DNA of 64,000 nt, from contig OZ020255.1 of assembly GCA_963971285.1 (NCBI GenBank), forward strand, positions 10,746,931-10,810,930, written 5' to 3'. Shown here piece after piece: positions 1 to 64,000 of this stretch; the stretch's first letter is position 1; every line of letters starts with the position of its first letter. The stretch comes from Astropecten irregularis. Lineage: Eukaryota > Echinodermata > Asteroidea > Paxillosida > Astropectinidae. The notes below the pieces were generated by a model. It saw only the letters and a program-made list of their open reading frames with translations. It was not told the DNA's origin and made no database searches. Both the position numbers and the translations under genes were made by a program.

Positions 1-135
1 CTTAAGCCAACGCATCCCAGCATATCACACTGTCATAATTTAGGCACCTAAAAGCCAGGATTACCTTGCAAGCTTGGTACGTGCATTGGTTTTGGTAATA
101 GTGTTCTGCGCTAAGCAGTTTGTGAACATTAGATT

Positions 136-345
136 CGGGCCCAATTTCATGGAATCCGTTACAGCCCTTTTTGTGCTTACGGGTACGGCTATGCGTGAAA
201 TCTATGTCATGGCAACGTGATAAGCAAGACTTTTGCCACTTTATTGGTTTCTAGGCTGTGCTTATTTCTGCTAATGCACTTTCATTATTCATTCTGCAGA
301 AAAACCTTGCTTACCGTTATCAAAAACTCTCCCGAAAACTCCCCC
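136..345 (+). repeat. Partial copy of GGGCCCAATTTCATGG element
   Basis: It begins GGGCCCAATTTCATGGAATC and continues with TTACAGCC..TTTTTGTGCTTAC, as does the complete copy at 15309-15590. The middle segments (CTGCTAATGC.., CTTGCTTACCGTTA) also match. The closing inverted end is missing, so this is a truncated or decayed copy. Confidence 0.55.
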
Positions 346-1242
346 GCTTTAAGTGGTGATAACTGGTTCCAGCCTGTCAGGGTACCAGTGACTGGCCACT
401 ATTTAGAACAGTTAGGCACTCTGGAAAATGCGGTCATTAACCGTGATTTATCTTGCCATGTTCCAATTGGAAAAGCACTGTTTGGCTGTTGATGATTGGG
501 ATACGTCTGCTTTATATACAGCACACAAAAGCAATCAACACAAAAGAAAGATCAATGAGTTACATTTTGTCCTTTGGCAGTTCAAAAGGCCTAGGAAGGT
601 TGGACTGTCATCTCCTTTATCACAGAATGCTATGGTATCTCTTCAATTACATCATTTAATAGTGCGATGTACTTTTCAAAAAGTGTATTGTGTGTATCAT
701 TACGCAGTCCGAAAACAGAAACATGATGAGCAGTTTCATTTTTAATATTGCAGAAAGAAAAACTGAGCTCATCTGTAGATTGCAAAAATGAGAACGATTC
801 AATTTTTTCACACGACCTGTAAATTATATCAGATGTGTGCCTCGATGATGAATACCACATGGTGCCATAAGTCTTCCCCCCTTTCTCCCCCCCCCCCCTT
901 CCAAGCATATTTGAAACTTTTTCTGAGAAATGTTCTATCTTTACGCCAGGTTTTTACTTTCTAGCCACCATACTTTTTTGCTATCAAGTATTTTAGTTAT
1001 TTCCTCTTGGGACCATTTTTTGGTTTTGGTCATTGTACTAGTGCAAGCGAGGAATCATGCATGGTTCATGGTTGTAATTTCTTTCAGTTTTAGGCCGATT
1101 ATATCGGATTGGTAAGGGCCAGAAATATGGGTTATTTTGATTATTGGATTTCTTCACTTAGCAGAGCTTTTGGCACAATGCCACGGCCCTGCATATTAGC
1201 ATGGAATTCTGCGCTTACAAATTGATTTACCGTAAGTTTTAA

Positions 1243-1377
1243 TCACAACATTTCAGGCAGAAACAAATTTTAACGGTATGTTTCTACCATCACCATCTTT
1301 AGGCATATACCCTGTAAGTTTTAGGTAAATCTGGGAAGATTTCTGTTTCGGTACGCTACCAAAGTATGATAGTTAAC
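1243..1377 (+). repeat. TTAA-MITE fragment (3' half)
   Basis: The sequence from CATTTCAGGCAGAAAC through ACGGTATGTTTCTACCATC to the end CTACCAAAGTATGATAGTTAA matches the 3' half of complete copies such as 22496-22832. The 5' half is not recognisable. Confidence 0.6.
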
Positions 1378-2853
1378 CATTAAATTGCAGAATTGTGGTA
1401 TAAAATAGAGCCTTTTTGAGTGCAAGTGCGTGATTTTGAATACAGAATGCATGTAACTTCATTTTACCAACTTCAGAAGCCATTTTTTCCCCCATAATAC
1501 TTGATGCATACATGTATATACATGTAGGCCTAACATGTACATCTGTCACCTCAGTGTACATAGAAATAGGAAAAATCAGAGGAATTTAATTCAATAAGTC
1601 ATATGCCTGTCACTACCGATTGATTGACGTTTTCTGTTTTTTGCAAGTCAGTACTTTCAACCTTCTGACCAAAAAATTCAATTCCATTTCCCTCCAACAG
1701 CCAGCTGTCCCATTCATTGCTCCAATCTTTAAAAGAAAAAAAACCCTGGACCCCGAGTCTCACCACATGCCAAGAGAGTTTCGTACCATGTCGTGGATTA
1801 TCGTGCGATACACCAATCGTTTCCGTAAGCCTTCAAATTCAATTTAGCCCTTCAATTTTTTTCCCGTTTTTTTTTTTTTCAGAGGGAAGGGGGGGGGGGT
1901 GGAGGTGTACATGATTTAGGATAGGAGTTTATATTTAAAGACTAGTGCACGTAGGGAACTGTCCATCATACTGTGTTGGCATCGAAGCCTATTAGCCTCC
2001 TACTGTCTGACATAACTCAAATACTCGGTCCAATCTCGGGGATACAGAGGGCATATAAACCGGTAACCCGGTTGGGGGGCCAGGCTACATGTGGCTGGGT
2101 TTTTTCCCCCACCATGCGGGAGATAATGTCCAATATTGACCGCAACATTTTGTGAAACAAGTGGTGCCGTGCAGCTGGTAACCCTTCATTTCTACTGTCG
2201 CTGTAATACTCAAGTCACTGGTAATCATCATGAACTTTTTGAAAATCAATTTAGGATCGATTTTTTTTTTTTTCGACCTAAGGATGAATTTTCATCGGAC
2301 ATCACAGAATGGTTGGAAATTGTAAAGTTGGCCGTATTCGGAAATTTAGTTGGAATAGTTTTGAGATGATGGTTAAAAGCAGCCATGGTTAGACAGAATG
2401 GTGGTATTTACTGCTAATTCTGAGCAAGCCCACATTCTGCGTATACAGCCAATAATAAGAGTGATGGAAAAGGATTCTTTTAAAAGGAAGCTATATTTCA
2501 AAAGAGATGGGATCCTTTGCGGTTAAACCCCTATACCCGTATACACTGATACAGTTCCTGAGATTTTGACGGTATATAAATTGCGATGCAAGTAATAAAA
2601 TTTGCAACCTGGGTAGGATGGCCTATAAACTGGATCAAAATCGGTTTTGCATTGCATTTTTCGGCATGATCTCAGTGTTTCATGTGAGCCGGTTCACCCA
2701 AAAATGTAGTGTGAACGTCAGCATCTCTTCAATCCAGTTCAAAAATTTGCCGGGCTGATTCAGGTTGGTTTCAACGTGGATGGAAAAGAGATAATTATGT
2801 GAAAAGCGAGGAAACCAGAAAGTTGAATTCAAGCCGTGAGAGCAAGATCTATA

Positions 2854-3146
2854 GACCTTTCTTTTGTTTATAAACACTGGTTGGCAAGATATGGACGTCC
2901 AAATGTTACCAATCATTTTGTCTTCTTCACAGACGGCTTAAACAACTTCAACGTTTTTGCAAACTTTCCATAACTGTACAAAATAAATATCAGCATCACT
3001 TGTGTTGTTTCCATTACATTCAGCAATATCTGCAATTTGCGTACAAATTGGGTAAAATATGTGGTTAATTTTTATGCCTGGCTCGCCATAGTTTCCGCCA
3101 TGCTGGTTGGCAAAAACGCAGTCTGTGACGTTGCAAAAGAAAGGTC
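2854..3146 (-). mobile_element. TA-flanked MITE, TIR GACCTTTCTTTTG
   Basis: The ends are GACCTTTCTTTTG at 2854 and its reverse complement CAAAAGAAAGGTC ending at 3146, each next to a TA dinucleotide. That is the pattern expected of a Tc1/mariner-type non-autonomous element. The interior matches the copy at 27802-28118 in reverse orientation (shared GACGTTGCAAAAG, CCAACCAGCATGGCGG and CATTACATTCAGCAATATC blocks). No transposase coding is present. Assignment to a superfamily rests only on the TA flank. Confidence 0.75.
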
Positions 3147-4769
3147 TATATGCTTGTTTTATGATGTGTCTTACTTCAGCAGTCAGCCATTGAGGCACTT
3201 TCAGATTCATAATAGCCTCCCAACATCCGAATATGACCTCAAAATAGCTGCGCAGGTTTTGAATTACCGGTAAGGCTGCAGTTTGTATCCGGTTCGGTTA
3301 ACCGGTTAACTGACCGTTCAAAAGGGTACCCGGGTACATTTTCCCAGTTAGGTTAATCGAAAAGTATCTTTTTAATGGCCTCTTCTTTTTGAAACATAGA
3401 CACTTCTAGAGTTCACACACAAAGAAAAAAATGTCAATGATCTTTTGAAAATTGGACCAGCAGGCTTATGCAAAGCAAAGGCCATACATTTTGCTATGTC
3501 TACCACTGCCAAATGTTGTGACAAAAGAATATTGTCAACCAAGTTCCTAAAAGACCCAAACTTACTATTTCTTTGTTTTTCTTTGTTTTCTTTGTTATAC
3601 GGATAATCGTAACCGTAACCGAAAAACAGACGGGTAACCAGTTACAAAATTATTCATAAACTTACAGCCCTAATTACCGGTACATTATATACATGACTTC
3701 CTAGTGCCTCTCCACTTAACTAACGATGCCATGTCGCCGTTATTACAAAATTACAGCATTTTTAAGTTTGTCTATTATTATTTTTTGCATATTATTATTT
3801 TGCAAAACCATTTGGTCATGCATGGCTTGATGACTCAGCGGATGAATTCATGTCCAGGAACAAAATTTCAGGAGGGGATTTGCTCAAATCCGTCTGTGTG
3901 GGCGTTTTCTCGTAAAAGGATCATTTTACAGAAGATGACATTTCGGGAAAACAAAATTCCAATTAAGTACATATACATGTAAGCAATTTATCGTTCATGT
4001 GCTGGAGTACACTGAGCTTAATCCATAGTGCAGACAGTGTATATTCCTGTATCTTTCCATGGAATTTTATAATAATCCACTTGCAAAGGATGAAGAATAA
4101 TTATTTTCCTGTGTTTGGAAATGAATTGGCAGAAAGATTTGCAACCTTCGATAAAGTTTCTGGTGTTTTTTTTGGCAGCTCGCTAAAACCCATCAATCAT
4201 TTTTCTCTTTTTCTCTTTTTCTTTTTCTTTCAGGGTTTTTTGTTAACCACACAGCAGTGTGCATGTTACAGTACATGCAGAGTTTACTGCACGTTTTACA
4301 TTGTAGGGCACTGTATTATAGACTACACTGTAGAAACTTGAAGATGTTTCCAGTCACTGCCCGTGAGCAAAGCCACCCTGTGATTGGCCAGTGGGATTTT
4401 GCAGTGACCTGGCATTTGGTTATGTTTTTTATGATTTTTGTTTCCTTCCTCATTCCTTCCCCTTGATACCGTGAGTGTTCTGTGTGTGTGTGTGATAAGC
4501 AGTAGTAGTTTTGCAGGTATATAGCACTATGTGTTGGTCAGGGATACATATTTAGCAGCTGAAAAGTTGAATCTGCAGTCTATCATTTCCAGCTGGAGTC
4601 TTGGGACGCAGATACCACTCACTGGAGCTGTGTAGAGAAATTGACCAGTCGGGGCTGTGAACAAATTAAAATCACTGTAGCTAGCTAGTCAACTTTTTGC
4701 CAGAGTGCTGAGGAGGGACGACTTGGGCCGTTGCTTGCTGGACAGATCAAGGATTTTTAATCATACTAC

Positions 4770-5224
4770 TAGGAGGGGAGATTGTACACGCATACACTAA
4801 CATCCCCCTTACACATCATACACACGTGTGCATTGTACTGTTCATCTTTTAAAACAACAACCAGGTTGTATTTAGAACTGAACATACACTTTGCTTCAGT
4901 GCAGCAGTCTGCTAGTTGTGTGCATTGGTGCTGTACTTCTAGCACAGCCCACAAGACACGCAACACCTGTGTAAGAAGAACTCTGAGGTCTACGAGAGAA
5001 CCTGTACCTTGTTTGAACTACAGTCTTCAAGTCTTCAGGAGGCATCTCACTGTGGATGTGAAGCGCGTCCAGTCGTCAGTAAATTCTTCATCACAGATTT
5101 AATTTTTGGCAAGGATTCGGACAGCCAGACAAAACAGGAAATATCTCCATTTGTGTGCGGATTTTTAAAGAAAAGGCCAGGTTATCCTAAAGGACGACGG
5201 CTTGTTTTGGAGGCAGGCTTAAAG
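4770..5224 (+). other. Candidate 5' leader exon ending in AAAG|GTAAAT
   Basis: The end of this stretch looks exonic: balanced composition, open in one frame from 4943, and a donor-like AAG|GTAAATC at 5224. Its open frame is in phase with the acceptor at 21913 of the GRB-family gene, but it contains no ATG in that frame and a TAG at 4940. If spliced to that gene it would therefore be untranslated leader. The left limit is unknown. It may equally be unrelated to GRB or not an exon. Confidence 0.25.
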
Positions 5225-6110
5225 GTAAATCTTTTTTTGCTTGTTCTCTGTACCGTGCGACTTTAAACAAGAAAATTTCTGATGTCAAAGGGATATCAAA
5301 TGATAAGGATGTGATGTTGCCACGGTGGATATTCCATTGCATTCCATGTCGGCACGGTTTATCTTATATTGACAATCACCACAGCCAAGATTGCAATCAT
5401 GAAAATTACTCTCTCGATTGCACCTGTGTAATGTAATTTTGTGCTTGATTTCCGGAATTTCACAGCGGTGATCGTACTGTGCCGATTGTTTTTTTAAATA
5501 CCAGTTTGTAATTGTATAGGCCGAAATCTCTATGAGTTGGTTAGTTTTTTTTTTTTCTGTGTTCAGATCAATGCGTGTGCATTATTTTCAGTTCATTTGT
5601 TTGTACTGTCTGCTTTTATGTATTCACTCATGTTTTTGTTTGAGCTGAATGCAGTCAATGTTATTATGTGTGCGTCGCTGCTTTTCAAAGTTTTTGAAAT
5701 GACCAGGATCAATTTTGGTAATCTTTACCAGGTAGAGAAAAAGGATGAATTTTAAGAACTAAGCGTAAATAGTGGGCGGAATTTCTGTAACCTTAGCAGC
5801 CAGTACCGAGAAATGATGATCAATAGAACAGCCAAATGGCACATTATAGGTTCAATGACTGGAGCACACAGAGAGCTACGTGTACCGGTATGTTTTACTC
5901 ATTCTCCATAAGATGCATTTCTCATTGTTGAATGAAAGGAATCCATGCGTGTAGATGTACAATGAATGGTGGCATTTGTGTCTTATGATTGTCACACAGA
6001 GTTAACAGAACATTGACTATAATTTGAAGAGTTCTACACATTGACACTTTAAATGAGCCTCGCATCGTAAATCCCTCGCAAATAGAAGTGTGGCGTTTTG
6101 AGAAGGGGTA

Positions 6111-6172
6111 GTGTTTTCATTCTTCACTAGTTGTTAGTACTTTGGGTTGAATACGATGGGCCGATTTCATAA
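6111..6172 (+). repeat. 60-bp direct repeat, copy 1
   Basis: The segment from GTGTTTTCATTCTTCACTAG to GATGGGCCGATTTCATAA recurs almost exactly at 6536-6597. Here it leads into a complete palindromic element (6158-6304). The other copy stops after the element's first bases. Confidence 0.8.
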
Positions 6173-6304
6173 AGCTCTGCGACGCGTCGCAACTCGATTT
6201 GCGACGCGTCCTAGCTCCGACGCGTCGCATCTATGCGGTGAGTCCATAGAGAAAGGATGTGTCTTAACTCTGCGACGCGTCGTATGTTTTATGAAATCGG
6301 CCCT
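6158..6304. mobile_element. Palindromic MITE, ends GGGCCGATTTCATAAA
   Basis: The left end GGGCCGATTTCATAAAG is mirrored by TTTATGAAATCGGCCC at the right. Inside are four or more copies of the palindrome GACGCGTC. It can fold into one long hairpin and has no coding capacity. It belongs to the group of elements here that share GGG(C/N)C(A/G)ATTTCA ends but carry unrelated stems. Confidence 0.75.
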
Positions 6305-6535
6305 AGGTCTTACTCTATACATGATCGTACATGTGTCAATCATTCTATTCAATTTATTCATAGAATTTGTCAAATAACAGGGAAATGTGCTGTGTGATTG
6401 GCTTAGAAAAGTTCACAAATACAACAAAATGCAGAATAATTCACATCAACGATACCATTTAGGAAAAACATCTAGGAAAATTTTTTTAAGAAACACATAG
6501 GACAACATTAGGAAAATTTAGGTACATGTATCACA

Positions 6536-6597
6536 GTGTATTCATTCTTCACTAGTTGTTAGTACTTTGGGTTGAATACGATGGGCCGATTTCATAA
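6536..6597 (+). repeat. 60-bp direct repeat, copy 2 (truncated element)
   Basis: Near-identical to 6111-6172, ending 11 bases into the GGGCCGATTTCATAA palindromic element. The rest of that element is absent. Confidence 0.8.
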
Positions 6598-8131
6598 TGA
6601 ATGCCGGCAGCCGGTACATGTAGGATGGTGTTGTACATTGCTCAAATTCAGTATCAGTCCAAACATGCTATGCCTGATGCGGGATGTGTACAAGTAAAGA
6701 TTTGTCCGTATGCACTCCGTGGGCTTTCGACTTTGAGCTCCGAGTTAATATTCAGTGTATGTGCGTCAACAGACTGTGTTTGTATTTTGTTTTGGCTGTT
6801 TACTTTGGGTTCCTTTGCATGGCAGGCCTTGTGTATACTGTATGGGTATATATTGTATGTGTGCATGTAGTGATGTATGGTCTTCTTGTACACACTTGTT
6901 GCCAGCCTACGCTAGGTGTGAAAAATTACAATGGCCGCTTACATTGAGACAAAAGAGGAAATTTGTTTCTTGTCGTTATCTTGTCAAACTTTTCAAACTT
7001 AAATTAGCCAAATTTTGTTTTATTTTGTTAGGTACTTTTTTTTGGCCAATGTTGGATAAGGTACATTGTTGTCTTTTTTATTCTAGATAGGCCCTATATG
7101 ACAATCAAATACATTCTTTTCCTTTTACCGTAATTTATTTCTGAAAATTAGATGCACATTTTTAGTATAGGCCCTATATGTAAAACTGAACCAACAACTA
7201 AAGTTCACATGTTCAATTTTACAGCGACTGGGTTTTTCATCTGAAATCCACTCCGAGGTCGTGACCTTTTTGTGGTTTCTTTGCTGGGTCTGCTGCAGTC
7301 ATTAGAAGTGCCACTTCTGTGTTCCCATGGCGACTGCGGACAAGCTGTTTCCACTTACATTGTGAGGGCGTGCACGCACATGGCAAACTAAAGACACGGG
7401 GGAAAATACTAGACAGTTCCAGGGAGATTAGTGTGTCTTGCATACGAAATAAGAAAATTGGAACGTCGTTTGTCATTTGATTAGATTCTGTCCTACTCGG
7501 TACGCACGGATCGTCAGTTGGCATGTAACCTTTTCCCTGTTTGCCTCGTTATTAAGGGCACGTCGTCAATCCTTTCAAATCCCCCGAAAGCTCTTCTCGA
7601 ATGCATCGCCTAATCCTCCTTTATTGGCTAAGAATTGTCTTCCCCGATCGCCATCTGTTGCTTGAAAATCCGCTCCTAGTTGTTTTTTTCCTCCTCCCGC
7701 CTCCCTAGAAAAAAATCACAATATGGATCTCTAATCATTTTGTTATCATGCTTCAAAATTTGTTGCTTATTTTGTTAGCTTTTATTTTTATTTTGTTGTT
7801 GTTGATTTAATTTTTGTGGATTCAAATGATATTGGATGGGTGTGTTTATTGACTACAGTATGTCAGCCTTGATCATGTGCAGTTTTTCAGAAACTTGAAG
7901 TGAAAATTTGGATGGGGTTGATGAGCACCTTTTATTTTGGGTTGAAATGAGGTTACCCATCGGGCCCTCTGCCATCTCTGAGTGACCCAGTCAGGGCCAG
8001 CTTGTTGGTGGGGCTCCGGTCCTCCTCGTGAAACATCTCAGCTCGGTGTTGCTTGAATCAAGAGTCTGTATAATTAGAAAGCCTATTGCAACACCTAACT
8101 ACCATCTGAGCTGTCCAGCCTCTCCTTAATG

Positions 8132-8600
8132 TCGAACACTTTTTTGTCGGAGAAATATCAGCTGATTTTCAAATGTCGACCAAATATCCAACTCTTTTAT
8201 GTTGATTTCCTTTTGTGAATTGATTTTTAGAAGGGACTTTGGACATTGGATGCAACCATACTAGCCCAAAGACCGAATAAGATACTGGTCTTCAACTTTT
8301 GACCCTTTTCCAGAATCACAAAATGAATTTGATGGACCACCAAAACAAATAAAGAACGATGAATCTTAAAAGTCAAACACGTTTTTGTCGGAGAAATATC
8401 AGCTGAGTTTCAAATGTCGACAAAATATCCAACTCTTTTATGATAAATTCCTTTTGTGAATTGATTTTTAGAAGGACTTAGGACTTTGGATGCAACCATA
8501 CTAGCCCAAAGACCAAATAAGATGCTGGTCTTCAACTTTTGACCCTTTTCCAGATTGATGGACCAAAAAAAAAAAGAAAGAACGATGAATCTTAAAAGTC
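8132..8600 (+). repeat. Tandem duplication, about 240-bp unit x2
   Basis: The segment starting CACTTTTTTGTCGGAGAAAT at about 8137 is repeated from about 8377 with few changes. Both copies contain ATATCCAACTCTTTTATG, GATGCAACCATACTAGCCCA and GACCCTTTTCCAGA. The second copy lacks a short piece after the CCAGA block. No coding content was recognised. Confidence 0.85.
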
Positions 8601-9298
8601 TCTGGTGGCCAAGCCGAAATATTTCCCTTGCACTTACCGGTACTGAGTAGAGCTGTATCCACAATCGGAGGTATAGATTATATTTATCTTGAAAACATTG
8701 TGGGGGAAAATTGAGATGCTGTTGTCAGGGATACGGAGTCCAGAAAGGAGCTTTTCAACGATGCGTTACCGTGCAATGCGCAGGTTCTGTAGTCTGTTTG
8801 CTGGGGGGATCAGGAGGAGGGTTAATGTACCCAGTCGTTGAAACCTGAGACAATTCTGGAGAATTGTATAATGTGGCTCAATCGATGTTACCTTTGAAAT
8901 ATAATTACCGTTCATCTGCTGGTGATGCTTTCTACTAATTTCTTCTTCTTTTTTGGGAAGGGGGAGGTGTTTCATGAGTTTTTGCTTGATTTTTGTTTTA
9001 AATGTCTCAATAGGTAGTTTGAGTATCATCAGATGTACGAACGTCTGATTCATGCGTGCATGCAAATTGTATGCAACGCGGCACATCAGCCAATCTGATC
9101 TGTTTTGAGAACATTTCCGTCAGGATCGTGACGGAGGATGTTGATTGGTCAATTTCGCACGTTCGCGCAGCAGCAGCTATCTTTGTGATAGACGCGCTCG
9201 CCAAACGGTACAATAGTAGATGCACCCTGATTGGTCAAAACTTGGCCAGGTCAGTGCTGGGTTGGTTTGCACAATTAATCAGGAAATCTGCACGCAAG

Positions 9299-9341
9299 TG
9301 ATAGATGCTCGCTCGCTTTACGGCGAGTGCATCTATCACAT
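9299..9341. repeat. Short hairpin GTGATAGATGC..GCATCTATCAC
   Basis: The arms GTGATAGATGCTCGC and GCGAGTGCATCTATCAC flank a short loop. Related sequence (GTGATAGACGCGCTCGCC) occurs at about 9187 and again at 35667, so this is part of a dispersed family rather than a unique regulatory hairpin. Confidence 0.5.
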
Positions 9342-10071
9342 AGACTAGGGGTTTCATGGGTTTTTGCTTGATTTTTATTTTAAATGCTTGTAGTTAGGAG
9401 GGCCTGACGTGTTTTGATGCTAGCAGGATAAAAAAACTAACCTTTTTTGTTACTTTGATACCTGATGACATACAGTATGTAAGCTCATTAGTTTATGTAT
9501 CCTTGCTTCCAGGTACTTGTCCCACACCTGGAGAGCTAATAAGCTTGTTCAGCATTTTCTTTGATAATAGGTGCGAGCCTTCAACAAATGATGAGAGAGG
9601 ATGATGATTTATATTCACTCTTGTTGTTCTCTCAATTCCCTAATGTCCTTAAATTAATATAATTGGTTTTGAAGTTTTCACCCAATTTGGGTATTATTTT
9701 GATAAACTGGTAACTCGTCAAATTCTCATTAGTTATTTTGTTGGGGCTGTTTCATTCCCTGGGAGGCCAATTAGAAATTTAAAATTCACAATTTGCAGGG
9801 TTTTGGGGGTTTTTTTTTCCACAATATTCTGAGAAAAGTTAATAAATTTCAGCACTTATCACGCGATCGAGTAGTGTCGGTCACAATGGGCTAATGTGAT
9901 GGTTTGCGGAGTGATGATTTTGAGATAAACAGGGATGACAAAATCCCCTTTGTAGGAAAAGTGTGTGATTGCTACAATTGGTAATATATTGTTCCAGCTC
10001 ACTGTACAAGAAAAAAAAGAAGGAGCTAGATGTGCATTCAATAGTCTGCCTGCGTCCAGTTGAGTAATACA

Positions 10072-10470
10072 CCGATCCAGTAGGCCACTCCCACCATAGC
10101 AACGGCCAAGCAATGACGCGCACGCACACGTGTCACGTTCACCCTCACACAACGCATTGCATACCTGCAACCACCGAAAGCACCTCTCTCCGTTGGACTT
10201 TGGCTTTGAAAAAGGCCAAAAATGCACATTTCCTCTCAGCCAAGGCATCGAGAGTTAAGGATAAAACTTGGGTTTGAAAAAAAGAATTTCCTTGTACATA
10301 CAAAACAAAAGTAAACTCAACGAAAAGTGTGTAGCAAAGAATTCAAAAATCATAACGTTATGTCGGACAAAATGGCAGCAATTTGTCGGACCTTAAGTTA
10401 AAGTAACACGCTGTGATTGGTAAATTTGTTAAGGGGCGTGGCCTACTGGATCGGTGTATTGATCATGTGC
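10072..10470. mobile_element. MITE-like unit with 20-bp inverted ends
   Basis: The left arm CACCGATCCAGTAGGCCAC (about 10072) and the right arm GTGGCCTACTGGATCGGTG (about 10440-10458) are exact inverted repeats, flanked by AATACAC and GTATTGAT. The interior has no coding capacity. The exact outer limits and target-site duplication could not be fixed. Confidence 0.6.
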
Positions 10471-11006
10471 ATACACAATGCAGCCAGTTATTCGACAATT
10501 TATCTTAAGTCAGCATTTACATGTATACTGCTGTAGTTTTGCTGTAGAGATTCCTGAGGCTCGGACTTACTGTCAGAGGAACGCTATAGATTAGCCTTTG
10601 TTAGGTTGTGAATTTCACGGCTCAGCTTTCTGATTTGTAGGCAAAGAATTGCAGCAGATCATTGCTAGGCGGGAATACTTCAATCGTTAGAGTTTTATTT
10701 CACACTTTAACAAGGAAACTGTAGTGTTAGAATTATTTGTTCACAGACTTGATGAAGGATTTCCTGTCTAGAGTTAGTGAGTAAAGGAAGGAATGGTGAC
10801 ACTAATCACACATTTCTTGTTCTACAGAGAGCCCTGAAATTTGAACCAGGGTCCAATTTCACAGCTCTCTGCAAGAAGCACAACCAATTTTGCTTTGCTT
10901 GAAAATGTCTCCCGGCCACAAACATAATTGCCATTTATCAATTGCTTTTGATATGGATATTGTTTGCCTTTGATATTACATGAACGTGGGGTTTTGGCTG
11001 GCAACT

Positions 11007-11266
11007 GGGGACCAATTTCACGGCCCTGTCAAGCACAAACAATTTGCTAACCATGAAATTTCTGTCTTCATAAAAACAAGATTAATGACTGTAACAACCA
11101 AATGTCCATGTGTTGTGTATCGCTTGTGATTGTTCTTTAGGCTGTTGTTCGCTGACCATGAATATCAAATGGAATTTTGAATGGTGGTTTGTTTTATTGA
11201 GCAAGAGATTAATGATTTTGTGCTAAGCAATTTTTTGTGCTTAACAGCTCCATGAAATTGGCCCCT
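11007..11266. mobile_element. GGGGACCAATTTCA palindromic MITE
   Basis: It starts GGGGACCAATTTCACGG and ends CATGAAATTGGCCCC. The interior contains the family's GATATTCATGGTCAGCGAAC block (in reverse) and GCTTGTGATTGTTC. A second partial start of the same family (AGGGTCCAATTTCACAGCTC) lies just upstream at about 10850. Copies elsewhere are at 16843, 21371 and 53858. Confidence 0.75.
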
Positions 11267-12189
11267 GGATTTATACAGCGACACTATTTGTGCATGCTTC
11301 AGCAAATGTTGGCTCCTTTTTGAAGCAGTTCTTTAAAAACTGGCTGTTCTGTTCGTGTGAAATTGTTTTCTGACTTTTAAAAGCTGACAAGACCTGAAAT
11401 GTTTTTTTCAGAGGATTGGGGAAAATATGAATCATGTCCCTGCACAGCATCAAATGAATACTTAAGTGTACTGGCTTTTCTTCTTTTATGTTGGAATAAA
11501 TGCATTTAGTCTTTAAACTTCCAATGCAAAATTTCATAGTACACTGGCAGCCCTGAATGCAAATTGCAGATTCTCCTAAATTTGTGAAATTTAAAAAAAA
11601 TTGGTTAATTGCAACTTGCAATAAATGCCTTTTTTTGTAAGTTACTTCTAGTTAAAGCTGTTCTTTATAAAGAAGAAAGTATTTGATCGTCATATAGGGC
11701 CTATATAGAATTTAAACTTATTCCTTCATTGTTAAAGTAATGACTACTAGACCAGCTCTAGAGCTAGAATGAAAAAAAAATATTCTTCTATTCTCGGATA
11801 ATTGCACGGCCCCTAGCAGCTTGGCAACCTAATTATGTAAAAATTTATCGTGCAAAGTCTATTTCCACCTGAAATATTTTGTAGAAAGGGATTGCTAGTC
11901 ATGTTTTACACGCCGCGGCCCAATTTACTGCAAAGGCTCCCATTGTTCCCTTGCTCTAGATTTTGATGGTTGCCGTGACACTACGTGCATCGAGGCAGTA
12001 GACACGGCTAATTTTTGATGCAGTCTTTAGAAAAGGTCAAAGTGTAACCATGGGTTTTTGTAATCATCAGCAAGTCAAGGAATAGGATAAAAAATTAATG
12101 AGATCTCAATTTTTTCACCGGGGAAAAAAAAGAGAAGCGAAATATTTAGATATATTGATTTGACCTACATGCTTGATTGGCATAATAGC

Positions 12190-12320
12190 ACTGCGCACTT
12201 GGGCTAAAATTAGCACCGAACCTCAGACAAACATTGCAACGTGGCCATGCAAACGTGTGGTGAGTGGGGGTATTTGTGCGCGTGCATGCATGGTGTGACG
12301 TCATTAGTGCGGAAGGCTAT
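12190..12320 (+). repeat. Dispersed repeat, inverted copy at 35950-36090
   Basis: The blocks GCACCGAACCTCAGACAAAC, CAAACGTGTGGTGAGTGG and CATGCATGGTGTGACGTCAT appear as reverse complements at 35950-36090, in an intron of the GRB-family gene. It is present in one copy of the 12.2-13.3 kb duplication and missing from the other, which suggests an insertion. Termini were not resolved. Confidence 0.6.
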
Positions 12321-12515
12321 TGCAGCGGCGGCCAAAACTGACCACATTTAAAAAAAATTATTCTCTCAAAAGTGGTTTCATCTCAATACTAGCATCATGT
12401 TTTCATTGAAAGATAGCGGGCAATAGGTTTTAATGTTAAATGATGGAGGCTTTTCAGTCCTGCAGATTTGCAAAAGCTGTAGTGTTGGGCTGGTTGGATC
12501 ATGCACGGAAAGCAT

Positions 12516-12528
12516 TAGACCTCATGGT

Positions 12529-12584
<56 letters not shown>

Positions 12585-12800
12585 AGCTCCGGCTCCGTTT
12601 CCATTTCATGAATCCACTTTAAAATATCAGGTATCAAAATAGAGGCTTTTGGCTGTGGTTTAGAAGTAGATTCTCTGGTTTGAAAAGAAATTTACAGAGC
12701 TTACGCTTCAATGAAAAACCACAACCTAGATATTTTCAGCATATGGATGGCAGAGCCTGAGCCTGAGCCTGAGCTTGAGCCTGAGCCTGAGCCTGAGTTA
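12516..12800 (+). mobile_element. Hexamer-ended MITE with (GGCTCC)n and (GAGCCT)n
   Basis: A run of about ten GGCTCC units (12530-12595) opens a core of CATTTCATGAATCCACTTTA..CTTTTGGCTGTGG..CTTCAATGAAAAACCACAAC. The core is closed by about eight GAGCCT units (12752-12797). The same core bounded by hexamer runs is found at 13019, 33540, 41447 and 43373. Two frames read through the (GGCTCC)n run as Ala-Pro or Leu-Arg repeats; these are not genes. Confidence 0.7.
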
Positions 12801-13018
12801 TTTGACCTACATGCTTGATTGGCATAATTGCAGCGGCGGCCGAAACTGACCACATTTAAAAAAAATTATTCTCTCAAAAGTGGTTTCATCTCAATACTAG
12901 CATCATGTTTTCATTGAACGATAGCGGGCATTAGGTTTTTATGTTAAATGATGGAGGCTTTTCAGTTCTGCAGATTTGCAAAAGCTATAGTGTTGGGCTG
13001 GTTGGATCATGCACGGAA

Positions 13019-13268
13019 AGCATTAGACCTCAGGGTCCGGCTCCGGCTCCGGCTCCGTCTTCATTTCATGAATCCACTTTAAAATATCGGGTATCAAAAT
13101 AGAGGCTTTTGGCTGTGGTTTGGAAGTAGATTCTCTGGTTTGAAAAGAAATTTACAGAGCTTACGCTTCAATGAAAAACCACAACCTAGATATTTTCAGC
13201 ATATGGATGGCAGAGCCTGAGCCTGAACCTGAGCTTGAGCCAGAGCCTGAGCCTGAGCCTGAGTCTCC
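13019..13268 (+). mobile_element. Hexamer-ended MITE, duplicate copy
   Basis: This is the tandem-duplication partner of 12516-12800. It has only three GGCTCC units at the left and about eight GAGCCT-type units (with variants) at the right, then CTCCGTTTCATATTAG. Hexamer copy number therefore changed after the duplication. Confidence 0.7.
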
Positions 13269-15308
13269 GTTTCATATTAGCCCCCTATGACTAGAGGTAT
13301 CGTGGAGTTGAAGCTTTACAACCAGTGACTGTAAAACTAAGCACGCTCAGTATGCAGGGTACCGGTACAATGTACAATGTATGTGGCTAATGGTGGTGCC
13401 CTGATGAAGATGCCAGGTACCAGGGATAAAGAAGAAAGAAAAAGGATGTCTAGAGCAGTTCATAAGAAGGACATTACTTTGGGGACAAAGAAGGTTGTTG
13501 CATCCAGGCTTCGTATCCAGGGTAGCAGGTTTTTTTTAATACCAGATCCATACCTTTAATAATCATTCCTTGCATGGAATGGCAGCCCCCCCCCCCCCCC
13601 CCAACTCCCCTCCACACATGTGCCTGTGGGAATTTGTACCCAGGTTTTCCCATCAGCTGTGGAGAGTGGCTGGCATGTAGCTTCATGGTCCCACTCACTC
13701 TGATCTGCCAGTGATAAATTGCCCAGGATTGTGGGTTAATTCCTGGGGCTGATAGTAGTGCATTGTTTACATTTCAGTTGGTTTATGATTACAAGCCAGA
13801 TTATGCTTGACTAAAGGTTAGGATTGTATTTGACAGTTAAGGAGTTTATACAAAATATTGTGTAGGCCTAAAGAGTTCATCTGAAGGAAAGAGTTTACAT
13901 GTAGGAAATGGTTTCAGGAAAAAAAAGGCTGGATATGAAGAAAATGGAAATTCTACAAACTTCCAGTCTGTAATCTGTCCAAGTAACCTTCTCTATTTAA
14001 CCTTAATTTATGGGTATTTTTGAAGGAACCTTCTAGAATCCTTAAATGCTTCACATTTTCACTATAGTCTCATAGGGCCTATTATTTGGACTTCAGCCAA
14101 GTTGGACCAGCAAGCCATGCATATAGGTCCTACATGTGTACATATAATGCTGTAGTACATGGTTACACGTGCTCAGAGTCCTCATGATAAAATCCTGCAA
14201 AGGGAATTCGGTGGATTTGTTTAAGGGTTTGGTACTTTCCGATGAGTGGAGTCTTTGGTGCTGAAGGGTTCTGAAAGCTGTTCCGTATGGTTCCACAATG
14301 AAATCCTAGTAGTAGTGTACTGCATAGGGCCTATACTACTACATTTTGCATCAGGACTGGATTTTAAGTAGTCCCCATAAAAACATGACCAGTGGCCACT
14401 AAAATTGTTTCTGGCTACAACAACAAAAATTGGGTTACAGTAATAAGGCCTACATAGCCTGGTTGCCCATTACTCTCAAGGAAACATTTGGGGTAATCCC
14501 AGTGCTGTAGACTAGATACATGTAAACTTGTCCTAAACTGGTTTGAAGTTTTGCATGGTGGAGAGACTAGAATGAAGTAAGACTTGCGGTCGCACCATGT
14601 ATAATACTCTTTCAGGAAGATGTGTGGTCCTGAAAGTGAAAAGGACCGATGAGAGTGTATTCTCAACGTTTCAACTAGTGTACTCTAGTCATCCTCAGGA
14701 GAGAGAGAGTCCTACAGTCTTGAGAGTCATCCATTGGATTAGCTGCAAATGGTTTCATCACCTGTGATCATGTGGTTTATGAAAAAAAAAAGAGTTCTTA
14801 TTGAAGCAAGGAGATTGCTTCCACGAAAACCCGCAAGAGCTTGAGTGGGCGCTTGCTGTTCCTAGTCTTTATACTGTACCTCCTTCAGCCTTGACCCATT
14901 CTCATTCCCCCATGTGGTGTGTGCCTTGCCTACAGTGTGCACATGTACAGTATACTTAGCTTGTGCTTTGTGATCTTAATACTTCTAGCAGGGTACATGC
15001 ATGTGAGCACTGTGCTTGGGCTATGCATTTCTGCAAAGCCTCACATTTGACAAAATGTTAATGTAGTTAGATTTTATGGTTTGCTGTCCCCATGTGAATA
15101 CGTGTAACTCTTTTCAGATAAGAGAGACTTGTATTTGTGATGGAAGCAAAGTTATTAACTTAGGCCATGCATCTCTTTCCAAAAGTTTCGATTTGAAGTT
15201 TTGCTAAGTTTGAAGTGCCCTTTGTTAACTATACTTGTTGGAAGGATGTTGATGGTAAATTGGTATGGGAAGATCCATAGTTAAAAGTCTCTCAAGCCAG
15301 TTTGTCCA

Positions 15309-15590
15309 GGGCCCAATTTCATGGAATCCGTTACAGCCTATTTTTGTGCTTACAAAATGTAATCTATTTCATGGAATCCGTAAGCAAGACTCTCAGTTAG
15401 CAAAGAATTTCTAGAGTAACCGTGATCATTTTCTGCTAATGCGCTGTTGTATGCATTCTGCACAAATTCCTTGCTTACCGTTACCAAAAAGGAAACTCTT
15501 CCGTGAAATACGCTAATTGTAACAAAAAAAATCCTGCTGCCGTAAGCGAAGAATTTTTGCTAACGGTAACGGATTCCATGAAATTGGTCT
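15309..15590. mobile_element. Palindromic MITE, ends GGGCCCAATTTCATGG
   Basis: The left end GGGCCCAATTTCATGGAATC (with CGTTACAG following) is mirrored by CGGTAACGGATTCCATGAAATTGG at the right. Internal halves are also partly complementary (GTAAGCAAGACTC against GCTTACCGTTACC). No coding capacity. Confidence 0.75.
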
Positions 15591-16842
15591 CTGGCCCTCT
15601 CCAGGGAAGCATTACCCAGAATACACAGAAAGTATGAGTCAAGACTCTAGGCTTATCTTCGCAGAACAATTATTTACTTGGTTTATCATATCCATATGTA
15701 AAACCTTACTATGTATAGGAGTAAGTAGGACCCTACTTCATTGTGTCCCCAATATGCAAATCATTTTAACATTATCCATCCAAACTGCTCATGCAGACGT
15801 GTCATTTTTCCAGGAACAGTTACTTCAAAATAAAAAAGGTTTGAAAACATTTTAGGTGCCCTAATTAAGTACGTACTGTACTGTATGCCAATGATTTGTC
15901 TACGGTGTGTCATCTAGGGCCTGTAGTCTAAAATAGGCTAAACGAAAAACATTTGTAAACGTTTTAAGTTTTGACGAGTACTCATGGTAGCCATTTGCCT
16001 GTCTAATCTGTCTAACTGGTCCATACGTCCCAATGACCCAAACCCATAGTCAATCCCATACTAGTATATTAATAATGTACCCCTCTTTACTATTGAGTCA
16101 CGGTGAACAAAATAATTCTTATACATTCATATCTGAGGAAATGTGTTTTAAGAAAATTGAAAATTCCCCCTCCCCCTTTGGTAAAGATGTTGCAGTGTAT
16201 AAAGATGATAAGGAATATAACAAATCCAATCCCAGATTGCTGTAGATTCCGAATCATTATATACATGTAAAATGGAATTGAAAGCAGTAGCACTATCCCC
16301 TGGATCACCCTCAACCTCAACCCCCCCCCCCCCCCAAACCAGTCTTTCATCACCAGCAGAGGTTTGCTCCAAATCACTTGCATGCTGACTGTGGACGACC
16401 CCCCCCCCCCCCCCCCTCTAGTACTAGTAAAATACACTAGCTTTCTGCATAGGGACATAAGACTCAAGTGCAATTTATTTGGGCAATATTCCCCCTCAAT
16501 GTGCGAACTGATTGACTGTCTATATAGAGTCACGCACCCCTTGTTCCTCAATATGGACCCATTATAGCAACAAGTGAAATCTATTAGTTAGGAATGTCTA
16601 CAATTTGTAAAGAACAGGGACAGTTATTCATCAGGTTTTTTTTTTTTCCTTTAAATGAATGAATGATGTCTTTGAAAAAGAAAGAAATCGAGCCAAAAAT
16701 AGACCATTCCAATGAACTACCAATGAATAAATCACAATGAAGTTATTAATCTGCAGAGCGTAGATAGGAAGTTTAACATTTAAAGAAAGAAGCACAGTGT
16801 AGGCTTATATGGGCTTAGTGTATCACAATGGGGAACAGGTAT

Positions 16843-17069
16843 GGGGCCAATTTCATAGAGCTGCTCTTAAGCACCAAAATTTGCTTTTAAGCACCCAAAA
16901 CCTTGATATATAAAATCAGTATGCCAGCCATAACTCTTTGTGAATGTTATGCTCATCAAACAGTATTGTCGAATTCAAGTCAAAAGCAGTAAACATCACA
17001 TGAAAATTTGGTTGTAAATCCTGTTTGATCAAAAAAGACTTTTCATGCTTAAGCAGCTCTATGAAATGG
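16843..17069. mobile_element. GGGGCCAATTTCATAG palindromic MITE
   Basis: It begins GGGGCCAATTTCATAGAGC and the right arm ends AGCAGCTCTATGAAATGGG. The expected terminal GGCCCC has been replaced at the point where the next palindrome (17065-17208) begins, so the two elements share or overlap an end. Confidence 0.65.
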
Positions 17070-17208
17070 GAGACTTTGGAGAGTCGGTCTAGAGTCAACA
17101 GCGCAAGCGCAAACCATGCTTGCGCAATTGTGAGCATGCGCGTGTTGTATTGCGCGTGTGTGCGTGTGCGCTGTTTACTCAAGACCGACTCTCCAAAAGT
17201 CTCCTATT
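17065..17208. mobile_element. Palindromic MITE, ends AATGGGAGACTTT
   Basis: The left arm AATGGGAGACTTTGGAGAGT with CAACAGCGCAAGCGC is mirrored by GCGCTGTTTACTCAAGACCG and TCTCCAAAAGTCTCCTATT. The centre is a GCGC/TGCG-rich palindrome. Sister copies are at 37538-37621 (short) and 54693-54816. Confidence 0.75.
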
Positions 17209-18408
17209 TGCCCCTGCTGTTGCTACATGGACACCATACAAGTTACAACTCCAGCTCCAACATGGCCGAATGACCTGCACAATCAGGAGGAAAGATTTTC
17301 GCTTCCACACAAGTGAAATTCCAAATGTGAAGATGATGTTTCTGCAGTGTGGCTTAGATTTATGGGGTTTGTGGTGGTTATAACTGGTACTAAATTCATA
17401 ATAACCAGTGGAACAAAGTCGTGAAGACACAATGTTGTAAAGTGTGTGTATTATACCAGTATGTAGTCCAGAGGAATCGGGAGGGCAAGGGTGCAACTTC
17501 AGGGACATGGGGTAAATGCATTAGCCATTTGATCCTAGGATTCTGAGGCCTTTACAGCCAGCAAGGTCAGGCTTAGGACAGGTCAAGACCCCAGGCCACT
17601 GTGGTCATCACTGCAGGGGATCACCAACCCTTTGCCAATTTTTTTTTTTTTAAACAGGAACAAATTATGCCCAAAAGTCCCCCAAATAGCTGAGCAGTGT
17701 GGTTCTGTAAATTGAATTATGGGAATAAATTCCCAACTTAGTTTGAGCGGTGGGGAGAAGAAAAAAAATAAGTGAGGAAAAACTAGAGTTCAAAAAAAAA
17801 TTTGAGATGATTGCCCCTCTTTGGGGATTGGTGAACAGCCTTGACTTTCTGTTTCATTATTTATAAAAAGAATTTTGAACTTGGATTTGGGTTGCAATGT
17901 ACATTAGTACACGTATACATTTGCCAGTATTTTAAAGGAATAGACCGATTGTACGACCAATGTTTACATGCCATTATGTGACTTATAGTGGGTAACTTTT
18001 CATCTCATTTGGTGCAGAACAGCAGTGGAAACTACATGTAGCAAGGGAGACTATTAGGCCTATAGGCCCTACATCGTCCACATTCTTCAACGCTCGTTTC
18101 CAATTTCATCACTGCTCTGCCAAAATAATATGATGAAACAATACCCACTTTAAGTCACGTTATTGCATGTTGGCCTAAACATTGGTTGCAAATTTGATTG
18201 TAAAGGAACAAAAACATTGCTTAGTTGCTGCAGTCTGCAAGCAATCTGACAGCTAACTGTTTACGAAGTTCACTATGAAAGGAAACCAGTGTTTCTTTGA
18301 AAAATATCCTTGTAGGCCTACATGTACATGTACCATGTCAAAGAAATAGCATTGAATTATGTACCTACAAAATTTACACAGCCTCTGAATTTGGTTGCAA
18401 CTAAACAT

Positions 18409-18482
18409 ATTAACAATATGTTAAACATATAAAAAGAAATATATTTCTTTGTATATTTTTAACATATTGTTAATATGTTTAT
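18409..18482. repeat. AT-rich perfect hairpin
   Basis: The arms AAACATATTAACAATATGTT and AACATATTGTTAATATGTTT pair almost fully, with a second inner pairing of AAAGAAATATATTTCTTT. It lies in non-coding sequence and I see no related gene context. It may be a small foldback element. Confidence 0.7.
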
Positions 18483-20243
18483 GTGCACAAATTCTCTGTT
18501 GAATCTGTAGGCCTATAGGCCTAGGCCTACATTGTTTTTTCTGAAATTTGTTTATTTTATTTGTTTATTTGTTGATATTGATAAACATTTCTGAGGTTGG
18601 TTTTGATATCTAGGCCTACACTGTAAAGATGTGTATTTTGAAATAGGCCTATGGTTTAGAGTGTCACTCACTTCCGAAATAAAAGGAGAACGACATAAGA
18701 ACATGGCATGTCTACATAGTAGGGCCTACGTGTACAGTGAGTTGAAGTGCCTTGTGTAAAAAAAAAAGGTGGTAGGGTTGCACCCAAGTAAATAAACTCC
18801 CATAGACAACAGTCACAACTCCTATAATTCTTTAAAAATCATTTATAAATACTCAGAACTCTCACAGGTGTTCAGGTTGCACAGAAAAATGATGATGAAC
18901 ATGTCACCTTTCATTTTCTTTTCATTTTATGGTGGGTTGACCGTTGACCATTGAATTGTTGAGATACTCATCCTCAGCCGACCACCCCTAAAACAAAGGA
19001 TAGTTCACTCCCGTGAAAGAAGCCATTAAAAAAGATCTCTCTGCAAAGCAGCTTAAATACACCCACTTTCTCACCCAATTGCATAAAAAATGGTCACAAA
19101 TGGAAGCCCCCAGTCCAGACAGGATGTCTAGTGCCCTATTTCTTCAATCCCTCAATTTCAGGACTCTCAGAACTCGCTCATTTAACTTTTATTCACTAGC
19201 TCAGCGGACAGATTTTGGGTATATTTACGTGGGTGCACCTGTAGGTTGGTGCATTGGGTTTTCAGCATCCTTAGCTCAGTAGCACAACCTAGGGGCGGAT
19301 CCAGGATATTAGAAATAGGGCGCACAGGGCAACATTTGAGGGCAAATCTCCAAGAACAAATGATGCAAGGCTGATGCTTGAAGGCAATTCAAAGGAGCCC
19401 CCTTTACTTTTCAATTTCCCAGAACACAAACCGGAACAATTTGCACAACCGAAAGTATCGGTTTTTTTAGTCGAAACCCGAGAGTGTGACCATTCAGTTT
19501 TTTAATGGGATACTTGTTCAATAGAACCTGGCCACTGAGTAAATATTTGAGGAAGCCAAAGGATCTATAAACTCGCCACTCATTTTATTTGTAATGGCAA
19601 GGCCGTAAGCAAGAAACAATCATTTCTGTAATAGTCTAGACAAGGACTAAGAAGCATGGACCATGAAAAAATTAGAGTTCAGAACTCCGACTACATCTAA
19701 GGTCTGACTTAAGAAATTGATGGACCAGACCTCAGGGAACATTTCTAGGTACTGTGTGGCCTGGAATTGTGGTAGCACTTTTGTGTAATATCCCACAAAT
19801 TATTGTAATGTTTCCCATAAAAAAATAAGAAAAACAAAAGAAAATTCAACAAATGGGTTTAAGCTCTTGCTTTTGACTTATTTAAAAAAAAATGTTATTT
19901 CTCTGTGAATTGATTATGAATTATATAATCCCATAATCATTCACCAAAACACATATGAAGGACTTCGGGGGGGGGAGGCAGAAAATATGACCACGCCCCT
20001 TTTTTTTTCAATTGCATTGTGGGAAAGTAAATCTTGTTTTTTATTGCTCCTCAAATGATACCACATTTTCTCAAAAGTGATACCACAATTTGAAGCCACA
20101 TACTACCTAGCAAAGCTGTTAATGGTATAAACGTCCAATTTATGTAGTCAAACCTTAGATGTACATGTAGTGTGGGTGTTGAGCTAACACATGAATAAGA
20201 GGGTTTTCAGAGCTTTGCTCCTTGACTATAAAGTATGTTTTAA

Positions 20244-20570
20244 AGGTAGTATCATACTTTGGTAAGAAACAAAAACAGAAATTTTCACAGATTTTCGTAT
20301 ATCTTTCAGGGTATGAAGATGGTGCTGGTAGAAACCTACCGTTGTATTTATCCAGAAATTAGTAAACAACGACCAAAATTCTTTTTGATCTTTTAAAAGA
20401 TCAAAAATAAAAGAGAAAAGACTTAAGAAATGGCTGTTTTTCACGATTTTCTCAAAAAGTTGGCACCGTATTCACTGAAATTTTCACAGATGACTGTTAC
20501 TGTATCTTCCTTGATATTTTTGCCCATGAATCTGTACTTCTTTGACAAAAACCAAAGTATGATACTACCT
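20244..20570. mobile_element. TTAA-flanked MITE, complete copy
   Basis: The terminal repeats are AGGTAGTATCATACTTTGGT at the left and ACCAAAGTATGATACTACCT at the right, both flanked by TTAA (20240-20243 and 20571-20574). The interior has the family's TTTTGATCTTTTAAAAGATC palindrome and GAAATTTTCACAGATGACTG. At about 327 bp it has no coding capacity. TTAA targets are used by piggyBac-like and Kolobok transposases; which one mobilised this family is not determinable here. Confidence 0.85.
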
Positions 20571-21370
20571 TTAACTTTACAGAAATACCCAAGACACTCC
20601 TTTCACAGTTATATTTCCCATTTTTTTCCCAGACAGCTGCCAGACTCAAGGTTTTTTGTTTGGACAAAGTAATATTTCACCGTCTTTACACATGCACAAT
20701 AAATCCCCTTATTGGTCGTGATGGAAGCCTGTCACTCTGGCTAGATTTACGAGCCCCGATCTTCCCTGGTCTTATGATGGTTGTTAACTCCCTGTCACTG
20801 TAAAACACCCAACACAATTTTTTTTTTTTGATGTACACTGGGTCATTCATTTCAGGTCGGGTGTACAATTTGTGATGATGCGTCCTTGGTGCATACCTAG
20901 CTAGCTTACACCATTTATCATCCTTTTTGACGACTCTTTGAAAAGAAAAGCTTGGAGAACAGTTGTTCTTCAATTTGGGGGCAGGTTTCACAGATCTGCG
21001 GCTTAAGCACTACAATTTATCGAACATAGAAAACCACTTTCTTTGATTAAAATAGGATTATCACCAAGTTTTCATGTGATATAATTTATTAATTGTACAA
21101 TGGTATCGGCTGCTTTTAAGTACTTGTATTCATTTCAGAGTTTGGCTGGCCTCCTGGTTTTGTTTAGCAATCTTTTTGTGCTTATTTATATTTTTGGTGC
21201 TGATACAGCTCTTTTGAAACCAAGAACTGAAGTAAAATGTATCTCTGGACCTTTCTTGAAAATTCCTGTAGAGTTTTTTATGTGACTTTTCGTGTGTTAT
21301 CCCTTTAAAGATTGCCTAATTTGGCAGGAAATTTGTGGTTTCCTATGTTAACAGAACCATCTGTGGTACT

Positions 21371-21625
21371 GGGACCAATTTCATTGAGCTGTTAGTGTTA
21401 AGCACAAAAACAAATTGCTCAGCACAAAATTGTCTCGCCCAATAAAACAAACCTCCATTAAAGATTCCATTTGATATTCATGGTCAGTGAACAACAGCAA
21501 AGGACAATCACAAGTGATAGGCTACATGACGGTACGACACATGGATATTTGGTTGTTAGTCCTGTTTTTAAATTTCACAGTTAGCAAATTGTTGTGCTAT
21601 TAAGCAGGGCCGTGAAATTGGCCCC
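21371..21625. mobile_element. GGGACCAATTTCA palindromic MITE
   Basis: It starts GGGACCAATTTCATTGAGC and ends CGTGAAATTGGCCCC. The interior matches 11007-11266 and 53858-54158 in the blocks AAATTGCTCAGCAC, CCATTTGATATTCATGGTCA and GACAATCACAAGTGATAG. Confidence 0.8.
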
Positions 21626-21912
21626 AGGTCATACATGATAATGTAATGATGAAGGTGTATATTATTAATATTACAACCACTTGGGACAGTACCTTAGAAA
21701 GACTTTCCCATATGGTCGTGGCGTTGTGCACAAACTTCCACATTTAGACGCTAACGTGTCTCCCTAATACCCCATTTGTAATTATTTAGTTTTGAATGAT
21801 TTCTAGTTGTGTGGTAAAGATTCTCATCTTTTTTTCACTATCTCCGACCACCCCTCCAACCCCCCCTGGCTCCGACCACTTTCTCCCCTTGACTATTCTT
21901 TCCATGCAACAG

Positions 21913-22201
21913 AATGATGTAGCTGGCTGTCCACTGACAAGACCCACTTCATCCAGCCCCCAATTATCAACCAAGCAAAAAGGTCATCAACCTGAAGGTC
22001 AAATGTCACACGTCTCCATGGAGGTGACCCATGGAGGCAGCCATCTACACAACGGCGGCCTCCCGGGCTATTCCCATCACGGCCACCACCACCATCACCA
22101 CCACCACGCCGGCGTAATGGCCCACATGGGCCTAGGGTCAGGCACAACGGCAGCGGGGGCGGGCGATGGGGCGATGCAGCACTCGCCATGTTCACCAGCA
22201 G
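21913..22201 (+). CDS. GRB-family exon with start codon (c1)
   Basis: The acceptor TGCAACAG|AATGATG and the donor CCAGCAG|GTGAGC bound this exon. The first ATG in the reading frame after the acceptor is at 22003 (MSHVSMEV), and a second, better-context ATG follows at 22018. Upstream in the exon the out-of-frame triplets ATG ATG TAG form a minimal upstream ORF. The residues are low complexity: a run of eight His interrupted by Gly (about 22068-22112), then Gly/Ala-rich. If there is no splice at 21912, ATG 21904 would be an alternative start. It ends with one base of a split codon (phase 1). Confidence 0.7.
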
Positions 22202-25200
22202 GTGAGCATGTGGCCATTTTTAAAGGCTGCAGGCTGTCATGTAAGAATTATTTTGTTTTCTGTTACGCGTCTTTCTGCATTTGGCTTTTAGTGTGTGTGT
22301 GTGTAGCAACATAGCTGCTTGTCTTGCCTTGCCCATTGTTGTCTTTATATGAAGTGCCTGGCTGCCTGAAGCTTGCATGTTTTACTCATAAAATCAAATC
22401 ATTGCTTGTTATAGATGGAGTAGAACTAGTTATATTAGAAGGCCTTGGTGTAGGTAGTAGTAAAAAGTAGAAGTAGTAATGGTAGTGATATTTAAAGGTG
22501 ATATCATACTTTGGTTTTTGTCAAAGAATGCAGATTTGTGGGCAGAAATATAAAAGGAAGATACAGTAACAGTCATCTGTGAAATTTTCAATCCCACACA
22601 GCGTCCACTTGTCTAAAAAACACCCATAGTATTTTTAAAGTCTTCATCGTTATTTATCTGTAAGAGATCAAAATTGTTTTTGGCCATTTGTTTTACTCTG
22701 GATAAATACAGCATTTCAGGCAGAAACATTTTAACGGTATGTTTCTACCCTCACCATCTTTATACCCTGTAAGTTACAGGTAAATCTGTGAAGATTTCTG
22801 TTTCAGTATGCTACCAAAGTTTGATAGTACCTTTAAGGATCTTTACAGAACCCTGCATCTACTTTTAGCAGATTTATAAAAAGTAGTTCAGCCGAAACTA
22901 ATGTCATATTTTGTTAGTTAATAATGCTTTTGACATAAATATGAATTCCCATTGAATTAGCATTACTATGAGGAACGTGCAGGTAGGTTGCAAGATTCTT
23001 CTCAAAGAATTAGTTTCCCCCTTATTTTGGTGGATCTGTGCCAAAATCTAAAAGATTTCAGTTCAGAAGTCGCTTTCAGAATTGCTGCCAGTGCCTGGGT
23101 TGGTACTAAACGTTTGCGGTTGGTCTTTAGCATGGTGGATAACTTGGCGTGAAAGTGTTGGTTTTTTAAGGGATTATTTGAATTTAACTCTTGGGAAACA
23201 GTTGCATTCCCTGTAATGTCATGCCTTAGACAAATCTCACCAGACCATAAGGGGGCCACCATATCTGGGGACTAGCACATTGACTGGTAGTGGGCATGTT
23301 CACATGAGTTGTTAACTTCGCGGCTAACTTCGCTGCTAAAATATCACAGCGAGAGTTCGGTTGGGAAAGCAACTTTAGCTAAAATTCACAGAGTGTTCAC
23401 AATTGTGTTAACGACTGCTAACTGTACAATCAGTGTGTGCAGAGGTCAAATAAACATCGAGCGGAAGTCATGTTTTCTCTCGCATTTAAGTTGCGTTCAT
23501 GTGGCAATTAACAGTAAGCAGCGCTGCTAAAGTATCAGATTTCACTGTTAAGTCAGAGGAAGCGAAGTTAACACTGGTCACAAATTTCTGCTGTTTACTT
23601 TCGGACTGAGCAGCGAAGTTAGCTCAGATTGCGTTCCAACGGCCACAAATGTTCACTACTAAGTTAGCAGCAAAGTTAGCAGCAAAGTTAGCAGCTCGTG
23701 TGAACATACCCAATGAGTGGAAACTCTTGTCAAATACTGGGACAGATTGTATTCCCTTGCCTAGACTGGGATAGACTAAAGGTGTAGGCCTATACCTACC
23801 ATGTGCCTAGCCCCCTCCAGGTTTCTTCATCCTTGAATGTCTGGTTTGATTAGTCTACAGTATGCATGGGCCTGTATATCTAGGAAATGCATAATTGCAG
23901 CCGTTAAAGGTAGTATCATACTTTGGTAGCATACCACAACAGAAATCTTCACAGATTTACGTATAACATATATGGTATAAAGATGGTGCTGTATTTATCA
24001 AGAAAAGAGTAAAACCAGTATTAAATAAAAGAGAAAAGACTTAAGAAATACCTTGGCAATTTTCACTGTTTTCTCAAAAAGTGGGCACCGTATGGGACTG
24101 AAATTTTCACAGATGACTTTTACTGTATCGTCCTTGATATTTTTACCCATGAATCTGCATTTCTTTGACAAAAACAAAAGTATGATACTTTCTTTAACCA
24201 TATTATTGCCATGCCATGTATTCAACTGACAATTTGTTAAAAATGGTAGCAGGGTAGCTAAAACTTGACTAACATAAACTACTTTAATTCAGATGAAATT
24301 AAATATTCAAAATTTGCTTGTCGTTTCCACTAAAAAGCTTGAAATTTCACAGAGATTGTTTGCTATGGTTCCCTTAAAGGTATAATACATGATTGTTAAA
24401 GGTCACAGAACAACACTCACACTTTGTCTGATCCAGCATGTACATGGAATGATAAACCTGTGGAAATTTAAGCTCAATCGGACATCTGAGTCACCAGAAA
24501 AAAGCGAAAAACCGACTCAATTTTTTGTATAAAACAATGGTTTGATCTTACCCCGAGATCAAAACTGTTTTCAGTCTTTGTTTCTTTGAAATATTGACTG
24601 GAGTGGGATTGAAACGTGCAACCCGAAATGAGAATGAATTGAGAAAAAGATATATGAATTGTTGCACGATCTTGCAAATTGGTCTTGTTTTCTTACGTTG
24701 CAGACGATGTCGATCTCGATGCCCTAATAAATGACATGAACACTTTCCCCGCCTATAATGAAGAGCGCCCCCTACTGGAGAGCATGGAGAACCTGACGCA
24801 CCTCCAAGACAGCAGCAGCAGCTGCGAGTGCAGCAGCAAGCGCAGCGGCCATGGGATGCTGCACGTGGGCCGCATCATCCCCAAACCCAAGTTGGACTGG
24901 GCGTGGCGGAGCAAGTCCACCACGGAGACGCCGGTCAACGAGCATGCCAAGCTGAAGCTCAGCACGTCGCTGCCGGAGAGGGGCGAGCGCAAGAAGCCAG
25001 TGGGCCGGGACGCCGAGGTGCCGAATCCATTCCCGGGATTGGAGACTGCGGGGATCGGCTCAGCAGTGGTTAGTACAGGCCAAGAGCAGCCAGGTTTCAT
25101 TATTCTGTTGAATAGTCACCCATTGAATAGTCACCCATTGAATAGTCACCTATTGAATAGTCACCTATTGAATAGCTGTCTATTGAATAGGCACTTTGCC

Positions 25201-28200
25201 ATATGCAGTGGCTTTCTATATCCAAATTGCACCATACAGCCATAGCCACATATTGAGTACTCACCTATTAAAATAGTCTCCTTGTTTTAATTGCCATCCA
25301 TTCAATATAGTCGCCTATTAAATGATCCTTTGTTGAATAGACACCTATTGAATATTCGCCCATTGAACAGATAACAGTGGCATATATATTTACCAACCTA
25401 TACCCACACTGCACTTCATTATTGTCCTTCAATTGGTGACCGGTCACATATTCTTTCCATTGCACTCTTAAGCAGTCCATATTTTATACTATTGAATGCA
25501 AACAGCACACTATACTGGGCTCTAGCCGATCTATTACTTCAAGTCTCACTGGGTTAAAGTCGTTACTTTTGAGATACTATAAACATTTAGAACCCTACAC
25601 AGATCTGTGTACCAGGCGCGGTTCTACAGGGGGGGTACAGGGGGCTGTAAACCCCACCCCCCCCCCCCCCCCCACCCCCCAAAAAAAAAAAAATGCAGTT
25701 GAAAATAAAATGCTTGATGTTGGGAAAATACTGGATCTTTTCAGTTATTACACGACAAAAACTTTCCTACACCTAATAAGACAGCAGAAGTGAAGGTTAG
25801 AAGATGACGTCATGTGCGAAGGGTCTAGCCCCCCAAAAATGTTAATCTTGTAGCCCCCAAAAAATAATTGCTCTAGAACCCCACCCCAATTGTATGCTCC
25901 TTTTTTCCCTTTCTTCATTTTCTCATTTTTCTTTCGGACAGGAAAATTTGTACATGGCACAGAAAAACAAAGAGGATTGCGGCTTAACCAATGGGGACAG
26001 GAGTACTGCAGTCCAGGTAAGATAACATTTTCTTGTCCTGTAAGGATGCTTGTTAAGCCTTTTCCTTTTCCCCCTTTTATTTATTCAAGTTGGAAATTCA
26101 TGATTGTAGTCAAACTAGATTTTCTAGTGGCCTCGCCAGAGCGGATGAGTGCATTTAAATACAGAAGAAAACTAAAACCATATTAAAGTCAAATGCTAAC
26201 AATTGAATCTCACGGGGGAACTTAAATTAATGCAGATCTGCTTTTTTTTTCAACCAGAATCCTTGATGATGGGAAAAATAAATTTACATTTTCCAAAGAG
26301 AGCTCAACTGGGATTAGAACAGTTACGCCAGATGAAAGTAAATGGCCGCCTTGTGCTAAAACAAAAAAGCAATAAAAAAGTGCATAATTTGTGAAAATTG
26401 TGAGTTTGTGACTTGTGTTGGGTCTAAGATGCACGCGGCACAACTTAAAGGTATAATACATGATTGGTAAAGGTTGCAGAACAGCACTGACACTTTGTCT
26501 GATCAAACATGTACATGAAATGATAAACCTGTGAACATTTGAGCTCAATTGGACATCTGAGTCATGAGAAAATAGCAAAATAAAACGACTCAAATTTTCT
26601 TGAAAAAAGATTTTGACATCTGTCTGTGAATTTAGATTCGGTGATGGCTAATGCCTCGTCATGTCTGCTTTCTATTCATCAATTCGCCATTCCATTATCA
26701 TTAAGATAAATATGTTTAAAGAAAAGAAAAAAATGCATTAGGCTCTTTCAGTGCAGCTGTACTTAAGGCCTTATCTAAAACTCCCACATGTTTCGTCATG
26801 TCATGTGTTAAATTACATGTCGGAACCAGTCTAGATTCATCTTTATCATACGGAGGTTGGCATCGTTCCCATGGATACAATCGCCATGGATCATGTTGAC
26901 TCTGGTCATGTGATCGTAGCCCCTGGCGCATCTCTGCCATTAATTAAATTTCCGTGTAAATAAAACGACCACGGATGTAAAAGGTTGTCTGTTGAAACAA
27001 GGTATAAAGAGGTTTTTGTTTGATTTCGGTTAATTTTCACAATGTGGTCATGGATGACTATGATCTGCTCTTACAAAATGTATTGAATAAAGAATTACTT
27101 TGCAGGGTCGTCTTCCTGTGAGATGCTTAATTAACAAGTTGAAAATGGTGAAAATAGTTAAAATGGTGAAAGTGGTGAAAATTGTGAAAACGGTGAAAAT
27201 GGTGAAAAAAGTGAAAATGATTAAAATAGTGAAAATGGTGAAAATTGTTAAAATTGTGAAAATAATGAAAATGGTAAAAATAGTGAAAATAATTAAAACA
27301 GTGAAAATAGTGAAAAAGGTGAAAATAATGAAAATTGTGAAAATTGTGAAAATGGTCCAAATTGTTGCAATTGGCAAAAATTAATAAAATGGTGAAGATG
27401 GTGTAAGTTGTTATGCCTTGCATCACAAAAACATATACTCCCAATTTGCACAAATTTATTCTGAAGCTGAAAATTTGTGATGAACCTGTAATGTAACAAT
27501 GATTCTTTGTTTGTTTCTTTTGTTGTTTTGTTCTCCCCAGTTGCCAATTCGAGTGTGCTGTGAAGACGGCACCACCAAGCTACTAGAGATCCATCCCAGC
27601 CTGACGGTCCACGATGTCTGCGCGCTGATGGTGACCAAGATGCACACCAACAACGACAAGAGCTGGTCTCTAAGAGAGGAACTCCCAGACATGGATCTAG
27701 GTATTACAGGAGAATTGTTAATTTTTGTGTTCATGGTTGGAAAATTGGATTTTACTTGATTTAATCAAATCCATAATTAAGAGAAACTGAGTGTAAGTAT
27801 AGACCTTTCTTTTGCAACGTCACAGACCGAGTTTTTGCCAACCAGCATGGCGGAAAGTACGGCGAGTCATCAAAGCCAGGCATACAAAATTACCACATAT
27901 TTTACCCAATTTGTACACAATGTTTTATAAACATTAAAAGATATTGCTGAATGTAATGAAAACAACATAAGCAATGATGGTATGTATATTTGTGCAGCTA
28001 TGGAAAGTTTTCAAAAATGTTGAATGTAGTCACACCGTCTTCGAGAAGACGAAATTATTTGCAACATTTGGCCGCCCATGCCAACCAGCAGCCAATGTTT
28101 ATAAACAAAAGAAAGGTCTATAGAAAGTGATTAAAGGTAGTATCATACTTTGGTAAGAGACCAAAACAGAAATGTTCATAGATTTTCGTATAACTTACAG

Positions 28201-31200
28201 GGTATGGAGATGGTGGTGGTAGAAGCATACCGTTAAAATCTTTTTTATCCAGAAATTAGTAAAACAATGACCCAAAATCTCTTTTTGATCTTTTAAAAGA
28301 TCAAAATAAAAGAGAAATACCGTGGCCATTTTTCACCGTTTTCTCAGAAAGTGGGCACCATATGGGACTGAAATTTTCACAGATGACTGTTACTGTATCT
28401 GTCTTGATATGTTTGCCTATGAATCTGTATTGCTTGGACAAAACCCAAGAAATATGAAAGAAGTAAGAAATAACCTTTAAATGAGGGATACAGGGGTGTA
28501 ATTTGTCAGAAAAAAATCCTGATTTCAGGACTTTTCCCACTAACTTTCCCTGTTCAAAAGTATCTGAAGCATGTGATTTTCAGGGTTTTTTAATTACGTT
28601 TTCAGGATTTTTACCCTGTTATAATCTCCGCCCTGGGGATACAATCAAATTTAATCAGTAAAAGTAAATCTGTACAATTGAAACCTAATGCCTGTTTGTT
28701 TAAGGCACAGGATCACTGATTTTGCGGATCCCGGATCCCATCCTGTACCCTGCATAGGACGTGGATCCGCAATGCGCGGTATTTTTAAACGCATGAGGGC
28801 GCTGTTAAGTGTACAACTTTATTTACTTCCGGGGGTACGGTCCGGTTAATTGTCAATTGAGCAGAGGTCATTTATGGACAATTTTGTCTTTTGGGATACG
28901 ATAGAAGTGTATATTTTTACTACGACATGTACGAGTTGTATTTTGACCCAGCGGTACACAAGAACAAGGCATTGTCAAATGACCCCCGGAAGTAATTTTA
29001 GCGCCCTCTAGCGTTCAAAAATACCGCGCATTTTGGGACCCCGTGCATTAAACAAACGGGCCCTAAATTGTAAACATGTAGTATTAGAGAGGAGCCTATT
29101 TGATTATGTTCAGTTGTTAAAAAAACACAGGGCTGAGAGATAATGACAGCAACATTAAAGGGATGGTACAGAATTGGTAAGACAAAATACACTTCATGAT
29201 CACAGATTCACATAAAAATTTAACAGTATAATGGTGATGATAGGAGAAAACATCCCATGAAATGTTTTTGTCTGAAATGCCATATTCGTTGAGAAATAAA
29301 TGAAACTATTTTCCGATTGGAATAAATCGCTTCAAAGCGTTTTATTCATTCGTTGAAATGTGTACAGTTTTCTGTACACGGGTTTTCACTATTTACTCGT
29401 GACCCAGATGGCTGATTGACCTCAAACTTCTACAGGTTTGCCAGTTAAGGTATATGATGGATTACATAATGTGCTTTCACTGTCAGCAACGGTTTTGTCG
29501 CAAAAACCAATTCTGTACCATCCCTTTAAGGACATACCAGATTCAACCATGTACTGGGGTTGAATAGCCCATATTCCAGAAACATTGAGCAGATCCAAGA
29601 CTGCAGTATGTATGCCTGTATGTATGTATGCATCCATCTGTATAAGATTTCCCATCCTGGGATGAAAGGCCCACATTGCAAAAACATCTGCTCAGCTCTG
29701 AGACTCTGATGCAACAATGGCGGGTAGTGTCTTGGCCAAGGAACGCTGGAGGTGTTTAAAGGGGCACTGTCATCTGTCTCCGTTTTTGGACGGACTTGTG
29801 AGTGTTTCAGGGATGAGATTTCTCAGATTAAAATCTGATTTCAGATTTTTTTGTTTTGGATTTCAGATTTTTTTTTCCTCACAGGCTGTGTACAAAAGTA
29901 TAGGAGATTTTCAGATTTCTTATGCTCCCTGTCAGCTGTTTTCAGACATTTTTATCATTGGTCAATCTCATCCCTGGTGCTTGTTGCTAGATGACGCCTT
30001 GAAATTAGGATCCTGTGGGTTAGTTCTACAGATGGTGGGTTTGAACCCCGCCTGTGTTGATCATGGTGCGAGCATTCCTTGAGCAAAGACACTTTAATAC
30101 TTCATCATTATAAACTGCTTCTCTCCGCCCAGGAGTAAATGTTTACCTGTGATAGAAGAGTTGGGTCTGTCTTAAACATGAGTGGGCTTCAACTTGAGAT
30201 GGTTTTATAATTTTTGATTGGCCTGTTGATCAGTGATATGCACTGAGATATGATACATTTTTATTAAAGTATACAATAGAAATAAGAATATTATAAGTGC
30301 CGGATATTTGTATTATTGCTAATTATCCAGGGGTCGATTTCACCAAACTCATCATAACTTGCTATAAAACTTTTGATGTGTTGCAAGTCGTACGTAGGAT
30401 AGACCCCCTACGATGGGTTATTCTTCGTAACTCGAGTTACGATCGATCAAAGGGCTCCGTGAAATCGACCCCCTGCTCATTTAACCTTATGATATCTCAC
30501 CTGGTGATATTCTCCCTATACTTTTTTCTATATTTGCCATCTTAATACAGTGGACACTGCTATAATTATAATAATAATTTATATCATAGCATATCACCCA
30601 CCCTTTGTAATGTAATCTCTTTTGATTATCATCGTGTCTTATATTTGTCTGTTTTATATTTCCCCTTTTGCTATTGCCCCCTCTGACATTACTCCCTCTG
30701 ACATTACCCCCTCTGATATTTCTCGCTTCTGGATTTATCTTGATATTACTGCCGCTGATATTGCTCCCTCCGATACTACTCCCTCTGATAATATTTGTTT
30801 TGGCAGTATTACTTTTTTTGCTATGTTACTACCGTTGATTTAAAATACCCATTTCCATACTGCCCGTTATTATTTTCCTACTTCTGATATTTCTTGTACT
30901 TTTTGTATCACCCTCTTAGAGAGGACCTTGGAGGACCATGAGCTTGTTTCGGCCGTCTGCAAGAGCTGGCCGCCAAACTCCAACAACAAACTTCACTTCC
31001 GCAAGGACTTCAGGAAGTACGAGATCTTCCAAAGTCCCGGTGTAAGTATAGACGCAAGTCATTGTAAACAATAAACAACAAACAAACAAACAAAGACAAG
31101 AAACATTAACATATATTCATGGTTTGGAGGATTATTACGTGTTCTGCAGGGTTTTTTTTTTTTAAGCCGAAAAACGTCCACAAATTAGGGTGGAAGCAAA

Positions 31201-34200
31201 ATGGCGACTTGAACTCGATTGTGAGATTCTAAGGATTTTAAGCTTTCCAATAATATTTTATAACAACTGCATCAATAACACCAATATTTCATTGAATAAT
31301 CCTTTGACCTTCTGTGGAACCGTCCGTATTTGATACTTTCTGGAAACCGTTAAAACCGCAGCCGTTTGCCTGTCGCTTGTGGAATGAATAAAGAATTGTT
31401 TAATTAAATTTGAATTGAATTGAGCAGTATTTATCGATACAAGTAATAAACTGCTGCAAACTGCTCATCAGCCAAATTAATAACCTGAAATTTATAAAAA
31501 ATGCTTGGAGTTAGGAGGGCCTGACGCGTTTCGATCCTAGCAGGATCTTTATCAAAGGCTTAATGACAAGAGGACAAGAACATACATGTAAAGATACACA
31601 TAAAAGATACACATAAACAACATTTATCCAGGCAAATTCTCTGTGGACAACGGAATTCTCGTGTCGAACCTTTTTACAAATGCAAAAGCACAGAAAATGT
31701 GGATGATAGTTCTCTTGTCGTTGGAATTATCTTCACAACTTTCATGGCTTGAATAAGTTGTATGATTTACATGCACTTGCTTGCCTTTTTGATGTGGCTG
31801 GTAAAAGAGTAGAAAAGGGAAAAAAAAAGAGTTGACCTCTGTTTGACCTCATTGTGTTTGAGCACACCATTACCCTTTGCCAGAAGCATTAAAGCTCTTG
31901 TGAACTTTGGATCCCATTAGTGTCGGCTTTTTTACCGGGGCCTCCTGTATTCCGCTGTTTTTTGGTTTCCTCCCCACTCGAGCCTGCTGATATGTTTCTG
32001 GGAGTGTGACCCACTTTCGTTTGAAGTGTTTGAAACACTTCACCAGATCATAAACCTTTTGGGTGCCAACAAAAAATCCTGAAGTGTCACTGTGACTCCT
32101 GTCAGAGTCACAACCGTCGTTAGTCCGATACGACCACTCAAGTTGAAAAATTGTCAGACTCTTCAAAACTCTCGACTAGCATTGGTATCACTTAAAGGTA
32201 GTATCATACTTTGGTAAGAGACCAAAACAAAAATGTTCACAGATTTACGTATAACTTACAGGGTATGAAGATGGTGGTGGAAGAAACATACTGTTAAAAT
32301 ATTTCCGCCTGAAATAGTGTATTTATCCAGAAATTAGTCAAACAACAACCGAAAAGAGAAAACACTTAAGAAATACTGTGGCCGTTTTTCACTGTTTTCT
32401 CAAAAAGTGGGCAACGTATGGGACTGAAATTTGCACAGATGACTGTTACTGTATCTTCCTTGTTATTTCTGCCCATGAATCTGTCTTTCATTGACAAAAA
32501 CCAAAGTATGATACTACCTTTATAACCTAAAGGTAGCATCATACTTTGGTTTTAGTGGATAAAACAGCCTTGTTCATAATTTGATTTGCCATGGAATAAA
32601 AACAAACCTGTGAAATGTTCAGCTCAATTGATCAATGGAAACAGTAGAACGGTATTTTGTTTTATCTGTGAACATTTTTGTTTTGGTTTCCTACCAAAGT
32701 ATGATAGTACCTTTAAGATTTGGGTTGTTTTGGGTTGTTTTTTTTTTTGGGGGGGGGGGGTGGTCGGGTAGTTATTTTACAGCTTGAACCGTAAAAGAGC
32801 TAAATATTTGGGGAAATTATTATCTTGTACTTAGAACCCAAACCATTCCAAATGTTTATGAATCCATATTTTGCTATACCAGATTTTGAAGTACTTAGAA
32901 CATATTATAAAGGGTTCATTACACAGAACTTCACTTTGTGGCTTGTTGGCCTCAACTTGGCCCACGTCCAAAACCTGTGCCTATAGGCCGATCCGACAAC
33001 ACGATATACTGTCGGCCATTACTGCAGTGTCCCCGCCTGCCTTTTGTCCGGCAACAAAAGAATTTACGTTCCACTGCACTCTATAATTGTTGAAATGTAA
33101 TCATTTGTTTGCCCCCAGAAAGATTTTTACATTGATGTCTGCGAAAGACTCTGGTACACCTTTGAATGTTGCTGTTACACCTGCATCTCTGTGTACCCAA
33201 AAATCTAAAAAATTGTGTCGATTTGGGGCCAATGCTCAAGGGCTGCATGTAGTAATGGTCTTGTTTTTGTACCGTTTCTATTGCAGCAATTTTTCCCGGA
33301 GCAGATGCTCGTTGACGAGGAGGATGGCGACAGCCCCACGCTAAGCAGCAAACGGCCCAAGACGCCATGGTTGCTGGTAAGAAATCAACAAGGTCAAACA
33401 GAAGCTCGCTGGCCTTTAATACTCACGATGTGGCTTCTGCGTTCATGATTGAACATTTTCATTTCAGTGATGCCAATCCTGCCAATATACCCAATTGCAA
33501 TTACTTTCTCATTTGAATTTTTTTAAGCGCCATGGGGGTTTACAAAACTGAGGCTCAGGCTCAAGCTCCATTTTATGAATCCATTCTGAAATAACAGGTG
33601 TCAAAATAGAAGCTTCTGGCTTTTGTTCAGAAGTAAATCATCTGGTTTGAAAAGGAAAACACAGCCTCAGCTTCAATGAAAAAAACACAACCTATATTTT
33701 CAGTATATGGATGACTGTACTGGAGCCCGAGCCTAAGCCTCGAAGAGGCCCTGAAACTCATTTAGGGTCAATCTTAGTGACCCTATACAATTCCACATAC
33801 AAGCTTTTCTAATTTCTTTTTTCTTGTTCTATTTTTTTTTAAGGATTTACTGTCAACGGCAGACAAGATTCCTGAGATTCAGGGCTACCTCCATGTGAGG
33901 GAGGGCCACAAGAAGTCCTGGAAGAAGATGTTCTTTCTCCTGAGGGAATCGGGACTCTACTGCTCCAGCAAAGGCAACTCCAAGGTCAGTGAAGAGCAGG
34001 TGTGCTCTGACAAAATAAAACGAGGCACAAGTCTCCCAATAAATTACAAGTCATTCAAAAATTGTTGCAAGATGCATATCGCAAAGAATTTCTGATGTTA
34101 AGAAAGATGCGAGGCTTTGCATGGTGACAATTGGTATGTGGATCGGTTTGCGGAAACACCATGTAATAATCGTTCGTACTTTCGCACTTCTATATCGTTC

Positions 34201-37200
34201 GCACTTCTCGCATTTAGGACTCAATGTTTCGACTAGTCTGCTCTAGTCCTCATCAGGAGCCCTTTCTGATGTCCACAGAGATATCCTGGTTATGTCAAGA
34301 TAAAGACACAAGTGATATTCAAAAACTAACCGAGTCACTCGTTGACCTTGAACTTGATTTTGCCACACGCTTTTAAAACTGAATGAATCTGCATTTCTTT
34401 GACAAAAACAAAAGTATGAAATGACCTTGAATTCTTCTCGGCAGGATCCAAGACACCTTCATTTCTTTGTGCAATTCAACGACGTGAACATTTACCAGGC
34501 CACCAACGCCAAGAAGAAATTCCACTCTCCGACAGACTTCATGTTCTGCACCAAGGTACGTCCTGCGTTGCCAGGTTTATACCTTTTTTGTCATTCTAAT
34601 AAAACCCTACAATTCTAGAAGTGGATTTTGGTGGATGTAGGATTAACGGTTCAGTCGAGACACTTACGTTGCGTTTTTTTTTTTTTTTTTTTATTATTCT
34701 CAGCCGGCCAAGGGCAAATCAGATCTCAAGGACCTGAAATGTTTCTGCGCCGAGAGCGAGAGGTCGCGGCAGTGCTGGCTGGCCACCATGCGTCTGGTCA
34801 AGTACGGCTCCTTGCTACGGGAGAATTACAACAGCGCCATGCACAGGACGGCCAAGAGCCGGGTGGCCGACAGCGACAATGCCATGAAGGTAAGAGAGTC
34901 CTGGTTGTGTGCGATAGAGGGCAGGCTTTGTGGTCAGCTCGTCCGTTTGCTTCATCAATATCCCCACCGTTATTATGTTTGGGTTTATGCTTGGAGTTAG
35001 GTGGGCCTGACGCATTTCGATCCTAGCAGGACCTTTGTCGAAGGGAAGATCTAAATGGGATCGTTATCAAAGGCTAGTCTTCGATAAAGATCCTACTAGG
35101 ATCAAAACCCATCAGGCCCTCCTAACTCGAAACATTTCATTTCAGGTCATTATTTTGGCTTATGAGCAGTTTGCAGCAGTTCATTACTTGTATTGATTAT
35201 GTTTGGGCTAATTAGACAGCTCAAATTGCCAAATTTGAAATGCCCATGAATAAATGCTTCTATCAAGTTACGTTCTTTTTTAAGAACTTTTTAAGAACAT
35301 GGTGCCATTTTTCTTTCTGTTTTTTATTAAGTTAAAATCAAAAGCTTTCTTCATTTCAGGTAGAGAATAGCATTTCAGGTAGAGACATTTTCACAGCATG
35401 TTCCTACCATTACCCTCTTAAAACCCCGAAAGTTATCCGTAAATCTGGGAACATTTCTGTTTGGGTATGTTGCCAATCCTGTACTGTAACTTTACAAATC
35501 CAACCTGTATTTTCAGGACATGAAGAATTGCACAGAGCGAGCTGCAATGGATTTCTCAGGTAACCAAGGCCGGGTGATAGACAATCCGTCCGAGGCAATC
35601 GCCATCGCCAGACAAGAAGGATTCAACTGGAGGGTGAGTACAAAAGCCAATCGTTTGTTTGTCTATGTGATAGACGCACTCCTACTGTTGGGCGAGCTTG
35701 TCTATAGTAAATAGTTGCTGCCGCACGAAATTGAACAAAAGTATATGAGACGTGTGATTTTCTCGGTTTTTCATCATGTTTTCAGGAATGTTTGCGCTGT
35801 TTACAATCACAGCCCTATTTAAGAATGTAATCATAAACAAGCCAAGATAATTAACAATATGGGGCACTGCAAACATAGAGCTGGATAGCTCAGTTGGTAA
35901 GAGCACTGATACAGTATTCCTGGTTTCAGGTTTGAATCTTGCTCCAGTCAATAGCGTTCCGCACTAATGACGTCACACCATGCATGCACGCGCACACATA
36001 CTCCCACTCACCACACGTTTGCATATGGCCGGTTGCAATGTTTGTCTGAGGTTCGGTGCTATTTTTAGCGCAAGTGTGCAGCGCTATTTCCTTTGTTCAC
36101 CTTTCAATGACAAAAGCCACCTTGTTTTTGGAATTGTTGATTTGCAGAAGCGCGGCAACCAGCGTTCCTTTGAAGGACCTTCTTTGACAAGTCCACGGCA
36201 GTCCAATTCGGGCAGTCCCCGGTTTGTCTTCAACCCTCTACACAAGGATCTTCACTCGACGGGCAGTCATAGTCCGCAGCCAAGTAGTCCAAGGCATAAT
36301 GGCGGCAGCCCGAGAGGAGGTGCAGGGCACGGGAACAGTAGCCCTGCTGGCCACAGAATAGGTGGTTTCAGATCAGGTTAGTAGCCTTGCTGGCCACTGG
36401 CTGGTCAAGATTCAGGTTGAGTTAGTAGCCTTGCTGGCCACTGGCTGGTCAAGATTCGGGCTGGTTAGTAGCCTTGCTGGCCACAGACTGGTCAAGATTC
36501 AGGTTGGGTTAGTAGCCCTGCTGGCCACTGAGTGGTCAAGATTCAGGTTGGGTTAGTAGCCCTGCTGGCCACTGAGTGGTCAAGATTCAGGTTGGGTTAG
36601 TAGCCTTGCTGGCCACTGAGTGGTCAAGATTCAGGTTGGGGGAGTAGCCCTGCTGGCCACTGACTGGTCAAGATTCAGGTTGGGTTAGTAGTCTTGCTGG
36701 CCACTGACTGGTCAAGATTCAGGTTGGGTTAGTAGTCTTGCTGGCCACTGAGTGGTCAAGATTCAGGTTGGGTTAGTAGCCCTGCTGGCCACTGACTGGT
36801 CAAGATTCAGGTTGGGTTAGTAGTCTTGCTGGCCACTGACTGGTCAAGATTCAGGTTGGGGGAGTAGCCTTGCTGGCCACTGAGTGGTCAAGATTTGGGT
36901 TGGTCCATCCTTTAAGTAGCTGATTCTAACCACCTTTATACCTCTCTGGCCTCCAACAAGTTGATTAACTTCCATTTCTTTTGTATGGTTTGACTGGCAG
37001 GTGTCCATATGACCCAGCCCTGGTTCCACAGCGGTCTCAGCCGGGAGCAGACCCACGAGCTCTTTGCCAAGAAGGGCATGGTGGACGGTATGTTCCTGGT
37101 CAGGGAATCTCAGAGGATCGCAGGTGCCTTCGTCCTGTCCTTCAGCTTCAGCCAGAAGGTCAAACACTATCAAATCAATGCAGTAAGTAGCCATCTGTCT

Positions 37201-38155
37201 TTGTTTTACATTTCCTCCGTTGATTTGCCGCAGTTCAGCCCGGCAAGTTTGTGAACCGGATCGAAGAGACACAACGTTCACACAATTTTTATGGTGAACC
37301 GGCTCGTACAACACGAAAAACAGCAAAAAATGCAGTTTGGAATCGGGTTGAGATTTTCAACCCTGGTCCCTACCAGAGTTGATTTTGAACTGGTTTTTCC
37401 GACCTACCTGGGTTGGCTCGGGGTTGAAACTTTTCAAGTGTGAAAAGGGTTGAAAAAAATCTTGGGGTTCGATCCGGTTCTTACCCTGAGATTTTGGGAA
37501 GTGTGAAAAGCCCTAATGTCTCCCAGGTCCCCTACGGAATGGGCGACTTTTGAGAACCGGTCTTCAAGTCAACAGCGCACGCGCACGCAATTGTTAGACC
37601 GGATCTCAAAAGTCTCCCATTTACTTAAAAGTAGTATGAAGGCCTTTTTGCACTATAGAATGTTCCAAGTTAAATAACGTAGGTTTGCGGTGACACCATG
37701 TAATCTCTTCTGTAAGTGTGTGTGGTTCTGAGAAGAACTGATGGTTTTAATAACACTCAACGTTCCGAACAGTGTGCTCCGTTATGCTTCAGGAGGGCGA
37801 CTGAACAGAAGGAGGGAAGACGAACAGATAACACTGTTTGAAACGTCGAGTGTTTAACCATCATTTCTTCTCAGAACAACACACACTTACAGAAGAGATT
37901 ACATGGTGTCACTGCAAACCTACCTTATTTTAGAACTTCCACCATGCATAGCTTTGAATCTTATTCATGTTCCAAGTTCTTAACCTCCATTGGTTTATTT
38001 TTTTTCTCCCACAGGTTGAAAGCGGAGGACAGGTTTTCTACACTCTAGACGAAGGCAGCACCAAGTTCACCGATTTGGTGCAACTGGTGGAGTTTTACAT
38101 GGTGAACGCGGTGGGCTTACCTACGCCACTTCTACACGCCTGTTCCTCCTTGTGA
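22003..38155 (+). CDS. GRB7/10/14-family adaptor protein, 13 coding exons
   Basis: This is an SH2 adaptor that in vertebrates binds activated insulin/growth-factor receptor tyrosine kinases at the inner membrane. I assembled it by reading exons 22003-22201, 24704-25068, 25942-26016, 27541-27700, 30920-31041, 33287-33376, 33844-33984, 34445-34555, 34704-34889, 35517-35633, 36148-36376, 37001-37182 and 38015-38155. All junctions are GT-AG, phases close, and the total is 2118 nt (705 residues plus stop). Order: His-rich N-terminus, proline motif VPNPFPGL at 172-179 (family hallmark IPNPFPEL), RA from about 214, PH 338-483, BPS about 490-525, Ser/Pro-rich linker, and SH2 605-705 with FLVRES (Arg633). 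Vertebrate members are 530-600 residues; the excess is N-terminal and in the BPS-SH2 linker. Family assignment is secure. Vertebrates have three paralogs, so I give no symbol. The start is the least certain part: the open frame extends to the acceptor at 21913. Confidence 0.92.
22496..22832 (+). mobile_element. TTAA-flanked MITE in GRB intron 1
   Basis: It has diverged terminal repeats (GGTGATATCATACTTTGGT and CCAAAGTTTGATAGTACCT) with TTAA on both sides. Its interior is in the opposite sense to 20244-20570 (CATTTCAGGCAGAAAC, ACGGTATGTTTCTACC). Confidence 0.8.
23295..23712. mobile_element. Palindromic MITE rich in AACTTCGC/GCAAAGTTAGCAGC
   Basis: The left end GGGCATGTTCACATGAG with AACTTCGCGGCTAACTTCGC is mirrored by three GCAAAGTTAGCA units and CTCGTGTGAACATACCC at the right. 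It lies within a GRB intron and has no coding capacity. Confidence 0.7.
23908..24193. mobile_element. TTAA-flanked MITE, slightly eroded
   Basis: The left end AGGTAGTATCATACTTTGGT follows TTAA, and the right end AAAGTATGATACTTTCT precedes TTAA. It lacks part of the central block. Confidence 0.8.
24374..24680 (+). repeat. TTAAAGGTATAATACATGATT element
   Basis: TTAA then AGGTATAATACATGATTG, followed by CACAGAACAACACTCACACT and GCTCAATCGGACATCTGAGT. The same blocks recur at 26446 and 62480. The 62480 copy shows the other end (CTTGTACTGTGCCTTTAA). Here the right end is unclear and may be cut by the exon at 24704. Confidence 0.6.
24704..25068 (+). CDS. GRB-family exon c2, N-terminal region with proline motif
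   Basis: The acceptor ACGTTGCAG|ACGATG completes the Asp codon split at 22201, and the donor is GCAGTG|GTTAGT. It encodes [12 protein letters not shown], the family's N-terminal acidic segment, a Ser/Cys cluster and VPNPFPGLE near the end. The proline motif is the region that contacts SH3 proteins in vertebrate members. The frame stays open past the donor to 25245 into a 15-bp minisatellite. Confidence 0.88.
25095..25400 (+). repeat. Degenerate 15-bp minisatellite TTGAATAGTCACC(T/C)A
   Basis: Units TTGAATAGTCACCCA and TTGAATAGTCACCTA repeat perfectly at first (25105-25170) and then degrade to 25370. It starts about 27 bp after the donor of GRB exon c2. The period is a multiple of three, so the exon's frame reads through as a repeated '[10 protein letters not shown]' peptide until 25245. 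Confidence 0.85.
25942..26016 (+). CDS. GRB-family exon c3, short linker
   Basis: The acceptor TTTCGGACAG|GAAAAT and the donor GTCCAG|GTAAGA enclose 25 in-phase codons ([12 protein letters not shown]..). There is no domain signature of its own. It is supported by exact phase-0 agreement with c2 and c4 and by a good donor. It could be an alternatively used cassette exon, since skipping it would keep the frame. Confidence 0.75.
26446..26610 (+). repeat. Partial TTAAAGGTATAATACATGATT element
   Basis: It starts AAAGGTATAATACATGATTG and matches 24374-24520 closely, with TTTGTCTGATC and GGACATCTGAGTCA. The right half is absent. Confidence 0.65.
27130..27395 (+). repeat. 9-bp minisatellite, GTGAAAAT(G/A)-type units
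   Basis: About 29 units of GAAAATGGT and variants (GTTAAAATA, GTGAAAGTG). Because the period is nine, one frame on each strand stays open as Lys/Val/Ile or Phe/Thr/Ile repeats. These are not genes. It sits 145 bp upstream of the RA exon's acceptor. Confidence 0.9.
27541..27700 (+). CDS. GRB-family exon c4, Ras-associating (RA) domain
   Basis: The acceptor TTCTCCCCAG|TTGCCA and the donor GATCTAG|GTATTA bound this exon. It encodes the start of the ubiquitin-fold RA domain: [18 protein letters not shown] followed by [11 protein letters not shown]. In vertebrate members RA cooperates with PH for membrane and small-GTPase binding. A 9-bp minisatellite lies just upstream (27130-27395). Confidence 0.92.
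27802..28118 (+). mobile_element. TA-flanked MITE, TIR GACCTTTCTTTTG
   Basis: The ends GACCTTTCTTTTGCAACGTC and ACAAAAGAAAGGTC lie between TA dinucleotides (27800-27801, 28119-28120). It is the reverse-orientation sister of 2854-3146. A TTAA-MITE begins 16 bp downstream. Confidence 0.8.
28135..28476. mobile_element. TTAA-flanked MITE, decayed right end
   Basis: It follows TTAA with AGGTAGTATCATACTTTGGT. The right end is reduced to GAAATAACCT before TTAA. The internal GATCTTTTAAAAGATC and GCACCATATGGGACTGAAAT blocks are intact. Confidence 0.75.
29159..29525. mobile_element. TTAA-flanked MITE, TIR AGGGATGGTACAGAATTGGT
   Basis: The left AGGGATGGTACAGAATTGGT and right ACCAATTCTGTACCATCCCT ends are perfect inverted repeats of 20 bp with TTAA on both sides. 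The interior differs from the AGGTAGTATCATAC family. It is intact and looks young. Confidence 0.9.
29970..30165 (+). mobile_element. tRNA-related SINE-like sequence
   Basis: It contains a B-box-like GGTGGGTTTGAACCCCGCCT followed by GTGTTGATCATGGTGCGAGC and TCCTTGAGCAAAGACACTTT, the tail type seen in tRNA-derived SINEs of aquatic deuterostomes. The A box is weak. Limits are approximate. Confidence 0.5.
30330..30472. mobile_element. Palindromic MITE, ends GGGGTCGATTTCAC
   Basis: The left GGGGTCGATTTCACCAAAC and right CTCCGTGAAATCGACCCC are inverted. Inner arms include ATCATAACTTGCTAT and TACGATGGGTTATTC, as well as ACTCGAGTTACGATCGATC. It is related in ends but not stem to the GGGGCCAATTTCA family. 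A partial relative is at 52942. Confidence 0.7.
30660..30810 (+). repeat. Degenerate 15-bp repeat CCCTCTGATATTACT
   Basis: Seven to nine imperfect units of CCCTCTGACATTAC(T/C)C lie about 110 bp upstream of the exon at 30920. They form part of the pyrimidine-rich intron end. Confidence 0.7.
30920..31041 (+). CDS. GRB-family exon c5, end of RA domain
   Basis: The acceptor CCCTCTTAG|AGAGGACC completes a Glu codon, and the donor is CCCGGT|GTAAGT. The residues [13 protein letters not shown] and [14 protein letters not shown] match the conserved 'LEDHEL..FRKNYAKYEFF' block that closes RA and leads into PH. Confidence 0.92.
32196..32519. mobile_element. TTAA-MITE, complete copy
   Basis: The ends are AGGTAGTATCATACTTTGGT and ACCAAAGTATGATACTACCT. 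The left flank is TTAA and the right flank TTAT. Another, shorter relative follows 11 bp later (32531). Confidence 0.82.
32531..32712. mobile_element. Short TTAA-MITE relative, 182 bp
   Basis: The terminal repeats AGGTAGCATCATACTTTGGT and TACCAAAGTATGATAGTACCT are kept, but the interior is a different, shorter sequence (CAGCCTTGTTCATAATTTG.., GCTCAATTGATCAATGGAAA) shared with 39520-39600 and 54880-54960. Confidence 0.75.
33287..33376 (+). CDS. GRB-family exon c6, RA-PH linker
   Basis: The acceptor TTCTATTGCAG|CAATTT and the donor TTGCTG|GTAAGA enclose 30 codons beginning QFFPEQM. This equals the 'NFFPEQM' signature between RA and PH in vertebrate members. The rest is acidic and Ser-rich. Confidence 0.9.
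33537..33760 (-). mobile_element. Hexamer-ended MITE in GRB intron
   Basis: GAGGCTCAGGCTCAAGCTCC at the left and GAGCCCGAGCCTAAGCCTC at the right bound the core (GAATCCATTCTGAAATAACA.., CTTCAATGAAAAAAACACAA) that is also at 12516, 13019, 41447 and 43373. Confidence 0.7.
33844..33984 (+). CDS. GRB-family exon c7, PH domain start
   Basis: The acceptor TTTTTTAAG|GATTTA and the donor TCCAAG|GTCAGT bound this exon. It encodes [19 protein letters not shown] and [15 protein letters not shown], the first strands of the PH domain, which closely match 'PEIQGFLHVKELGKKSWKK' in GRB10. The basic residues fit phosphoinositide binding. Confidence 0.93.
34130..34262 (+). repeat. Partial GGATCGGTTTGCGGAAACA element
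   Basis: The left end GGATCGGTTTGCGGAAACAC and the block CGACTAGTCTGCTCTAGTC match the complete copy at 57656-57872. The right end is missing. Confidence 0.65.
34445..34555 (+). CDS. GRB-family exon c8, PH domain middle
   Basis: The acceptor TCTCGGCAG|GATCCA and the donor ACCAAG|GTACGT enclose [20 protein letters not shown] and the 'PTDFMFCTK' block (GRB10: 'APTDHGLCIK'). Confidence 0.92.
34704..34889 (+). CDS. GRB-family exon c9, PH domain end
   Basis: The acceptor TTATTCTCAG|CCGGCC (behind a T tract of about 22) and the donor ATGAAG|GTAAGA bound this exon. [20 protein letters not shown] is the C-terminal PH helix, and [13 protein letters not shown] matches 'RLLKYGMLLYQNY'. Confidence 0.93.
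34994..35128. mobile_element. Palindromic MITE GAGTTAGGTGGGCCTGACGC
   Basis: The arms GAGTTAGGTGGGCCTGACGC with CGATCCTAGCAGGA, and TCCTACTAGGATC with CATCAGGCCCTCCTAACTC, are inverted. It is followed by TCAGGTCATTATTTTGGCTT..GCAGTTTGCAGCAG. Partial copies are at 9389-9430 and 31440-31560. Confidence 0.7.
35517..35633 (+). CDS. GRB-family exon c10, BPS region
   Basis: The acceptor GTATTTTCAG|GACATG and the donor TGGAGG|GTGAGT bound this exon. [19 protein letters not shown] with EGFNWR is the BPS (between PH and SH2) segment, unique to the GRB7/10/14 family. In vertebrates it inhibits the insulin-receptor kinase. This exon is what separates the gene from other RA-PH proteins such as RIAM/lamellipodin. 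Confidence 0.95.
35879..35949 (+). repeat. tRNA-like pseudogene or SINE head
   Basis: GAGCTGGATAGCTCAGTTGG with GTAAGAGCAC is a good A box/D arm, and CAGGTTTGAATCTTGCTCC is a B-box-like T arm. The anticodon arm does not form a proper stem, so I do not call a working tRNA. Confidence 0.5.
35950..36090 (-). repeat. Dispersed repeat, inverted copy of 12190-12320
   Basis: The reverse complements of GACGTCACACCATGCATG, CACTCACCACACGTTTGC and GTTTGTCTGAGGTTCGGTGC occur at 12190-12320. It ends about 55 bp before the acceptor of GRB exon c11. Confidence 0.65.
36148..36376 (+). CDS. GRB-family exon c11, Ser/Pro-rich BPS-SH2 linker
   Basis: The acceptor GATTTGCAG|AAGCGC and the donor AGATCAG|GTTAGT bound this exon. 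After KRGNQRS it is rich in Ser-Pro, Gly and Asn, with many SP/SPR sites that could be phosphorylated (inference). The linker is longer than in GRB10. The last 39 coding bases (from 36338) and the donor are the first unit of a 44-bp tandem array that continues into the intron to about 36900. Confidence 0.88.
36338..36900 (+). repeat. 44-bp minisatellite seeded by GRB exon c11 and its donor
   Basis: Units begin GTAGCC(C/T)TGCTGGCCAC and end CAGGTTGGGTTA, spaced 43-44 bp (starts at 36338, 36381, 36425, 36468, 36512 and onward), about 12-13 units in all. The first unit is the coding end of exon c11 and includes its splice donor (CAG|GTTAGT at 36377). The later units are intronic. Units are much more like each other than like unit 1, so the array has been homogenised. 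Confidence 0.9.
37001..37182 (+). CDS. GRB-family exon c12, SH2 domain N-terminal half
   Basis: The acceptor TGACTGGCAG|GTGTCC completes a Gly codon, and the donor is [30 protein letters not shown] and GMFLVRESQ carry the conserved WFH start and the phosphotyrosine-binding Arg of [21 protein letters not shown] gives the central strands. Confidence 0.95.
37538..37621. mobile_element. Short AATGGG(A/C)GACTTTTGAGA palindrome
   Basis: The arms AATGGGCGACTTTTGAGAAC and GATCTCAAAAGTCTCCCATT surround CAACAGCGCACGCGCACGC. It is an internally deleted relative of 54693-54816. Confidence 0.7.
37679..37923. mobile_element. Palindromic MITE GTAGGTTTGCGGTGACACCA
   Basis: The left GTAGGTTTGCGGTGACACCA and right GGTGTCACTGCAAACCTAC ends are inverted, continuing through ATCTCTTCTGTAAGTGTGTG and its partner. 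The core has CAACGTTCCGAACAGTGTGC, which resembles the CGTTTCGACTAG..TGCTCTAGTC core of 57656-57872. The two are distant relatives. It ends 90 bp before the last GRB exon. Confidence 0.75.
38015..38155 (+). CDS. GRB-family exon c13, SH2 end and stop
   Basis: The acceptor TTCTCCCACAG|GTTGAA bounds this exon. [20 protein letters not shown] matches '[20 protein letters not shown]'. It ends LLHACSSL and TGA (38153-38155), close to the usual end of the family. Confidence 0.95.
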   Translation, partial: VESGGQVFYTLDEGSTKFTDLVQLVEFYMVNAVGLPTPLLHACSSL

Positions 38156-39480
38156 TTAGATGATCAGCGTACGACCTCTCCATCTACTTTTAATAACAAA
38201 AAAAGGAAATTTGAAAAGTTTTTCTGGGATAGGGCGGCAGCCCCCGGTGCTAAAATAAAAAAAAAGGCACAGCATCTGTCTCTTCGCCCATGGATAAGTG
38301 CCTCATTGCTGGAACCAACCGACGGATATTTTTTTTGTAGACTGGGCGTAGAAGTTGGCCAGAGTTTGCACGGATGAAGTGAAACATTCCTGCGGTTAGT
38401 GAACTGTGGCTAGGACTGAGCGGTCAGTTTGTGATTAACCAGTGGACGGACGTATTAGGGCGCAGTACATGGCGCCCTCGCATCGCATAGCCAATGGATT
38501 GCAGGGACCTGTTTTGAAAGGGATCTGTCTTGCAGGTCGGGATACTAATTGCATTTACCATGCAGTGGAGTCTGGGATCCAGACCTAGCCATTCTCTTGA
38601 ATAATGGATGTGTTTGTGACACTAGATAGAGGGCAGTGTTGTACACAGAATGGACTGGAGTAGGAGACTACATGAGAATCATTGCTGTGTCTAGTGTTAT
38701 TAGCGATTGCCGACAAAAACATGTTGGTACCGTAAGCTGGAGTGCATTGGGTCCACCTGTACCACACCAAAGTATCCTTTGCCTTTTTGTCACAGTCCAC
38801 ATGCAGTGATAGCACTTCAGATGGTGCCAATATGTATCACTTACAGGTGCTCGATCATCAAGCTTAAATCCACCATAAGGTAAATTTTTCTTTTCTGTTC
38901 AGAAATATTCTCTAATTCTGGAAAATTCAAATTGCTCGTTAATATTCATTGCTCCAGTATTCTTGTTTGTTTTTACAAATTCACAAAAACGAAAAGAATA
39001 TTTTGGGCCGTACCCAAATTATTAAATACATGTGCATTAAATATTAAGATATTTATATTCCAGTTCTCTGGACCTATTGATTCTGTTTTCATTATATCGA
39101 AGATGTTGTGCACACATATTTAAGAGAAAAAAAAGTGAAATTGTAACCACCTGTATTAAGCCTACCAAAAAAACAGAAAAAGTTACCATATTTTTTACAA
39201 AATGTACTTATAAAGAACAAATATAAAACAACGTGGTACCAGCCGTGTTTATCAAGTACAATATGAAAAAAAAATAATGAATTTGTAAATAATTATCACT
39301 CGTGGTATTCTTGTATATGTAGTTGTGGAAAATATTTGTGAACAAGTTTACATATTGTACATGTTTTGGGGGATTTTTTCTTCATTTTTGTTTTGTTTTC
39401 TTTCTTTTTTTGAAGACATAGAGTAGGTAGTCTGCGCTTGACAACTCTTGTGCATTAATAAATGATGAATGGCATTTGTT
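38156..39480 (+). other. Probable 3' UTR of the GRB-family gene
   Basis: There is no open frame after TGA. The first clear polyadenylation hexamer in favourable AT-rich context is AATAAA at 39457-39462, followed by T/G-rich sequence. The exact cleavage site cannot be fixed from sequence alone. A further AATAAA at 39546 is inside a repeat. Confidence 0.55.
39457..39462 (+). terminator. Candidate poly(A) signal AATAAA
   Basis: A canonical hexamer 1.3 kb after the GRB-family stop codon, followed within 30 bp by TTTGTTCCTCCTTTTCTTT. Confidence 0.45.
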
Positions 39481-40524
39481 CCTCCTTTTCTTTAAAGGCA
39501 TTATAAGGTGACAGAACAGCTACAGACTGTTCATAATTTGTCATGGAATAAAAACAAAAACCCTTAAAATTTTCAGCATTATCATCATCGGAATCTGTAG
39601 AAAAACAGTGAACTTAAGAGCTCACGGGCATTTTCAAATCTATTTACAAGAGCTTTAATCTCACCCTGAGATCAGAACTGTTCGGTTTTCGTTTTATTAA
39701 TTTCTGGATATTTGCAACATTTTTGCCGGAAATATTTTAACGGTATGTTTCTACCAGTACCATCTTCATATCCTGTAAGTTATACGTAAATCTGTGAACA
39801 TTTCTGTTTGGGTATGTACTGTTCTGTTAAGTTTAAAAGATCTATATTGACCCCCTCCAAAAACCCTGTGTAGTTTATAATGTTTGATGTAAGCTCAGTT
39901 TGTTTGTTTTTGTTTTCGGTGATTTTTTTAAAAAGATTTTTGACGGATGTTTTTTATTGGAATGAGCCTTTCTATATATCGTGCCTATAAAGCAAGGGGA
40001 TATTGCCTGAGTCAATGAATATGCTGAAGTTCAAACCATCTCTTGAATTTGAGGAAAAAATATTCCATGGCCTCGACCAATATTTGGCAAATTTGTTTCA
40101 AACTGAGGTTGGTTAGCTACTTACAAGTAATGCAGGTAATATAACAGCTTAAATTGGCATTTGTTATGCATGTGTCCAGTTGTTACGTTAGTTTTGCTTT
40201 GCACAAGGCATTCAGCACAAAGTATAACAAAAAGAGTTGTAGTGAGTTTTTTGTTGCCGTTTTGTGGAATAGTGAAAGCCCTCTCTTATTGTGCAACATT
40301 TTGTGGGATCTTTCTGTTTTATTCTGTGAATAACGCATCTCGAATTATGTGCAGAACAAAAATAACAAGTGTACTTATAATTTATAACTGAAAATGTTTT
40401 TTGGGCGAGATAAAAGTCAACACTGACAATTTCGTGTGTGGAATTTGGTGTCAGTAAAAAATTGAGCGTTTGCAACAAGTTGGTTTTGTATGTACGTCTG
40501 CTCAGTTGATGTTACGTGAACTGT

Positions 40525-40640
40525 TAGCAATGGGTGTGGTATTGGGTGTGGTACTTGGTGGGGCATTGGGTGGGGCAGTGGGTGTGGTACTGGGTGGGAC
40601 ATTGGGTGGGGCAGTGGGTGGGGCAGTGAGCAGGGTGGAG
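40525..40640 (+). repeat. 10-bp minisatellite GGGTGGGGCA/GTGGGTGTGG
   Basis: Roughly eleven units of GGTGGGGCAT/GGTGTGGTAC type lie in tandem. Open frames through it on both strands are by-products of the repeat. Confidence 0.8.
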
Positions 40641-41446
40641 GATTGGGGCAAGGCAACTTTATAAAATGAATAAAGGAGGGAGGTGGGATGGGCGGGGTTT
40701 CTGGTGACTTCGCCCCCTTGTTCACTTTCATCTCTAAAGATAATCCCTTTTAGTCACATGTACAAATGTTACATTGTAAGAGTGGGTAATTGTACTGTTG
40801 GAGCATCGGTCATGTTTTCCATATTTCCTGTTGCGAGATATTGCTCCACGTTACGAAGACGAATATCCGCATGCTGTCACTTTTATCCAACACATTCATG
40901 TTTGTGTGCATTTTATTCAGGTCATTAAAAGTCCAGTACTCAACATTCAGTCTTTGAATGCATAGTACCAGTCACATCATCGGTACCCTATGTATAAATA
41001 CTATGCATAATGCCGATTACCAATGTCACGGTGTGTACGTTGCCAGCCATACTCTGCAGGGAACCATTGAAATGAAGCACTGGGTACTAATTATTAGTTT
41101 AAGTCGCTATGACATTTACACCATTGTATGCTTCAAAGGAAAACAATAGGAAAAACAACTGTGACAAAATGTAGCATGTTACAATGTTTAAGGGGAAAAA
41201 TCACCCTGTAATTGTGAAAAAAATAGTTTTGTCTATAAACTCATTGTCAAACACTTGAAAATGAAATATGTCCATGCACTTGTTGGCTTGTGTCCTTTGT
41301 ATGTAATGCATTATGTGTGCGTACCACTGATCAAAAAGAAAAACTGTTCACTTTAAACAATTTAAACTAATCGCTAATTGTTGTGTAAAGTTCACAAGTG
41401 GAATAGTTTTATGTAGGGGTCGACACAGTTTTTAATCCTTGGCGTT

Positions 41447-41668
41447 TATGAAACGGAGGCTCAGGCTCATGCTCCAGCTCTGACATTGATATGCTGAAAA
41501 TATAGGTTGTGGTTTTTCATTGAAGCTGAAGCTCTGTTTTCTTTTTCAAACTAGAGAATCTACTTCAGAACCGCAAGCAAAAGTTTTTTCTTTGATACCC
41601 ATTATTTTAGAATGGATTCACGAAGTGGAGCCTGAGACGGAGCCTGAGCCTCCGTTTCGTTAACGCCC
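41447..41668 (+). mobile_element. Hexamer-ended MITE, most complete copy
   Basis: GGCGTTTATGAAACGGAGGC with TCAGGCTC at the left and GAGCCTGAGCCTCCGTTTCG with TTAACGCC at the right form good terminal inverted repeats of about 30 bp. The core matches 43373 and, inverted, 12516 and 33537. Confidence 0.8.
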
Positions 41669-42182
41669 CTTGAGCTCACAAACGTGTGACCCAACTTCTG
41701 GCTTGTATTACATGTATGTGCAAGGATACAATGAATCACATGCATATTCCTTACAAATGCCTCCATTTTGTGTCCATTTTTTTTTCTTTTGGGTCGAGGG
41801 TGATCACTTTATTCTCATATAGGGCAGACATGAACACGTGTGACAACATCAAATAGCACTATTGATCATATTACTAACAGTTCAACCAATGGCGTATTGT
41901 ACATTTTACACAAAAGTTATTATGCGGATTTCCGCTATGTGTTTAGTAGAGAAATCATGTGTATATGGAGCTATTAAAAAGAATGAGTATCAATCTTAAT
42001 ACACAGTTTGATGTCGGATGCCTGTTGTCTGTTTCAAATTTTACTTTATTGTTATGACTTACTTTTCATCTATCTTGCACCGTTTTTCATAAAATTAACA
42101 AAATGTCCTTTTACAAAGCACGTGAGACACAAGAAATTACCATCCCTACCATTACTGCTTGTAGTACTTACTGCCAATTTAA

Positions 42183-42539
42183 AAGTAATATCATACTTTG
42201 GTTTTTATCAAAGAAATACAGATTCATGGGCATAAATATCAAGAACAATACAATAATAGTCATCTGTGAAAATTTCAGTCCCATACGGTGCCCACTTTTT
42301 GAGAAAACAGTGAAAAACAGCCACAGTATTTCTTAAGTGTTTTCTCTTTTATTTTTGTTCTTTTAAAAGATCAAAAAGATTTCCGGTCATTGTTTGACTA
42401 ATTTCTGGATAAATACACCATTTCAGGCGGAAGAATTTTAACAGTATGTTTCTACCACCACCATCTTCATACCCTGTAAGTTATATGGAAATCTGTAAAC
42501 ATTTCTGTTTTTGTGTCTTACCAAAGTTTGATACTACCT
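42183..42539 (+). mobile_element. TTAA-flanked MITE
   Basis: The ends are AAGTAATATCATACTTTGG and CCAAAGTTTGATACTACCT, with TTAA on both sides (42179-42182, 42540-42543). The interior is in the same sense as 22496-22832. Confidence 0.82.
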
Positions 42540-42627
42540 TTAAGCCTTCTCAGAAGTGAAGGGGCAAGCCTAATTTGCATATTATCTGTCTCCCGATGAG
42601 AAATCATAAATATTCATGATTAATTGC

Positions 42628-42830
42628 AGTACGCACCACGATATTGGATTTGATTCACCCCGCTGATCCTAGCTAGCGCGGTGGCCTAGCGGTATGGCAT
42701 CCGCACTAGTAAGGAGGTAATGGGTTCAAATCCCACCCGAGCCAATGTATGAATTTTACATGTGCGCTCAACCAAGCACTGATCCAGTTCCCATCTATGT
42801 TGGTGAAGGGCAAGCCTAATTTGCATATTA
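42628..42830 (+). mobile_element. tRNA-derived SINE
   Basis: It has a leader CGATATTGGATTTGATTCAC, a tRNA-like head (GGTGGCCTAGCGGTATGGCA.. with B box GGGTTCAAATCCC) and a tail GGGCAAGCCTAATTTGCATA. The same order, on the opposite strand, is at 53075-53475. A second tail copy just upstream (42561-42625) suggests an older truncated SINE next to it. Confidence 0.75.
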
Positions 42831-43372
42831 CCTTTCATCTGCATATAAAATTCTGTCTCCCGACGAAAATTCTTAAATATTCATGATTAAATATTTTACT
42901 CAAGTTCTTTTGCATATTGAGTGAAACTGTTGACTGAGGCAAAGAAGTTCATAATGAATATTCAAATATTTATCCAGTGATGTCATCATGAAGTCAACCA
43001 ATGAAATGCCTCCAACACTTGAATGCACAACCCTCATGAATAATAATTAGAACTATAACCTGCCACTCGAGGGCTCCAGTCGCCAGTTTTAATTGGGATC
43101 TGCATGCTGGAGAGGTACTGCCCACTTCTTGGATTATAAAGATTGTATCACAAAATCTTTGCTGGAAAACCTCCTGCTGGAATTGTTTGGATCCCTCCAG
43201 GGGCACTGGGCAAGATTTCAACCTCCAAGTAAGGTAAGATGAAGAATTTGTTTCACTTTCCATAAGAAAAGTCAGATTTTGAACAGAGTGTTCTTGTATG
43301 TAATCATTTAGTTTGCTCTAAGTCTAAGACTAAGAGAAGCAGAGTCCACATTTAATGTATGCTGGTTTTATG

Positions 43373-43396
43373 GCCTTTTATGAAACAGAGGCTCAG

Positions 43397-43433
<37 letters not shown>

Positions 43434-43555
43434 CTCCAGCTCTGACATCCATGTGCTGAAAATAAAGGTTGTGGTTTTTCATTGTAGCTGAAACTCTGTT
43501 TCCCTTTTCAAACCAGAGAATGAAACAGAGCCTGAGCCTCTGTGTCGTAAATGCT
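43373..43555 (+). mobile_element. Hexamer-ended MITE with (GGCTCT)n
   Basis: TTTATGAAACAGAGGCTCAG with seven GGCTCT units opens it, and GAGCCTGAGCCTCTGTGTCG closes it. About 60 bp of core is deleted relative to 41447-41668. Confidence 0.75.
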
Positions 43556-43642
43556 ATATGAGTCCCAATTTCTAAATCTGAATGATTTCTAAGTTAGCAT
43601 AGAGGTTGCTCTACAGTGGAACACAATACCTGTTCTTTTTGT

Positions 43643-45239
43643 AGTTGTTTCTTGTCTTGTAGTAAGCGTGGTCTGTTAGTACGCCTGGACCTGACAGTAA
43701 GCCAGCTTGTGAGACACGGTGCCAATCAGTAGTTGTTTCTTGTAGTAAGCGCGGTCTGTTAGTACGCCTGGACCTGACAGTAAGCCAGCTTGTGAGCCAC
43801 GGTGCCGATCAGTAGTTGTTTCTTGTAGTAAGCGCGGTCTGTTAGTACGCCTGGACCTGACAGTAAGCCAGCTTGTGAGACACGGTGCCGATCAGTAGTT
43901 GTTTCTTGTAGTAAGCGCGGTCTGTTAGTACGCCTGGACCTGACAGTAAGCCAGCTTGTGAGCCACGGTGCCGATCAGTAGTTGTTTCTTGTAATAAGCG
44001 CGGTCTGTTAGTATGCCTGGACCTGACAGTAAGCCAGCTTGTGAGCCACGGTGCCGATCAGTAGTTGTTTCTTGTAATAAGCGCGGTCTGTTAGTACGCC
44101 TGGACCTGACAGTAAGCCAGCTTGTGAGCCACGGTGCCAATCAGTAGTTGTTTCTTGTAGTAAGCGCGGTCTGTTAGTATGCCTGGACCTGACAGTAAGC
44201 CAGCTTGTGAGCCACGGTGCCAATCAGTAGTTGTTTCTTGTAATAAGCGCGGTCTGTTAGTATGCCTGGACCTGACAGTAAGCCAGCTTGTGAGCCACGG
44301 TGCCAATCAGTACGTAGTTGTTTCTTGTAATAAGCGCGGTCTGTTAGTACGCCTGGACCTGACAGTAAGCCAGCTTGTGAGCCACGGTGCCAATCAGTAG
44401 TTGTTTCTTGTAATAAGCGCGGTCTGTTAGTATGCCTGGACCTGACAGTAAGCCTGTGAGCCACGGTGCCGATCAGTAGTTGTTTCTTGTAGTAAGCGCG
44501 GTCTGTTAGTATGCCTGGACCTGACAGTAAGCCAGCTTGTGAGCCACGGTGCCGATCAGTAGTTGTTTCTTGTAATAAGCGCGGTCTGTTAGTATGCCTG
44601 GACCTGACAGTAAGCCAGCTTGTGAGCCACGGTGCCAATCAGTAGTTGTTTCTTGTAATAAGCGCGGTCTGTTAGTATGCCTGGACCTGACAGTAAGCCT
44701 GTGAGCCACGGTGCCGATCAGTAGTTGTTTCTTGTAGTAAGCGCGGTCTGTTAGTATGCCTGGACCTGACAGTAAGCCAGCTTGTGAGACACGGTGCCGA
44801 TCAGTAGTTTTTTTCTTGTAGTAAGCGCGGTCTGTTAGTATGCCTGGACCTGACAGTAAGCCAGCTTGTGAGCCACGGTGCCAATCAGTAGTTGTTTCTT
44901 GTAGTAAGCACGGTCTGTTAGTACGCCTGGACCTGACAGTATGCCAGCTTGTGAGACACGGTGCCGATCAGTAGTTGTTTCTTGTAGTAAGCGTGGTCTG
45001 TTAGTATGCCTGGACCTGACAGTAAGCCAGCTTGTGAGACACGGTGCCGATCAGTAGTTGTTTCTTGTAGTAAGCGTGGTCTGTTAGTACGCCTGGACCT
45101 GACAGTAAGCCAGCTTGTGAGACACGGTGCCAATCAGTAGTTGTTTCTTGTAGTAAGCGCGGTCTGTTAGTATGCCTGGACCTGACAGTATGCCAGCTTG
45201 TGAGACACGGTGCCGATCAGTAGTTGTTTCTTGTAGTAA
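43643..45239 (-). repeat. 83-bp satellite, 19 units, derived from the PON last exon
   Basis: Read on the - strand, each unit is a copy of the end of the PON coding sequence: YYKKQLLIGTVAHKLAYC.., stop TAA, then CAGACCGCGC and straight into the next copy. Nineteen TTAGTA (stop) positions occur from about 43675 to 45165 at 83-bp steps. Two units lack 4 bp and one has a 4-bp insertion. The series continues, after the 45240-48499 insertion, into the three units that end in the real PON exon 9. Since 83 is not a multiple of three, reading through the units passes through all three frames. Confidence 0.95.
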
Positions 45240-45259
45240 CCCTTATAGAAATATAATGG

Positions 45260-45785
45260 TGCTTGCCGGCAAGCTTACAGCAAGCTTGCCGGCAAGCTTG
45301 CCGGCAAGCTCCCAGCAAGCTTGCCGGCAAGCTGGTATTATGCTTGCCGGCAAGCTGGTATTATGCTTGCAGCAAGCTTGCAGGGTTTCAAAAATGCAAA
45401 TGAGGGCAAGCTTGCTTTTGCTTGCGGCAAGCTTGCGGCAAGCTTGATTTCAAGTTTGCGGCAAGCTTGTAGCAAGCGTGCAGCAAGCTTGCTTTTGCTT
45501 GCGGCAAGCTTGCAGCAAGCTTGTTTTCAAGTTTGCGGCAAGCTTGCAGCAAGCTTGTTTTCAAGTTTGCGGCAAGCTTGCAGCAAGCTTGTTTTCAAGT
45601 TTGCGGCAAGCTTGCAGCAAGCTTGTTTTCAAGTTTGCGGCAAGCTTGCAGCAAGCTTGTTTTCAAGTTTGCGGCAAGCTTGCAGCAAGCTTGTTTTCAA
45701 GTTTGCAGTTTTTATCCTGGTGCTTGCCGGCAAGCTTGCTCACTAGCAAGCTTGTATTATGCTTGCAGCAAGCTTGTATACCTTG
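45260..45785. repeat. Subterminal CAAGCTTG palindrome cluster, left
   Basis: Dozens of GCAAGCTTGC-like palindromes occur, including a regular 31-bp unit of about six copies (GTTTGCGGCAAGCTTGCAGC with AAGCTTGTTTTCAA). Frames through it (Leu-Gln-Gln-Ala-Cys repeats) are not genes. Confidence 0.9.
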
Positions 45786-46029
45786 CATGGCCATTAACAG
45801 GTGGAGAAAATACTCTATAAAGATTTTAACTGCAATGAAACTCTGGGCAATTTTATTATAATAAAGTTTACAAAAAATTTATTGAAGCACTTGTTCACAT
45901 TTACAGGGATGTGAGTGGCCACACAAACACAAAATCTAAAAACACCAAGGAAACGCTGAAATTTCCTATACTTTTGTACACAGCAGGTATACATAAAAAC
46001 CTGAAATTCTAAAATTCTTAAAAACGTCA

Positions 46030-46590
46030 ATCTTGTCCCGCCACTAATTGGCTTCAAGATTGAATGGCAACTTCTTGATAAGGTGCGTGTTCTCGCTGGC
46101 ATTGTCGAACACTCCCAGGCTACATGTAGGTGTGGTACGTACCACACTGTGGTGGCTCGTGCTGCATGGACTTTCTCCAGAAAAATCAGAGAAATCTCTT
46201 AGGCCCGCTGAATCTCTTGGTGATATCCTTGGCCACTGTCACAGCTTACTCGTGAAAGCTGTACTGACTACGCTGCTAGCTGTTTCCGTATCTCTCCGTC
46301 AGCACCTCTCTTGCCCTGATGTACATATGCTTCCTCCGTGCCAATGAGCAGGTAGTGCTCGACGAGATGCTGTGGCTTTCCGGTTACATACTGATGAAGG
46401 AAGTTTAGCTTGGTGATGTCTGCATCAAGGGGTTGGCTGTTGATAAGCGAATTGAATGAATTTCGGCACAGGGGATATTGCAGCTGTTCTCTATTTAACT
46501 CTGCTAGTTGGGAGATGCACTTTTCAAGCACTGACGATATCGTCATCCATCTAAATTTCACTCTGGTGATGAGACTCTGCAGCACTTAAT
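46030..46590 (-). pseudogene. Decayed BEL/Pao retrotransposon gag (DUF1759-like) fragment
   Basis: On the - strand the frame at 46585-46290 contains 'SLINSQPLD', 'KLNFLHQYVTGKPQHLVEHY' and 'EEAY'. After a frameshift come 'AREVLTERYGN' and, further on, 'NASENTHLIKKLPFNL'. This order is typical of the gag-like DUF1759 domain of BEL/Pao retrotransposons. Frameshifts and stops break it, no protease or reverse transcriptase is visible, and no LTRs were found. It is a captured, non-functional relic inside the 3.26-kb element. Confidence 0.65.
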
Positions 46591-47989
46591 TTTGCTGGCT
46601 GTAGTTGTTCCAGCTTTTTATCCCTCTCTATCCTCATTGCTTCAACCTTGGTGGTCGCCTGCAACTCCTCTAGCTTCAGTTGCTTTTCTTTGTCGGTAAA
46701 CTCCAGCTATTCACTCCAGACTTCCAAAAAGATGTATATTCTCAATATATTCCACCGAATTACGAAACAGGGAGTCACTTGAATGTAGTGGCACATGTGA
46801 TTCAGCTATCTGCAATTTAATAATACAGAACAGAGAAAAACAATAAGACAACTTGTCTTTGTGTACATAACAAATGCAACTTTGCACAATGCTCCATAAA
46901 TACACACGTAAAAAAGCACAATTTATCCAAACAAAAGTAGGCCTCTGGCCAAAATCACTTGAAATAATGGTCAAAACTATAATCAAAGTTACTAGCAAAC
47001 AATAAAGAAATATAAAGAAAGGTTAACTTACCAAGTTGGGGTCTCTATAGGGTCTCAATCAGGGTGAATAAGGAAGAAGAAAATGTTGGCTTTGAGTCCT
47101 ACCTCCATGTGGTTGGTTATACACTGTGACAGTGGACAGTGCTGACAAAATGGCTACTTGTATACATGTGGCATACCAGAGGTCAGTGTGGTCACTTGAC
47201 ACCTGTGGCATTCCTAAGATAAGTTTGTTTACATTAACTGTCTAATCCTCTTGCACACATGTTTATTGGAAGAAACACTGTGCTGGCTAAAACAATGAAT
47301 ATGCATATGACCTGAGCAAGCTCTTTCAATGAAAAAACTAAAGGAAAAATCTTCAAAAATAATACAGAGATAAATGAATGACTAATAATCCTAACTAATA
47401 ATAAACAGTGGTGAATACAATAACAAGGCACTTGACAATTTAAAACACAAAAAAAAACAAGTCATCCAAAAGCTTGGCAAATCATGAACTATATATTGTA
47501 ATACTAGCCGAACCCTCACTGCACAGCCTGCTGCTGTGACATTACTTTAAATTATAAAATAAATGCAGATCAGTAAAAATGTAGAGCTAGACCTTAAACA
47601 ATTTTCTTTGAATCCTCATAGGAATTTGGGACAATTTTCAAAATACAATAACTAAACTTTTCATACTAATAATTTATGTGTAAGTATGCAGGACTCTTGA
47701 TTAAAAAACTTAATTGCCAGGAATTCCATAGGAAGAATTAATTTAATAGAAGATAGAACTCTTGATTAATTAATTGACCATGCAGGTTGATCATATCCAA
47801 ATTTAATTGATAAACTCCAATATCATGCTTTTTGATTTTAAATCCTGGCTTTTTATGTCTGGGAAAACTTTCAAAATCAAATTACTTTATTAATTATCAA
47901 AGTAATTAAACAAAAAGGGGTGTTTGATAATTCTGTCTGGTTGGGTCCTAATTGTGCAGTTAATTGTTTGCATCCATATGTTTCTCATG

Positions 47990-48480
47990 GCAAGCTTGCA
48001 AGCTGACAGCAACTTGGTTGCAAGCTTGCAGCCAACCATGCAAGCTTGCAGCCATATTGCTGCAAGCTTGCAAGCTGACAGCAACTTGGTTGCAAGCTTG
48101 CAGCCAACCATGCAAGCTTGCAGTCATGATGCTGGCAAGCTTGCAAGCTTGCAGCCATGATGCTGGCAAGCTTGCAAGCTTGCAGTCATGATGCTGGCAA
48201 GCTTGCAAGCTTGCAGCCATGATGCTGGCAAGCTTGCAAGCTTGCAGCCATGATGCTGGCAAGCTTGCAAGCTTGCAGCCATGTTGCTGGCAAGCTTGCA
48301 AGGTGACAGCAAGCTGCGCGCTGATCAATACAAGCTTGCCGCAAGCTTGTTGGTAAGCTTGCATAAGCTTGCAGGCTTGCCAGGAGCTTGTCGGGAGCTT
48401 GCAGAAGTACCATACAAGCTTCTTTAAGCTTGCCGCAACCTTAATAAGCTTGCCGCAAGCTTAATACTAGCTTGCAGCAA
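47990..48480. repeat. Subterminal CAAGCTTG palindrome cluster, right
   Basis: Two roughly 65-bp units (48000-48120) are followed by about six 31-bp units GCAAGCTTGCAAGCTTGCAG plus (C/T)CATGATGCTG, then looser GCTTGCCGCAAGCTTG copies. It mirrors the left cluster in motif but not in unit order. Confidence 0.9.
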
Positions 48481-48499
48481 TCTTAATTTTCTATAAGGG

Positions 48500-48755
48500 A
48501 AGCGTGGTCTGTTATTAGTATGCCTGGACCTGACAGTAAGCCAGCTTGTGAGCCACGGTGCCGATCAGTAGTTGTTTCTTGTAGTAAGCGTGGTCTGTTA
48601 GTACGCCTGGACCTGACAGTAAGCCAGCTTGTGAGCCACGGTGCCAATCAGTAGTTGTTTCTTGTAGTAAGCACGGTCTGTTAGTATGCCTGGACCTGAC
48701 AGTAAGCCAGCTTGTGAGCCACGGTGCCGATCAGTAGTTGTTTCTTGTAGTAAGC
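48500..48755 (-). repeat. 83-bp satellite, gene-proximal 3 units of PON copy A
   Basis: Stop-codon positions are at 48515, 48598 and 48681. The last is the genuine stop of PON exon 9, so the array starts inside the coding exon. The 48515 unit has a 3-bp insertion (GTTATTAGTATG) that is also found in one unit of the other PON array (60944). Confidence 0.95.
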
Positions 48756-48857
48756 GCCCGATGACGAGCTAGAAACCTGTCTACCGTCATCCACGTAGGC
48801 TTCCCTGACCTCATAAGAGTATGGTGCCTGCTTGGATGTCAGGTGAATATGCAGTAC
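48681..48857 (-). CDS. PON copy A exon 9: C-terminus and stop
   Basis: The acceptor CTAATGACAG|GTACTG and the stop TAA at 48683-48681 bound this exon. LLIGTVAHKLAYC aligns with PON1 'LLIGTVFHKALYC' (Cys353), followed by a five-residue extension. The last 70-odd bases are the founding unit of the 83-bp satellite. Confidence 0.94.
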   Translation of the reverse strand, partial: VLHIHLTSKQAPYSYEVREAYVDDGRQVSSSSSGAYYKKQLLIGTVAHKLAYCQVQAY

Positions 48858-51800
48858 CTGTCATTAGGAACAAGACCAATGTTCAGATCAGCTACCATTG
48901 CCTTTCTGGTCAAATTGTTTTTAATAGTCTACGTACACAGCTTTTGAGATTATCGTAATCACACAAGCTGAATGAAAATGTACCACAAGTACATTTGTAA
49001 ATCTTCATTAACCCTAACCCTTGACATTTTCCACACAAGACAAGAGCCGTTCACCTCACATTACCAGGTACAGTCTCCACAGAGGGACTGGATCATAAAC
49101 CACATATGTTACCACACAAACCACACTGTGGTATATTGTGGTATTCAGGTACCACACTTACCACATCAAAAACCCTGTGTGGTAAAGTGTGGTATGGAGG
49201 AGGGTTAGGGTTGAACTATAAACGATCATAAAAAGATATTTGCAATATTGAAATCATTTTAATACCACTGTAAACCCATGGTACAAATCCATGGTAATTT
49301 GCTATAAAATGTGTTGTTGGCATGGTTTTACCATGGTAACCGTTAAACCATAGTTACTAAATAGCAATTCTTGTATATGTTTATTTATACCTGTGATGAA
49401 CATGGTTGGTTCATATCATTGTAGTGTAACGTCATCTCATAGACATCCATTTGACACCCCACCCATAGGTCTCCAGTTGCCGAGTCCACGTAGATGTTGT
49501 CCAAAATAGTTCCTAGATTAATTACCTGAAACGATTTACAATAATATTGCGAATTATTACCTGAATGATTCATTTTGGAGACAATATAAAAACGCGTATT
49601 TTGTCTGTCTAATTGAGAAGCGTAATGCGTTACGCATTTCTTGTTCCTATTCCTATGCACCAGAAAGAGTTGAAACATTGAAACAGGTAATTATAATAAT
49701 ATTGACTGGCATTACTTTCGGGAGATACCACATATATTTCCCCCACTAGACCTCGTCTTCGGCTCGGGGCAATATGAGACTAGTTTGGAAAATATATGTG
49801 GTATCTCCCTCAATGCCAGTCAATATTATATAATAATTCCCTGGAGTAGCTCACTGATTGAAACAACCTGAACAGAGAATACCACAGGTACTGCCTAGGA
49901 GAAAATAGCTGCACCAAAAGTTGCCCCCCCCCCCCCCCCACTCAAAAATCAAAGTCCAAACTATAATGCTGCTTCAGATTGCTACAAATTGAGCCAAATA
50001 CAGCCCAATAATTTGAAGCACTCAATATGTGACTTATGAAAACTGCTCATGAGCCCCATTTATTTTTCATCATATCTTGTTTATCTGTCAAAGTGGTTTG
50101 TGAGATAGGCATACAGATTCAATGCAGATTCTCATTTAATATCAGTAATTAAGGTCAGAAAACAATCAAATCCTTTTGCCAACCTGAACGGCTTTCAAGG
50201 AATGGTCGGAGTTTCGCTCGTACACGGTTATTGCTCCTTCCACAGGACATGCAACATAAACATACCTAGGACAAAGAAACAATTTAAGCTTTGTAATGAT
50301 TTATAGGATACTTGAGTCTAGACCCCAGGCACTGTGACTTTCAAACGGAACTTAGGGTATTTAGTATTTATTTCATTTCTTGGGAAGAACAAGTTACAAA
50401 GCACAAGAACAAGAACAACAATTAACATTTTCAGTAGAACAGGACAAAACAAATACATAACTATGTCATGTACATAAGAATCCAATTAGCTCCGGAAGGA
50501 TTGCCCAAAAGAAATTATTCCTGTCAAAGGGGCTCTCCAGACTAATTGAATTAAATAAATATAAATGAATATAAATAATCATAAATTACAAATAATTTAA
50601 ATAATAATAAATGCAAACAAAATAACAAGAATTCATTCAGATAAAGCACAGGGGTTCTCCAGATTGATTGAAATTAATTACATAAAAATAAATATAAATT
50701 TAAATAAAAATAAATTTCATTCACACGAGGGGCTGGCTTTGGAAACTGACAAAAGTCCACATTGGGACACAATTTTACAGCACCACGGGACTAACCCCGA
50801 TCCGGTTAAAGGTAGTATCATACTTTGGTAGCATACCGAAACAGAAATCTTCACAGATTTACTTATAACTTACAGGATATAAAGATGGTGATAGTAAAAA
50901 CATACCGTTTAAATTTCTTAGTGGATTTGGGAGATGTTCGGAGGTGAATTATATATGACAGGTTAGAACAGAACAAAGAAATAAATTGATATGGTCAAGT
51001 TTTGAATGATGCTCAAGTCAAATATATATACCCACCTCCCGTCCGGAGACATATTGATTCCGTTCAGCTCAAAACCCCTCCCTACCACGACCTGGGCCTT
51101 GCCAGTATCCATCTGGTAGAATGCCACGTTGCCCCAGGGAAACTTCATCAACCCCTCCAGGTATCGCATGATGTATTGGGTGTTGTAGCCGTCGTTGGTG
51201 AAGTAGAATGAGTCGGGGCCTACTGCCACCACATCGTTGACGCTGTATTTCAGAGATTCAGTATCATTTGAAAACTGTTTAATTGCTTTGTTTTGTTTTT
51301 TTAAGTTTGTGGAACATTGGTGATATGGCACTAGTTCCTCCTCCTAATTAACCAGTCAGTAACCATTTTTATCAGAACTGCCAGCTGCTGATTTTTTCTA
51401 TTCAACAAGTGTCATCAGATACAATTGTGAGTCCTGCGTCTAAGATTGAGACTTTGAGTCACCGTATTTCAAGTTTGAGTCATATGGTTTAATTTTGAGT
51501 TACTCGGTTCAAGTTTGAGTCACACAGTTCAAGTTTGAGTGATATGGTTCAAGTTTGAGTCACATATGGTACAAATTTTAGTCACTGAGTCACAAGGTTC
51601 AAGTTTGAGTCACATATGGTTCAAGTTTGAATCATGTGGTTCAAGTTTGAATCACATGGTTCAAGGTTGAGTCACGTGGTTCAAGTTTGAGTCACATGGT
51701 TCAAGCTTGAGTCACGTGCACGTGGTTCAAGCTTGAGTCACGTGGTTTAAGATTGAGTCACGTGGTTTAAGTTTGAGTCACGTGGTTCAAGCTTGAGTCA

Positions 51801-54800
51801 CGTGGTTTAAGTTTGAGTCACGTGGTTCAAGCTTGAGTCACGTGGTTTAAGTTTGAGTCACGTGGTTCAAGCTTGAGTCACGTGGTTCAAGTTTGAATCA
51901 CGTGGTTCAAGCTTGAGTCACGTGGTTCAAGCTTGAGTCACGTGGTTCAAGCTTGAGTCACGTGGTTCAAACTTGAGTCACGTGGTTCAAGCTTGAGTCA
52001 CCTGGTTCAAGCTTGAGTCACGTGGTTCAAGCTTGAGTCACGTGGTTCAAGCTTGAGTCACGTGGTTCAAGCTTGAGTCACATGATTTAAGTTTGAGTCA
52101 CGTGGTTTAAGTTTGAGTCACGTGGTTCAAGCTTGAGTCACGTGGTTCAAGTTTGAATCACGTGGTTCAAGCTTGAGTCACGTGGTTCAAGCTTGAGTCA
52201 CGTGGTTCAAGCTTGAGTCAAGTGGTTCAAACTTGAGTCACGTGGTTCAAGCTTGAGTCACGTGGTTCAAGCTTGAGTCACGTGGTTTAAGTTTGAGTCA
52301 CGTGGTTCAAGCTTGAGTCACGTGGTTCAAGCTTGAGTCACGTGGTTCAAGTTTGAGTCTCAAGGTTCAAGTTTGAGTCTCAAGGTTCAAGTTTGAGTCA
52401 CACGGTTCAAGTTTGAGTCACATTAGTGGTACAAATATCAAATGCCAATTTGAGTCACTGAGTCACAAGGTTCAACTTGAGTTTTAGTCACATATGGTTC
52501 ATGTTTGAGTCATGTGGTTCAAGTTTGAGTCACTTGGTTCAAGATCGAGTCACATATGGTTCAAATTTGAGTCACAATTAGGTTCAAGAGTATGGTCAAG
52601 ACTTGGTCAAGACAAAAGTCAACATACTTGCAGTCGATGGAGTAATTCTGTTTTGGAAAAAAAAAACGAATTGTGATGTTTTTCCATATCAAAAGGGCGA
52701 ATTATTTGAGTACAGGTCACTCATGTCCATGTTCAGGTCTCATGAATCAGTCAGTCATATTACCTTGTCATGAGTGGATCCGTAATGGACTTCAGATACT
52801 TGAGGGATCGTTTCTCCATGTCAAAGCTGAATACTTCAATGGCTTCGATCTGGCGCTTGTGATTCACAACAAAAACAGTCGCTAGAAAAGAGAATTCAAA
52901 CCTCATATTAGAAGGCGTGTGTTGGAATTAAAACAATTTCAGGGGACGATTTCACAAAGCCCTACAATCGATCGTAACTCAGAGTTACAAAGGGTAACTC
53001 ATCATAGGGACCTATCCTATGTAGGACTGCAATGTATCATAACTCCTACGATTGATAGTATTAGTTACAATGATAATATGCAAATTAGGCTTGCCCTTCA
53101 CCGACTTGGATGAGCACTGTATACTCAGTGCCAGTGGCGTCACCAGACTTTTGAGTCTGGGGGGGGGGGGGGCACAAGGAGGGCACTTACAATTGTTTGG
53201 GGGGCACTACAATACATATTATATTCTTTTTCACCAACCCAAATCTCAAATGGGGGGGCACGTGCCCCCCCAACCCCCCCCCCCCCCCCCCCCCCCCCTT
53301 GGCGACGCCACTGCTCAGTGCTTGTGAGTGCACGTGAAAAATATCACGTGCTGGCTCAGGTGGGATTCGAACCCACGACCTCATGCTTACTAGTGCAGAT
53401 GCCATACCGCTAGGCCACTGAGCTAGCTGGGGTCATCAGCAGGGTGATTCAAATCCAATATCGCGGCGGGTACGTTATGATGAGTTTGGTGAAAATTTAC
53501 CCAAGGGGTAATAATGAATGGACTTTGCATGTGGGCCATTAATTTCAGTTACTCACTCTGGGTTGGGTCCTCCCAAGCACTGATACCGTGGGGTCTGAAG
53601 TCGTCATGATCGAAGCTTCCCGTGATCGGTAGCTCGGTCACGTTAGCGTCAGGGTTGTTGAAATCAAACAGGTAGATATGACCCTTCCAGGTCAGAGCCA
53701 CTGGATCCATACCAATGCCCATCTTTGAAAAGGTTATGCCCTACCCAAAGAGAAGAGGACACCACAATGTTAAAACTCATTCACTGTGTACTGACTACTT
53801 CTTTTAAATCTGTATTTGACAAAAGGAAGAGAATGCACAGGAAACATGGTTATAACTGGGGCCAATTTCATAGAGCTGCTAAGCACACTTAAAATTGCTT
53901 AGCACAAAAATAGCTTGCCCAATAAATACAACAAACCACCATCAAAAATTCTACTTGATATTCATGGTCAGTGAACAACAGCCAAAGAACAATTGCAAGT
54001 GATAGACAACACACGGAAATTGTAAACCCTGTTTTTACTAAGACAGAAATGTCATGCTTAGCGATTATTTTGTACTATTAAAGCACCTCTATGAAAGGCG
54101 CGTAATAAAATGTAATAATTTAATTTTTAATTTAATTTCAATTTATGAAATTGGCCCCAGCTCTATCATCTTGATCCCAATAATTTGTTATTCTTTGCAG
54201 TCCCGAGTCGGCAGTGTGCATGTGTGGAGTTTTATCCATTCTGGGGCTGCTGTTTTAAAGATACTATCATACTTTGGTGGGAAACCAAAACATGTTCACA
54301 GATTTACCTATAACTTATAGGCTGTAAAGATGGACCTGTTACAAACATACCATTAATTTTTTTTTTTCGTTGTGGGAAAATGTGTTTTTGTGTGGTAATC
54401 ATCAAATTCCCACAAGGGAAACAGACTGGTTAACTTGAATTTCAAAGGGCATGTACAACATTGGTAACAAACCAAAACAGAAATGTTAAAAGATTTACAT
54501 AATAACTTACAGATGATGGTGATGGTAGAAACCTACTGTGACAATTTTTCTGCCTGAAATGCTGTATTTTTCAAGAAATGAGTTTTAAAAAATACAAACC
54601 GAAAACAGTTTTGATCTCCAAAATCAAAACTTCACAATTACAATTACAATTTTGCGAAACAATTGCAATGGTTTTTTGCTTTAAAACTTCACAATGGGAG
54701 ACTTTTGAGAACCGGTCTTCAAGTCAACAGCGCACGCGTACACAATTGTGAGCATGTGCGCGTTGTTTTGCACGTGCGCTGTTGACTTGAAGACTGGTTC

Positions 54801-56466
54801 TTAAAAGTCTCCCATTACAAAAATTTACAATTTCTTGTTACAATTGCATCAGTTTTTTGCTGTTTTCTACTGTTTCCAATGATCAATTGAGCTGAAAATG
54901 TCACAGGTTTGTTTTTATTTCATGACAAATCAAATTATGAACAGATCACAGCTGTTCTATCAATACCAAAGCATAGAAGATAGTACCTTTAAAAAGGGAG
55001 AATAAATAGGCCTAAATAAACAACCAAGAAAAACATGCCCTCAATAAGAATTGTTTTCATCCTTAAATATAAATTTGCTAATGTCAAAGAGTGTCACAAG
55101 AGGGCGCTCCTCTTTCATATTAAACAGAAAAGATCAGATAAGACTGTACCGATGTTATTAGTGCAAGGCCATTCTGTAACACATGTATATCTTCAGAACC
55201 AGTGGCTGTATAAAGAAAAAGGCAAAAAGGAAACACAAAAACAGTGGGTGAACTTTTATCTACAAGTTAAGCATCCATCTTGCTTTTGGTAATGTAGCAA
55301 CAACTTTCCACACTAATTAGTTGTAATCCGGCCATCTGGGTTAACAGACTAGAGCAAGCTTCAAATTGGGCTGTACTGAACTTAAAAATAAGGTTTCTAT
55401 GTTAAAAGTACTTTGGTAACATACCAAAACAGACATTTACACAGATTTACGGGGTATTAAGATGGTGATGGAAGAAACATAGGCCCCTGCCATTAAACAA
55501 ATTCTGCCTGAAGTGCTGTATTTATCCAGAAAAGAGTAAAACCAATTGAACAAAATTACAAAAATAACATTTTGATCTTCTGAAGATTGGTTAATCTTGA
55601 ATCTTATTTCATATCAAATGAACTTAAACTATATATGGCACTATGCTTTTTTCAAATCATTGACTGTAATCTAAGTATGCGTTTCTACTGTGACATTCCT
55701 TAGTGATTCCCAGGAATGATCCCAGTGATCAGATTTTCCTTACGGAAAACCAAAGGATTATACTTACTGATTCCCGGAACAATCCGGCAGGGTCCAGGCT
55801 GGTGATTGTAGGCACGCCTATTGTACCCCGGAGAGAAACTGAAATACACAAAAAGAAAGCAGACCCAGATCAAAGCGGCAATAGGCCTACATCAAGACAA
55901 GAGATATATTAATGGTACAATGCATGATTGGTAAAGGTGCAAAAATCTTTCGGACGAACAATCTTTGGAAAAGACACTAAATCTTGATTTCCTTAAAAAA
56001 CCCAGCAACTGATGAACCAAGATTTCCCATGGTGACTGTTTGCACTGTTTAAAAGCTGTTGAGTCCATTTTCTGTCACAAACTCCATACATTTTTTTCGA
56101 GGCCTTGCAAATCCTATATGCTCCCTTTAGAGTTGCAGCAAACTATACTTATAAATCAATTACAATGCAAGACATGGAACATAATAATGATCAGAGAGAG
56201 TTATATAGGAGAGACTGACAATCTGATCCAGGCAGGATCTTTCTTTTAGACTTAAGCAAAACAGCAAATAAGAATTGCAATAAGACACTAATTAGAATTC
56301 AAAAGTAGGCCTAACCACAATATTAAAGTTTTCATTAATAATTCTTTATTTCTTAATTGTTTACTGAGTACCAACCTATAGCACTATGCAATACTTACGC
56401 TATTGGCAAAATGTACTGCAGAATGAGTGCAACTAATACACCAAAAATGATGATTTTTGTTATCAT
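48681..56466 (-). CDS. Paraoxonase/arylesterase family protein, complete, 9 exons
   Basis: This is a calcium-dependent lactonase/arylesterase with a six-bladed propeller fold, anchored or secreted through an uncleaved N-terminal hydrophobic segment. Exons in transcription order: 56466-56399, 55838-55768, 55205-55150, 53740-53557, 52881-52764, 51242-51036, 50265-50184, 49525-49391, 48857-48681. All are GT-AG, phases close, and the total is 1098 nt (365 residues plus stop; PON1 has 355). Residues matching known PON1 sites: Ca ligands Glu51, Asp52, Asn168, Asp169, Asn226, Asp271, Asn272; catalytic His116 and His134; disulfide pair Cys40/Cys360; free Cys286. Nothing indicates inactivation. A partial tandem paralog lies upstream (61.3-64 kb). 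The last exon is the source of the 83-bp satellite. Which vertebrate paralog it is closest to cannot be said. Confidence 0.92.
49391..49525 (-). CDS. PON copy A exon 8: LDNIYVD..GDLWVGC
   Basis: The acceptor GTTTCAG|GTAATT and the donor TCACAG|GTATAA bound this exon. LDNIYVDSATGDLWVGC holds calcium ligands Asp271/Asn272 and the free cysteine equivalent to PON1 Cys284. Confidence 0.94.
49918..49940 (+). repeat. C homopolymer
   Basis: A run of about 17 C in PON intron 7. Similar G/C runs in the window mark MITE-like debris. No function inferred. Confidence 0.6.
50184..50265 (-). CDS. PON copy A exon 7
   Basis: The acceptor TTGTCCTAG|GTATGT and the donor GTTCAG|GTTGGC bound this exon. YVYVACPVEGAITVYERNSD aligns with PON1 '[20 protein letters not shown]'. 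Confidence 0.92.
50808..50915 (+). repeat. TTAA-MITE fragment (5' end)
   Basis: TTAA then AGGTAGTATCATACTTTGGT and on to CATACCGTTTAAATTTC; truncated on the right, in PON intron 6. Confidence 0.7.
51036..51242 (-). CDS. PON copy A exon 6: VNDVVAVGPDSFY
   Basis: The acceptor AAATACAG|CGTCAA and the donor GACGGGAG|GTGGGT bound this exon. It encodes VNDVVAVGPDSFYFTNDGYN and GFELNGINMSPDG, holding calcium ligands Asn168, Asp169 and Asn226. The upstream intron carries the 20-bp minisatellite. Confidence 0.95.
51449..52600 (+). repeat. 20-bp minisatellite in PON copy A intron 5
   Basis: About 55-58 units of TCAAGCTTGAGTCACGTGGT, most regular at 51700-52350 and degenerate at both edges. Each full unit contains TGAGTCA (AP-1/bZIP-type) overlapping CACGTG (E-box). 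The same intron of copy B has a shorter array (63290-63650), so the repeat predates the gene duplication. Confidence 0.92.
52764..52881 (-). CDS. PON copy A exon 5: VVNH motif
   Basis: The acceptor TTTTCTAG|CGACTG and the donor ATGACAAG|GTAATA bound this exon. TVFVVNHKRQ..EVFSFD contains His134 of the catalytic dyad. KRSLKYLKSI matches PON1 'KSLLHLKTI'. Confidence 0.93.
52942..53060 (+). repeat. Partial GGGGACGATTTCAC palindromic element
   Basis: GGGGACGATTTCACAAAGCC begins a copy related to 30330-30472, with GATCGTAACTCAGAGTTAC and ATCATAACTCCTACGAT inside. The right terminus has been lost next to the SINE at 53075. Confidence 0.6.
53075..53475 (-). mobile_element. tRNA-derived SINE interrupted by a hAT-like MITE
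   Basis: On the - strand: leader CGATATTGGATTTGAATCAC, then AGCTAGCTCAGTGGCCTAGC, B box GGGTTCGAATCCC, and tail GGTGAAGGGCAAGCCTAATT. It is the same family as 42628-42830. The tRNA-like part resembles tRNA-Thr (loop CTAGTAA), but the anticodon stem does not pair, so it is a SINE head rather than a tRNA gene. Confidence 0.8.
53132..53313. mobile_element. hAT-like MITE with 8-bp target duplication
   Basis: The ends CAGTGGCGTCACCA and TTGGCGACGCCACTG are inverted. The 8-bp CTCAGTGC flanks it on both sides (53124-53131, 53314-53321), the target length of hAT transposases. The interior is two G/C homopolymer-rich arms. Confidence 0.88.
53557..53740 (-). CDS. PON copy A exon 4: catalytic His (PHGIS)
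   Basis: The acceptor TTGGGTAG|GGCATA and the donor ACCCAGA|GTGAGT bound this exon. HIYLFDFNN, ITGSFDHDDF and RPHGIS align with PON1 'KILLMDLNE', 'ITGSKFDVSSF' and 'NPHGIS' (His115). Confidence 0.93.
53858..54158. mobile_element. GGGGCCAATTTCATAG palindromic MITE
   Basis: GGGGCCAATTTCATAGAGC at the left and TATGAAATTGGCCCC at the right. The inner blocks AAAATTGCTTAGCAC and GATATTCATGGTCAGTGAAC are shared with 11007 and 21371. About 50 bp of AT-rich sequence is inserted near the right arm. Confidence 0.75.
54257..54350 (+). repeat. TTAA-MITE fragment
   Basis: TTAAAGATACTATCATACTT with TGGTGGGAAACC and GATTTACCTATAACTTATAG; 5' portion only. Confidence 0.65.
54693..54816. mobile_element. Palindromic MITE, ends AATGGGAGACTTTTGAGA
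   Basis: A nearly perfect 124-bp palindrome: AATGGGAGACTTTTGAGAAC and GTCTTCAAGTCAACAGCGCA are mirrored by TGCGCTGTTGACTTGAAGAC and TTAAAAGTCTCCCATT. It is the best-preserved of three copies. Confidence 0.85.
55150..55205 (-). CDS. PON copy A exon 3: first calcium ligands
   Basis: Only 56 bp: acceptor TTTATACAG|CCACTG, donor ACATCG|GTACAG. It encodes TTGSEDIHVLQNGLALITS; Glu-Asp are the calcium ligands Glu53/Asp54 of PON1. Phases fit exons 2 and 4 exactly. It is easily missed because of its size. Confidence 0.87.
55400..55535 (+). repeat. TTAA-element fragment
   Basis: TACTTTGGTAACATACCAAAACAG, GATTTACGGGGTATTAAGATG and CTGCCTGAAGTGCTGTATTTATCC match the 5' part of the TTAA-MITE families without clear ends. 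Confidence 0.55.
55768..55838 (-). CDS. PON copy A exon 2
   Basis: The acceptor TGTATTTCAG|TTTCTC and the donor GGAATCA|GTAAGT bound this exon. It encodes YNHQPGPCRIVPGI; the Cys corresponds to PON1 Cys42 of the structural disulfide. Confidence 0.88.
56399..56466 (-). CDS. PON copy A exon 1: hydrophobic N-terminus
   Basis: ATG at 56466 starts MITKIIIFGVLVALILQYIL, a signal-anchor-like helix as in PON1. The donor is ATAGC|GTAAGT. The frame is open upstream to 56607 but that part lacks family similarity, so I take the Met directly before the hydrophobic stretch. Confidence 0.82.
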
Positions 56467-57387
56467 TCTGAAGCCGGTGTTTAATGCTTGTTGTGTCCAA
56501 ATGAAACCATTAACTGCAAGAAGAAAAAACAAAACAAAAGCCCATGCATGAATCTGCATTTCTTTGACAAAAACCAAAGTATGATACCGGTAGCAGAGGG
56601 CGCCCATCTATTCAGTCTAACAATTATTAATACCATTGAAAGGTGAACAAATTTCATTTTTGAGTTTCTGGAATTTTATCTTGGATCATGTTTTTACTCT
56701 GAGAAACGAAAAAAAAGACTATAAAGTCCGTAGGTTTACGTTGGCAGCGAACGATTCGCGAACTTCGGGACGTGAATGTCGAAAAAAATGGCAAAGTCAA
56801 ACCGTACCGCACGTGACTCGCATTTTAAATAATGCTGCAAAAGATATGGGCGCAATGGCCGCTGAAAGGGCGTATTATATAGTTAATTCATCCAAGAATG
56901 ACAGCTCCATGACAGTCGGGGTAAAACCAATATTTCAGTCTACATTAGCGTCCGAGTAATTCGCAAACTTTCGGCGTGCACCCCCCCCCCCAACTTTTCT
57001 TAACAATTGTTGGCCGGCGGCGGATCGGAACGCAAACTCCGAGTAGCTAACTTCGCTGCCGCTCGATCACAGGCGTATATTATAGGCCTTATACATTACT
57101 ATAGGCCAGGGGCAAGGGGGGCACGTGCCTCGGGCGCCTCTTTTGGGCGCAAAGAAAACCCCGAAAATGCCAAACTAAAGGGAGAATAAAAAGTATAAAG
57201 CTGTACTGTTGAAGTTATTGGGAATCTAAGATCCAATGAACAAACAAAGACAGATTGCCAATTTCAAATTGTATGTTTTTTAGGCATTATTGGCATCAGA
57301 TTAAGTTGGAATTCAGCTTTCCCTATACACTGCTGCTGCCACTTTTCTGCATAATTCCAAACTAAAGTTATCAGCGAAATTATTAGT

Positions 57388-57436
57388 TGCGATGATCGTA
57401 ACCCCATGTCAGACCTAGGGTTACGATCATCGCAAC
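57388..57436. repeat. Hairpin GTTGCGATGATCGTAACCC
   Basis: GTTGCGATGATCGTAACCC and GGGTTACGATCATCGCAAC are perfect 19-bp inverted arms around CATGTCAGACCTA. Half-copies (GTCAGACCTAGGGTTACGA) recur at 59468 and, altered, at 58370, so it belongs to a dispersed family. Confidence 0.75.
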
Positions 57437-57655
57437 TACGAAATTATGTGCTGTTTAAACTGGCTGTGAAATCTGATACTTTAGTAGCCTATTTTGCAAT
57501 GGAATGGCGTATGAACGCGACTTATGCCTACCTGCGAGACTATAAACATGACTTCCTCCACAGTAATAATAATACTTTTAGTTCTAGAAGTAACTAATAA
57601 ATAATAGGCATATATATACATATAATACCTTCAAAAAAGATTTATGGTCAAATGT

Positions 57656-57872
57656 GGATCGGTTTGCGGAAACAACACGTAAGAATATTTCGTACTTTCG
57701 CACTTTTATTTCGTTCGCACTTCTCGTAATTGGTCTAAACGTTTCGACTAGCCTGCTCTAGTCATCATAATTATCAGGAGACTAATATTGAGCAGTGAGC
57801 ACCGATGAAAATAGAGCAGGCTAGTCGAAACGTTTAGACCAATTATTACATGGTGTTTCCGCAAACCGATCC
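57656..57872. mobile_element. Palindromic MITE GGATCGGTTTGCGGAAACA
   Basis: The left GGATCGGTTTGCGGAAACA and right TGTTTCCGCAAACCGATCC ends are exact, continuing through ATTGGTCTAAACGTTTCGAC and its partner GTCGAAACGTTTAGACCAAT. A complete copy; partial copies at 34130 and, distantly, 14577-14700. Confidence 0.85.
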
Positions 57873-58823
57873 CGCATGCATGCACCTTACCTACTTTCGC
57901 AGCAATGTGGTGATCTTCCCTTCGTTATAGTGTTGTTTTTGTGTCGCTGACACACAAGAATATTGGCCCAAATTACCATGCCATTTTTTAGTCGGCAGTG
58001 TACGTACGGTGCATGCGATCGAGTGAAGGCCGCCCGTCAGCTCCAGCACGAACTGCTGGTATAATGGCTGTTGAGGTGCGTGCATCGCCCTACTGCCACG
58101 CGCTGTTTATCATTCTGGTGAAATCGATGACGGCGACATGGCCTCGACAACACAAACAAAATTAATACAACTGAGGGAGCAGGGTCAGTGTTCCAATGAA
58201 TATTAATCTATTCAAATATTATCATGGACTAGTTGCGCTAAGAATGAAAAAAAAATCACCATTATTCGCCGGATTGGTACTCGGGTGGCACTATATATAG
58301 GGGTCAACATATTTCATGCTAATCGGTCCCATATAGTCCCCATGTCAGACCATGGAGCTTATTAAACAGACGTCAGACCTAGGGTTAGGTTCCAGTCCCC
58401 AATTGTGGGCAGTTCCGTAGCTGTTGCGGCGGCGGACGTGCATTTCAGAGAATTTGAGAACCCAGAACTTCAAATTTATTGAGGCTTTATGATTTTGAGC
58501 AGTTGCATTTTAAGTATCTCCATTCTCCAATAGAAGTATAAAACCTGAACATTTTATTCCAATCCCATTCTCGGTTTGCGCAGCACATCACAAAAACACC
58601 CCCGTTGCGGACGTATTCACAGAAAGTGTACTTTTTCAGGTGCTTGCGTTTTCATCACAATTGCTCTGAAGTGTACAGACCTTTGATCGAAACTGATAGA
58701 GTTTTGTTTGGAAGAGGAACCAAACTATAGGAAAACCAGCAGAGAAATTAACCTCAATTTTAACCTTCAGGTTAGAATTTCTCAATGTTCATTGTTGCGG
58801 ATGCAGTAAGTTATGGATGTGCA

Positions 58824-59063
58824 CACGTACCGGCGCACCCAGGATTTTGTCTTGGGGGGGGGGGCTCAAAGAAAATTTTTCTCCCACAAAACATTTGGTG
58901 ACCCCCCCCCCCCCCCTCCCCCTCCTCCTCCTCTCCCTTTCCCTCTCCCCCATTTTCTTCTTTTTTTTTCTTTTTTTCCCTCTTTTTTTCCGTTTTTTTT
59001 TTCAGGGACCCTCTTGGGGGGGGGGCTCAAGCCCCCCGAGCCCCCCCCCTGGGTGCGCCACTG
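58824..59063. mobile_element. hAT-like MITE, 8-bp TSD GATGTGCA
   Basis: The right end CCCAGTGGCG-type (CTGGGTGCGCCACTG) matches the left CGGCGCACCCAGG. GATGTGCA flanks both sides (58816-58823, 59064-59071). The left terminus reads CACGTACCGGCG rather than CAGTGGCG, that is, 4 bp have been gained inside the TIR. The interior is G/C- and pyrimidine-rich. Confidence 0.85.
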
Positions 59064-59633
59064 GATGTGCACTGTGAAAATATTCAATTTCGACGGTCCG
59101 CAACGATAAAATGACATCATTTCTGATTACTGATAAAGACATATCAAACAGAGACACTCAGTTACCATCTTTCAAAAAATGTAAACTTTTATTTGTTTGA
59201 AATAAAAAGAAGACTCTGAGCAAGGTCATTGAACTTTTGGGAGTGTACATCCGCAACAAAAATCTTAAATGTACTTTTTGCTCAAAAAAGTATTTTGACT
59301 CATTTTGAGTCATTACAGCCTCAAAAATGAGAAAACATGAATGTTTGATAAAAACGCATATAATTTTAATAAACTAGATGCTTTGACCTTCAATATGATT
59401 TAAATTAAGGTATTTTAACGATTTTTAAATTTTGACCATTTGGTTGACATTATTACGGAACTGCCCATGTCAGACCTAGGGTTACGAACATCGCAACTAT
59501 AGGAAATCGTAGCAAAATGCACACGTACAATTATAACTGCCAACTTCATCCTTACCTTCATATCATCTCCCCCACCGTTCATCCCCCCCCCCCCCAAAAA
59601 AAAAAAAAAACTTAAAAATTACTTGCTACCAAT

Positions 59634-59940
59634 TTAGGTAATATCATACTTTGGTTTTTGTTAAAGAAAATATTATGGATTCATGAACAAAAATATCAAG
59701 GAAGATATTACAGTAACAGTCATCTGTGAAAATTTCAGACACATACGTACGGTGTCCACTTTTGGAGAAAACAGTGAAAAACGGCCATAGCATTTATCTT
59801 TTTATTTTGGTCACTGATTTTACTCTTTTCTGGATAAATACAGCATTGCAGGCAGAACCATTTTAACGGTATTTTTGTACCATCATCATCTTTATACCCT
59901 GTGATTTATACCCTGTTTCAGGTTGCTACCTAAGTATGCT
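59634..59940 (+). mobile_element. TTAA-MITE, decayed right end
   Basis: AGGTAATATCATACTTTGG starts it, the centre has CATCTGTGAAAATTTCAG and ACAGCATTGCAGGCAGAACC, and the end is CTACCTAAGTATGCTC. Confidence 0.65.
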
Positions 59941-60732
59941 CAATTTTTGGCATGCACAGAATTAAATTCTATACTATAAGGCATATAAGCATATATGTAA
60001 TGAATATTCAAAATACCACAAAGTACAAGAAACTTGAAATATCTGAAATATCTGCTCAAAATGACATAATAGGCCTACATGTAGTAAGCTTTAATTGCAG
60101 TGGGATTTATTTTATTGCATGATACATCAAATATATCTCAAATAATATAAATTACAAATCTATTAAAATTCACAATTTTCTATTTTTTGTTCCCGATTCT
60201 TTAGGATAGATTGTCTAGTTTTGAACTTGAGCAACATTTACAAATCACAAATTAAAATAAACAGTAAATTAATTGGAAAGAGCTTCACAGATGCTCACTA
60301 TTAACCTCATCAAAAAATGCATCACAAATATTAGTTATTATATCATGAAAGTTACTAGCTGTTCCTGCAATTTATTCAGTATGAACTCAGAAAAATCCTA
60401 CATCCTTTCAAAACACTTCAAACGGACTACAAAATATTTATCTCACACTGAACACAGAAAGAGTTTCTTTTTTGATGATATTTCTCTCAGCCCTCAAGCT
60501 CCTGAAATCTGAATTTCGTGGGGCTCCCATATCTGATGTCACGAAATCACACAGATTTGTCTGCTGCCCCCATTGACAAAATTCAGGGAATCTCAATTTT
60601 GGGGAGCTTGCGGGTTGAGCATGTTGAGAGAAAAATCATTGAAAAAAACTTGAAAAGTGTTGAACATCCTCTTTAATAATGGAAAATGTATTGCTAATGT
60701 TAGACCCTTGTATAAAACCACGATATGAACCA

Positions 60733-61352
60733 TGGTGCCAATCAGTAGTTGTTTCTTGTAGTAAGCGTGGTCTGTTAGTATGCTTGGACCTGACAGTAAG
60801 CCAGCTTGTGAGCCACAGTGCCAATCAGTAGTTGTTTCTTGTAGTAAGCGTGGTCTGTTAGTATGCCTGGACCTGACAGTAAGCCAGCTTGTGAGCCACG
60901 GTGCCGATCAGTAGTTGTTTCTTGTAGTAAGCGTGGTCTGTTATTAGTATGCCTGGACCTGACAGTAAGCCAGCTTGTGAGCCACAGTTCCAATCAGTAG
61001 TTGTTTCTTGTAGTAAGCACGGTCTGTTAGTATGCCTGGACCTGACAGTAAGCCAGCTTGTGAGCCACGGTGCCAATCAGTAGTTGTTTCTTGTAGTAAG
61101 CACGGTCTGTTAGTATGCCTGGACCTGACAGTAAGCCAGCTTGTGAGCCACGGTGCCGATCAGTAGTTGTTTCTTGTAGTAAGCACGGTCTGTTAGTATG
61201 CCTGGACCTGACAGTAAGCCAGCTTGTGAGACACGGTGCCAATCAGTAGTTGTTTCTTGTAGTAAGCGTGGTCTGTTAGTATGCCTGGACCTGACAGTAA
61301 GCCAGCTTGTGAGACACGGTGCCAATCAGTAGTTGTTTCTTGTAGTAAGCGC
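60733..61352 (-). repeat. 83-bp satellite, 7 units, at the 3' end of PON copy B
   Basis: Stop-codon positions are 60773, 60857, 60944, 61027, 61110, 61193 and 61276. The last is the real stop of copy B exon 9. The unit at 60944 shares the GTTATTAGTATG 3-bp insertion with the copy A unit at 48515. There is no transposon interruption here. Confidence 0.95.
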
Positions 61353-61452
61353 CCGATGACGAGCTAGAAACCTGTCTACCGTCATCCACGTAGGCTTCCC
61401 TGACCTCATAAGAGTATGGTGCCTGCTTGGATGTCAGGTGAATGTGCAGTAC
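61276..61452 (-). CDS. PON copy B exon 9 and stop
   Basis: The acceptor CTAATGGCAG|GTACTG bounds it, and coding is near-identical to copy A exon 9 to the stop. The exon and its immediate intron (to about 61490) match copy A at 48681-48890 much better than the neighbouring introns do, suggesting recent homogenisation. Confidence 0.93.
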   Translation of the reverse strand, partial: VLHIHLTSKQAPYSYEVREAYVDDGRQVSSSSSGAYYKKQLLIGTVSHKLAYCQVQAY

Positions 61453-64000
61453 CTGCCATTAGGAACAAGACCAATGTTCAGATCAGGGGTCAATTTCATA
61501 GAGCTGTTTAAGCACCAAAATTTGCTTAAGCACCAAAAATCTTTAAAACCTTTAATATTAAATCGGTATTGGGGGGGGGGGGGTCGTACCTGGGATGGAG
61601 AGGGTTGGGTGAAATCCTTGAAGTGTAAGAGTGTCTGGTAGCCAATCAGATGGCATCCCACCCATAGATCCCCCGTTGCCGCGTCAACGTAGATGTTATC
61701 CAGAAGAGCTCCAAGATCGATAACCTGAAACAATTTAGAATAATCCAATTTGGAACAATTCCAAGGACCATTTGAAAGACCTTTTTTCTTACACTAGTCG
61801 GAAATTTCACGACACACTTGAGTTAAAAGTATCCCTATCAAAGTTAATTATACTGCAGCTAGCCATGTGCGACGTCTGTGGTTGTCTATTCATTCAGCGT
61901 GAATCAGCCCTGTACATGCAGGATGTAACGTACATTTGTTTGAATATTCATATTTTTAATAAAAATTGGCCAATCAGACTCCATTCAAAATCGGCTAAAG
62001 AGCTCATAGGCCGTGTGGTCCCGAGAGCTGAAATCTCGCCGTAGCCAGGAGTCTCGCTCGCTAAACTGGTTTCACGAGAGTTGTGTGAAAACGGAGATGA
62101 ACACCGCGACTTGACCACAAGTCTATAAGATGAGCCAAAATTGAATGCACACCCCAAATGTAACTTTACAGAAACCGCTCATAAATAAAAAAGAAAAAAC
62201 CTTAAATAAATAAATAGCCCCGGTCTTATAAACCTTCCCCCTATTCTTCTTCCATCATATCTTGCAGGCCATCACGCTGTTCTGTGAGATATACTTTTGT
62301 TTTGTAACTCAGGGGGCAAAATTTTCATTCGAGCACTACGTAAGAAAAGAATGAAATCTTTCTGCCAACCTGAACGCCTTTCAAGGAATTGTCGGAGTTT
62401 CGCTCGTACACGGCAAGCGTTCCAACCACAGGGGATGAAACATACACATACCTATTGAGAAAGATCCAAACAAAGCTTCAAATGCATAATACATGATTTG
62501 TTGAACAGCACTGCCACTTTGAATAATCCAATATGGACATAAAATAACACACCTTTGAAAATTTGAGCTCATCCAGACATCTGAGTCACGAGAAAATAGC
62601 GAAAAACCAACTCGATTTTTCTTGTAAAACTTAAAGAATGGTTTTGATCTTACCCGAGATCAAAACTGTTTTCGGTCTTTGTTTTATTCATTTCTGGATA
62701 AATACAGCATTTCAGGCAGAAATGTTTTAACGGTATGTTTCTACCAGCACCATCTTCATATCCTGAAAGTTATACGTAAATCTGTGAACATTTCTGTTTT
62801 GGTATGTTACTAATCTTGTACTGTGCCTTTAACAATGTAATGACTGATACCTCAAAGATTTCCAAGGAAAACAGCAGCAAATTATGTTCTACTGAAATCC
62901 AGGAAAAAATATATATACCCACCTCCCGTCCGGCGAGATATTGATCCCGTTCAGCTCAAAACCCCTCCCTACCGCGACATGGGCCTTGCCAACATCCATG
63001 TGGTAGAACGCCACGTTGCCCCACGGAAACTTGAGCAACTTCTCCAGGAATCGCTTGATGAATTGAGTATTGTAGCCGTCGTTGGTGAAGTAGAATGAGT
63101 CTGGGCCTACTGCCACCACATCATTAACGCTGTATTTAAAAAAAATGCCAAATATGGGACCTAAAATCAGAGACCTTCTGGGTTTTTGTTTATGGAACTT
63201 TGGTGAAATGTTACCAATCTCTCATTCGACCAACAAAAGAAAATTGCCTGTCCTAATTTGGTTTGTTTCTTTTCTCTTTTCAAGTCCAGCGTTTCAAGCC
63301 TGAGTCACATGGTTCACGTTTGAGTCACATGGTTCACGTTTGAGTCACAATGTTCAAATTTGAGTCACAAGGTTCAAGTTTGAGTCACAAGGTTCAAGTT
63401 TGAGTCACAAGGTTCAAGTTTGAGTCACATTGTCCACACTTGAGTAACACAGACATGAGAGTCCCAAGTCACACGGTTCAAGTTTGAGTCACACCGGTCA
63501 AGATATAAGTTGCACGGTTCAAGATTGAGTCACATGTTTCATGTTTGAGTCACAAGATTCAATTGCGTGTTCCAAGTCACACGGTTCAAGTTTGTGTCAC
63601 ACGGTTGAAGTTTGAGTCACGTTTCAAGTTTGAGTCACATGGGTAAATACTGAGTTTTTTTACATTAAAAGGGTGTGTACTACATTTTCAAAACACGTTA
63701 TTCATGTTTAGGCTCTTACCTTCTCATGAGCGGATCCGTAATGGACTTCAGATACTTGAGGGATCGTTTCTCCATGTCAAAGCTGAATACTTCAATGGCT
63801 TCAATCTGGCGCTTGTGATTCACAACAAAAACAGTCGCTAGAAAAGAGAATTCAAATCTCACATTCAGAAGAATCGTGAATCACTTGGAATAAAAACAAG
63901 TTCTGACATTTCAGTTTGGGATATGTGGGTCTTTTCAGTTACCAGTACTCACTCTGGGCTGGGTCCTCCCAAACGCTGATGCCGTGGGGTCTGAAGTCGT
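61276..64000 (-). CDS. Paraoxonase family protein copy B, partial (exons 4-9)
   Basis: This is a second PON gene, tandem to and upstream of copy A, cut by the right edge of the window. Exons in transcription order: 64000-63953 (end of exon 4), 63837-63720, 63129-62923, 62451-62370, 61724-61590, 61452-61276. Exons 5-9 have the same lengths and phases as copy A (118, 207, 82, 135, 177 bp). Conserved: RPHGI (His), VVNH, VNDVVAVGPDSFYFTNDGYN, ELNGINISPDG, LDNIYVD, DLWVGC and the C-terminal Cys. It differs from A in, for example, exon 7 (VSSPVVGTLAVYE) and exon 8 (HLIGYQTLLHFKDF). No stop or frameshift is seen in the part present. The two stop codons are 12.6 kb apart. Confidence 0.92.
61483..61575 (+). 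repeat. Partial GGGGTCAATTTCATAG element
   Basis: GGGGTCAATTTCATAGAGC with TTTAAGCACCAAAATTTGC matches the left arm of 16843-17069. It ends in a 14-G run directly before the exon 8 donor. It is absent from copy A at this place, so it inserted after the duplication. Confidence 0.65.
61590..61724 (-). CDS. PON copy B exon 8
   Basis: The acceptor TTTCAG|GTTATC and the donor TCCCAG|GTACGA bound this exon. VIDLGALLDNIYVD and TGDLWVGC are conserved. Confidence 0.94.
62370..62451 (-). CDS. PON copy B exon 7
   Basis: The acceptor TCTCAATAG|GTATGT and the donor GTTCAG|GTTGGC bound this exon. YVYVSSPVVGTLAVYERNSD is the most diverged exon relative to copy A. Confidence 0.92.
62477..62831 (+). mobile_element. 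TTAA-type element, hybrid of two MITE families
   Basis: The left part GCATAATACATGATTTGTTG with CATCTGAGTCACGAG matches 24374 and 26446. The right part CATTTCAGGCAGAAATG, ACGGTATGTTTCTACC matches the AGGTAGTATCATAC family. It ends CTTGTACTGTGCCTTTAA. It lies in PON copy B intron 6. Confidence 0.65.
62923..63129 (-). CDS. PON copy B exon 6
   Basis: The acceptor AAATACAG|CGTTAA and the donor GGGAG|GTGGGT bound this exon. It encodes VNDVVAVGPDSFYFTNDGYN with TQFIKRFLEKLLKFPW and GRGFELNGINISPDG. Confidence 0.94.
63290..63650 (+). repeat. 20-bp minisatellite in PON copy B intron 5
   Basis: About 16-18 degenerate units of TTCAAGTTTGAGTCACAAGG type. It is at the same intron position as the large array in copy A, but shorter, more degenerate and mostly without the CACGTG core. 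Confidence 0.88.
63720..63837 (-). CDS. PON copy B exon 5
   Basis: Same splice sites as copy A (TTTCTAG|CGACTG; GAGAAG|GTAAGA). The coding is nearly identical through TVFVVNHKRQIEAIEVFSFD, differing at the end (DPLMRS). Confidence 0.93.
63953..64000 (-). CDS. PON copy B exon 4 (3' end only)
   Basis: DFRPHGISVWEDPAQ, then donor AGCCCAGA|GTGAGT; the 5' part lies beyond the window. Confidence 0.9.

Follow-up and report, generated by a model that had tools for sequence, protein, structure and literature searches.

Behind two tandem paraoxonase (PON) genes of the sea star Astropecten irregularis, here called a and b and both on the - strand, the end of the last coding exon is repeated as a minisatellite whose 83-bp unit comprises the last 24 PON codons, the stop codon and 8 bp beyond the stop, and translates as AYYKKQLLIGTV[A/S]HKLAYCQVQAY-stop, then 8 nt. 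Judging from sequence comparison, we consider it fairly probable that tandem duplication of the exon end, exchange through the coding slot, transfer between genes a and b, and filtering for synonymous variants together account for this arrangement. An amphioxus origin of the sequence was considered and rejected: the mitochondrial COX1, inspected by eye, fits the echinoderm code best (AAA as Asn), and a search gave no GFP-family match, a weak negative by itself as its control gave none either.

In the window, the 64,000-nucleotide stretch of DNA analysed here, TRF reported 83-bp arrays at 43655-45239 (19.1 copies, 95% match), 48500-48756 (3.1 copies) and, behind gene b, 60726-61351 (7.5 copies). 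When the - strand was divided into units, gene a had 22 (3 + 19) and one partial, the whole spanning 43655-48755, and gene b had seven and one partial, that is, 29 full units in both genes. A 14-base core of the unit occurred 28 times in the window and not once in 100 shuffles. Both approaches confirmed the 83-bp array of at least 22 units (19 + 3) that a preliminary description had derived from a PON coding end, and the gene b array (60726-61350) makes it larger than was noted there. The two pieces listed in that description are indeed both array, but the gap between them is filled by an element of 3.26 kb that has perfect terminal inverted repeats of 12 bp (CCCTTATAGAAA), an apparent 2-bp target duplication (AA on the + strand) and subterminal arrays rich in GCAAGCTTGC; its insertion clipped the fourth gene a unit (a4). 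The claim that every unit repeats the exon end agrees with the unit structure but not with all units in detail, as frameshifts were found in four of the 29 full units (a9, a10, a13 and a15) and a Ser codon replaces Ala in nine. Given that these four non-coding units are frameshifted, the units themselves are without constraint. A TAATAA insertion is limited to a3 and b5.

Table. Positions in the window of the two PON gene ends, their arrays and associated features.
Feature	Position	Strand	Remarks
Gene a last coding exon (VLHIHLTSK...AYYKKQLLIGTVAHKLAYCQVQAY stop)	48681..48857	-	final 75 nt within array unit 1
Gene a array, gene-proximal: a1 (coding), a2, a3	48500..48755	-	TRF, unit cutting; TAATAA in a3
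Insertion between a3 and a4	45240..48499	unassigned (.)	3.26 kb
Gene a array, distal: a4 (insertion-clipped) to a22 and partial	43655..45239	-	four units with frameshifting indels
Gene b last coding exon	61276..61452	-	same protein end except Ala to Ser; final 75 nt within array unit 1
Gene b array: b1 (coding) to b7 and partial b8	60726..61350	-	TAATAA in b5
Gene a near-identical block	48756..48891	-	34 nt of intron and pre-unit exon; counterpart 61351-61486
Gene b near-identical block	61351..61486	-	counterpart 48756-48891
Gene a penultimate exon	49391..49525	-	73.3% nucleotide identity to gene b
Gene b penultimate exon	61590..61724	-	counterpart 49391-49525
Gene a upstream coding matches	50184..53740	-	53740-53552, 52876-52763, 51247-51035, 50264-50184; ends up to ~5 nt off splice sites
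Gene b upstream coding matches	62370..63832	-	63832-63719, 63134-62922, 62450-62370
Gene b further coding match	64136-63948		crosses window edge

Genes a and b are, by sequence similarity, paraoxonase genes. The six 3'-most exons of gene a, joined and translated, matched PON1 structures (1v04) with an E value of 3.2e-54 over residues 82-354 of 355, the unit segment aligning with YKGKLLIGTVFHKALYC at the PON1 end, and the Pfam Arylesterase domain (PF01731) was detected in gene a with 62.7 bits (cut-off 21.3); gene b was recognized as PON because it matches gene a and also contains PF01731. What had been called exon 9 is the last exon of PON. In both genes unit 1 runs on from this exon, so that the true coding end is formed by the unit nearest the gene, as proposed before, and the PON1 match spans the segment. 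A third PON gene, on another contig (C16), has a recognizable C-terminus without an array, and on this comparison the last PON exon is the founder of the array, again in keeping with the preliminary description, which had named PON C-termini unlike the unit as evidence to the contrary. The array is not a feature of the PON family (PON1, PDB 1v04) to which its host genes belong. The genome-wide search proposed there found no unit outside the locus in DNA or protein among the matches listed (at least 15 and at least 26, respectively, all at the locus; the window holds ~30 units). Among these matches the array is thus a locus-restricted minisatellite rather than a genome-wide satellite, and the label of satellite does not apply.

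The comparison of genes a and b revealed a sharply bordered block around the last exon. With exon coordinates taken from protein-match ends, some of which overshoot splice sites by at most ~5 nt, none of 27 fourfold sites in the last exon differed between the genes, against 8/12 in the penultimate exon (p = 8e-6), 21/82 in the five other compared exons (p = 0.0016) and 13/70 in the other exons minus the penultimate one (p = 0.017). Nucleotide differences followed the same pattern, with 3/171 in the last exon and 58/597 in exons 5-8 (p = 0.0003). The near-identical block reaches 34 nt into the intron, the remainder of which cannot be aligned between a and b, and no homologous flank was found downstream of the arrays. 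The one long match there, 333 bp at 72%, was rejected as evidence of homologous 3' flanks, since it belongs to a dispersed repeat of which 37 matching pieces, this sequence and its partner among them, occur in the 164 kb around the locus. Given that both the preceding intron and the sequence downstream of the arrays are unalignable, array and last exon were probably transferred together between the two genes. High identity between a and b also occurs outside the last exon, as exon 6, which adjoins a different intronic array, is 97.4% identical.

Unit variants further point to an exchange of DNA between array and gene ends. The gene a coding unit a1 is identical to the non-coding gene b unit b3, and when a1-a3 were compared with the gene b array in its five registers, 11, 10, 6, 6 and 12 differences were counted, the unshifted register (b1-b3) having 11 and b3-b5, tied with b4-b6, having 6. 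In addition, the variants at the Ala/Ser and Ile codons that are found in the two coding ends both occur inside the gene a array. The direction and number of the exchanges, as well as repeated passage through the coding slot, we infer from these patterns.

Substitutions among the units were biased towards synonymous changes. Across the 29 full units of this one assembly, one haplotype and one species, 7/10 substitutions were synonymous (p 0.001-0.015 under six mutation models), as were 5/6 of the recurrent substitutions alone (p = 0.002-0.017 under four models). Two of the ten changes stand apart, one in a4, which marks the border of the inserted element, and one in a9 at an indel, and without them 7/8 were synonymous (p at most 0.002). 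These counts left out the partial units at the end of the gene a array and b8; when b8 was added, 8/13 were synonymous (p 0.002-0.025). The excess comprises seven sites, three of them with CpG-type changes that include the two most frequent ones.

Under the mechanism we propose, the final part of the last PON exon (24 codons, stop codon and 8 bp of 3' UTR) would have been tandemly duplicated into a local minisatellite of the 'mirage' type, spanning the stop codon rather than a splice site. Given that unit 1 is the coding end, units could enter and leave the coding slot by unequal exchange or slippage, and through exchange between the tandem genes one of them would have received its neighbour's last exon together with the array. 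Selection would act on the unit in the coding slot only, and for this reason variants spreading through the array would be mostly synonymous. Indirect evidence for the earlier idea of gene conversion from the array back into the coding end comes from the identity of a1 and b3, the registers, the last-exon block and the synonymous bias. We tentatively go one step further and raise the possibility that units shuttle between coding slot and array, so that the array would serve as a store of alternative gene ends and purifying selection on one slot would clean the whole array. If so, two paralogs draw synonymous variants and now and then an amino-acid variant (Ala/Ser) from the array, and concerted evolution would bind the coding terminus to its own minisatellite.

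A simpler history, in which the array formed once, passed to the neighbouring gene in a single copying event together with the last exon and then expanded without feedback, seems rather unlikely to us, even though a single transfer accounts for the sharply bordered block. It would attribute the synonymous bias to chance and CpG mutation, in line with the three CpG-type sites among the seven and with the weakest test variants, which leave p at about 0.015-0.025. By itself, however, such a history explains neither the identity of a1 and b3 with 11 differences in the unshifted register against 6 in the best, nor the circulation of the Ala/Ser and Ile variants of both coding ends in the gene a array. 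An assembly artefact, that is, a collapsed or expanded repeat, is very improbable. Errors are common in repeat arrays, and phasing of the published assembly is incomplete (PMC11480709), but the window contains no N, the two separate arrays carry unit-specific variants, and the HiFi data (22.66 Gb in 2.30 million reads; PMC11480709) have a mean read length of ~9.9 kb, longer than either array, including the 5.1 kb of gene a with its insertion. Insertion of a satellite into a PON gene and its capture as coding end hardly deserves credence and is already contradicted, both by the restriction of the unit to the locus among the genome matches listed and by the encoded segment, which is conserved in PON1 and recognizable in the third PON without an array.

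We also regard it as improbable that the units are functional, either as alternative terminal exons or as repeated 3' UTR elements regulating PON mRNA. TACTAAC, a perfect branch-point word, is present at the stop codon in 27/29 units, yet inspection by eye found no pyrimidine tract with an acceptor at a usable distance and no convincing acceptor, and alternative terminal exons were rejected; a unit length that is not a multiple of 3 and the frameshifts in four units also speak against function. Regarding the transcript end, no AATAAA or ATTAAA occurs between the gene b stop and the end of the gene b array, and a gene b mRNA polyadenylated at such a signal would therefore contain the array, which counts in favour of a functional role. 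Downstream of gene a, the first AATAAA/ATTAAA sits within the inserted element. The array presumably lies within the 3' UTR.

The preliminary description considered arrays seeded by coding exons unusual, which holds, although there is a precedent in the amphioxus 'mirages', the closest known system in the reports available. In the globin genes BflGb6 and BflGb9, Adh3, TnC and PGBD5, these arrays lie over exon-intron borders; the units of BflGb6 evolve in concert, its haplotypes differ in length, and regular splicing was reported in spite of the array (PMC3087553, PMC3902484). As in those cases, the sea star array is a minisatellite-like tandem duplication covering one end of a coding exon, and its founder copy, judging from conservation, is probably still used. 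Unlike the mirages described there, with their exon-intron borders and duplicated splice sites, it crosses the stop codon into downstream sequence, which sets it apart; two tandem paralogs that show a transfer tract share it, with 29 full units between them. Variable internal tandem repeats are also present in human genes that lie in segmental duplications, with minisatellites in exons or exon-intron borders of recent paralogs; units above 60 bp are common, gene structure is changed, and half lie in coding sequence, the others in UTRs or non-coding RNAs (PMC2812944). No repeat seeded by a stop-containing exon end like the sea star array is apparent in that survey, and the term 'stop codon' does not occur in its main text (PMC2812944). 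The literature matches listed included no report of exon-border minisatellites in sea stars or other echinoderms, a weak negative.

A stop-codon-spanning array in two paralogs offers a natural test of whether coding exon and non-coding array evolve jointly, and it is a warning for annotation, as such arrays can resemble repeated exons. Elsewhere in the window, another array (36376-36903) appears to span an exon-intron border.

Two tandem paraoxonase (PON) genes on chromosome 12 (20.07 Mb) of Astropecten irregularis, here gene a and gene b, each carry behind their last exon an array of 83-bp units, a real, well-defined structure that is seeded by the coding end. Six joined exons of gene a match serum paraoxonase 1 (1v04 residues 82–354; E 3.2e-54) as well as Pfam Arylesterase, and gene b, ∼12.6 kb from gene a and likewise on the − strand, shows matches to all six of these exons. 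In both genes, the sequence around the exon ends is compatible with GT-AG introns, to within a few bases of where the protein matches stop. Read in the coding (−) orientation, the unit (GCTTACTACAAG...GCATACTAA CAGACCGC) comprises 24 codons (AYYKKQLLIGTV[A/S]HKLAYCQVQAY) followed by a stop and 8 bp. Numbered from the gene outward, gene a has 22 units and one partial unit, and gene b has 7 units (b1–b7) and one partial unit (b8). The preliminary description had recognized at least 22 units behind gene a and lacked the array behind gene b; the Tandem Repeats Finder check that it proposed recovered the 83-bp period at both gene a pieces and at gene b. Unit 1 is the unbroken end of the last exon in gene a and gene b alike, in agreement with the proposal that a coding terminus is the founder and the gene-proximal unit the real coding end. 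Similarity of PON C-termini to the unit-encoded segment, on which this proposal depended, was also found, as the PON1 end (YKGKLLIGTVFHKALYC) aligns with that segment.

Coordinates of the PON-associated arrays and other features (window positions unless a contig is named)
Feature	Position	Strand	Remarks
Gene a	53740 down to 48681	−	six exons joined for the PON1 match
83-bp period, gene a array	43655–45239; 48500–48756	−	Tandem Repeats Finder
83-bp period, gene b array	60726–61351	−	Tandem Repeats Finder
Inverted-repeat element	45240–48499		3,260 bp, between units a3 and a4, inside PON array
20-bp minisatellite (TTGAGTCACGTGGTTCAAGC)	51454–52574; 63293–63642		intron after exon 6, both PON genes
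Dispersed repeat	59620–59910	−	37 matching pieces in 164 kb around locus
Second array	36376–36903	+	44-bp unit, 12 copies, begins at end of probable exon
PH domain match	33781–34092	+	open frame of unrelated gene
Third PON	L022 (C16:258001–268000)	−	Arylesterase match
COX1 match	C131:32162–33484 (L057)		no TGA codons

A genome-wide satellite, the alternative origin named beforehand, is not borne out by genome searches: all listed matches lie inside the window, at least 15 places for a 201-bp array query and at least 26 for a last-exon protein query, these counts being lower bounds (26 is below the number of units present). No further unit was found in the flanks (40 kb left, 60 kb right), where the only additional match to the six exons was the gene b exon that spans the window edge. 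Three loci in the genome match the Arylesterase family: gene a, gene b, and one further PON gene, the third, on contig C16; the match there crosses two stops, possibly because it extends into an intron. The listed matches to the unit are confined to the window, and the C16 gene has the C-terminus (...NKMLVGTVQGQMLYCELLAY-stop) with no tandem repeat in its 10-kb stretch; the PON coding end thus predates the array, which is new.

Variants common to the array and the coding slot (the unit 1 position, i.e., the real end of the last coding exon) provide indirect evidence for exchange between the two, which lends some support to the earlier suggestion that the array feeds gene conversion back into the coding end. 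Unit a1 is identical to b3, a3 and b5 alone share a TAATAA insertion, and aligning a1–a3 with b1–b3, b2–b4, b3–b5, b4–b6, and b5–b7 gives 11, 10, 6, 6, and 12 differences, respectively. The two coding ends differ at an Ala/Ser position and in an Ile codon, and the gene a array contains both versions of each. Across the 29 full units, 7 of the 10 substitutions in 75 coding positions are synonymous, an excess (p = 0.001–0.015; six mutation models that incorporate transition and CpG bias) also seen for recurrent substitutions alone (5/6; p = 0.002–0.017, four models) and with the degenerate partial unit b8 included (8/13; p = 0.002–0.025, four models). Frameshifts are nevertheless present in four of the non-coding units, so no constraint acts on the units as such. 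Single substitutions are synonymous in 2/4 cases, compared to 5/6 of the recurrent ones; while these numbers are small, the simplest reading would be that older variants went through the coding slot and young ones did not.

Between gene a and gene b, fourfold sites differ at 4/18, 1/14, 7/28, 1/10, and 8/12 positions in successive exons and at 0/27 in the last exon (p = 0.0016 against the five others pooled; p = 8e-6 against the preceding exon; p = 0.017 against the other four with the preceding one left out). The near-identical stretch starts 34 nt within the intron, the introns being unalignable beyond, and the sole long match behind the two arrays is a dispersed repeat. This pattern is the footprint that would be expected of a transfer of the last exon together with the array. 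Exon 6 is also unusually similar between the genes (97.4%, versus 73–90% for exons 5, 7, 8, and 9) and is followed in both by the intronic 20-bp array; therefore, the mosaic is not confined to the last exon, and arrays may attract gene conversion. The dispersed repeat also occurs near the last exon of the third PON.

The element inserted in the gene a array has perfect 12-bp inverted repeats (CCCTTATAGAAA) at its ends and an apparent 2-bp target duplication. It is rich in GCAAGCTTGC repeats, with foldback-like arrays of these close to both ends, and contains a 105-aa frame with a weak DUF1759 match (19.9 bits, under the family cut-off of 25.4 bits). The first AATAAA of gene a, 790 nt past the stop, lies within this element. 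In gene b, neither AATAAA nor ATTAAA occurs from the stop to the end of the array, and the first ATTAAA is 599 nt past the stop. If those signals are used, the whole array would be part of the gene b mRNA and three units only of the gene a mRNA.

Amphioxus mirages, minisatellite-like arrays over the border of a coding exon, span exon-intron borders, and splicing is reported to be regular despite them (PMC3087553, PMC3902484). The PON array is like these in kind, but crosses the stop codon, and is therefore classed as a variant of mirage. The second array in the window follows an open frame to 36378 that is exon-like in appearance and has no Pfam match. A donor-like CAG|GTTAGTA recurs in this array, the unit scores 39 against the tail of the open frame (maximum of 28 in 2000 shuffles), and the two matches listed in a genome search are both within the array itself. 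It thus appears to fit the mirage definition, as the exon-intron border type. Elsewhere in the assembly, the COX1 match is on a separate contig and may stem from a bacterial contaminant or associate, and a further mitochondrial-type COX1 copy, with 7 TGA, is located on C25.
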